Below, one piece after another: positions 1-33,564 of a stretch of DNA of 33,564 bases. Source of the stretch: Nitrospirota bacterium (GTDB lineage Bacteria > Nitrospirota > Thermodesulfovibrionia > JACRGW01 > JBFLZU01); the NCBI GenBank assembly GCA_040756155.1, contig JBFLZU010000029.1, positions 13,104 through 46,667 of the forward strand. Direction: 5' to 3'. The position numbers and the translations under genes are program-made. The notes below the pieces were generated by a model. The model saw only the letters and a program-made list of their open reading frames with translations. It searched no databases and had not been told where the DNA came from. Numbering within the stretch: the first letter of the stretch is position 1; every line of letters starts with the position of its first letter.

Positions 1-14
1 TTTACTTCTGACCA

Positions 15-1376
15 CTAATTCTCTGTCCTTCTCACAGGAACAAGAATAGCTACTGTCCTGTTATCCTCGTTGAGATATTTTTTTGCAACCATCTGAATAT
101 CTTCCTTTGTTACAGCCCTTATTCCTGGCAGATATTTCTCTATATACCTCCAGTCACCGAGACTTTCAGCCATCCCGAGTAATTCAGCCTGAAAGAATAT
201 AGAATCCTGAGACATAAGAAACGATGCTTCTATCTGGTTTTTTGCCTTCTCGAGTTCTTTATCTGATACATATTCTTTTTTAAATCGTTCAATCTCATTG
301 TAAAGTGAGTCTTCAACCATTTGTATGTCCTTTCCTATAGTTGCGGCAGCATAAAGATAAAAAAGCGTAGAGTCCTTTGACAGCCCTGAATAATCCCCAC
401 CTGCGTATAGTGCTATCTGTTTTTCATATACGAGATTCCTGTAAATTCTGGAGCTTTTACCACTCGAAAGTATGGTTGAGAGAACCTCGAGGGCATAACC
501 GTCTTTATCCTTCAGCGTTGGGACATGATAACCTGCAATAAGATAAGGGAGTTCAGCCTCTTTCTTAATCTTTATCCTTCGTTCTCCCTTTTGTTGAGGT
601 TCAGCGGGGGCCTCTTGTGGTGGAATATTTGCAGGCCGGAGTGAGCCAAAGTGTTTTTCAATATTGCGGAGAAGGCTCTGGGTATCAAAATCACCTGCAA
701 CAACTATGGTTGCATTATTAGGGGCATAATAAGTTTTATAATAGTTATAGAGGTCTTCTCTCGTTATAGATTTGATGTCTGACATCCAGCCAATTACAGG
801 ATTTCTGTAAGGATGGGTTTTGTAAGCAACTGATAGAAGTTCTTCATAAGCAGTATTCTGAGGGTCGTCTTCATACCTCATTCTTCTTTCTTCAGCGACT
901 ACATCCTTTTCTGATGCCACCTCTTTAGGTTCAAGGCGGAGGTTTACCATCCTGTCAGCCTCAAGATCGAGTGAGATGTGCAGCCTGTCTGATGCAAGTA
1001 TCTGATAATAAGCAGTATAATCCTTTGTTGTAAAGGCATTATCTCTTCCACCATTTCTCTGTATTATCTTTGAAAACTCGGTTGGTTTAATCTTATCTGT
1101 TCCTTTAAACATCATATGCTCAAGCAGATGAGACATCCCTGTCTTACCTGAAGGTTCATTCCTTGAGCCAACCTTATACCATACCTGAAATGTAACGATA
1201 GGAATCCGATTGTCTGATAGAGTTAACACCTTAAGTCCATTTGGCAGTATGGTCTCTTTAACTTCACCAGCATGGAGAACAGTGAACAGTGAAAACAGGA
1301 TTAAAGGGGTAAGGATTAAAGGAATAAGATTACCCCTTATCGCTTTAATCCATAATCCTATCTTACTCGATTCCAT
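15..1376 (-). CDS. M16 family zinc metallopeptidase, exported
   Basis: 453 aa, about the usual length for a single-chain bacterial M16B (processing-peptidase-like) protease. The inverted zinc motif HLLEH is at residues 83-87, with the distal Glu expected in the AEERR segment near 161-165, and the conserved NGGRDNAFTTKDYTAY stretch lies near 108-123. The N-terminus has a basic patch and a hydrophobic core ending near HAGE, so it is probably secreted or periplasmic. The core is encoded by a 15-bp DNA repeat (see 1298-1327). The start overlaps the end of pilR by 14 bp, so the gene is probably the last cistron of the pil operon. Substrate unknown. M16 proteases often occur as pairs; only one is visible here. 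The family call is secure, but a pilus-related role is only inferred from position. Confidence 0.93.
   Translation of the reverse strand: MESSKIGLWIKAIRGNLIPLILTPLILFSLFTVLHAGEVKETILPNGLKVLTLSDNRIPIVTFQVWYKVGSRNEPSGKTGMSHLLEHMMFKGTDKIKPTEFSKIIQRNGGRDNAFTTKDYTAYYQILASDRLHISLDLEADRMVNLRLEPKEVASEKDVVAEERRMRYEDDPQNTAYEELLSVAYKTHPYRNPVIGWMSDIKSITREDLYNYYKTYYAPNNATIVVAGDFDTQSLLRNIEKHFGSLRPANIPPQEAPAEPQQKGERRIKIKKEAELPYLIAGYHVPTLKDKDGYALEVLSTILSSGKSSRIYRNLVYEKQIALYAGGDYSGLSKDSTLFYLYAAATIGKDIQMVEDSLYNEIERFKKEYVSDKELEKAKNQIEASFLMSQDSIFFQAELLGMAESLGDWRYIEKYLPGIRAVTKEDIQMVAKKYLNEDNRTVAILVPVRRTEN
1298..1327 (+). repeat. 15-bp tandem repeat within the M16 signal peptide
   Basis: GGATTAAAGG occurs at 1298-1307 and 1313-1322, as two units of 15 bp (GGATTAAAGGGGTAA then GGATTAAAGGAATAA). 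Read on the minus strand the repeat encodes the alternating Leu/Ile/Pro residues of the signal-peptide core. Just upstream (1277-1290) GAACAGT is repeated with a 7-bp period. Similar paired GGATTAA motifs occur at 6408-6429 and 8164-8186. Confidence 0.7.
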
Positions 1377-2721
1377 ATTTCTTCAACCTGTGTCTCAGCG
1401 ATCTGAAACTTATATTCAAAAGTCTTGCTGCTTTTGTTTTTACGCCATCTGCTGCCCTGAGTGCCTTTAAGAGTAGATCCTTTTCAACATCTCTCACTAT
1501 ACTATCAAGGTAGATGCCTTCCTCCGGCATATCGGTCTGAAGTAATTGACCTGAGAGCCTTTCCTGCCTAACTTCTTCTGGTAAATGAATGGGTTGTATA
1601 ACCTCATCATCTGTCAATGCTACAATCCTCTCAATTGTATTCTCAAGTTCTCTTACATTTCCTTTCCAATCTGCCTTAAGCATTACATCCATTGCTTCTG
1701 GTGATAAGCGTTTAGTCCTGTGAGGGGAGTATTTCTTCAGAAAATATTCTATAAGAAGAGGTATATCTTCACGACGTTCCCTAAGTGGAGGAATATGAAT
1801 AGGGATGACATTGAGTCTGTAGTAAAGATCTTCTCTAAATCTGTCATTTAGGATGTCATCCTTCAAATCCCGGTTTGTTGCTGCTATTATCCTTACATCT
1901 ACACCGATATCCTCTGTTCCACCGATTCTTCTGAAAGTGTGGTCTTCAAGAAACCTGAGGAGTTTGACCTGAATAAATTGTGGTGTCTCCCCTATTTCAT
2001 CAAGGAATATTGTTCCACTATCAGCAATCTCAAAGAGACCCTTTTTATTTGAAATAGCACCTGTAAAAGACCCCTTCATGTGTCCGAAGAGTTCACTCTC
2101 GAGGAGTGTCTCTGGCATAGCACCACAGTTTATAGCCACAAAGGGCGCCTCTGTCCTCTGGCTTAAACTATGTATGCCTCTCGCCACAATCTCTTTCCCT
2201 GTGCCACTCTCTCCAGTAATAAGCACACTGCTCATGGTTGTAGCTACCTTCTGTATTAAAGAGAAGAGATTTTGCATTGCGGGGCTTTTACCAATGATAT
2301 TCTCAATACCAAACCGTCTTCTCAGCTCCTGTTTTAGGAGGATATTCTCCTTTCTTAGTTGCTTTTTCTCAAGTGCATTCTTAATAACCAGTCTTATCTC
2401 ATTGACATTGAATGGCTTGGTTATGTAATCGTATGCCCCTGCTGTAAGTGCTTCTCTGGCTGATTCGACTGATGCAAAGGCTGTAATCATCAAGACAATA
2501 GTCTCTGGTGATAACTCTTTTGTTGTCTTAAGAACCTTTATACCGTCTATCCCTTGCATTCTTATATCTGTAATCACAAGATCAAATATCTCTTTTTTTA
2601 GAATCTCCACTGCCTTTTCACCACTATCTGCAACAGAGATATTATATCCTTCCTTCTCAAGTATAAACTGTAAAACATCCCGCATTCCTTTTTCGTCGTC
2701 TACTACTAATATCTTAGCCAT
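1363..2721 (-). CDS. pilR: sigma-54-dependent response regulator, PilR/NtrC type
   Basis: 452 aa with three domains. A receiver occupies residues 1-120 (acidic pair near 8-9, phosphoacceptor Asp52 in VITDIRM, Lys102). The AAA+ sigma-54 activation domain spans about 142-375 (Walker A GESGTGKE at 170-177, sigma-54 contact loop GSFTGA at 217-222, Walker B FLDEIGE). A Fis-type helix-turn-helix ends the protein. The contact loop reads GSFTGA rather than the usual GAFTGA, a conservative change. It lies directly downstream of a PilS-like kinase and the pil motor genes, so it is expected to activate pilin transcription with RpoN, although no pilA is in this window. It overlaps the M16 gene by 14 bp. 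NtrC-family assignment is certain; the PilR name rests on context. Confidence 0.93.
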   Translation of the reverse strand: MAKILVVDDEKGMRDVLQFILEKEGYNISVADSGEKAVEILKKEIFDLVITDIRMQGIDGIKVLKTTKELSPETIVLMITAFASVESAREALTAGAYDYITKPFNVNEIRLVIKNALEKKQLRKENILLKQELRRRFGIENIIGKSPAMQNLFSLIQKVATTMSSVLITGESGTGKEIVARGIHSLSQRTEAPFVAINCGAMPETLLESELFGHMKGSFTGAISNKKGLFEIADSGTIFLDEIGETPQFIQVKLLRFLEDHTFRRIGGTEDIGVDVRIIAATNRDLKDDILNDRFREDLYYRLNVIPIHIPPLRERREDIPLLIEYFLKKYSPHRTKRLSPEAMDVMLKADWKGNVRELENTIERIVALTDDEVIQPIHLPEEVRQERLSGQLLQTDMPEEGIYLDSIVRDVEKDLLLKALRAADGVKTKAARLLNISFRSLRHRLKKYGIE

Positions 2722-2734
2722 GTATCGCTACGCT

Positions 2735-2820
2735 CAATTCAAAATTCAAAGTTAAAAATTTAAAATAAATGAATTTCATGATCTTTAATTTTGAATTTTG
2801 CATTTTTAATTTTAAATTTT
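2735..2820. repeat. AT-rich intergenic repeat, copy 1
   Basis: Between pilS and pilR lies a run built from AATTCAAAATTCAAA-type words on the left and AATTTTGAATTTTGCATTTTTAA-type words on the right, able to fold back on itself. Closely related sequence lies at 28068-28130 and 29571-29652. The right end overlaps the last codons of pilS. It looks like a dispersed palindromic repeat, not a regulator site. Confidence 0.65.
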
Positions 2821-4071
2821 CATCGGCAGATAAACCTTGAATGTTGTCCCTTTCCCCTCTTTACTCTCTACCCTTATCTTTCCACCATGTTCTTCAACAA
2901 TCCGATGCACGATAGCAAGTCCCAAGCCAGAGCCATTGTTCTTAGTAGTAAAGAATGGATAAAATATTCTTTTAAGGTCTTCTCTTTTTATTCCGTATCC
3001 AGTATCTGAAAATCTAAGTTCTACAAATCCATCTGTCTCTTTCATGGATGATACAATAAGTAATCCACCATCTGGCATTGCCTGAATAGCGTTCATATAG
3101 AGATTCCATAAGACCTCTTTGATCTGAGCAGGGTCAAGTAGAAGTTCAAGTTTGCCCTGATAGAGATCTTCGATTATCTTTATTCCTTCATTGTAATCTC
3201 TTGAATTTCTCAGGAGTGTTATCATCTCTGTTATTATAGTATTCAGTTCACATAACTGTAAAGATAAAGATCTTGGTTTTGCGTAATTCAAGAAATCTGT
3301 TATTATCGTGTTTAATCTATCCATCTCATTCAATGCAATCTCCATGAGTCGTCGGCTCTTCTCGTCCAGTAGAAGTTCTTCCCTGAGCATCTGAATCGAA
3401 CCACTCAAAGAGGCTAATGGGTTTCTTATCTCATGTGCAATCCATTGCGATAGTTCACCGATAGCAGCCATCTTCTCCTTGTCCCTTAATTCCTCCTCTT
3501 TTTTCTTCAACTCCGCTGTTTTTTTCCTCAATCTATCTGCAAGACTGCTGCTAAGATATGCAACAAGGAAAAAGGCAATAATGTGAATGAATATGTTGTA
3601 TAGGTATTCCTTTTCTTCAAGATACACATCGGGAAGTAAGGGGAGAAAAGAATAAAATTGCAGATCAATCAATCCACCGTAAAAGATACTGCTTAGTGAT
3701 GCAGCTAAATAGCCACCTTTCGCATAAAGAAGGATGCCTCCAGCTATTATAGTAAGCAGGTATGTAAAAGAAAACCAGCTTTCAATACCACCTGTTATAT
3801 AAACGAGTCCTGTTTCGATGGCAACATCCCCTGCAATCTGGGTATAGGCAGAAATTCTGTGGAGTTTTACATTCTTTAAAAAGATAGCATAAAGGATTGA
3901 GAGTAAATATGTAACTATAATAATCGCATTCAAAAGAGAAGAATCATAAAATCGTCTTTGACCTACCTCAAATACTACAGATGAACCAAGAAGCAATGTT
4001 ACAAAGATTACCCTGAGGATTATAAGCCATTTTAGCCTTGGATAAAGGTTTTCTTCGACAATCCATTCCAT
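2812..4071 (-). CDS. pilS: membrane sensor histidine kinase, PilS type
   Basis: 419 aa. About six hydrophobic segments fill residues 17-175, followed by a charged coiled-coil linker (180-205). The HisKA domain has the phosphoacceptor His213 in AHEIRNPLASLSGS, and the HATPase_c domain follows with an N box near NLYMNAIQAM and G boxes DTGYGIK and GSGLGLAI. No PAS domain is visible between membrane and kinase. This topology and the neighbouring pilR match PilS, which senses pilin levels in the inner membrane in characterised bacteria. It starts 3 bp after pilC ends and is separated from pilR by the AT-rich repeat. Kinase assignment is certain; the ligand is unknown. Confidence 0.92.
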   Translation of the reverse strand: MEWIVEENLYPRLKWLIILRVIFVTLLLGSSVVFEVGQRRFYDSSLLNAIIIVTYLLSILYAIFLKNVKLHRISAYTQIAGDVAIETGLVYITGGIESWFSFTYLLTIIAGGILLYAKGGYLAASLSSIFYGGLIDLQFYSFLPLLPDVYLEEKEYLYNIFIHIIAFFLVAYLSSSLADRLRKKTAELKKKEEELRDKEKMAAIGELSQWIAHEIRNPLASLSGSIQMLREELLLDEKSRRLMEIALNEMDRLNTIITDFLNYAKPRSLSLQLCELNTIITEMITLLRNSRDYNEGIKIIEDLYQGKLELLLDPAQIKEVLWNLYMNAIQAMPDGGLLIVSSMKETDGFVELRFSDTGYGIKREDLKRIFYPFFTTKNNGSGLGLAIVHRIVEEHGGKIRVESKEGKGTTFKVYLPMKI

Positions 4072-4074
4072 AAC

Positions 4075-5295
4075 TTACTGGACGAGCGATGCGAACTTGA
4101 AGATTGGGAGATACATAGCAATTACAATAAAGCCAACGGTTATGCCAAGATATATCATCAACATTGGCTCAAGCATGGCAGTCAGGTTCGCCACAGCATT
4201 ATCTACCTCGTCATCATAGAAATCTGCTATCTTACCGAGCATTGTATCAAGTCCACCTGTTGATTCACCTACTGAAATCATCTGTGTTACCATCGGTGGA
4301 AAGACACCTGTCTTTATGAGTGGTTCTGATAGAGTTTTACCCTCGCTTACCGCAATCCTTGTCTTTATAACTGCCTCTTCTACTATCTTGTTGCCTGCAG
4401 TCTTTGCTGTAATCTCAAGTGCATCCATGATAGAGACACCGCTTGATATAAGTGTGCCGAGGGTTCTCGTAAACTTTGCAACAGCGATCTTTTTGATGAG
4501 TATACCGAATATCGGCATTTTTAACATGATGTCATCAAAGGTTCTCTTGCCCTTAGGGGTCCTGCGAAACTGGACGATGAAGACGATAGATGCAACGATG
4601 GTAAGTAATATTATTAATCCTCCGATGCCAGCTATGAAGTCACTGATGTTTATTACAAGCTGTGTTGGCATAGGGAGCGTTCCACCCATCTCCTTGAACA
4701 TCCTTGCAAATGTGGGGACAACAAAGACCATGATGACAGCAACTACAATAATAGCAACAGATATTATTACCGATGGATAAATCATTGCCCCTTTCACCTT
4801 CTTTTTCAACTTCATCGCTTTTTCTATATATTGCGACAACCTGTTAAGTATGGTGTCGAGTATACCACCAGTCTCACCCGCAGCAACCATATTTACATAG
4901 AGATCATTGAATATCTTAGGGTACTTTCTCAGGGCATCGGCATAGGTTGCACCGCTCTCCACCTCAGTCTTTATCTCTCCAAGTGCCTTGGCAAGCATTT
5001 TGTTTTCTGTCTGTTTTTCAAGTATATCAAGGCACTGCACCAGTGGAAGCCCCGCATCAATCATGGTAGCAAATTGCCTTGTAAATATGACAATATCTTT
5101 ATCTTTAACCTTAGGTCCACCACGACCCCATGGCATTTTTATGGTAACAGCACCCGGCTTTACCTTTACAGATGTCGGCAGGATACTCTGCCTCCTGAGA
5201 TAGGCGATAACCTCCTCTTTTGTGTTTGCGGTCATCTCCCCGCTCTGGACAGCACCTGCCCTTGTCTTACCTGACCATTTATAAACGCTTGGCAA
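4075..5295 (-). CDS. pilC: type IV pilus inner-membrane platform protein
   Basis: 406 aa, the usual length for PilC/GspF. It begins with the family-typical N-terminus (YKWSGKTRAG) and contains two T2SSF domains (about 67-190 and 270-393). Strongly hydrophobic helices lie near 170-190, 220-242 and at the C-terminus (MLMIYLGITVGFIVIAMY). The protein forms the membrane platform turned by the PilB and PilT ATPases during pilus extension and retraction. Its first codon immediately follows the pilT stop codon, indicating translational coupling. PilC is preferred over GspF because pilT is adjacent. Confidence 0.96.
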   Translation of the reverse strand: MPSVYKWSGKTRAGAVQSGEMTANTKEEVIAYLRRQSILPTSVKVKPGAVTIKMPWGRGGPKVKDKDIVIFTRQFATMIDAGLPLVQCLDILEKQTENKMLAKALGEIKTEVESGATYADALRKYPKIFNDLYVNMVAAGETGGILDTILNRLSQYIEKAMKLKKKVKGAMIYPSVIISVAIIVVAVIMVFVVPTFARMFKEMGGTLPMPTQLVINISDFIAGIGGLIILLTIVASIVFIVQFRRTPKGKRTFDDIMLKMPIFGILIKKIAVAKFTRTLGTLISSGVSIMDALEITAKTAGNKIVEEAVIKTRIAVSEGKTLSEPLIKTGVFPPMVTQMISVGESTGGLDTMLGKIADFYDDEVDNAVANLTAMLEPMLMIYLGITVGFIVIAMYLPIFKFASLVQ

Positions 5296-6390
5296 TTAAA
5301 ACCTCTTCACTGCAGTCGGTTCCTTTGATGCCCTTTCGAGCATCATGATCATCTCATCTGGAACCGTTGACCTGCCAACAGTATCTTCATAAGATATCAG
5401 TCCCTTAGAGTAGAGATCAAAAAGTGCCTGGTTCATTGTCTGCATACCAAACTTCGCCTGTCCTGTCTGCATCATTGAGTATATCTGATGAACCTTATCT
5501 TCTCTTATCAGGTTTCTAATAGCAGCGTTTGGCACAAGGATTTCAACTGCAAGTGCCCTTCCACCCGACTTCTTAGTTATAAGCTGCTGTGATATTACAC
5601 CCTCGAGCACAAATGAGATCTGCACCCTGATCTGCTCTTGCTGATGAGGTGGAAAGACATCTATTATACGATTTATGGTCTGAACCGCAGAATTGGTATG
5701 GAGGGTTGCAAAGGTAAGATGCCCTGTCTCAGAGATCGTCAGGGCTGCCTCTATCGTTTCAAGGTCTCTCATTTCACCTATCAGGACAACATCGGGGTCC
5801 TGCCTCAGAATATATTTCAGGGCATTTTTAAAAGAGAATGTATCTGCATTTACCTCCCGCTGGTTTATAAGACATTTTTTATGTGTATGAAGATACTCTA
5901 TGGGATCCTCTATAGTAACGATATGCTCGTGTCTCTCGTTATTTATCTTATCTATCATCGCCGCCAGGGTAGTTGATTTACCACTGCCTGTAGGACCTGT
6001 TACGAGTATCAATCCCCTCGGTTTTCTTACCAGATCCTCTATGATTGGAGGAAGACCAAGCTCAGCAAATGTAAATATCTTAAAGGGAATCGTCCTGAAT
6101 GCACCTGCAACCGCTCCTCTTTGAACAAATATATTCGCCCTGAATCGGCTCAGTCCCTTTACACCAAAAGAGAGGTCAAGTTCATTATTTGCCTCGAACT
6201 TATGTTTCTGCGCATCTGTCAATATACTGTAACAGAGTGCCTTTGTCTCTGCTGCGGTCAAGGGAGGATGTCCTTCAAGTGGGGTAAGTTTTCCATCTAT
6301 GCGAAGTGTTGGCGGAATGCCAGTCGTAATATGGAGATCAGATGCCTCCCGCTGAACCATTATATGCAAGAATTCCTCTAACGACGCCAT
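5296..6390 (-). CDS. pilT: twitching motility retraction ATPase PilT
   Basis: 364 aa, a normal PilT length. An N-terminal PAS-like domain (1-100) precedes the RecA-like ATPase. Walker A is VTGPTGSGKST (near 133-143), the Asp box is IEDPIEYLH, Walker B is DVVLIGEMRD and the His box is FATLHTNSA. The PilT-typical AIRNLIRE motif lies in the C-terminal third. It powers pilus depolymerisation and twitching. Only 32 bp separate it from pilB, and that gap contains a pair of TTAATCC repeats. Presence of pilT marks this as a type IVa pilus locus, not a type II secretion system. Confidence 0.97.
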   Translation of the reverse strand: MASLEEFLHIMVQREASDLHITTGIPPTLRIDGKLTPLEGHPPLTAAETKALCYSILTDAQKHKFEANNELDLSFGVKGLSRFRANIFVQRGAVAGAFRTIPFKIFTFAELGLPPIIEDLVRKPRGLILVTGPTGSGKSTTLAAMIDKINNERHEHIVTIEDPIEYLHTHKKCLINQREVNADTFSFKNALKYILRQDPDVVLIGEMRDLETIEAALTISETGHLTFATLHTNSAVQTINRIIDVFPPHQQEQIRVQISFVLEGVISQQLITKKSGGRALAVEILVPNAAIRNLIREDKVHQIYSMMQTGQAKFGMQTMNQALFDLYSKGLISYEDTVGRSTVPDEMIMMLERASKEPTAVKRF

Positions 6391-6407
6391 AATCTGTTCA
6401 ACACCCC

Positions 6408-6429
6408 TTAATCCTTAGTCATTTAATCC
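6408..6429. repeat. paired TTAATCC motif between pilB and pilT
   Basis: TTAATCC at 6408-6414 and 6423-6429, exactly 15 bp apart. The second copy contains the pilB stop codon. The motif and spacing match the 15-bp repeat at 1298-1327. Confidence 0.5.
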
Positions 6430-8141
6430 GCGAATGATACCCTCATTACTTCCCCAACAGTAGTAATACCCTCTTTTATCTTTGTGAGTCCACTCATCCT
6501 GAGGGTATTCATCCCCAACCTTGCAGCAGTTTTCTTGATCTCTGTAGCATTGGCACCCTGAAGTATCAACTCCCTGATTTCTTCTTTAACCGGCATTACT
6601 TCATAAAGGGCAATACGTCCTTTATATCCTGTGCCACCGCATATATCACAGCCTTTACCTTTATAGCATGTAACAGTTTCAGCTTCCTCTTCAGTGAAAC
6701 CCAATTCGATAAGGCTTTGCAGAGGGTATTTTTCTTCTTCTTTACAGTTCTGGCATATCTTTCTTGCAAGCCTTTGTGCAACAATCAGCAGAACTGATGA
6801 TGCGACAAGAAATGGCTCGATACCCATATTCAGCAATCGGTTTATCGTGCTCGGGGCATCATTTGTGTGTAGGGTGCTTAGAACAAGGTGCCCTGTCAGC
6901 GCAGCCTTGACCCCTATCTCTGCAGTCTCGTAATCCCTTATCTCACCGACCATTATTATATCAGGGTCCTGCCTCAAGAATGATCGAAGGGCGGCTGCAA
7001 AATTAAGCCCTATCTCTTCTTTCATCTGGACCTGATTTATACCCATAAGGTTATATTCCACAGGGTCCTCTGCGGTCATTATGTTTACATCAATATTGTT
7101 TAATGTATTCAGTGCCGAATATAGGGTTGTAGATTTGCCACTACCTGTAGGACCTGTAACAAGTACCATGCCATAAGGTGCAGAAATCGCCTCTTGAAAG
7201 TCTTTGAGAGCCTTTTCTTCAAAGCCAAGTCTTGTCATGTCAAGCATGAGGTTGCTCTTATCAAGAAGCCTCATAACTATCTTTTCACCAAAAAGAGTCG
7301 GGATAGTTGAGACCCTGAGGTCTATCTCTTTCCCCTTCATCCTGAGTTTTATCCTTCCATCCTGCGGGAGCCTCCTCTCAGATATATCAAGTTCCGACAT
7401 AATCTTTATCCTTGAGGTTATTGCTGCCTTCAACCTCTTTGGTGGTTGCATTACATCATAAAGAACGCCATCAACCCTGAATCTTATACGGAATGTTTTT
7501 TCGTAAGGTTCTATATGTATGTCACTTGCCCTCTTGGCTACTGCATCGGAAAGTATCATGTTAACAAGCTTAACAACAGGTGCCTCCTCAACTGCCTGCT
7601 TAAGCTCACTGAGGTTTACAGATTCCTCTTCCTCGTGGATAATATCCAGCCCATTATCCTCAACCTTGAGGCTCTCAAGCATTGATTCGAGTGCCTCTAC
7701 CTGCTCGTAATATTTTGTTATCGCAGCTTTTACTGATGATTCTGTTGCTACCATGGGGTTAACATTATATCCTGTAAGAAATTTTATATCGTCTATGGCG
7801 AATACATTAGATGGATCTACCATTGCAACTGATAGTGATGCACCTTTCCTCTCAACAGGTATTAACTGGTATTTCTGTGCTACATCAAATGGCACAAGTT
7901 TTACAACAGAAGGGTCGATCTCATATTGGGCAAGGTTTACAGAAGGTATACCGTATTGTTTACCCAAGAAGTTTGCCAGTTTCTCCTCGTCAATAAATCC
8001 GAGTTTTATGAGGTTCGAACCGAGCCTTCCACCCTCTTTCTTCTGAAGTTCAAGCGCCTTCTTTAATTGCTCTTCAGTAATGAGGTTGGCAGACACAAGC
8101 ATCGTGCCAAGTCTGCCAATTATATTAGTTCCTTTCAGCAC
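6423..8141 (-). CDS. pilB: type IV pilus extension ATPase PilB
   Basis: 572 aa. An N-terminal MshEN/T2SSE_N domain (about 10-150) opens with the GTMLVSANLITEEQL segment; a middle domain follows, then the hexameric secretion ATPase with Walker A VTGPTGSGKSTT, Asp box TAEDPVEYN, Walker B DIIMVGEIRD and His box LSTLHTNDA. Two CxxC pairs (CQNC and CDIC) near 465-510 form the PilB/GspE zinc finger. It drives pilin polymerisation at the inner membrane. First gene of the minus-strand pil operon. The upstream promoter at 8193-8221 fits this. PilB is favoured over GspE because pilT and pilC follow. Confidence 0.96.
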   Translation of the reverse strand: MLKGTNIIGRLGTMLVSANLITEEQLKKALELQKKEGGRLGSNLIKLGFIDEEKLANFLGKQYGIPSVNLAQYEIDPSVVKLVPFDVAQKYQLIPVERKGASLSVAMVDPSNVFAIDDIKFLTGYNVNPMVATESSVKAAITKYYEQVEALESMLESLKVEDNGLDIIHEEEESVNLSELKQAVEEAPVVKLVNMILSDAVAKRASDIHIEPYEKTFRIRFRVDGVLYDVMQPPKRLKAAITSRIKIMSELDISERRLPQDGRIKLRMKGKEIDLRVSTIPTLFGEKIVMRLLDKSNLMLDMTRLGFEEKALKDFQEAISAPYGMVLVTGPTGSGKSTTLYSALNTLNNIDVNIMTAEDPVEYNLMGINQVQMKEEIGLNFAAALRSFLRQDPDIIMVGEIRDYETAEIGVKAALTGHLVLSTLHTNDAPSTINRLLNMGIEPFLVASSVLLIVAQRLARKICQNCKEEEKYPLQSLIELGFTEEEAETVTCYKGKGCDICGGTGYKGRIALYEVMPVKEEIRELILQGANATEIKKTAARLGMNTLRMSGLTKIKEGITTVGEVMRVSFAD

Positions 8142-8163
8142 ATTTACCCTCCATTTACCCCTC

Positions 8164-8186
8164 TAATCCTTAAGCCCTTTAATCCT
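8164..8186. repeat. paired TAATCCT motif upstream of pilB
   Basis: TAATCCT at 8164-8170 and 8180-8186, 16 bp apart, in the pilB leader. Third locus of the GGATTAA-type repeat seen at 1298-1327 and 6408-6429. Confidence 0.45.
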
Positions 8187-8192
8187 CTAATT

Positions 8193-8221
8193 ATTTTATT
8201 ATCAGCTAATGTTAGTGTCAA
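8193..8221 (-). promoter_or_regulatory. sigma70-type promoter for the pil operon
   Basis: On the minus strand TTGACA (8221-8216) is followed after 17 bp by TAAAAT (8198-8193), one mismatch from TATAAT. It sits about 50 bp before the pilB start and points towards it. Confidence 0.7.
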
Positions 8222-8259
8222 GGAAAATCCAGATAATAGAATAAGCCCACAAAAAATTG

Positions 8260-8289
8260 TTGACTTGTATGGAAAAAAATGTTTAAAAT
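8260..8289 (+). promoter_or_regulatory. sigma70-type promoter for thrS
   Basis: TTGACT at 8260-8265 and TAAAAT at 8284-8289 with an 18-bp spacer. It is divergent from the pil promoter. Transcription would begin near 8296, giving a leader of over 200 nt before the preferred thrS start. Confidence 0.6.
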
Positions 8290-8399
8290 TAAACCAAAAT
8301 AGATAGATATTATAAGGGGGAATCGAATAGAAAAATTAAGATTATACAGTGCCTGGGGCTGGGAAACGCTGAATGTTTGATGGTGATGGCGTCTTATTT

Positions 8400-8433
8400 A
8401 AGGCATCATAAATTCACATATGATGCCTTTTCT
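8400..8433 (+). promoter_or_regulatory. terminator-like hairpin in the thrS leader (possible attenuator)
   Basis: AAGGCATCAT (8400-8409) pairs perfectly with ATGATGCCTT (8420-8429); an inner A-U pair extends the stem to 11 bp. The stem is followed by a short T run (TTTTCT). Upstream leader bases can also pair (CAGTG at 8348-8352 with CGCTG at 8368-8372), leaving room for alternative folds. The 3' arm contains the first in-frame ATG of the thrS reading frame, which argues against that ATG as the start. The 371-base gap between pilB and the preferred thrS start otherwise holds only the two promoters and this leader. Attenuation is inferred. Confidence 0.5.
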
Positions 8434-8512
8434 ATTGATTGAAATGGCTAAAAGAAGGCAAAGTCGTAGATTTTTTGGGGATGGTAGTATCCCAAGATTT
8501 TTGGGTGGCTCC

Positions 8513-10333
8513 ATGGTTGTAGCCGCAAGGTTAAATGGCAGGCTTGTGGATCTAACAACCGAGATAAATAAAGATGCGGAGATCGAACTTATTACCATCG
8601 ACTCTCAAGAAGGCAGGGATATCTACCGTCACAGCACATCCCATGTAATGGCACATGCTGTTAAGGAATTGTATCCAGATGCCAAATTAGCAATTGGTCC
8701 TGCCATCCCAGATGGCTTTTACTATGATTTTGATTACGATAGGTCATTCACCCCTGAGGACATTGAGAAGATAGAGAAAAAAATGGATGAAATCATAAGG
8801 GCAGATAGACCTTTCAAGAGAAAGATACTTTCAAAGGAAGAGGCATTAAGGCTCTTTGCAGAACTCGGAGAACCATATAAGTTGGAGCTGATAAATGAGC
8901 TCGGTGATAGCGATGATATCTCGGCATATGAAGAGGGTGATTTTACTGATCTCTGTGCCGGTCCTCATCTTCCATCTGCAGGAATGATAAAGGCATTTAA
9001 GCTCCTCGGTGTGGCTGGGGCTTACTGGAAAGGCGATGAGAAGAACAAGATGCTTCAGCGGATATACGGAACATCTTTTGAAACTGCTGAAGGACTGGAT
9101 AAGTATCTTAAGAGACTCGAAGAAATAAAACTTAGAGACCACCGAAGACTCGGCAGAGAACTCGACCTCTTCAGTATAAATGAAGATGTGGGGGCAGGAC
9201 TTGTTCTGTGGCATCCGAGGGGAGCTATTATAAGGCGTATTATCGAAGACTTCTGGGTAGAAGGGCACAGCAGAGCAGGCTATGAGATTGTCTACACCCC
9301 ACATATAGCAAGACTTGAGCTCTGGAAGGAAAGTGGTCACTGGGAATTCTACAGAGATAACATGTATTCTCCTATAGATGTGGACGGAATATATTATGAG
9401 ACAAAACCAATGAACTGTCCTTTTCACATCATGATATATAAATCTACACTCAGAAGTTACAGGGATCTTCCCGTAAAATATGCTGAACTTGGCACAGTAT
9501 ATCGTTATGAGCGCTCAGGTGTCCTCCACGGATTGCTCAGGGTAAGAGGATTTACGCAGGATGATGCTCATATCTTTTGCCGTCCTGATCAGCTCAGAGG
9601 CGAAATACTCGATATACTTGATCTTACACTTTACCTGTTGAGAACATTTGGATTTAAAGAATATGACATTTATCTTTCTACGATGCCAGAAAAATTTGTA
9701 GGAAGCCCTGAGAACTGGGAAAAGGCAACAGAGGCGCTGAGAACCGCGCTTGAAACTAAAGGGCTTGCTTATCAGACTGACCCTGGAGAAGGTGTATTCT
9801 ACGGACCAAAGATTGATATAAAGGTAAAGGATGTCATTGGAAGGGCATGGCAGTGCAGCACAATACAGGTGGATTTTAATCTTCCAGAGAGGTTTTCTAT
9901 CACATACAGAGGAGATGATGGATTAGGACACCAGCCAATTATGATTCACAGGGCATTGATGGGCTCTTTAGAGAGGTTTTTAGGTATCCTTATAGAACAT
10001 TATAAAGGTGCATTTCCGTTATGGCTCTCTCCTGTTCAGGTAAAGGTTCTTACGGTGACAGATAGATCTACTGCCTATGCAACGCAGATTGCAGAAAGAT
10101 TAAAGGAAGAAGGCGTAAGGACTGAGGTGGATAGCCGCAATGAAAAAGTAGGCTTCAAAATTAGAGAGGCGTCTCTTCAAAAGGTTCCGTATATGTTTAT
10201 CATCGGAGACCACGAAGTGGAGACGGAAACTGTATCGGTGAGAGTAAGGGGTAGGATAGACCTCGGTATTATGACATTGTCTGAAATCAAGGAGAGGATT
10301 AAACAGGAAATTACAGAAAAAAGGCACGAGTAA
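8513..10333 (+). CDS. thrS: threonine--tRNA ligase
   Basis: Charges tRNA-Thr in the cytoplasm. It contains the N2 editing domain (HSTSHVMAHA and LCAGPH motifs), the class II catalytic core with the zinc-ligand segment MNCPFHI, motif 2 RVRGFTQDDAHIFC, motif 3 HRALMGSLERFLGILIEH, and the C-terminal anticodon-binding domain. The reading frame is open back to an ATG at 8420 (637 aa). Those extra 31 residues do not resemble a TGS domain, have no ribosome-binding site and overlap the leader hairpin. I prefer ATG 8513 (606 aa), 4 bp after GGGTGG and directly before VVAARLNGRLVDL, which is the second half of a TGS domain. The usual first ~40 residues (LPDGS...) are missing in either case. First gene of the thrS-infC-rpmI-rplT-pheST operon. 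Confidence 0.93.
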   Translation: MVVAARLNGRLVDLTTEINKDAEIELITIDSQEGRDIYRHSTSHVMAHAVKELYPDAKLAIGPAIPDGFYYDFDYDRSFTPEDIEKIEKKMDEIIRADRPFKRKILSKEEALRLFAELGEPYKLELINELGDSDDISAYEEGDFTDLCAGPHLPSAGMIKAFKLLGVAGAYWKGDEKNKMLQRIYGTSFETAEGLDKYLKRLEEIKLRDHRRLGRELDLFSINEDVGAGLVLWHPRGAIIRRIIEDFWVEGHSRAGYEIVYTPHIARLELWKESGHWEFYRDNMYSPIDVDGIYYETKPMNCPFHIMIYKSTLRSYRDLPVKYAELGTVYRYERSGVLHGLLRVRGFTQDDAHIFCRPDQLRGEILDILDLTLYLLRTFGFKEYDIYLSTMPEKFVGSPENWEKATEALRTALETKGLAYQTDPGEGVFYGPKIDIKVKDVIGRAWQCSTIQVDFNLPERFSITYRGDDGLGHQPIMIHRALMGSLERFLGILIEHYKGAFPLWLSPVQVKVLTVTDRSTAYATQIAERLKEEGVRTEVDSRNEKVGFKIREASLQKVPYMFIIGDHEVETETVSVRVRGRIDLGIMTLSEIKERIKQEITEKRHE

Positions 10334-10342
10334 CATCCAAAA

Positions 10343-10359
10343 AAAGTCTCAGAGACTTT
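10343..10359 (+). promoter_or_regulatory. hairpin between thrS and infC
   Basis: AAAGTCT (10343-10349) pairs with AGACTTT (10353-10359) around a 3-nt loop, 10 bases before the strong infC ribosome-binding site. It has only a short T run and could be a weak terminator, processing site or part of translational control. Function unknown. Confidence 0.45.
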
Positions 10360-10382
10360 ATTGAATCTCAGGAGGTGGAAAG

Positions 10383-10889
10383 ATAAGTCAGGAAGCAAAA
10401 GTCAATAAATCTATCTCTGCAAAAGAGGTAAGGGTCGTAGCTCCAGATGGAAAACAGCTTGGGATAATGTCTTCAAAAGAGGCATTGAAAAAGGCTGAAG
10501 AGTTTGGACTCGATCTGGTTGAAGTAGCACCGATGGCAAATCCGCCTGTGTGTCGTATAATGAATTATGGGAAATACAAATATGAGCAGAGCAAAAAAAC
10601 GCATGCCTTAAGACAGCATCAGAGAATGATGCAGGTAAAAGAAATAAAAGTAAGACCTCACATTGATAAACATGACCTTGAACATAAGATACGCCGTATA
10701 AGGGAGTTTCTAACCGATAAATATAAAGTAAAGGTTACCGTGATGTTTAGAGGAAGAGAGATTACACATATGGATTATGGCAGATCTATGCTTGAGAAGA
10801 TCTCTAATGAGGTTGCGTCTGTATGTAATTTAGAATCCTCATATAAGTTAGAAGGGAATAACATGATTTTATTTCTAACACCAAAATGA
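10383..10889 (+). CDS. infC: translation initiation factor IF-3 with an AUA start codon
   Basis: 168 aa. Binds the 30S subunit and enforces start-codon and initiator-tRNA selection. Reading upstream from the first in-frame ATG (10467) gives an excellent IF-3 N-terminus, SQEAKVNKSISAKEVRVV then APDGKQLGIM. An in-frame TGA at 10362 and the strong site AGGAGGTG (10370-10377) leave ATA at 10383 as the only sensible start, 5 bp after the site. The linker and C-terminal domain (VKEIKVRPHIDKHDLEHK, VTVMFRGREITH) are intact. IF-3 rejects non-canonical starts, and many infC genes use AUU or similar codons for autoregulation; the AUA here suggests the same. Starting at 10467 would delete 28 conserved residues. 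Confidence 0.95.
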   Translation: MSQEAKVNKSISAKEVRVVAPDGKQLGIMSSKEALKKAEEFGLDLVEVAPMANPPVCRIMNYGKYKYEQSKKTHALRQHQRMMQVKEIKVRPHIDKHDLEHKIRRIREFLTDKYKVKVTVMFRGREITHMDYGRSMLEKISNEVASVCNLESSYKLEGNNMILFLTPK

Positions 10890-10917
10890 AAATGCAAAAT
10901 AAGGAGGTTTAATAAAG

Positions 10918-11112
10918 GTGAAACTCAAGTCCCACAGGGGTGCTGCCAAAAGGTTTAAGTTCACAGCAAAAAGCAAGGTAAAAAGATCGAGGGCTTATGC
11001 AAGCCATCTGCTTACAGGTAAATCATCAAAAAGGGCACGAAGGCTGAGGGTATCAACTCTCGTTTCAAAGGCAGAGGAGACTTCGATAAAACGCCTTCTG
11101 CCGTATGGTTAG
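10918..11112 (+). CDS. rpmI: 50S ribosomal protein L35
   Basis: 64 aa, very basic, with the family start [14 protein letters not shown] and the end IKRLLPYG. It begins at GTG, 9 bp after AAGGAGGT (10901-10908). It follows infC by 28 bp, the conserved order. In enterobacteria this gene pair is repressed by L20; whether that applies here is unknown because the rpmI-rplT junction is interrupted by a palindromic element. Confidence 0.98.
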
Positions 11113-11124
11113 ATAACGAAAATT

Positions 11125-11225
11125 CCCCCTCACCTTAATCGTTCGACTGAGCGTTTGACTGAGCTTACGCCGAAGTCTCACGACGAAGTCCTCTCCCCTC
11201 AGGGGAGAGGGAAGGAGTGAGGGGG
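11125..11225. repeat. palindromic repeat element between rpmI and rplT
   Basis: CCCCCTCAC (11125-11133) and GTGAGGGGG (11217-11225) are perfect inverted ends of a 101-bp element. Inside is a perfect 9-bp hairpin (CCTCTCCCC at 11190-11198, GGGGAGAGG at 11202-11210, loop TCA) and short direct repeats: GACTGAGC at 11145 and 11157, CGAAGTC at 11171 and 11184. The structure resembles a REP/MITE-type insertion. No coding sequence is visible within it. Confidence 0.75.
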
Positions 11226-11257
11226 TGGAAAATATTATATTATGGGGGTGAAGAAAA

Positions 11258-11608
11258 ATGCCGAGGGTAAAAGGTGGATTCAAGACAAGGAGAAGAAGAA
11301 AGGCTATACTCAAGCTCGCAAGAGGATACTATGGCGGCAGGAGCAGATTGTTCAGAACCGCTACAGAAGCCGTTGACAAAGCAGCGAGCTACGCCTACAG
11401 AGATAGAAGGGCAAGAAAAAGGGATTTCAGGGGGCTCTGGATTGCACGGATTAACGCAGCAGCCCGTCTGAATGATATAAGTTACAGCAGGTTTATCTCA
11501 GGTCTCAGAAGGGCTAATATCCTGCTTAATAGAAAGGTACTATCCGATATAGCTGTTAATAATCCTTCAGAATTCAGCCGTCTTGCATCCATAGCAAAAG
11601 GACAATAA
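11258..11608 (+). CDS. rplT: 50S ribosomal protein L20
   Basis: 116 aa, typical length. Starts [15 protein letters not shown] and carries the conserved [15 protein letters not shown] and [16 protein letters not shown] segments. A rRNA-binding protein needed early in 50S assembly. ATG at 11258 follows GGGGGTG by 7 bp. It is 145 bp from rpmI instead of the usual few tens of bases because of the inserted palindromic element, and it is followed after 13 bp by pheS. Confidence 0.98.
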
Positions 11609-11621
11609 AAGCGGAGATGAG

Positions 11622-12638
11622 TTGAAGAATCTGCTCAAAAAAATAAGGTCAGATGCAGAATCAGCCATATCCGGCACAGATGATATAGAAGAAGTAAACC
11701 ACCTGCGGGTATTTTATCTCGGTAGAAAAGGCAGGCTTACACAAATCATCAAAGATCTGGGAAAGTTACCATCCGACGAAAGACCTGCAGTCGGAAAGAT
11801 AGCTAATGAGGTCAAGTTATACATCGAGAGCCTCCTGCAGGATAAAATTATTCTTATAAAAACGAGACAAAAGGCTGAATCTATCAAGCAGGAGCGTCTT
11901 GATATAACGCTTCCGGGCAGAATAAGAAAAAGGGGTATTCTACATCCGATAACACGAGTTCTTGAAGAGATTATAGAGATATTTCTATCCCTTGGATTTA
12001 CTGTGGAAGAGGGTCCTGAGGTTGAACTTGATTATTACAATTTTGAGGCATTAAATATCCCGATAGATCATCCTGCAAGGGATATGCAGGATACCTTTTA
12101 TATAACAGATGATATACTCCTTAGAACTCATACCTCCCCTGTACAGATAAGGACGATGGAAAAACAGATTCCTCCATTGAAGATCGTAGCCCCTGGCAAG
12201 GTATATCGTTGTGATGCTGATATATCCCACACCCCTATGTTTCATCAGGTCGAGGGATTTATGGTAGATGAAGAGGTGAGTTTTGGAGACCTTAAGGGAA
12301 TTCTTGAAGCATTTGCACACATGATGTTTGGAAAAGAGGCTGGTATCCGTTTCAGGCCGAGTTTCTTCCCATTTACAGAACCGAGTGCAGAGGTCGATAT
12401 CAGGTGCTTATTATGTAACGGAACTGGATGCCGTGTATGTAAAATGACAGGATGGATTGAGATACTCGGTGCTGGCATGATTGACCCCAATGTATTCAAG
12501 ATGGTTAATTATGACGCTGAAAGATATACAGGTTTTGCCTTCGGTATGGGCGTGGAACGGATTGCTATGCTTAAGTTTGGCATTGATGATATAAGACTTT
12601 TTTTTGAAAATGATATGAGATTTCTGGAACAGTTTTAA
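11622..12638 (+). CDS. pheS: phenylalanine--tRNA ligase alpha subunit
   Basis: 338 aa, standard length. An N-terminal coiled coil (1-85) that contacts tRNA precedes the class II catalytic domain: motif 2 region DISHTPMFHQVEGFMVD, the CLLCNGTGCRVCKMTGWIE cysteine cluster (four cysteines), and motif 3 GFAFGMGVERIAMLKFGIDDIR. Starts at TTG (11622), 5 bp after GGAG at 11613-11616; the nearby ATG at 11618 reads into an immediate stop. Catalytic partner of pheT, which starts 12 bp downstream. Confidence 0.98.
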   Translation: MKNLLKKIRSDAESAISGTDDIEEVNHLRVFYLGRKGRLTQIIKDLGKLPSDERPAVGKIANEVKLYIESLLQDKIILIKTRQKAESIKQERLDITLPGRIRKRGILHPITRVLEEIIEIFLSLGFTVEEGPEVELDYYNFEALNIPIDHPARDMQDTFYITDDILLRTHTSPVQIRTMEKQIPPLKIVAPGKVYRCDADISHTPMFHQVEGFMVDEEVSFGDLKGILEAFAHMMFGKEAGIRFRPSFFPFTEPSAEVDIRCLLCNGTGCRVCKMTGWIEILGAGMIDPNVFKMVNYDAERYTGFAFGMGVERIAMLKFGIDDIRLFFENDMRFLEQF

Positions 12639-12650
12639 GAGGTATGAGGG

Positions 12651-14753
12651 ATGTTAGTAAGTTTTAACTGGCTTAAGGAGTTTACCAAAATCAATTTTTC
12701 CCCTGAGGAACTTGCATTACGACTTACAATGACCGGACTTGAGGTCGAAGGAATCCATCAAAGAGAAGATGATACAATCTTAGATATTAATGTTACACCG
12801 AACAGAGCAGACTGTCTCAGCATCGTCGGTATTGCGAGAGAAATCTCTGTAATTACAGGTGCCGAATTGCGGCTACCTGAGATAATAGTCCCTGAAGATA
12901 CCGTTCCTGTTAGTAGATTAGCCTCCGTAGAGATCTATGAACCTGACCTCTGTCAGAGATATGCATCAAGGATTATAATGGATGTCAGGATAACAGAGTC
13001 ACCAGAATGGATCAAAAAGAGACTCGAATCGTCAGGCCTCAGACCAATAAACAATGTTGTAGATATCACAAATTATGTTTTATTAGAGATGGGGCATCCC
13101 CTTCATGCATTTGACTACGATTGTCTCGAAGGTAGGAGAATAGTAGTTAGGAGGGCAGATGAAGGAGAACGGTTCCTAACCCTCGATGGGATTGAAAGGA
13201 TACTTGACGGCTCAATGTTGACTATCCGTGATATGAAAAAAGCAGTCGCAATTGCCGGTGTAATGGGTGGACTTGAATCTGAGGTCAGACTTACCACAAA
13301 AAATGTGCTTCTCGAGAGTGCATACTTTAATCCTGCATCGGTGAGAAGAACATCAAGGAGACTCGGTCTGAAAACAGAATCATCTTACAGGTTTGAGCGT
13401 GGAACAGACATAGAGGGGGTCATCGAGGCACTTGAGAGGGCATCTGAGTTGATTCAGAAGATTACGGGAGGTAAGGTTGCTGCAGGAAGGATAGATAATT
13501 ATCCGAAGGTTATCCAGTGTAAGAAGGTAAGGCTGAGGATCAATCGCATTAATAAAATACTCGGCACAACCCTATCAGAGACAGAGACAAAAAAGATACT
13601 TAAAAGTATCAGCACTGCCATCACAGATGATACCGATGGCACATTGAATGTAACACCACCTTCTTTCAGGGGTGATCTAAACAGAGAGATTGACCTGATA
13701 GAGGAGATTGCCCGTATCTTTGGGTATGAAAATATACCTACTACTATTCCTCAGAGTAAAATTATACCTGCTAGAGATAATAACCTCAGGAGAGCCATGA
13801 GGACTGTCAGAATGTTGCTAAAAGGAGATGGTTTCACAGAGGTAATCAATTATAGCTTTATAGGTAAGGTGGAACTTGAGAGATTATATCATTCATCTGA
13901 GGAGCACCCCAAGAAGTCGAAAGACTTTTTGGGGACTCAAAGGTATATAAGCCTCAGAAACCCATTGAGTGAGGAACAGGCAATAATGAGAACAACCCTC
14001 ATCCCTGGACTCCTTAAAAACGCTGTCTGGAACATAAACAGGGAAGCCGTCAACCTCAGGATATTTGAGATTGGTAAGGTATTTCATCCCATAAATAAAG
14101 ATTCACTTCCCTACGAGCCTGTTTATCTATCAGGACTTCTGGTAGGACAGAGGAGTATCACACACTGGAGCGAGAAAACACAAAAGGTTGATTTTTTCGA
14201 CATGAAGGGTACTGTGGAAATGTTGATGCAAGGGCTCAGAATTAAGAACCACCGATTTATCCCATCTGAGGGGCACGATTTACATCTTCTGCATCCAGGG
14301 AGGTTGGCAAGGGTATGGATAAAAGATAGTGAGATTGGTTACCTGGGTGAAGTACATCCTGATGTTGCTGAGTCATACGGAATAAATGAAAATGTATATA
14401 TCTTTGAGATAGATTTTAGTAGGCTTGTTGAATACTCTGAGAAAAAGATAACCTTCAAGCAGATTCCACGATTTCCATCAGTCAAACGAGACATGGCTAT
14501 TTTTATACCCATTGATCTTCCTGCTGATAAGATCATAGAGCTGATAATGAAAGATGGGGCTGAACTGATAGAGGAGGTTCATATATTCGACCTTTATACT
14601 GGCAGTCCTGTGCCCGAGGGAAAGAAGAGTCTTGCGTTCTCTATAAGATACCGTTCTAAGGACAGGAGCCTTACAGACGAAGAGGTAAACGCCTTACATC
14701 AACAGGTCTCTGAAAGACTGAAGAATGAGTTCGGGGCAGAGATGAGGGGATAA
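12651..14753 (+). CDS. pheT: phenylalanine--tRNA ligase beta subunit, lacking the EMAP domain
   Basis: 700 aa, against roughly 790-800 in typical bacteria. The B1 start (SFNWLKEFT...TGLEVEGI) runs straight into DINVTPNRADCLSIVGIAREI at about residue 46, skipping the roughly 100-residue EMAP/OB-fold tRNA-binding domain normally between them. The B3/B4 editing module (NNVVDITNYVLLEMGHPLHAFD, ESAYFNPASVRRTSRRLGLKTESS), B5, the catalytic-like core and the C-terminal FDX-ACB anticodon domain (FPSVKRDMAIF ... SFSIRYR-like end) are all present. No frame break is seen, so this is a clean domain loss. A 28-bp palindrome is embedded in frame at 13907-13934. The gene ends 1 bp from the convergent gene at 14755, with no terminator between. 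Confidence 0.97.
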   Translation: MLVSFNWLKEFTKINFSPEELALRLTMTGLEVEGIHQREDDTILDINVTPNRADCLSIVGIAREISVITGAELRLPEIIVPEDTVPVSRLASVEIYEPDLCQRYASRIIMDVRITESPEWIKKRLESSGLRPINNVVDITNYVLLEMGHPLHAFDYDCLEGRRIVVRRADEGERFLTLDGIERILDGSMLTIRDMKKAVAIAGVMGGLESEVRLTTKNVLLESAYFNPASVRRTSRRLGLKTESSYRFERGTDIEGVIEALERASELIQKITGGKVAAGRIDNYPKVIQCKKVRLRINRINKILGTTLSETETKKILKSISTAITDDTDGTLNVTPPSFRGDLNREIDLIEEIARIFGYENIPTTIPQSKIIPARDNNLRRAMRTVRMLLKGDGFTEVINYSFIGKVELERLYHSSEEHPKKSKDFLGTQRYISLRNPLSEEQAIMRTTLIPGLLKNAVWNINREAVNLRIFEIGKVFHPINKDSLPYEPVYLSGLLVGQRSITHWSEKTQKVDFFDMKGTVEMLMQGLRIKNHRFIPSEGHDLHLLHPGRLARVWIKDSEIGYLGEVHPDVAESYGINENVYIFEIDFSRLVEYSEKKITFKQIPRFPSVKRDMAIFIPIDLPADKIIELIMKDGAELIEEVHIFDLYTGSPVPEGKKSLAFSIRYRSKDRSLTDEEVNALHQQVSERLKNEFGAEMRG
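13907..13934. repeat. palindromic repeat inserted in the pheT coding sequence
   Basis: CCCCAAGAAGTC (13907-13918) pairs with GACTTTTTGGGG (13923-13934) over 12 bp including one G-U, around a GAAA loop. It encodes HPKKSKDFLG, between the expected helix and the conserved NPLSEEQ motif. The reverse complement of the hairpin at 27590-27616 is closely related, including flanking GAGG and ACCCC/GGGG. Confidence 0.7.
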
Positions 14754-14754
14754 A

Positions 14755-15540
14755 TCATATCTGTGTGATTTTCGATGCGGTATCCTGCATCCGTGTTTCA
14801 AATACACCATAAAGTATCTCCCACATCCTCGGATATTTTTTTATAAGTCCTTCAAGAACTTCTTTTTTGAGCTCAAAGATCTCACACTCTGTTTCGGCAG
14901 TAACTGTAGCAATCCTCGGTTTTCCTGTAAGCACACTGCCTTCACCGAAGAAATCGTTTTCTATCAATATGGCTAATTGTATCTCCTTATCATCAAAACT
15001 TGTAGTAACACTCACTTTTCCCTGTTTTATTATATATATGGAATCTCCATACTCGCCTTCTCTGATAATAGGCGTACCTGCAGTAACTTTCCGTTGTATC
15101 ATCGTCTTGTAAAGGGAGGTAATATCGTCTTCACTGAAGTCTGTAAACAGAGATAGCTTGGTGACAAGTTCTTCTCCTGCCTTCGGTGTAGCTACCATTG
15201 CAGCAAGTTCAGGTTGTCCACACAGAATAGAAAGTTTTCTTGTGGCATCCCCAGAGGCAGGATCAAGCTTCAAAATCATCTTATATGTCGTGATTGCCTT
15301 GATGGCAAAACCCTTCTTCTCAAAAAGTTCACCAGCAGTAAAGTATGATTTAACAGCATTTGTTAACTCATTTATCCTCGAATATATGTCACCGAGCCTC
15401 AGATGGAACATGGCGTTCTCTGACTCCATGGCTATAAGTTTCTTCATCTCATCAATGGCATTCTTCCATTTCCCTTTTCTCATATTATTGAGAAAGGTTT
15501 CGTGTATCGTCTCTCTACTTTCCTTCTTTCCCCAGATCAT
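14755..15540 (-). CDS. TPR and cyclic-nucleotide-binding domain protein
   Basis: 261 aa from the preferred start. The N-terminal third holds about two to three TPR-like helical hairpins (NAMFHLRLGDIYSRINELTN and AIKAITTYKMILKLDP segments). The C-terminal half is a cNMP-binding beta barrel (GTPIIREGEYGDSIYIIKQGKVSV) with the phosphate-binding cassette FFGEGSVLTGKPRIATVTA, which keeps the Glu and Arg expected for ligand binding. There is no DNA-binding domain, so it is not a CRP-type regulator. The frame is open to a TTG at 15555, but ATG at 15540 has AGGA six bases upstream and is preferred. The start overlaps tatA by 26 bp. Ligand and partner unknown. Confidence 0.85.
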   Translation of the reverse strand: MIWGKKESRETIHETFLNNMRKGKWKNAIDEMKKLIAMESENAMFHLRLGDIYSRINELTNAVKSYFTAGELFEKKGFAIKAITTYKMILKLDPASGDATRKLSILCGQPELAAMVATPKAGEELVTKLSLFTDFSEDDITSLYKTMIQRKVTAGTPIIREGEYGDSIYIIKQGKVSVTTSFDDKEIQLAILIENDFFGEGSVLTGKPRIATVTAETECEIFELKKEVLEGLIKKYPRMWEILYGVFETRMQDTASKITQI

Positions 15541-15673
15541 CTTTTTTCCTGCCAATTCCTTTTTTTAGGTATGAAACCAACCTCCCAAAACCCGTTCCAA
15601 TCTCAGGGATTTTCTTTGGACGGAGTAATACCATAATTATCAATATAATCAATAATAATTCTAACAGCCCCAT
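15515..15673 (-). CDS. tatA: TatA/E-like twin-arginine translocase subunit (small)
   Basis: 52 aa, too short for many gene finders. MGLLELLLIILIIMVLL forms one membrane helix; RPKKIPEIGTGFGRLVSYLKK then gives the hinge and amphipathic helix of TatA, followed by a short charged tail. The usual FGPKKLPE hinge reads LRPKKIPE, so the Phe-Gly pair is replaced. The ATG is at 15673 and TAG at 15515-15517; the 3' end overlaps the next gene by 26 bp, a sign of translational coupling. No tatC is in the window. TatA forms the protein-conducting assembly for folded, often cofactor-containing exported proteins. TatA versus TatE or TatB cannot be decided from this sequence alone. Confidence 0.8.
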   Translation of the reverse strand: MGLLELLLIILIIMVLLRPKKIPEIGTGFGRLVSYLKKGIGRKKDDLGKEGK

Positions 15674-15724
15674 TTGTTATTTTATACCCTATATTTATCG
15701 ATTTGTAAAGATTTTTTGGCAGAA

Positions 15725-16366
15725 TTACACTTTTTTTACATAGATTTCTCGTGCTATCTCTGAATCGAGGGCAATTGTTGTTTCGTCTATCTGTATGACA
15801 AATGTTGGGTTTTTCTGGTGAAGTTTTACTATTGTCCCAGGTATTACGCCAAGTGCACCGAGACGATCAAGACGATTATGGTCTGAAGGAACCATAAAGA
15901 CGATCTTACCACTTTCTCCGATATCGAGGTCGCTGAGTCTCAGGATCAGAGATTTTACCTCAATACTGAATTTATTACAACATTCGTTTCTCGGGATAGG
16001 ACGTCCATGAGGACACACTGGCGGGTGTCCGAGTAAGGTGCATATACTATCTGCTACCCTTGAGTCGAGAATATGTTCAAACTGGCAGGCTGTAGACTCA
16101 TCTATATCGAGTTCAAAGACATCGGCAAAAAGCCTTTCTGCAAGACGATGGCGCCTTATTATATCACTTGCCCGCTTTTCTCCTTCTTTTTTAAACCTGA
16201 CAGTGTCCCCCGATATCTCAATAAAACCTTCTTCAACAAGATGTTCGAGCAATTTTTCTATATCATCTTCCTCTACTCTTTTAATCAACTCTTTAACGCC
16301 TGATATCCCTTCTTCCCTTAATATCCATATAAGCTCAAGTATCTCATCAAGGCTCTGCTGATTCAT
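15725..16366 (-). CDS. DtxR/MntR-family metal-dependent regulator with FeoA domain
   Basis: 213 aa. The N-terminal winged helix (1-65) is followed by the DtxR dimerisation and metal-binding domain (RRHRLAERLFADVFELD, STACQFEHILD, then HPPVCPHGRPIP), and a C-terminal FeoA/SH3-like domain (about 140-213, GESGKIVFMVPSDHNRLDRLGALGVIPGTIVKL). It lies 67 bp downstream of feoB on the same strand. No separate feoA gene is visible, so the fused FeoA-like domain might also serve FeoB, which is inference. Most likely an Fe(II)- or Mn(II)-responsive repressor of the feo genes. Which metal it senses cannot be read from sequence. Confidence 0.9.
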   Translation of the reverse strand: MNQQSLDEILELIWILREEGISGVKELIKRVEEDDIEKLLEHLVEEGFIEISGDTVRFKKEGEKRASDIIRRHRLAERLFADVFELDIDESTACQFEHILDSRVADSICTLLGHPPVCPHGRPIPRNECCNKFSIEVKSLILRLSDLDIGESGKIVFMVPSDHNRLDRLGALGVIPGTIVKLHQKNPTFVIQIDETTIALDSEIAREIYVKKV

Positions 16367-16433
16367 AGAATCTCCTTTTAAAATCTTATATCATATCTGT
16401 GGGTATAGATTCAACCCATTAAATTTTTAATCC

Positions 16434-18413
16434 TTAAAAGACGATATTCACCGTCCTTAAGATCCAGTTTAATATCCCACCAACTAAAAAGGCAAATGGG
16501 AAGATAAACCCTACCATCCAGAGTGCTATCTTAATTCCCCTTTCCTTGACTATCATAAAAAAGTTTGCAAGGCAGGGGATAAAGAGTGTTATAGTAACAA
16601 GTGAGACTATAACCTGAGTTGTATCTAAAAGTCCTTGTTCGCTCAAGGCAAAGAGTCCAGCAGCTCCATAGTCTCTTCTTAAAAATCCTACAATAAATGC
16701 CTCGGTGGCTTTTGCCGGAAGTCCAAGAAATCCTACAACCAGTGGTGAGGCTGTATCCTTTAACCAGCCAAGAACCTTGATTTTATCAAGGATAAATAAT
16801 ACCACTGTCCCGAGAACAAACAGGGGGACTGCCTCTCTTAGGTACCATTCAACCCTTCCAATAGTTTTCACAAAAAGATTTGACAGGTGAGGCTGCCTTA
16901 TTGGCGGCAGTTCAAGCAGAAAATCAGACTCTTTTCCCTTAAGTATCCTGGATGACAGGAGGCCTACAAGAATCATAACACCTGCAACTATTCCACCCCA
17001 TATATATGTCGCTATTGGTGGCTGTTTACCGAGCATGCCGAGTATAACACCAATCTGGGCAGAGCAGGGCACTCCGAGCGCTAAAAGTAATGTGACTATT
17101 ATCCGTTCCTTTTTTGTCTCGAGTATCCTTGTAGTCATAGTTGCCATTGTGTCACAGCCAAGGCCAAGAACCATGGGAAGGACTGCTTTTCCGTTAAGCC
17201 CCATCAATTTGAATAACCTATTTAACATCATAGCAAGTCGTGGTAGATAGCCTGAATCTTCAAGTATCCCGAAGGCTATGAAGAAAGTGCCTGTTATTGG
17301 TAGTACTATAGCTATTGCGTATGTGATAGCCATTGTTATAATCCCGTATTCTCCAATGAGAATCTCCTGGAAAAACTTTACTGGCAATAGTAGTGTAACT
17401 ATTTCTGTTGCCCACGGGTTTATGTATTTCCCAAAGATGGTGTCTTCAAGGAGATCAACAAGTGTGCCTGCACCAAATTTACCGACAAACTGGTAGATTC
17501 CGTAGAGAACAATCAAAAGGATAGGAAATCCCACTACAGGATGCATCGACCATGTTCCAAGTTTGATACTGAGTAAACTTCCTTGACTGCCAAGTTTCTT
17601 TGAGACGCTGTTTATTATTATCTCCGCTTTTTTCAACCTCATTTGATTTATAACCAAGCTCAGTGGTTGATTATATCTTGACTGAAGTTGTTGTCTTATA
17701 AGTTCTATCTGATTAATAATCCTATCATCAAGTTCAGAATGAAGCCACCACTTCAGACTCTCATCACCTGCAAGGATCATAAGGGCAAGTGAGCGTCTTG
17801 AGATATTCGATTCTGGAAGAAGATGAATAATCTCTTCTATGGCTTTTTCAATCAAATCGTCATATCTTATTGATATTTTTGACTTCTGAGGCTGCAAAAG
17901 GGAATCTCTGAGTTTCTCGATCCCTTTTTTCTGTACCGCTATAGTCGAAATAACGCTGATGCCGAGTATCTCTGAAAGCAATGACTCATTAATAAGAATA
18001 CCACTACTTTCAGCCTCATCTCCCATATTCAGGTCAAGGATTAATGGAAGTCCCATTTCCGAAATCTGTACCGTAAGGAGGAGTGTTCTTCTAAGATTCT
18101 TTGCATCTGCAACCTGAACCACTGCATAAGGCTTTTCTTTTAAGAATATATCCCTTGTAACCTTTTCATCCTCTGAAAGTGGTGTAAGGGTATTAACCCC
18201 AGGAGTATCGATGAACAGCATCCTTCTTTTACCTATAGTTGTATTACCATATGTAACCTCAACGGTAGTCCCGGGGTAATTTGATACCGTAACATATTTC
18301 CCGGTAATGAGCCCGAAGATGGCACTTTTGCCAACATTAGGATTACCAACAAGGATGACCTTTGGTGTTTTTCTTTCTGTGTCTTTTAATGATGGTGTAG
18401 AATGCTGATGCAT
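16434..18413 (-). CDS. feoB: ferrous iron transporter FeoB
   Basis: 659 aa, slightly shorter than E. coli FeoB (773). The cytoplasmic G domain has G1 GNPNVGKS (23-30), switch residues NYPGTTVE, G3 DTPG and G4 NMGD. A helical spacer follows, then a membrane domain with about eight or more helices and the two gate segments (GLGCDTMATMTTRILETKKER and GFLRRDYGAAGLF), plus the VPCSAQ motif. It imports Fe(II) across the inner membrane under low-oxygen conditions. ATG follows AAGGA by 8 bp. A Fur-box-like palindrome (18429-18447) lies 16-34 bp before the start, so repression by iron-loaded Fur is expected. No feoA or feoC is next to it. Confidence 0.96.
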   Translation of the reverse strand: MHQHSTPSLKDTERKTPKVILVGNPNVGKSAIFGLITGKYVTVSNYPGTTVEVTYGNTTIGKRRMLFIDTPGVNTLTPLSEDEKVTRDIFLKEKPYAVVQVADAKNLRRTLLLTVQISEMGLPLILDLNMGDEAESSGILINESLLSEILGISVISTIAVQKKGIEKLRDSLLQPQKSKISIRYDDLIEKAIEEIIHLLPESNISRRSLALMILAGDESLKWWLHSELDDRIINQIELIRQQLQSRYNQPLSLVINQMRLKKAEIIINSVSKKLGSQGSLLSIKLGTWSMHPVVGFPILLIVLYGIYQFVGKFGAGTLVDLLEDTIFGKYINPWATEIVTLLLPVKFFQEILIGEYGIITMAITYAIAIVLPITGTFFIAFGILEDSGYLPRLAMMLNRLFKLMGLNGKAVLPMVLGLGCDTMATMTTRILETKKERIIVTLLLALGVPCSAQIGVILGMLGKQPPIATYIWGGIVAGVMILVGLLSSRILKGKESDFLLELPPIRQPHLSNLFVKTIGRVEWYLREAVPLFVLGTVVLFILDKIKVLGWLKDTASPLVVGFLGLPAKATEAFIVGFLRRDYGAAGLFALSEQGLLDTTQVIVSLVTITLFIPCLANFFMIVKERGIKIALWMVGFIFPFAFLVGGILNWILRTVNIVF

Positions 18414-18428
18414 TTAGTTTTCCTTATT

Positions 18429-18447
18429 GAAATTAATTATCATTTTC
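18429..18447 (-). promoter_or_regulatory. candidate Fur box upstream of feoB
   Basis: Minus-strand sequence GAAAATGATAATTAATTTC matches 15 of 19 positions of the classical Fur box and is flanked by a further TT/AA symmetric pair (23-bp imperfect palindrome, 18427-18449). It lies just upstream of the feoB ribosome-binding site. Confidence 0.75.
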
Positions 18448-18450
18448 AAT

Positions 18451-18595
18451 AATCTTCTAAAAAATTTACCCCGCACCTAGAAAGCCTCGCCTTTTAGGCG
18501 GGGTAAAAAAATATAGCAGGGGTGGGGTTTAAAGCCCCACCCGCGCAGTCCTCGCACCCCGCGAAAGTGGGGTGCGGGGTTTACTTTAGAAGATT
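18451..18595. repeat. 145-bp multi-hairpin element between fur and feoB
   Basis: The element is bounded by a perfect 11-bp inverted repeat (AATCTTCTAAA at 18451-18461, TTTAGAAGATT at 18585-18595) and a second 10-bp pair (ACCCCGCACC at 18468-18477, GGTGCGGGGT at 18571-18580). Inside are three hairpins: 18465-18474 with 18498-18507; GGGTGGGG with CCCCACCC around 18519-18542; and CGCACCCC (18553-18560) with GGGGTGCG (18569-18576). Arms can pair in more than one way. The arms are much more GC-rich than the flanks. It could act as a fur terminator, but the nested symmetric design looks like a mobile or structural repeat. Confidence 0.7.
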
Positions 18596-18601
18596 AAAGT
18601 T

Positions 18602-19027
18602 TCATCTGCATTTTGGACAGTATCCATAAAGTTCCATCTTGTGGTCATGTATAACAAAGTTATGTTCAATAGCAATTTCTTTTTGCAGTTCTTCTATCTT
18701 TTTATTCTCAAATTCAACTATCTTACCACAGTTCAGACACATTATATGGTCGTGATGTTTTTTCTCGGCAATATGTTCATATCTTGTATGTCCATTTTTA
18801 AAATGTCTTTCAGTTGCAAGTCCTCCCTTTGAAAGTAACTTGAGTGTTCTATAAACTGTAGAATAACCTATTTGAGGATGTTTTTTATTCATAATCCTGT
18901 ATAGTTCCTCTGTACTGACGTGTCCCTTAGTTGAAAAAAATGCATCGGCTATTGCAGTTCGCTGATGCGTAAGATTCATCCCCATTGTTGTTAGATATTG
19001 ATTGAAGTCTTTTACTCTTTTATTCAT
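18602..19027 (-). CDS. fur: Fur-family ferric uptake regulator
   Basis: 141 aa, normal length. The winged-helix N-terminal domain has LTHQRTAIADAFF and STVYRTLKLL; the metal-binding dimerisation domain has HFKNGHTRYEH, KKHHDHIMCLNCGKIVEF and a C-terminal CPKC, the two CxxC pairs giving the structural zinc site. Its own promoter (19088-19116) has a near-perfect Fur-box palindrome over the expected transcription start, so it is probably autoregulated. Fur proper is favoured over Zur or PerR because of these operators and the downstream feoB, though the metal cannot be proved from sequence. Good ribosome-binding site (AGGGGAAGG) before the ATG. Confidence 0.92.
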   Translation of the reverse strand: MNKRVKDFNQYLTTMGMNLTHQRTAIADAFFSTKGHVSTEELYRIMNKKHPQIGYSTVYRTLKLLSKGGLATERHFKNGHTRYEHIAEKKHHDHIMCLNCGKIVEFENKKIEELQKEIAIEHNFVIHDHKMELYGYCPKCR

Positions 19028-19067
19028 TTACCTTCCCCTGCTACTCAGGATATTATTGCAATATAAA

Positions 19068-19086
19068 GAAAATGAATTTCATTTTC
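19068..19086 (-). promoter_or_regulatory. candidate Fur box in the fur promoter
   Basis: A 9-1-9 palindrome, perfect apart from its central base (plus strand GAAAATGAATTTCATTTTC). It matches 14 of 19 positions of the classical Fur box. It begins immediately downstream of the fur -10 element, so bound protein would block initiation. Confidence 0.75.
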
Positions 19087-19087
19087 A

Positions 19088-19116
19088 TTTATAACATTTA
19101 ATTTTTATCATGTCAA
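19088..19116 (-). promoter_or_regulatory. sigma70-type promoter of fur
   Basis: Minus strand TTGACA (19116-19111), 17-bp spacer, TATAAA (19093-19088). The bases before -10 (AATGT) match those in the HU promoter at 19534-19562. Confidence 0.8.
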
Positions 19117-19117
19117 G

Positions 19118-19155
19118 AAAAAATAGCGGTGTGTTTTATCACACCGCTATTTTTT
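19118..19155 (-). terminator. rho-independent terminator after the HU gene
   Basis: A perfect 16-bp stem (19118-19133 with 19140-19155, core ATAGCGGTGTG/CACACCGCTAT) with a 6-nt loop and A/T runs on both sides, so it can work in both directions. It separates HU from the fur promoter. Confidence 0.92.
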
Positions 19156-19188
19156 CTAAAATGACCTGACTATTACAGAGGCATTAAA

Positions 19189-19461
19189 TTACTTTACAGC
19201 ATGCTTTAACGCCTTGCCTGCTGAAAACTTTGGCACCTTTGTAGCCGGTATATTTATTACTGTGCCAGTCTTCGGGTTACGTCCTTTTCTCGCCTTTCTT
19301 CTATGAACTGAAAATGTACCAAACCCTATGAGTGAAACCTTCTGACCCTTCTTCAGAGTGCCTTTAATCCCATCGAGGACGGCGTTAAGAGCCTTTTCAG
19401 CAGAACTCTTATTAACCTTTGCATCAGATGCTATCTTATTCACCAGATCTGCCTTTGTCAT
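19189..19461 (-). CDS. hup: HU-family DNA-binding protein
   Basis: 90 aa, exact family length. It starts MTKADLVNKIASDAKVNKSSAEKAL and contains the signature GFGTFSVHRRKARKGRNPKTG and the DNA-intercalating-arm region with TGTVINIPATKVPKFSAGKALK. A nucleoid-associated histone-like dimer. A strong AAGGAGGT lies 6 bp before ATG. Monocistronic: own promoter at 19534-19562, terminator at 19118-19155. HU is preferred over IHF because IHF-specific residues are not obvious. Confidence 0.97.
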   Translation of the reverse strand: MTKADLVNKIASDAKVNKSSAEKALNAVLDGIKGTLKKGQKVSLIGFGTFSVHRRKARKGRNPKTGTVINIPATKVPKFSAGKALKHAVK

Positions 19462-19533
19462 AATTTACCTCCTTTCCTTTAGGTAAGTTTCCTCTTATGA
19501 TTGTAATGAAAAATGGCACGCTAAAACAAAAAA

Positions 19534-19562
19534 TTTATAACATTAAAATAATCGATTGTCAA
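19534..19562 (-). promoter_or_regulatory. sigma70-type promoter of the HU gene
   Basis: Minus strand TTGACA (19562-19557), 17-bp spacer, TATAAA (19539-19534). The -35 hexamer overlaps the -35 of the divergent dciA promoter by 5 bp. Confidence 0.8.
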
Positions 19563-19584
19563 GTGGTAAAATTTGTTGTATGAT
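19556..19584 (+). promoter_or_regulatory. sigma70-type promoter of dciA
   Basis: TTGTCA (19556-19561), 17-bp spacer, TATGAT (19579-19584). Predicted start near 19591, only about 11 bases before the ATG at 19602, so the message would have almost no leader. Confidence 0.65.
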
Positions 19585-19601
19585 TGATAAATAATTCAAA
19601 A

Positions 19602-20075
19602 ATGCAGAGAATATCTTCTATATTATCATGTATTATAAAGACTTTTGGCTTGGAGTCGAACTTACAGTTACGCAAGCTCTTTGATTCATGGGTTCAGATC
19701 GTAGGAGATACTATCGCCCTTCACTCTTCACCAGAGAGGTTGAGACAGGGAATACTCTATGTTGCGGTGGATAGCCCGATATGGATGCAACAGCTCTCTT
19801 TCTTTAAAAAAGACCTTATAGAGAAGGTCAACGGAGCATGGAGCATGGAGCACGGAGCACGGATATCGGATATACGCTTTGTCATCAGAGATGTAAAGAT
19901 ACAGAGCCAGTGCACAGTGACGGTGCACAGTGACAGTTCACAGACACCGACTACAGACACTGATGAAAAAATGGCAGAGGTAGAAGAAGCGGTGGCGGCG
20001 ATTAATGACCGTGAAATCAAAGAGGGTGCAAAAAAGATGATAACCAAGGCATTGAGTTGTAGGGAAAAAAGATGA
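19602..20075 (+). CDS. dciA: DUF721/DciA-family protein, putative replicative helicase loader
   Basis: 157 aa from ATG 19602. The N-terminal 80 residues match the DUF721/DciA pattern: a helix, then LFDSWVQIVGDTIALHSSPERLRQGILYVAVDSPIWMQQLSFFKKDLIEKVN. DciA proteins load or regulate DnaB in bacteria that lack DnaC or DnaI. A TTG at 19584 is in frame but overlaps the -10 element, so ATG 19602 is preferred. No ribosome-binding site is visible, in line with a very short leader. The second half is low-complexity and is encoded by short DNA repeats (7-bp and 13-bp periods). The stop overlaps the start of the next gene by 4 bp (ATGA). Confidence 0.78.
   Translation: MQRISSILSCIIKTFGLESNLQLRKLFDSWVQIVGDTIALHSSPERLRQGILYVAVDSPIWMQQLSFFKKDLIEKVNGAWSMEHGARISDIRFVIRDVKIQSQCTVTVHSDSSQTPTTDTDEKMAEVEEAVAAINDREIKEGAKKMITKALSCREKR
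19833..19934 (+). repeat. short tandem repeats inside dciA
   Basis: Four heptamers GGAGCAT, GGAGCAT, GGAGCAC, GGAGCAC run from 19833 to 19860. GTGCACAGTGAC follows at 19910-19921 and 19923-19934 (13-bp period). Neither period is a multiple of three, so a change in copy number would shift the frame after the conserved domain. Confidence 0.75.
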
Positions 20076-21175
20076 AAATGGATACATCAAAGAGAAGAGA
20101 GTCAGAAGAGGATATTACCGAGCAGAAGCAGACGGAGGAGAAGATTCTGAAAAAAACAATGGAACTATCTGCCATAAATGAAATCATAAACAGTATTCTA
20201 AAAGACGAAGAACCAGAGAAAATAGAGGAACAGATATTAAATGTGGTTCTGAATTTAACTAAAAGCAAATACGGGTTTTACGGCTTACTCAATGACAGAG
20301 GAAATTTTGATACCAAGATCATAACCCATTTAGGAGCCGAGCAGTGTAAACTTCAAAAAGAAAAGGCATGGTCAATACTTATTGATATGTCGATTACAGG
20401 CATCTGGGGATGGGTACTCAAGAATGCCCAGCCACTTTTAACAAATGACCCTTCCAGCCATCCAGAGAGCATAGGGGTTCCAGAGTGGCATCCTCCCATA
20501 AATAGTTTTTTAGGGGTTCCGTTAATAAGCAAAGAGAAAGCTATCGGTATGATTGGCGTAGCAAATAAGTCAGAAGGGTATTCAAAAGAAGATATTGAAA
20601 CCCTCACCTCCATTGCTAACGGAATTACGATCGCACTGGAAAGACAGAAGACTGACAGGTTATTGAAGGAATCTGAAGAGCGGTTCCGAAACCTCTTTAA
20701 TAATGTCAGAGAGGGTATATTTATCAGCACACGGGAAGGAAGATTACTTGTTGTGAATAAAGCCATGGTTGAGATGTTAGGCTACAATAGTGAAGATGAG
20801 ATGTACCAGCTTGATCTTGCAGGGAATGTATATTTTAAACCTGAAGATAGAGAACATCTTATAGACGAGTATAGAAAAAAGGGTTATGTAAAAGATTTTG
20901 AGGTTCCTTTAAAAAGAAAGGATGGAGAAATCATCTATGTGTCAATAAATGCCACGGCAGTAAAAGATTTAGAGGGAAGGACAATACAATTTGAAGGGCT
21001 TCTGATCGATGTTACCAAACGCAAGAAGGCAGAAGAAGAACTGAGGAAACATCTCGACGAGGTTGAAAAGCTAAACAAATTTATGATAGGCAGAGAATTG
21101 AGGATGACAGAATTAAAGAAGAAAATAAAAGAACTTGAAAAACAATTAGAAAAACAGCAAAAATCCTCAGGCTGA
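20072..21175 (+). CDS. GAF-PAS sensory protein without a recognised output domain
   Basis: 367 aa. A charged N-terminal helix (1-45) is followed by a GAF domain (about 45-195; [23 protein letters not shown] is the GAF end motif), a PAS domain with PAC-type end (about 205-325; [17 protein letters not shown] ... [16 protein letters not shown]) and a coiled coil of Glu/Lys/Leu to the C-terminus. There are no transmembrane segments, so it is cytoplasmic. There is no HisKA, HATPase, GGDEF, EAL or HTH domain, so the output must be protein-protein contact, or this is a remnant of a larger kinase. It overlaps dciA by 4 bp (shared transcript) and its 3' end overlaps clpX tail-to-tail by 9 bp. Ligand unknown. 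Confidence 0.85.
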
Positions 21176-22411
21176 TTCCGCCTCCTGTTTATACAGTAGT
21201 ATCGGCTTCTCACCATTTGTGATTACATCTTCATTTATAATACACTCCTTTACACTTCTCTCAGAAGGTATCTCATACATCAAATCCAGCATTACCTCTT
21301 CAAGTATCGCCCTTAGCCCTCTTGCACCTGTTTTTCTCTTTATCGCCTTCTTTGCTATTGCGGTGAGTGCGCCATCGGTAAATCGAAGCCTGACATTTTC
21401 AAAATTGAATAGTTTCTGATACTGTTTGGTCAAGGCATTCTTCGGTTCCTTGAGTATCTTTATCAATGACTCCTCATCAAGTTCATCGAGTGTCGCTATT
21501 ACTGGCATTCTTCCGACAAATTCAGGGATTAATCCATACTTAACCAGGTCTGCTGGCTCAACAATGGCGAGAACCTCTCCAATCCTTCTCTCTTTGCGGC
21601 TCATTACCTCTGAGCCAAATCCGAGTGTCTTTTTCCCTGTCCTTTCTTCAATGATATTTTCAAGACCTACGAATGCACCTCCACAGATAAACAGTATATT
21701 TGTTGTATTCACCGGGATATATTCCTGATGCGGATGCTTTCTCCCACCTTGTGGAGGAACACTCGCAATTGTCCCTTCAATTATCTTGAGGAGTGCCTGT
21801 TGAACGCCCTCCCCTGACACATCTCTTGTAATCGAAGGGCTATCTGTCTTACGGCTTATCTTATCTATCTCGTCTATATAGACTATTCCACGCTGTGTTC
21901 TCTCCACATCGTAATCTGCAGCCTGAAGGAGTTTCAGTATTATATTTTCTACATCCTCTCCAACATACCCTGCCTCTGTCAGTGTTGTTGCATCCGCTAT
22001 TGTGAACGGGACATCAAGTATCCTTGCAAGTGTCTGTGCAAGCAAGGTCTTTCCTGTTCCTGTAGGACCTATCAGGAGGATGTTACTCTTCTGCAACTCT
22101 ATATCAAAATCTGTGGGGCTATTTATCCTTTTGTAGTGGTTATGAACCGCAACGGAAAGCACCTTCTTTGCACGTTCCTGTCCGATCACATATTCATCAA
22201 GCACCCGTTTTATTTCCTTTGGTGCCGGTAGTCTCGGAAGATGTTTATGAAGTTCCGCTGTAAGTTCCTCAGCGATAATCTCATTACATAATTCTATACA
22301 TTCATTACATATATAAACAGTGGGACCCGCAATGAGTTTTCTCACCTCATTCTGGCTCTTACCACAGAAGGAACATTTGAGCAATGTAAAATCACCCGAC
22401 TTCCTTGACAT
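21167..22411 (-). CDS. clpX: ATP-dependent Clp protease ATP-binding subunit ClpX
   Basis: 414 aa, full length. An N-terminal zinc-binding domain ([11 protein letters not shown] ... CNECIELC) selects substrates. The AAA+ module has Walker [16 protein letters not shown], pore loop GYVGEDVEN, Walker [10 protein letters not shown], the RKH-type loop region and sensor [15 protein letters not shown]. The IGF-type ClpP-docking loop appears as LGFGSEV, with LGF replacing IGF. The unfoldase feeds tagged proteins to ClpP. It overlaps clpP by 20 bp in the tig-clpP-clpX operon. Confidence 0.98.
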
Positions 22412-23027
22412 GATTATCTCCTACCACTATCGGTCTCGGCGAAAAGGCCTTTGAGGCTATGACCTCATCTACGATTCCGTATGCCTTTGCTTCTTCAGGT
22501 GACATGAAAAAATCCCTGTCTGTATCTATCTGTATCTTTTCTATAGGTTGACCTGTATGACTCGAAAGGATTACATTAAGCATTTCTTTCATCCTGAGTA
22601 TTTCCCTTGCATGTATTTCTATGTCTGTAGCCTGTCCCTGAAACCCTCCCATTGGTTGATGTATCAGTATCCGTGAATGTGGCAGGGCATATCTTTTACC
22701 CTTCGTCCCTGAAGCAAGTAGTAGTGCACCCATGCTTGCTGCAAGTCCTACGCAGTATGTTGCAACATCAGGTTTTACATACTGGATTGTATCATATATG
22801 GCGAGCCCTGATGAGACAATACCTCCCGGCGTATTTATATACAGGCTGATATCCTTATCAGGGTCCTCTGTCTGAAGAAAGAGTAACTGAGCAATAACAG
22901 TATTTGCTACCGCATCGTCTATCGGTGTTCCTATAAAGACAATCCTATCTTTAAGTAGCCTTGAATATATATCGTATGCCCGCTCTGTTCTTCCTGTCTG
23001 TTCGATTACTATCGGTATCAGTGGCAC
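22392..23027 (-). CDS. clpP: ATP-dependent Clp protease proteolytic subunit
   Basis: 211 aa. The catalytic triad is visible as Ser98 ([11 protein letters not shown]), His123 ([10 protein letters not shown]) and Asp172 (DTDRDFFMS), the canonical spacing. The N-terminus [25 protein letters not shown] matches the family, with a short propeptide at most. Forms the tetradecameric serine protease chamber that works with ClpX. It lies 24 bp after tig and overlaps clpX by 20 bp. Confidence 0.98.
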
Positions 23028-23051
23028 TTTAATCTCCCTTCTCTATACTAC

Positions 23052-24374
23052 CTATTGTTCACTATCTACAGCTAACGGAGAACGGTCAACGATCTTGATT
23101 ACCGTTTTGCTGAGTAGAATATCCAGTGTCTTTCGCTGAAGAATCGTTTCCCTTAAGCCTTCAAGATTCCCGTATCTCGATATATACGTTCTTCTGATTG
23201 TATCAGGGTGGTGACCTGTCTCTCTGCTAATCCTTTCTATCTCTGCATCTACCTCTTCTATGCCAACTGTAATGTTTTCCTTTTTACTTATCGCCTCGAG
23301 TATCAACGCCCCTTTCACACTTCTGATAGCAAGTGGCGTATATTCATTCCTTAGTTTTTCAATCTCCTCCCTTACAAAATCATCTGCCCCTCCTTCTTTT
23401 TGCAGGAGGTGTCTATTGTTCTCTATAATCATTTCATATATCTCTGAATCAACCATAGAAGGAGGCACCTCAAAAGGATGTGAGTCTATGAGTCTCTGGA
23501 TTATCTTTTCTTTATATCCTCTTTCTATCTGTTTTTTTATCCTTTCGGTCAGTTCATTCTTTAACTGCTCTTTCAGGCTATCAAGTGTTTCAGAACCCAG
23601 ATCTTTTGCAAACTCATTATCAAGTGGAGGTAACACTTTTTTCTTTATCTCTTTTAATTTAATATTGAGGTCTACCTCTTTACCCTTTAGTTCAGCATGT
23701 GGATGGTTCTCAGGAAATGTTGTTTTTACATCTATAGTCTCCCCTGCGCTGTGAGATATAAGCTTTTCTTCGATACCCGGTATAAATGTGTTTGAACCTA
23801 TCTCAAGCAGGTAGTCTCTTGCCTTCAATACTTCAACAGGTTTACCCTCGAGTGACCCCTCAAGTTCTATCAGAACAAAATCGCCATTTTCAATCATGTG
23901 GTCTTCTGCTATTTTCTCGAGATAGGCATGCGACTCTCTCAGATTAGCCATAGCTTTCTCAACATCATCATCGGAGATGGTCACTTCCTTACCTTCTATT
24001 TCTATACCATCGTAATTTGAGACCTCTATAGATGGCTTTATCTCAACCGTTGCTGTAAATGTAATAGGCTGCCCCTTTTCTATCCTGATATCTCCCTCTA
24101 TTCTTGGATTCTGAACAGGAATTATCCCTGAGTCTTTAACAGCATCAAAGTAATATTGTGGTAGAAGTTTTTCTATTACCTCATGCTCAACATCATCTTT
24201 ATACTGACGCTCAAGCAGTACCCGTGGTATCCTTCCAGGTCTAAACCCCGGGATTTTCGCCTTTTTATTCAACTGACGGTAGGCACCTTCAATTTCACTT
24301 TCGATTATATCAATCGGTATCTCAATCTTCAGTTTTTTCTTTACAGGTGATAATTCTTCCACATCTAATAGCAT
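23052..24374 (-). CDS. tig: trigger factor, ribosome-associated chaperone
   Basis: 440 aa, usual length. The N-terminal ribosome-binding domain carries the signature GFRPGRIPRVLLERQY (near 41-56). The FKBP-type PPIase domain spans about 155-245 (GDFVLIELEGSLEGKPVE, IGSNTFIPGIEEKLISHSAGE). The C-terminal arms (about 250-430) form the substrate cradle. First protein gene of tig-clpP-clpX, the order common in many bacteria. tRNA-Val lies 67 bp upstream on the same strand and may share the transcript. The last codons sit in a short repetitive stretch (AACGGAGAACGG near 23074). Confidence 0.97.
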   Translation of the reverse strand: MLLDVEELSPVKKKLKIEIPIDIIESEIEGAYRQLNKKAKIPGFRPGRIPRVLLERQYKDDVEHEVIEKLLPQYYFDAVKDSGIIPVQNPRIEGDIRIEKGQPITFTATVEIKPSIEVSNYDGIEIEGKEVTISDDDVEKAMANLRESHAYLEKIAEDHMIENGDFVLIELEGSLEGKPVEVLKARDYLLEIGSNTFIPGIEEKLISHSAGETIDVKTTFPENHPHAELKGKEVDLNIKLKEIKKKVLPPLDNEFAKDLGSETLDSLKEQLKNELTERIKKQIERGYKEKIIQRLIDSHPFEVPPSMVDSEIYEMIIENNRHLLQKEGGADDFVREEIEKLRNEYTPLAIRSVKGALILEAISKKENITVGIEEVDAEIERISRETGHHPDTIRRTYISRYGNLEGLRETILQRKTLDILLSKTVIKIVDRSPLAVDSEQ

Positions 24375-24441
24375 TTCTTCTCCACAGGCTTCCTGATTTT
24401 ATAACATATCAGGTTCACTCCTGTCAATTTATCTTACAGGA

Positions 24442-24516
24442 TGGTAGGCACGGGCGGTCTCGAACCGCCGACCTCTTCCGTGTCAAGGAAGCGCTCTCCC
24501 CCTGAGCTACGCGCCT
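24442..24516 (-). tRNA. tRNA-Val (anticodon GAC), CCA encoded
   Basis: On the minus strand a full cloverleaf is visible: acceptor arm AGGCGCG with CGTGCCT (one G-U), D arm GCTC...GAGC, anticodon stem CTTCC/GGAAG with loop TTGACAC (anticodon GAC, positions 33-36 give Val), variable loop AGGTC, T arm GGCGG-TTCGAGA-CCGCC, discriminator A and an encoded CCA at 24444-24442. The 5' end overlaps the last codons of ribF by 10 bp. Confidence 0.97.
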
Positions 24517-25484
24517 GTAAATATATGATAGGAAATCTTTCTCTCCACTGTCAAGGGAATCATAGATTCAAAGATACCCTCTGCGTGCTCAATATCATCT
24601 CTAATCTGCTCCGATAGCATCGCTGGATCGCTAAAGGCAATCTCATCACGGATTCTATCGAGAAATTTTACCCTGATAGTCTTTCCAATAATATTTTCCT
24701 TAAAGGCTAAGATGTGAACCTCTATGCTGAGTTTTTTCCCACCAAATGTAGGATTGCATCCTATATTTGCTACACCCTTAAATGAATGTCCATCAAACTC
24801 CACAAATACCGCATAGACACCATCTTCAGGTATAAGTTCATTCTCTGACATCAGGTTCGCTGTTGGTATACCGAGTAACTTCTGCCCTCTATCACTACCC
24901 GTTATTACAATACCCTGAATGGAATAATAGCGTCCAAGGAGTGCATTTGCATTTTTTACCCTACCACTTAAGAGATAATTTCTTATCTTTGAACTACTTA
25001 CCACAGTATTACCCAATCTAACAGGTCCAACCACATATACCGAAAAACTGAATTGTTTGCTAAGTTCCTCAAGATGTCTTACATCACCTGATCTATTTTT
25101 ACCAAAGGTATAATCCTGCCCAACCCATACTTCATTTACATGTATCTTCCCGACAAGGATATCAGAAACAAACTCAAGAGGATGCATGGAGGCAAATTCT
25201 TTTGTAAATCTGGCAGTTACAATCACATCTACACCCATATCCTCGATAAGCCTCGTCTTCTCACTGAATGTAGTGAGGAGTTTTGGTGATTTTTCTGGTG
25301 CGATCACCTTCAAGGGATGAGGCTCAAAAGTAAGAACAACTGATGTCCCCCCAATCTCACCTGCCTTCTCTACAATCTTCCGTAGTATTACCTGATGTCC
25401 GATATGAACACCATCAAAGTTCCCTATGGTTATTATTGGCTTCTTAAATCTTTCATCGAGTTTATCCAGCTTGAGCAAAAGCAT
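24507..25484 (-). CDS. ribF: bifunctional riboflavin kinase/FAD synthetase
   Basis: 325 aa. The N-terminal FAD synthetase (nucleotidyltransferase) domain has GNFDGVHIGHQVILRK and the WVGQDYTFGKNRSGD segment. The C-terminal flavokinase domain has GRYYSIQGIVITGSDRGQKLLGIPTANL, the PTAN Mg-ATP motif, and the GVANIGCNPTF and EVHIL segments. It makes FMN and FAD from riboflavin. Its final codons and TAG stop lie inside the tRNA-Val gene. No ribosome-binding site is seen; a TATAAT hexamer (25495-25490) sits only 5 bp before the ATG, compatible with a leaderless message, although no good -35 accompanies it. Processing of the tRNA 5' end would cut the shared transcript inside the ribF stop region. 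Confidence 0.96.
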   Translation of the reverse strand: MLLLKLDKLDERFKKPIITIGNFDGVHIGHQVILRKIVEKAGEIGGTSVVLTFEPHPLKVIAPEKSPKLLTTFSEKTRLIEDMGVDVIVTARFTKEFASMHPLEFVSDILVGKIHVNEVWVGQDYTFGKNRSGDVRHLEELSKQFSFSVYVVGPVRLGNTVVSSSKIRNYLLSGRVKNANALLGRYYSIQGIVITGSDRGQKLLGIPTANLMSENELIPEDGVYAVFVEFDGHSFKGVANIGCNPTFGGKKLSIEVHILAFKENIIGKTIRVKFLDRIRDEIAFSDPAMLSEQIRDDIEHAEGIFESMIPLTVERKISYHIFTGA

Positions 25485-25657
25485 ATAATATTATATCAGA
25501 ACGCTTCTAAAACTTCATACATTTTTCTTGCAGAATGTAATTGATATAAACTATTATTATGACAAAAATCATACCATAACTCTCAGGATATGTTATTTTA
25601 ATGATATTAAGTCCTTGAGTAATTTAGGCTTAATAACAAAAGAGAAAGGAGAAGGAG

Positions 25658-25876
25658 ATGAAAGAGAAGGTAGAAGCAGTATTGGAGAGGTTAAGACCTG
25701 CTATACAGGCACATGGTGGTGATGTCGAACTTGTTGATGTAGCAGAGGGGGTTGTAAAGGTAAGGTTAACAGGTGCCTGTGGTGCATGTCCTATGTCTAT
25801 AATCACATTAAAAAATGGCATAGAAGCGGTACTGAAAGAAGAGATTCCAGAAGTGGTAAGTGTAGAATCGGCTTAA
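25658..25876 (+). CDS. NifU C-terminal domain Fe-S scaffold protein
   Basis: 72 aa, a stand-alone NifU_C (Nfu) domain. [17 protein letters not shown] and the cluster-binding CxxC in [20 protein letters not shown] are diagnostic. It carries or delivers [4Fe-4S] clusters in the cytoplasm. Preceded by the strong purine-rich site AGGAGAAGGAG just before ATG. It starts a short plus-strand run with the oxidase-like, DUF1858 and small cysteine genes, but 84 bp containing a palindrome separate it from the next gene, so it may be transcribed separately. Confidence 0.95.
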
Positions 25877-25891
25877 AAGATATACTGAAAC

Positions 25892-25909
25892 CTATGATAT
25901 GTATCATAG
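25892..25909 (+). promoter_or_regulatory. FNR/CRP-like palindrome upstream of the mini-oxidase gene
   Basis: CTATGATA-TG-TATCATAG is a perfect 8-bp inverted repeat. Its core ATGAT-N4-ATCAT differs from the FNR consensus TTGAT-N4-ATCAA only at the outer base of each half. Its centre is 60 bp before the start codon. A weak -10-like TATCTT (25930-25935) would put the centre near -41.5, the class II activator position. Binding is inference. Confidence 0.5.
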
Positions 25910-25960
25910 AAATCAATTAATAAATAAGATATCTTTATTCAGATTTGATGGGAGGGGGCA

Positions 25961-26371
25961 ATGGATAAAACAACGGTATGGTTCATAAAAGCCAGCATGA
26001 TCTATTTTGTCATAGGTGCCACAATAGGGCTATTCATTGCGATGTTGCCTGAATGGACAGGAATCTACAGGAGTATCCATGTTCATCTTAACCTTATAGG
26101 GTGGATGAGCATGATGATCTTCGGAGTAGGCTACCACATACTCCCAAGATTCAGTGGAAAACCACTTTTCAGTCCATCCCTGGCAAGAGTTCAGTTCTGG
26201 CTTTCAAATATAGGTCTTGTGGGGATGTCATTTTCATGGGCATTTCTATACCACACACAATCAGCAGTCTATCAGTTTTCGCTCGTATTTTTTGCGCTGT
26301 TGGAAGTTATCGCTGTATATCTATTTGTGTATAATATATTCAAAACAATCCAGGCAGCTCCAGCTGCATAA
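25961..26371 (+). CDS. four-helix cbb3-oxidase-subunit-I-like membrane protein
   Basis: 136 aa with four hydrophobic helices (about 8-28, 40-62, 78-98, 106-126). The segment RSIHVHLNLIGWMSMMIFGVGYHILPRFSGKPLF resembles helices II-III of heme-copper oxidase subunit I, including the H-x-H-x-N-x-x-G pattern that carries a heme ligand in the full enzyme, and GVGYHILPRF. The other eight or so helices and the CuB site are absent, so it cannot be a complete oxidase. It may bind heme or work with other redox proteins. Starts at ATG after GGGAGGGGG. The next gene's ribosome-binding site begins at its stop codon, implying co-transcription. Function unknown. Confidence 0.75.
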   Translation: MDKTTVWFIKASMIYFVIGATIGLFIAMLPEWTGIYRSIHVHLNLIGWMSMMIFGVGYHILPRFSGKPLFSPSLARVQFWLSNIGLVGMSFSWAFLYHTQSAVYQFSLVFFALLEVIAVYLFVYNIFKTIQAAPAA

Positions 26372-26384
26372 GGAGGTAAAGGTG

Positions 26385-26594
26385 ATGGGAGATACAAAGA
26401 CAGTAATCACAAAAGATATGGTGATAGGTGACATCCTGAAGGAAAAGCCTTCTGCCGTAAGGGTAATTGAGAAGTATTTTGGACAGGGATGCTTCACATG
26501 TCCGGGAATGAAAATGGAAGACCTCAAATTCGGTGCAATGATGCACGGTATAGATCCAGAGGTAATAGTAAAGGAAATAAACGAGCTGGATTAA
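26385..26594 (+). CDS. DUF1858 redox-disulfide-type protein
   Basis: 69 aa. Matches the DUF1858 / hybrid-cluster-protein-associated domain: MVIGDILKEKPSAVRVIEKYFGQGCFTCPG with the CxxC pair at 36-39, then the typical MEDLKFGAMMHGIDPEVIVKEIN helix. AGGAGG (26371-26376) overlaps the stop region of the upstream gene, 8 bp before the ATG. GTG at 26382 is an alternative. Longer upstream frames run through the oxidase-like gene and are not real. These domains are proposed to act as small thiol redox or metal-binding modules; the exact role is not established. Confidence 0.85.
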   Translation: MGDTKTVITKDMVIGDILKEKPSAVRVIEKYFGQGCFTCPGMKMEDLKFGAMMHGIDPEVIVKEINELD

Positions 26595-26620
26595 TTGGCA
26601 ATTGATGGAGAAGATCGTTG

Positions 26621-26755
26621 ATGGAAGAAAAACATGAATGCCTCAACTGTAAGAATACCAGTGAGAATATAGTTCTTTTGGTCTGCGAATACCAGGGAAT
26701 GACAAAATGGGTATGTGTTCGCTGTCTGCCTATACTCATACATGGGGCACACTAA
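26621..26755 (+). CDS. 44-aa cysteine-rich protein of unknown function
   Basis: Very short frame: MEEKHECLNCKNTSENIV then LLVCEYQGMTKWVCVRCLP and a short His-containing tail. Two CxxC pairs (residues 7-10 and 32-35) plus Cys22 and several His residues suggest a zinc-ribbon or rubredoxin-like metal site. GGAG lies 10 bp before the ATG. It follows DUF1858 by 26 bp on the same strand and is the last gene before a convergent methyltransferase. No family is recognised with certainty. The cysteine spacing makes a chance open frame unlikely. Confidence 0.6.
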   Translation: MEEKHECLNCKNTSENIVLLVCEYQGMTKWVCVRCLPILIHGAH

Positions 26756-26762
26756 AAATGCA

Positions 26763-26845
26763 TAGCGAGCGGTTAGCGAGCGAATATGAAACAAAGATAA
26801 CTCCTTACATTTCGAAGCTGAAAGCTTCAAAATGTATAGCGAGCG
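26763..26845. repeat. TAGCGAGCG repeats and hairpin at the end of the trmN6-like gene
   Basis: TAGCGAGCG occurs at 26763-26771, 26774-26782 and 26837-26845. Between them ACATTT-C-GAAGCT (26807-26819) pairs with AGCTTC-A-AAATGT (26823-26835) around a GAA loop; the trmN6 stop codon overlaps its edge. The hairpin can act as a weak bidirectional terminator for the convergent genes. Confidence 0.6.
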
Positions 26846-27581
26846 CATTCCCCGCATCAGGGACACCATAAATCCTTTTCATCTCTGCAGAATAACCGCC
26901 ATTCTTATTATATACATATAGTGGTGGCATTACCTTTAGCTCCTGTTTTCCTTCCTTTACTCCTTCAACAAGCACCATCTTAGCCACACCACCTTCTTTT
27001 GAATGGACAAATCTCATCCTTTTAGGTTCAATCTCATAGTGTTTCATCTTCACCATTAGTTCAATCAGTCTTGCAGGATGGTATATTAGAGCGAGCCTTC
27101 CTTTTGCCCTTAGGAGATACCTCGAGATATCAAGTATATCGTCTATCTTCATCAGAAGTTCATGCCTTGCAATTGCCCTTTCGTCCTCAGGTGATATAAG
27201 CCCTGTCTTTGGTCTCCTGTATGGTGGATTACATAATACAAGTTCAAATGACTTCTCTGGCAGGATGCTATGAAGATCTTTTATGTCTGCATGGATTATC
27301 TCTATCTGTTTAGAAAGATTATTAAATTCGATATTTTTCTCTCCGAGCTCTACGAGGGTCTTCTGTATTTCCACCGCATATATCTTTGCATGAGGATATC
27401 TCCTTGCAAGTATCATCGAGATTATACAAACACCTGCACCAAGCTCAACAGCAGTAATGAGTCTCTTAAGATTGATAAAATATGGAAGGATTAGCGAATC
27501 GACAGAAAAGCGGTATCCGTGTTTTCGCTGAAAGATCTTCAGGTCAAGTATGCTATCAAGGGTTTCTTCATCACAGTGCAT
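26805..27581 (-). CDS. TrmN6-like tRNA1(Val) A37 N6-methyltransferase
   Basis: 258 aa. Rossmann-fold class I SAM methyltransferase: motif I VELGAGVCIISMILARRYP, acidic loop VEIQ, motif IV catalytic NPPY (LVLCNPPYRRP) typical of N6-adenine methylases, and a RFSVDSLILPYF N-terminal segment as in TrmN6/YfiC. In E. coli the enzyme modifies A37 of tRNA-Val; the target here is inferred. The last ~14 residues (NALAIHFEAFSFEM) are encoded by the repeat and hairpin region, so the C-terminus looks recently extended. The ribosome-binding GGGGAG sits in the 3' arm of the hairpin at 27590-27616. Downstream of atpC on the same strand. Confidence 0.85.
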   Translation of the reverse strand: MHCDEETLDSILDLKIFQRKHGYRFSVDSLILPYFINLKRLITAVELGAGVCIISMILARRYPHAKIYAVEIQKTLVELGEKNIEFNNLSKQIEIIHADIKDLHSILPEKSFELVLCNPPYRRPKTGLISPEDERAIARHELLMKIDDILDISRYLLRAKGRLALIYHPARLIELMVKMKHYEIEPKRMRFVHSKEGGVAKMVLVEGVKEGKQELKVMPPLYVYNKNGGYSAEMKRIYGVPDAGNALAIHFEAFSFEM

Positions 27582-27589
27582 TAACGGCT

Positions 27590-27616
27590 CCCCAAAAAAT
27601 CTTTTGATTTTTGGGG
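27590..27616 (-). repeat. palindromic repeat covering the trmN6 ribosome-binding site
   Basis: CCCC-A6-TC (27590-27601) and GA-T5-GGGG (27606-27616) form a stem with a TTTT loop (one base unpaired). On the minus strand the GGGG arm is part of the GGGGAG ribosome-binding site 8 bp before ATG. The sequence is a sister of the palindrome inside pheT at 13907-13934. No T run follows the stem, so it is not a standard terminator. Confidence 0.65.
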
Positions 27617-27638
27617 TACCTCTATAAAATGGGTTCTT

Positions 27639-28046
27639 CTAAGGTCCTTTTTTCTCTGCTACATGAAGCCTTACGGTAGAACGTTGAAGTGCTACCGTTG
27701 CTCTCGCAATATCAATCATTTCCATCTGTTTCAGTCTTTCTTCCGCACGCTTCTTAGCTGCAATTGCCCTCTCAATATCTATATCCTCAGATCTCTCTGC
27801 GCTATCAGCAAGAATGAGAACTTTATCAGGTCTAACCTCCGCATATCCCTGGTTCACAAAAACATAACCCGTCTCATTTCCCTTTTTATAGATGAGCATT
27901 CCTATCTTGAGGGTTGTAAGAAAAGGTGTATGTCCTGGCAACACACCGAACTCTCCCTCACTTCCAGCACACACAACTTCATCAACCTCATCGCTCAGAA
28001 CAAGACCATAAGGAGTAACGATTTCAAGTCTTAACTTATTTCCCAC
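27639..28046 (-). CDS. atpC: ATP synthase F1 epsilon subunit
   Basis: 135 aa. The N-terminal beta sandwich ([45 protein letters not shown]) is highly characteristic; the C-terminal two-helix hairpin ([16 protein letters not shown]) is present. Part of the central rotor stalk; the helices can inhibit ATP hydrolysis. Last gene of the ATP synthase cluster, 84 bp after atpD with an AT-rich repeat in the gap. Confidence 0.98.
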
Positions 28047-28067
28047 CTTATTTCTCCTAAATCAAAC

Positions 28068-28130
28068 TGCAAAAAGCAAAATTCAAAATTCCTCAATTTT
28101 GCATTTTTCATTTTTAATTTTGAATTTAAA
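28068..28130. repeat. AT-rich intergenic repeat, copy 2
   Basis: Fills most of the atpD-atpC gap with GCAAAATTCAAAATT on the left and AATTTTGCATTTTTCATTTTTAA-type sequence on the right, forming an imperfect palindrome. Related to 2735-2820 and 29571-29652. Confidence 0.65.
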
Positions 28131-29649
<1,519 letters not shown>

Positions 29650-29652
<3 letters not shown>

Positions 29653-30534
29653 TTTCACTTTCAGTGCCTCCACACCACCAACAATATCCATTAGTTCCTT
29701 TGTGATACTCGCCTGCCTTACCTTATTCGCCATTAATGTAATCTTTGCAACGATGTCCTCACAGTTTTTGGAGGCATTCTCCATTGCATTCATCCTTGCA
29801 GCCTCTTCAGCAGCCGAAGACTCAAGGAGCGATCTGTAAACCTGTATCTCGATATATTTTGGTAAGAGGCTTTTAAATAGTATCTCAGCAGAAGGTTCAT
29901 AAAGGAAATCCGTAGCAATTGTAACCTGTTCAGCACTGGTCTCATCGGTCTCTAATTCTTTTATAGGAAGGAGTCTCACAATGGAAAGCTTCTGAGCAAG
30001 AAGCGTCTTAAATTCATTGTATATGAGAATAACCTCATCTATGTCCTCATTTATGTAATTCTCTATCAAATCATTTGCAATCTCCTGTGCATTCGCATAG
30101 GTTACCCTCCCAGAGAGTCCAACCCAGGATTTTCTTATTGGTATGTTCCTTCTGCGGAAGTAATCGCGGGACTTCTTCCCAATGACACTAAGACTCAATT
30201 CAAAACCCTCTTTCTTTAAAGATTCAATATAATGAGTTGCAACCCTCAGGATATTAGTATTAAATGCTCCACAGAGACCTCTATCAGAAGTCATCACAAG
30301 AACCCCTACAGTCTTTCTCGGTCTAACAGCAAAGAGTGGGTGTCGTTCCCTCTCTGCAACCCTCGCAAGGTCAGAAAGAGCTGAATCCATCTTTATGGCA
30401 TAATGCCTGAAATCCAACATCCTGTCTTGGACCTTCCTCAGCTTTGCAGCAGCCACCATCTTCATTGCCCTCGTAATCTTCTGAGTGCTCTGGATGGCCT
30501 TTATTCTCTTTCTTAAATCCCTTAAAGTCGGCAT
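29650..30534 (-). CDS. atpG: ATP synthase F1 gamma subunit
   Basis: 294 aa. N-terminal helix MPTLRDLRKRIKAIQSTQKITRAMKMVAAAKLRK and C-terminal helix SRSDLESSAAEEAARMNAMENASKN-type segment form the rotor coiled coil; the Rossmann-like centre has VLVMTSDRGLCGAFN. Rotates inside the alpha3beta3 ring. It lies 49 bp after atpA. That gap has short GGGA-rich near-repeats but no clear signal. Confidence 0.98.
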
Positions 30535-30583
30535 CTATCCTCACTCTGAGAAGTCTTACTTCCCATTTCCTATCTCCCACTTA

Positions 30584-32101
30584 TCATGGTTGAAATGTCT
30601 TCTTAAAATTCGTAATTGCCTCGGTAATCTTTGCTTTAAGCTCATCATCTATCGTTTTCTTTTCCATTAGTTCTTTCTTTATATCCTGCTTTTCTGTCTT
30701 TATATACCTGAGGAATCCGTCTTCGAAATCTCTTATTAACTCAACAGGTAGGTCATCGAGGTAGCCCTGTGTCCCTGCAAAAATGAGTATTATCTGTTCA
30801 TCTACTGGCATGGGCACATATTGATCTTGCTTCAGAAGTTCAATCATTCTTCTGCCTCTCTCGAGTTGGGCAAGAGTTGCCTTATCAAGGTCAGAGGCAA
30901 ACTGGGCAAATGCAGCGAGTTCTCTGTACTGTGCAAGGTCGAGTCTGAGCATTCCAGCAATCTGTTTCATAGCCTTTATCTGTGCTGCGCCTCCAACACG
31001 GCTAACAGAAAGACCAACATTAATAGCTGGCCTAACACCACCATAAAATAGTTCTGTCTCAAGGAATATCTGACCATCTGTAATTGAAATAACATTTGTC
31101 GGTATATAACCCGAGATGTCTCCAGCCTGGGTCTCGATCACTGGAAGGGCTGTAAGTGAGCCACCACCGTATTCATCAGAGAGTTTTGCTGCCCTCTCAA
31201 GAAGTCTCGAATGCAGGTAGAATACATCACCGGGATAGGCCTCACGGGCTGGTGGACGCCTGAGAAGCAAAGAGAGCTGCCTGTATGCATGAGCCTGTTT
31301 CGAAAGATCATCATAACAGATAAGGGCATGCATACCTTTGTCCCGGAAATACTCACTCATTGCACACCCTACATAGGGAGCTATATACTGCATTGGGGCA
31401 GGGTCACTAGCTGTTGCAGCAACAACTATTGTATGATCCATAGCACCGTATTGTTCAAGAATATTCACTGTTCGCACAACAACAGGTCTCCTCTGCCCGA
31501 CTAATACATAGATACAGATAACATCTCCGCCTTTTTGATTTATAATCGTATCGATAAGGATAGCAGACTTTCCTGTCTGACGGTCACCTATGATAAGTTC
31601 TCTCTGTCCCCTTCCAATAGGAATCATAGAGTCTATAGCCTTTATACCTGTCTGTAGGGGCTCCTTAACAGGTTGCCTTCTTACAATACCAGGTGCCACA
31701 ACATCTACAGGTCTGGTCTCTGTAGCATGTATGGGACCCTTCCCATCTATTGGGCGACCAACGGCATCCACTACCCTGCCTATCAATGCCTCACCAACAG
31801 TGGTCTCCATGATTCTTCCAGTACGTTTTACTATGTCACCTTCTTTAATAAGCTTATCCTCCCCAAAAAGCACTACACCAACTGAATCTTCCTCGAGGTT
31901 AAGAACCATCCCGACGACATCATTCGGAAATTCCAGTAGCTCAGAAGCCATCGCATTATCCAGCCCATATATCCTCGCAACACCATCACCGACGTATGTG
32001 ACAACTCCAATCTCACTGACATCAACCCTTTTCTCAAAATCTGTTATCTGTTTTCTTAAAAGTTCACTTATTTCCTCTACCTTGATATCCATTATTTCCA
32101 T
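30584..32101 (-). CDS. atpA: ATP synthase F1 alpha subunit
   Basis: 505 aa. P-loop [15 protein letters not shown], the non-catalytic-site region [44 protein letters not shown]-type signature, and the Arg-finger region [11 protein letters not shown]. Start ATG at 32101 lies 5 bp after AGGGGTG, which overlaps the atpH stop; the next ATG (residue 4) is an alternative with a weaker site. Part of the hexameric F1 head. Confidence 0.99.
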
Positions 32102-32105
32102 AACA

Positions 32106-32648
32106 TCACCCCTTTATAAGTTCATCTTTCAAAAGCCTTAACTGGCCTTTTAAACTACTATCATACATCGTACTTCCTACCTTAATAAGAACACCGCCAA
32201 GAAGGGATGGCTCGATGGCGACCACTACATCTACCTCCCTACTATCTGTCATCGCCTTCAGTGCTTCTTTAAGCCTCGATTCATAATCTTTATCTATCTT
32301 AATCGGCGTCATAACAACGGCTTTTATCCTTTGCTTCCTTTCCATATAGAGGCTTGTTGCTATCCTGAGAATCTCGGGAAGCATATTTATAACTCCTGAT
32401 TCAGAAAGATATAGAGCGAATCTGACTGTTTTATCTGAAAGTTTTCCCTTGGTTGCAATCTGCCTGAGAACCCTTTCTTTTTCCTCTGAGGTAAACAGGG
32501 GGCTTAAAAACAAATCCTTAAATTCCTTGCTTCGTGTCATCAGGTCACTGATTGCATTGAGTTCTTTAATTGCTACAGGAGCATCTTCGATACCAATTAT
32601 ATCGAGGAGGGTCTTTGCGTATTTTCTTGATTCTTTCTTCTGTCTCAA
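32106..32648 (-). CDS. atpH: ATP synthase F1 delta subunit
   Basis: 180 aa. The N-terminal helical bundle starts [14 protein letters not shown]; the C-terminal segment ([37 protein letters not shown]) carries the family signature. Links the peripheral stalk to the top of F1. Overlaps atpF by 4 bp and lies 4 bp before atpA, so the genes are tightly coupled. Confidence 0.97.
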
Positions 32649-33223
32649 TTCTTCGCCTCTATCTTATTAAGAGACTCTTCAAAGAGTCTCCTCTGTTCTT
32701 CTTCTGTAAGTTTATCTTTAATCCTCTTTTCTGCAAGTTCCATGGCTATTTCAATCGCCTCTGCCTTTATAGCCTCTCTTGCACGTCTGAGTTCAAATTC
32801 AATATTTATCCTTGCCTGCTCAAGTATTCTTTGTTTTAATTTGTCGCCCAATTCTATAAGATTATCCCGTTCCTTTTCTCCGGCACGCCTTGATGCAGCG
32901 AGGATTTCTTCTACCTCTTTATCCTTTACTTTAATTTTTTCTTCAATTTGTTGAAATGCCTTCAGTGCAAGGGTCTTTGCTTCTTCAGCTTCTTTAAGCG
33001 ATTTTTCGATTCCCTCTGACCTCTTTTTGAAAAAGTCCTTTACTGGTTTACCGAGAAACTTCACAAGAATAAAGACAAGTATTCCAAAATTGATTATTCT
33101 CCATACCCAATCTTTTAAAGAAACCTCATGTACTTCACCAGCAGCAAAGGCAGAGACTTCAACTACAAAAAGAAGTATTAAGAATATGATGCTCGATGTG
33201 CGACACACAATACTCGGATTCAT
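32645..33223 (-). CDS. atpF: ATP synthase F0 subunit b
   Basis: 192 aa. Two hydrophobic stretches: a signal-peptide-like one at 8-28 (IIFLILLFVVEVSAFA) and the membrane anchor at about 42-62 (IINFGILVFILVKFLGKPVKDFF). A long charged coiled coil (65-190) forms the stator. The extra N-terminal hydrophobic segment is longer than in E. coli b and resembles b subunits of lineages with separate b and b'. Overlaps atpH and the upstream b' gene by 4 bp each. Confidence 0.95.
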   Translation of the reverse strand: MNPSIVCRTSSIIFLILLFVVEVSAFAAGEVHEVSLKDWVWRIINFGILVFILVKFLGKPVKDFFKKRSEGIEKSLKEAEEAKTLALKAFQQIEEKIKVKDKEVEEILAASRRAGEKERDNLIELGDKLKQRILEQARINIEFELRRAREAIKAEAIEIAMELAEKRIKDKLTEEEQRRLFEESLNKIEAKN

Positions 33224-33564
33224 AGTTCCTTACCCACGAGCCTCTCTACTATCTGATTTGAAATAATGTAGACATCTTCTCGAAGCTTTGCCCTTGCTTT
33301 CTCTGCCTCTTCATTGATCTTTGTCATCGCATCTTCTAACATCGATTCAGCAGTCTTCCTTGAAGCCGCTATCCTTTTACTCTGCTCTTCTATTCCCTGG
33401 TTCAATAAATCCCGATATATCTCTTTTGACCTCATTCTCGCCTCAGCTATAGCCCTGTTAAACTCGGCAAGGAGTCTCTCACTCTTTTCTCTGAGCGCCT
33501 TCGCCTCATCAAGGGCAATAGAGATAGCATCTGACCTTTTCCTTATAATCCTGAGGATTGGTTT
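33220..33564 (-). CDS. ATP synthase F0 subunit b' (5' end outside the window)
   Basis: 114 residues visible. The frame is open to the window edge: PILRIIRKRSDAISIALDEA continues through EARMRSKEIYRDLL to a C-terminus ending ISNQIVERLVGKEL. The conserved post-membrane start and coiled coil identify a b/b'-type stator; the membrane helix lies beyond the edge. An internal ATG at 33435 would miss this part. Two b-type genes in tandem imply a heterodimeric b/b' stalk. Subunits a and c are not in the window. Confidence 0.93.
   Translation of the reverse strand, partial: KPILRIIRKRSDAISIALDEAKALREKSERLLAEFNRAIAEARMRSKEIYRDLLNQGIEEQSKRIAASRKTAESMLEDAMTKINEEAEKARAKLREDVYIISNQIVERLVGKEL

Follow-up and report, generated by a model that had tools for sequence, protein, structure and literature searches.

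A single-unit heme-copper oxidase homologue in a candidate nitric oxide/nitrite-responsive operon of Nitrospirota

In the window (the whole 33,564-nucleotide stretch of Nitrospirota DNA that was analysed), four plus-strand genes run rightwards from a divergent ribF-like gene: nfu, the gene for a short homologue of heme-copper oxidases (HCOs), here called mini-HCO, a DUF1858 gene and a gene encoding a 44-aa protein (Table 1). The first-pass annotation had described the last three as a closely spaced unit under one palindrome, and this order and spacing are borne out, with 13 bp between the mini-HCO stop codon and the DUF1858 gene and a further 26 bp before the 44-aa gene. All parts of the unit as first described are present, but nfu and a second, near-identical palindromic site also belong to it. 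The operon is larger than first described and elsewhere also includes a ferredoxin gene and a regulator gene. Operator 1 is located on the 5' side of nfu, in the spacer that this gene shares with the divergent ribF gene. Short repeats of the type 'atagcgagcg'/'ttagcgagcg' are located directly 3' of the 44-aa gene (window 26755-26846). At some distance, on the minus strand, a likely iron cluster was recognized by eye (window 15725-19027), with a DtxR-like regulator carrying a FeoA-like tail, a FeoB-like protein and a Fur-like regulator. PADLOC returned no match.

Table 1. Coordinates of the operon features in the window and of related genes in other genomes
Feature	Position	Strand	Basis or remark
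Operator 1 (CRP/FNR-family, predicted) TATGACAAAAATCATA	25558..25573	.	pattern match
Putative -10 TATTTT	25594..25599	+	~31 bp 3' of operator 1 centre; in line with the 83-site -10 enrichment
Nfu/NifU-C-like Fe-S scaffold protein, 72 aa, CxxC (GACGACP)	25658..25876	+	Pfam NifU 2.4e-29
Operator 2 (CRP/FNR-family, predicted) TATGATATGTATCATA, perfect palindrome	25893..25908	.	pattern match
Putative -10 TATCTT	25930..25935	+	32 bp 3' of operator 2 centre; class II (-41.5) arrangement
Mini-HCO, single-unit (4-helix) heme-copper-oxidase homologue, 136 aa; H40, H42, Y58, GxGYHxLPxFxG (invariant in the close family)	25961..26371	+	
DUF1858/TIGR03980 small CxxC protein (GCFTCPG), 69 aa	26385..26594	+	profile matches
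44-aa protein CxxC-x11-C-x9-CxxCLPxLIHGxH, predicted treble-clef/L24e-like zinc finger	26621..26755	+	26-homologue alignment
Two-[4Fe-4S] ferredoxin gene, Deltaproteobacteria-type genome	L183:3669-3857		equivalents in L181, L197, L209, L216, L224
Thermus mini-HCO homologue	L294:6962-7339; L326:9001-9378	+	
Two-unit fusions	L306:566-1411 (+); L307:1952-2812 (-); L308:288-1157 (-); L309:2108-2953 (-); L310:1962-2834 (-)		
Tandem single-unit genes	L311:674-1123 and 1125-1559	+	
Multi-unit HCO-like protein, 427 aa	L319:693-1976 (-); L320:2550-3833 (+)		

Mini-HCO matches Pfam COX1 (E 1.8e-9), and CcoN models align with it only around the helix-X HxH. When a family profile of 48 mini-HCO homologues was searched against PDB proteins, all three pseudo-repeats of CcoN (3mk7, 8smr and 9g6b) were matched, with a best E-value of 2.4e-13; repeat 3 was the best match (41-43 bits) vs 6-13 bits for repeats 1 and 2, and repeats 1 and 3 of NorB were matched likewise. 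Both the COX1 and the CcoN match place the protein in the HCO superfamily fold by homology to the catalytic-subunit core. H40 and H42 align with the HxH of CcoN helix X in repeat 3, the two histidines of which are ligands of heme b3 and heme b, while for the helix-II ligand of repeat 1 the alignments fit either H40 or H42. The AlphaFold2 monomer has four helices (pLDDT 91.5), and a Foldseek search with this model ranked HCOs at the top of the PDB, with E never below 0.2 and a TM score of approximately 0.5 or less. The repeat-wise profile matches, taken together with the four-helix model, argue that mini-HCO is one unit of the HCO fold rather than a random fragment. The first-pass reading of a four-helix homologue of cbb3 oxidase subunit I that keeps the histidine pattern without the catalytic site is therefore upheld by profile and alignment, whereas its description as fragment-like is not, the protein being a single evolutionary unit and not a broken piece of an oxidase.

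A functional HCO or NO reductase is built on a 12-helix core with six ligand histidines and a CuB/FeB site, and mini-HCO, with 136 aa and four helices, is not such an enzyme. Of the ligand histidines, only the helix-X HxH pair is matched in the alignment; the CuB/FeB ligands of HCO repeat 2 have no counterpart, and mini-HCO is therefore not expected to reduce NO by the chemistry known from NO reductases. The positions of charged residues (K3, R63, K67, R76 and K128) suggest that the N- and C-termini are both inside, in which case helix 2 would carry H40 and H42 at its outer end, the arrangement seen in HCOs. Mini-HCO thus resembles CcoN and NorB in its helix unit, in the helix-X HxH represented by H40/H42 and in a predicted topology with ligands outward; unlike them, it has one unit instead of three, lacks the CuB/FeB ligands and belongs to an operon without a c-type cytochrome subunit.

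Single-evolutionary-unit HCO homology (HCOH) proteins were reportedly named by Pei, Li, Kinch and Grishin (2014, Protein Sci 23:1220). They are said to be four-helix proteins encoded by separate genes, with conserved histidines and with closest similarity to the four C-terminal helices of HCO/NOR, and reportedly were proposed to form trimers with a role in denitrification or NO detoxification. Mini-HCO, an independent four-helix gene product nearest to helices IX-XII, would be of this kind, sharing with HCOH proteins the four helices, the gene of its own, the conserved histidines and the likeness to repeat 3. Since the single-unit kind was already described in 2014, the earlier statement that the module had not been characterized is only partly right, and it stands for the operon, the site and the regulator, which were not found described. 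To our knowledge, the HCOH work does not include an nfu-DUF1858-zinc-finger operon, an operator, a regulator or two-unit relatives. In the open-licence literature, no description was found of an nfu/DUF1858/44-aa operon, of a TATGATN4ATCATA regulon with a linked regulator, of two-unit proteins or of the fourth gene of the Thermus cluster, and no assigned function was found for single-unit HCO proteins. What appears to be new here is the operon, its regulator and site, the two-unit (8-helix) relatives and a fourth gene in a Thermus cluster, while the single-unit fold itself is known. The HCOH study of Pei et al. is cited in PMC4602095 and PMC11218638. Other small four-helix membrane proteins with weak similarity to HCOs are DUF2871 (Pfam PF11070), YgdD/DUF423 and MAPEG-type trimers; for YgdD, a homotrimer model that resembles the HCO core has been published (PMC4602095), and a weak match to DUF2871 (E 0.004) was seen for the Priestia homologue of mini-HCO.

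Sixteen positions are invariant in the close family of mini-HCO (M1, G23, H40, H42, G47, M51, G55, G57, Y58, H59, L61, P62, F64, G66, F79 and F122). H40, H42 and Y58 remain invariant across all aligned single-unit homologues, including those of Thermus (Deinococcota) and Priestia (Bacillota), so that the check on histidine conservation proposed at the outset has a positive result, whereas H59 varies among the distant homologues. A scan of named genomes yielded at least 322 loci, with the best matches in Nitrospirota, Deltaproteobacteria-type, Chloroflexi and Gemmatimonadales MAGs; sampling beyond the phylum was uneven. As the product is short and has no catalytic site, the gene could be thought a decaying piece of a cbb3 oxidase, placed beside its neighbours by chance, and yet the ORF stands alone in 49 of 61 relatives, 115 of 296 genomes from the phylum match the profile and the frame is intact. 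The conservation of frame, residues, neighbours and operator rules out a decayed oxidase gene, which we consider vanishingly improbable.

The neighbours recur with some regularity. Within 2 kb of mini-HCO, the 49 homologous loci of relatives contain the DUF1858 gene in 39 cases, the 44-aa gene in 32 and nfu in 26, and the corresponding figures for 80 named loci, a set that shares some members with the first, are 61, 35 and 59. The gene-neighbourhood survey recommended by the first-pass annotation thus finds that mini-HCO and DUF1858, together with the 44-aa gene, co-occur across genomes. In other genomes, mini-HCO is divergent from the DUF1858-44-aa pair with the palindrome between them, and in Deltaproteobacteria-type genomes a gene for a two-[4Fe-4S] ferredoxin is inserted between nfu and mini-HCO. 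The DUF1858 protein matches Pfam DUF1858 (6.6e-15; 55.4 bits vs a cut-off of 32.2) and TIGR03980, 'hybrid cluster protein-associated redox disulfide domain' (5e-17; 61.7 vs 44.95). DUF1858 proteins have links to nitrogen-oxide respiration in other bacteria; one DUF1858 gene of Bradyrhizobium is among the strongly NnrR-dependent genes (-29-fold; PMC6710368). The 44-aa protein, for which no Pfam family scored above cut-off, was first noted for two CxxC pairs; these are confirmed, and the alignment of 26 homologues adds a fifth invariant cysteine and the near-invariant C-terminal H41 and H44. It is predicted to adopt a small zinc-finger-like fold (AlphaFold2 pLDDT 88), and the top Foldseek matches of the model were mainly zinc-finger folds, every one with E > 0.5. 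As neither the mini-HCO nor the 44-aa model had a significant PDB match, these searches add no weight to the sequence evidence.

The consensus palindrome TATGA[T/C]N4[A/G]TCATA is found near 47 of the 49 homologous mini-HCO loci, with a density of 0.67 per kb up to 1.2 kb from the mini-HCO gene vs 0.017 per kb outside (40-fold). The window has two 16-bp sites, where a first-order Markov null predicts 0.015. In its exact form, TATGATN4ATCATA, the site occurs 80 times in 26 genomes, compared with once for a reversed control pattern; the source genome (2.26 Mb) has three exact sites, operator 2 among them, and none of the reversed pattern. In most homologous loci, nfu is preceded by an equivalent of operator 1. 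Across 83 aligned sites of homologous loci, a TATAAT-like -10 element is enriched about 28.5-34.5 bp 3' of the operator centre, centred at approximately 31.5 bp, a distance that would put the operator centre at roughly -41.5, where class II activators bind. The predicted promoter sequence accordingly combines the two features of a class II CRP/FNR site, namely a centre at about -41.5 and a -10 element. The perfect palindrome close to the FNR consensus at an activator position, as originally noted, is therefore real and conserved across the homologous loci, although operator 2 differs from the FNR box TTGATN4ATCAA in the outer base.

A candidate for the protein that binds this palindrome is encoded outside the window (G000:C128:1386-2072) and belongs to the CRP/FNR family (cNMP_binding 1.5e-22; HTH_Crp_2 5.4e-19). 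Proteins of this C128 type are present in 60 of 61 relatives (E≤1e-20), mostly as close (approximately 50 % identical) orthologues, in which the recognition helix GTTVET(A/S/C)IR is invariant. In the helix TVETISR of E. coli FNR, V-E-x-x-x-R reads TGA and the serine reads the outer T; the C128-type helix keeps V-E-x-x-x-R and has the serine replaced, and would be predicted to fit ATGAT instead of TTGAT. The C128-type gene abuts mini-HCO in approximately 15 loci, mainly in convergent orientation. Some genomes with the regulator lack mini-HCO, and in G009, which is near-complete, both sites and mini-HCO are present with no regulator at E≤1e-20. Across 38 members of the regulator family, no N-terminal cysteine is conserved, while H137 is kept in 35. 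FNR proper has conserved cysteines for a [4Fe-4S] cluster, and the C128-type protein, being without them, is therefore not a classical Fe-S FNR. We infer that it binds the palindrome, with NO as the probable activator. It resembles HcpR, DNR and NnrR, which are Cys-less CRP/FNR regulators of hcp, nor and ferredoxin genes (PMC1274295), in lacking cysteines and in having hcp and nor as putative targets; their motifs (wTGTGAN6TCACAw, TTGACN4GTCAA, GTAACN4GTTAC and TTGATN4ATCAA; PMC1274295) do not match TATGATN4ATCATA and were rejected as the identity of the site. Three other CRP/FNR proteins of the source genome, C61, C96 and C117, were also rejected, as they have different helices (RQ..E, QQ..E and RE..R) and are unlinked to mini-HCO; among them, only the C117 gene is near another site. 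The window itself encodes, at 14755-15555 on the minus strand, a protein that by eye seems to consist of an N-terminal TPR-like part and a C-terminal cyclic-nucleotide-binding-like domain, with a DNA-binding domain not evident.

Regulon content was derived from pattern searches and inspection of individual retrieved stretches. The other two exact sites of the source genome precede norC-norB (L117) and a gene for a NIR_SIR/4Fe-4S protein (L118, G000:C117:14000-27500), where the site is followed by the 238-aa protein and then by the convergent gene of the CRP-type regulator with the RE..R helix. In relatives, the genes 3' of sites encode NorC-NorB, Hcp, CBS and HPP pairs, a nitroreductase-like protein, sulfite/nitrite reductase-like proteins and multiheme cytochromes similar to hydrazine dehydrogenase. 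HPP proteins are nitrite carriers. A sizeable share of the listed sites precedes genes without an evident role in nitrogen-oxide metabolism, and the motif alone is therefore not sufficient. The sites before NorCB, Hcp, HPP and nitrite/sulfite reductase-like genes nevertheless point to a nitric oxide/nitrite regulon and not to a plain oxygen regulon; of the oxygen or nitric oxide response initially suggested, nitric oxide/nitrite is retained and oxygen as such is not. An oxygen or redox module under a true FNR, with no tie to nitrogen oxides, would account for the resemblance of the site to the FNR box and for the similarity of the E. coli FNR recognition helix, but the Cys-less regulator family, a regulon rich in these nitrogen-oxide genes and the NsrR-type NO sensor above the Thermus counterpart make it very unlikely.

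The Thermus homologue (125 aa, on more than 20 plasmids) is 35 % identical to mini-HCO over 95 residues and keeps the motifs HAH and YHALPRF. Its gene stands last in the order nsrR-nsrS(ScdA_N)-nsrT(cupin)-mini homologue, with its start overlapping the nsrT end, and in strain SG0.5JP17-16 the cluster adjoins nir and nor genes. According to PMC5748679, the nsrRST cluster of T. thermophilus is NO-sensing and required for nitrite growth, and NsrR controls the nor and nir promoters; no mention of the fourth gene was found in its passages on the cluster. The nsrRST cluster has in the mini homologue a fourth gene that was overlooked and is annotated only as encoding a hypothetical protein. As in the window operon, a small Cys-domain protein (ScdA_N, weakly similar to DUF1858) is encoded beside a single-unit HCO homologue with an NO-linked regulator; the clusters differ in that Thermus has an Rrf2-type NsrR instead of a CRP/FNR protein and a cupin instead of the 44-aa protein, and lacks nfu.

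This setting bears on two further explanations. Mini-HCO could be a membrane redox or NO sensor or transducer that tunes an adjacent regulator, as proposed for DrpA/DrpB and NsrS/NsrT, and the place of the Thermus homologue within a regulatory cluster (PMC5748679), the loci in which the regulator gene abuts mini-HCO and the control of nitrate respiration by DrpB, which contains a DUF1858 domain (PMC6282519), are in line with this. However, the regulator is non-adjacent in most genomes and the Nfu and ferredoxin genes of the operon better suit a redox or repair role, so that a sensor seems unlikely. Alternatively, the protein may help to assemble, or be an accessory subunit of, a full-length enzyme whose genes lie at another place in the genome, either an NO reductase or a cbb3-type oxidase, and would then be comparable to NorH of the Thermus norCBH; NorCB of the source genome is under the same kind of site, and the Thermus homologue adjoins nor genes. 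Against this, NorH of Thermus is a separate 98-aa protein without HxH that has no motif in common with mini-HCO, and the two cannot be equated. Furthermore, in six near-complete genomes (G005, G011 and G047, 100 % complete; G043, 99 %; G020 and G055, 98 %) mini-HCO is the sole COX1-family match and no full-length member is present, which renders a mere HCO subunit role unlikely and the accessory explanation quite unlikely.

The explanation that we regard as reasonably probable is that of an NO/nitrite-responsive operon of Nitrospirota and some Deltaproteobacteria-type genomes, in which an oligomer of mini-HCO handles NO via heme and its partners repair the damage. The C128-type regulator, once activated by NO, would bind the class II palindrome and switch the operon on. 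Mini-HCO would insert into the membrane with both termini in the cytoplasm and oligomerize, probably into a trimer in which the three-fold core of HCOs is re-formed. A b-type heme close to the outer membrane face may then be bound by H42 together with H40 or with the H42 of the adjacent subunit, and the protein would accept electrons from quinol or ferredoxin and bind or reduce NO. Nfu, the DUF1858 protein and the 44-aa protein might protect or repair the Fe-S and thiol proteins harmed by NO. Heme binding, NO handling and the trimer state of mini-HCO are all inferred. The more specific proposal of a free-standing one-third HCO, acting as a homotrimer with b-type heme at subunit interfaces and handling NO in bacteria without a full-length oxidase or NO reductase of the superfamily, is put forward only tentatively; if true, one-, two- and three-unit proteins would form a living series for the assembly or dismantling of heme-copper oxidases.

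For the single-unit HCO proteins, a prediction now a decade old, the locus supplies a regulator, an operator, a candidate stimulus and fixed partners, which makes their role open to direct testing. Should they bind heme in oligomeric form, this would have a bearing on the evolution of NO reductases and respiratory oxidases. In addition, the operator delimits a candidate regulon for NO/nitrite in a large, mainly uncultured bacterial class, and the Thermus homologue draws attention to an overlooked gene of an NO-sensing cluster in a genetically tractable organism.

Proteins with more than one unit were found among the relatives. Two-unit (8-helix) proteins of 281-290 aa are encoded in five Nitrospirota genomes, with H42 present in each unit and H40 in one unit only. 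Such a pattern would match a shared heme held by the H42 of adjacent units, with H40 having a second function. In one genome, two different single-unit genes lie in tandem, possibly encoding a heteromer, and in two genomes a 427-aa multi-unit HCO-like protein is encoded next to the mini-HCO gene and the regulator. A haloarchaeal multi-unit HCO-like protein without a Pfam match (L296:5920-7287, plus strand) is flanked by three DUF2249 genes, and the multi-unit HCO-like proteins of Nitrospirota and haloarchaea (427-455 aa) have a similar C-terminal LY[KH][IV][IL]PF..W..RY.D..GLE.
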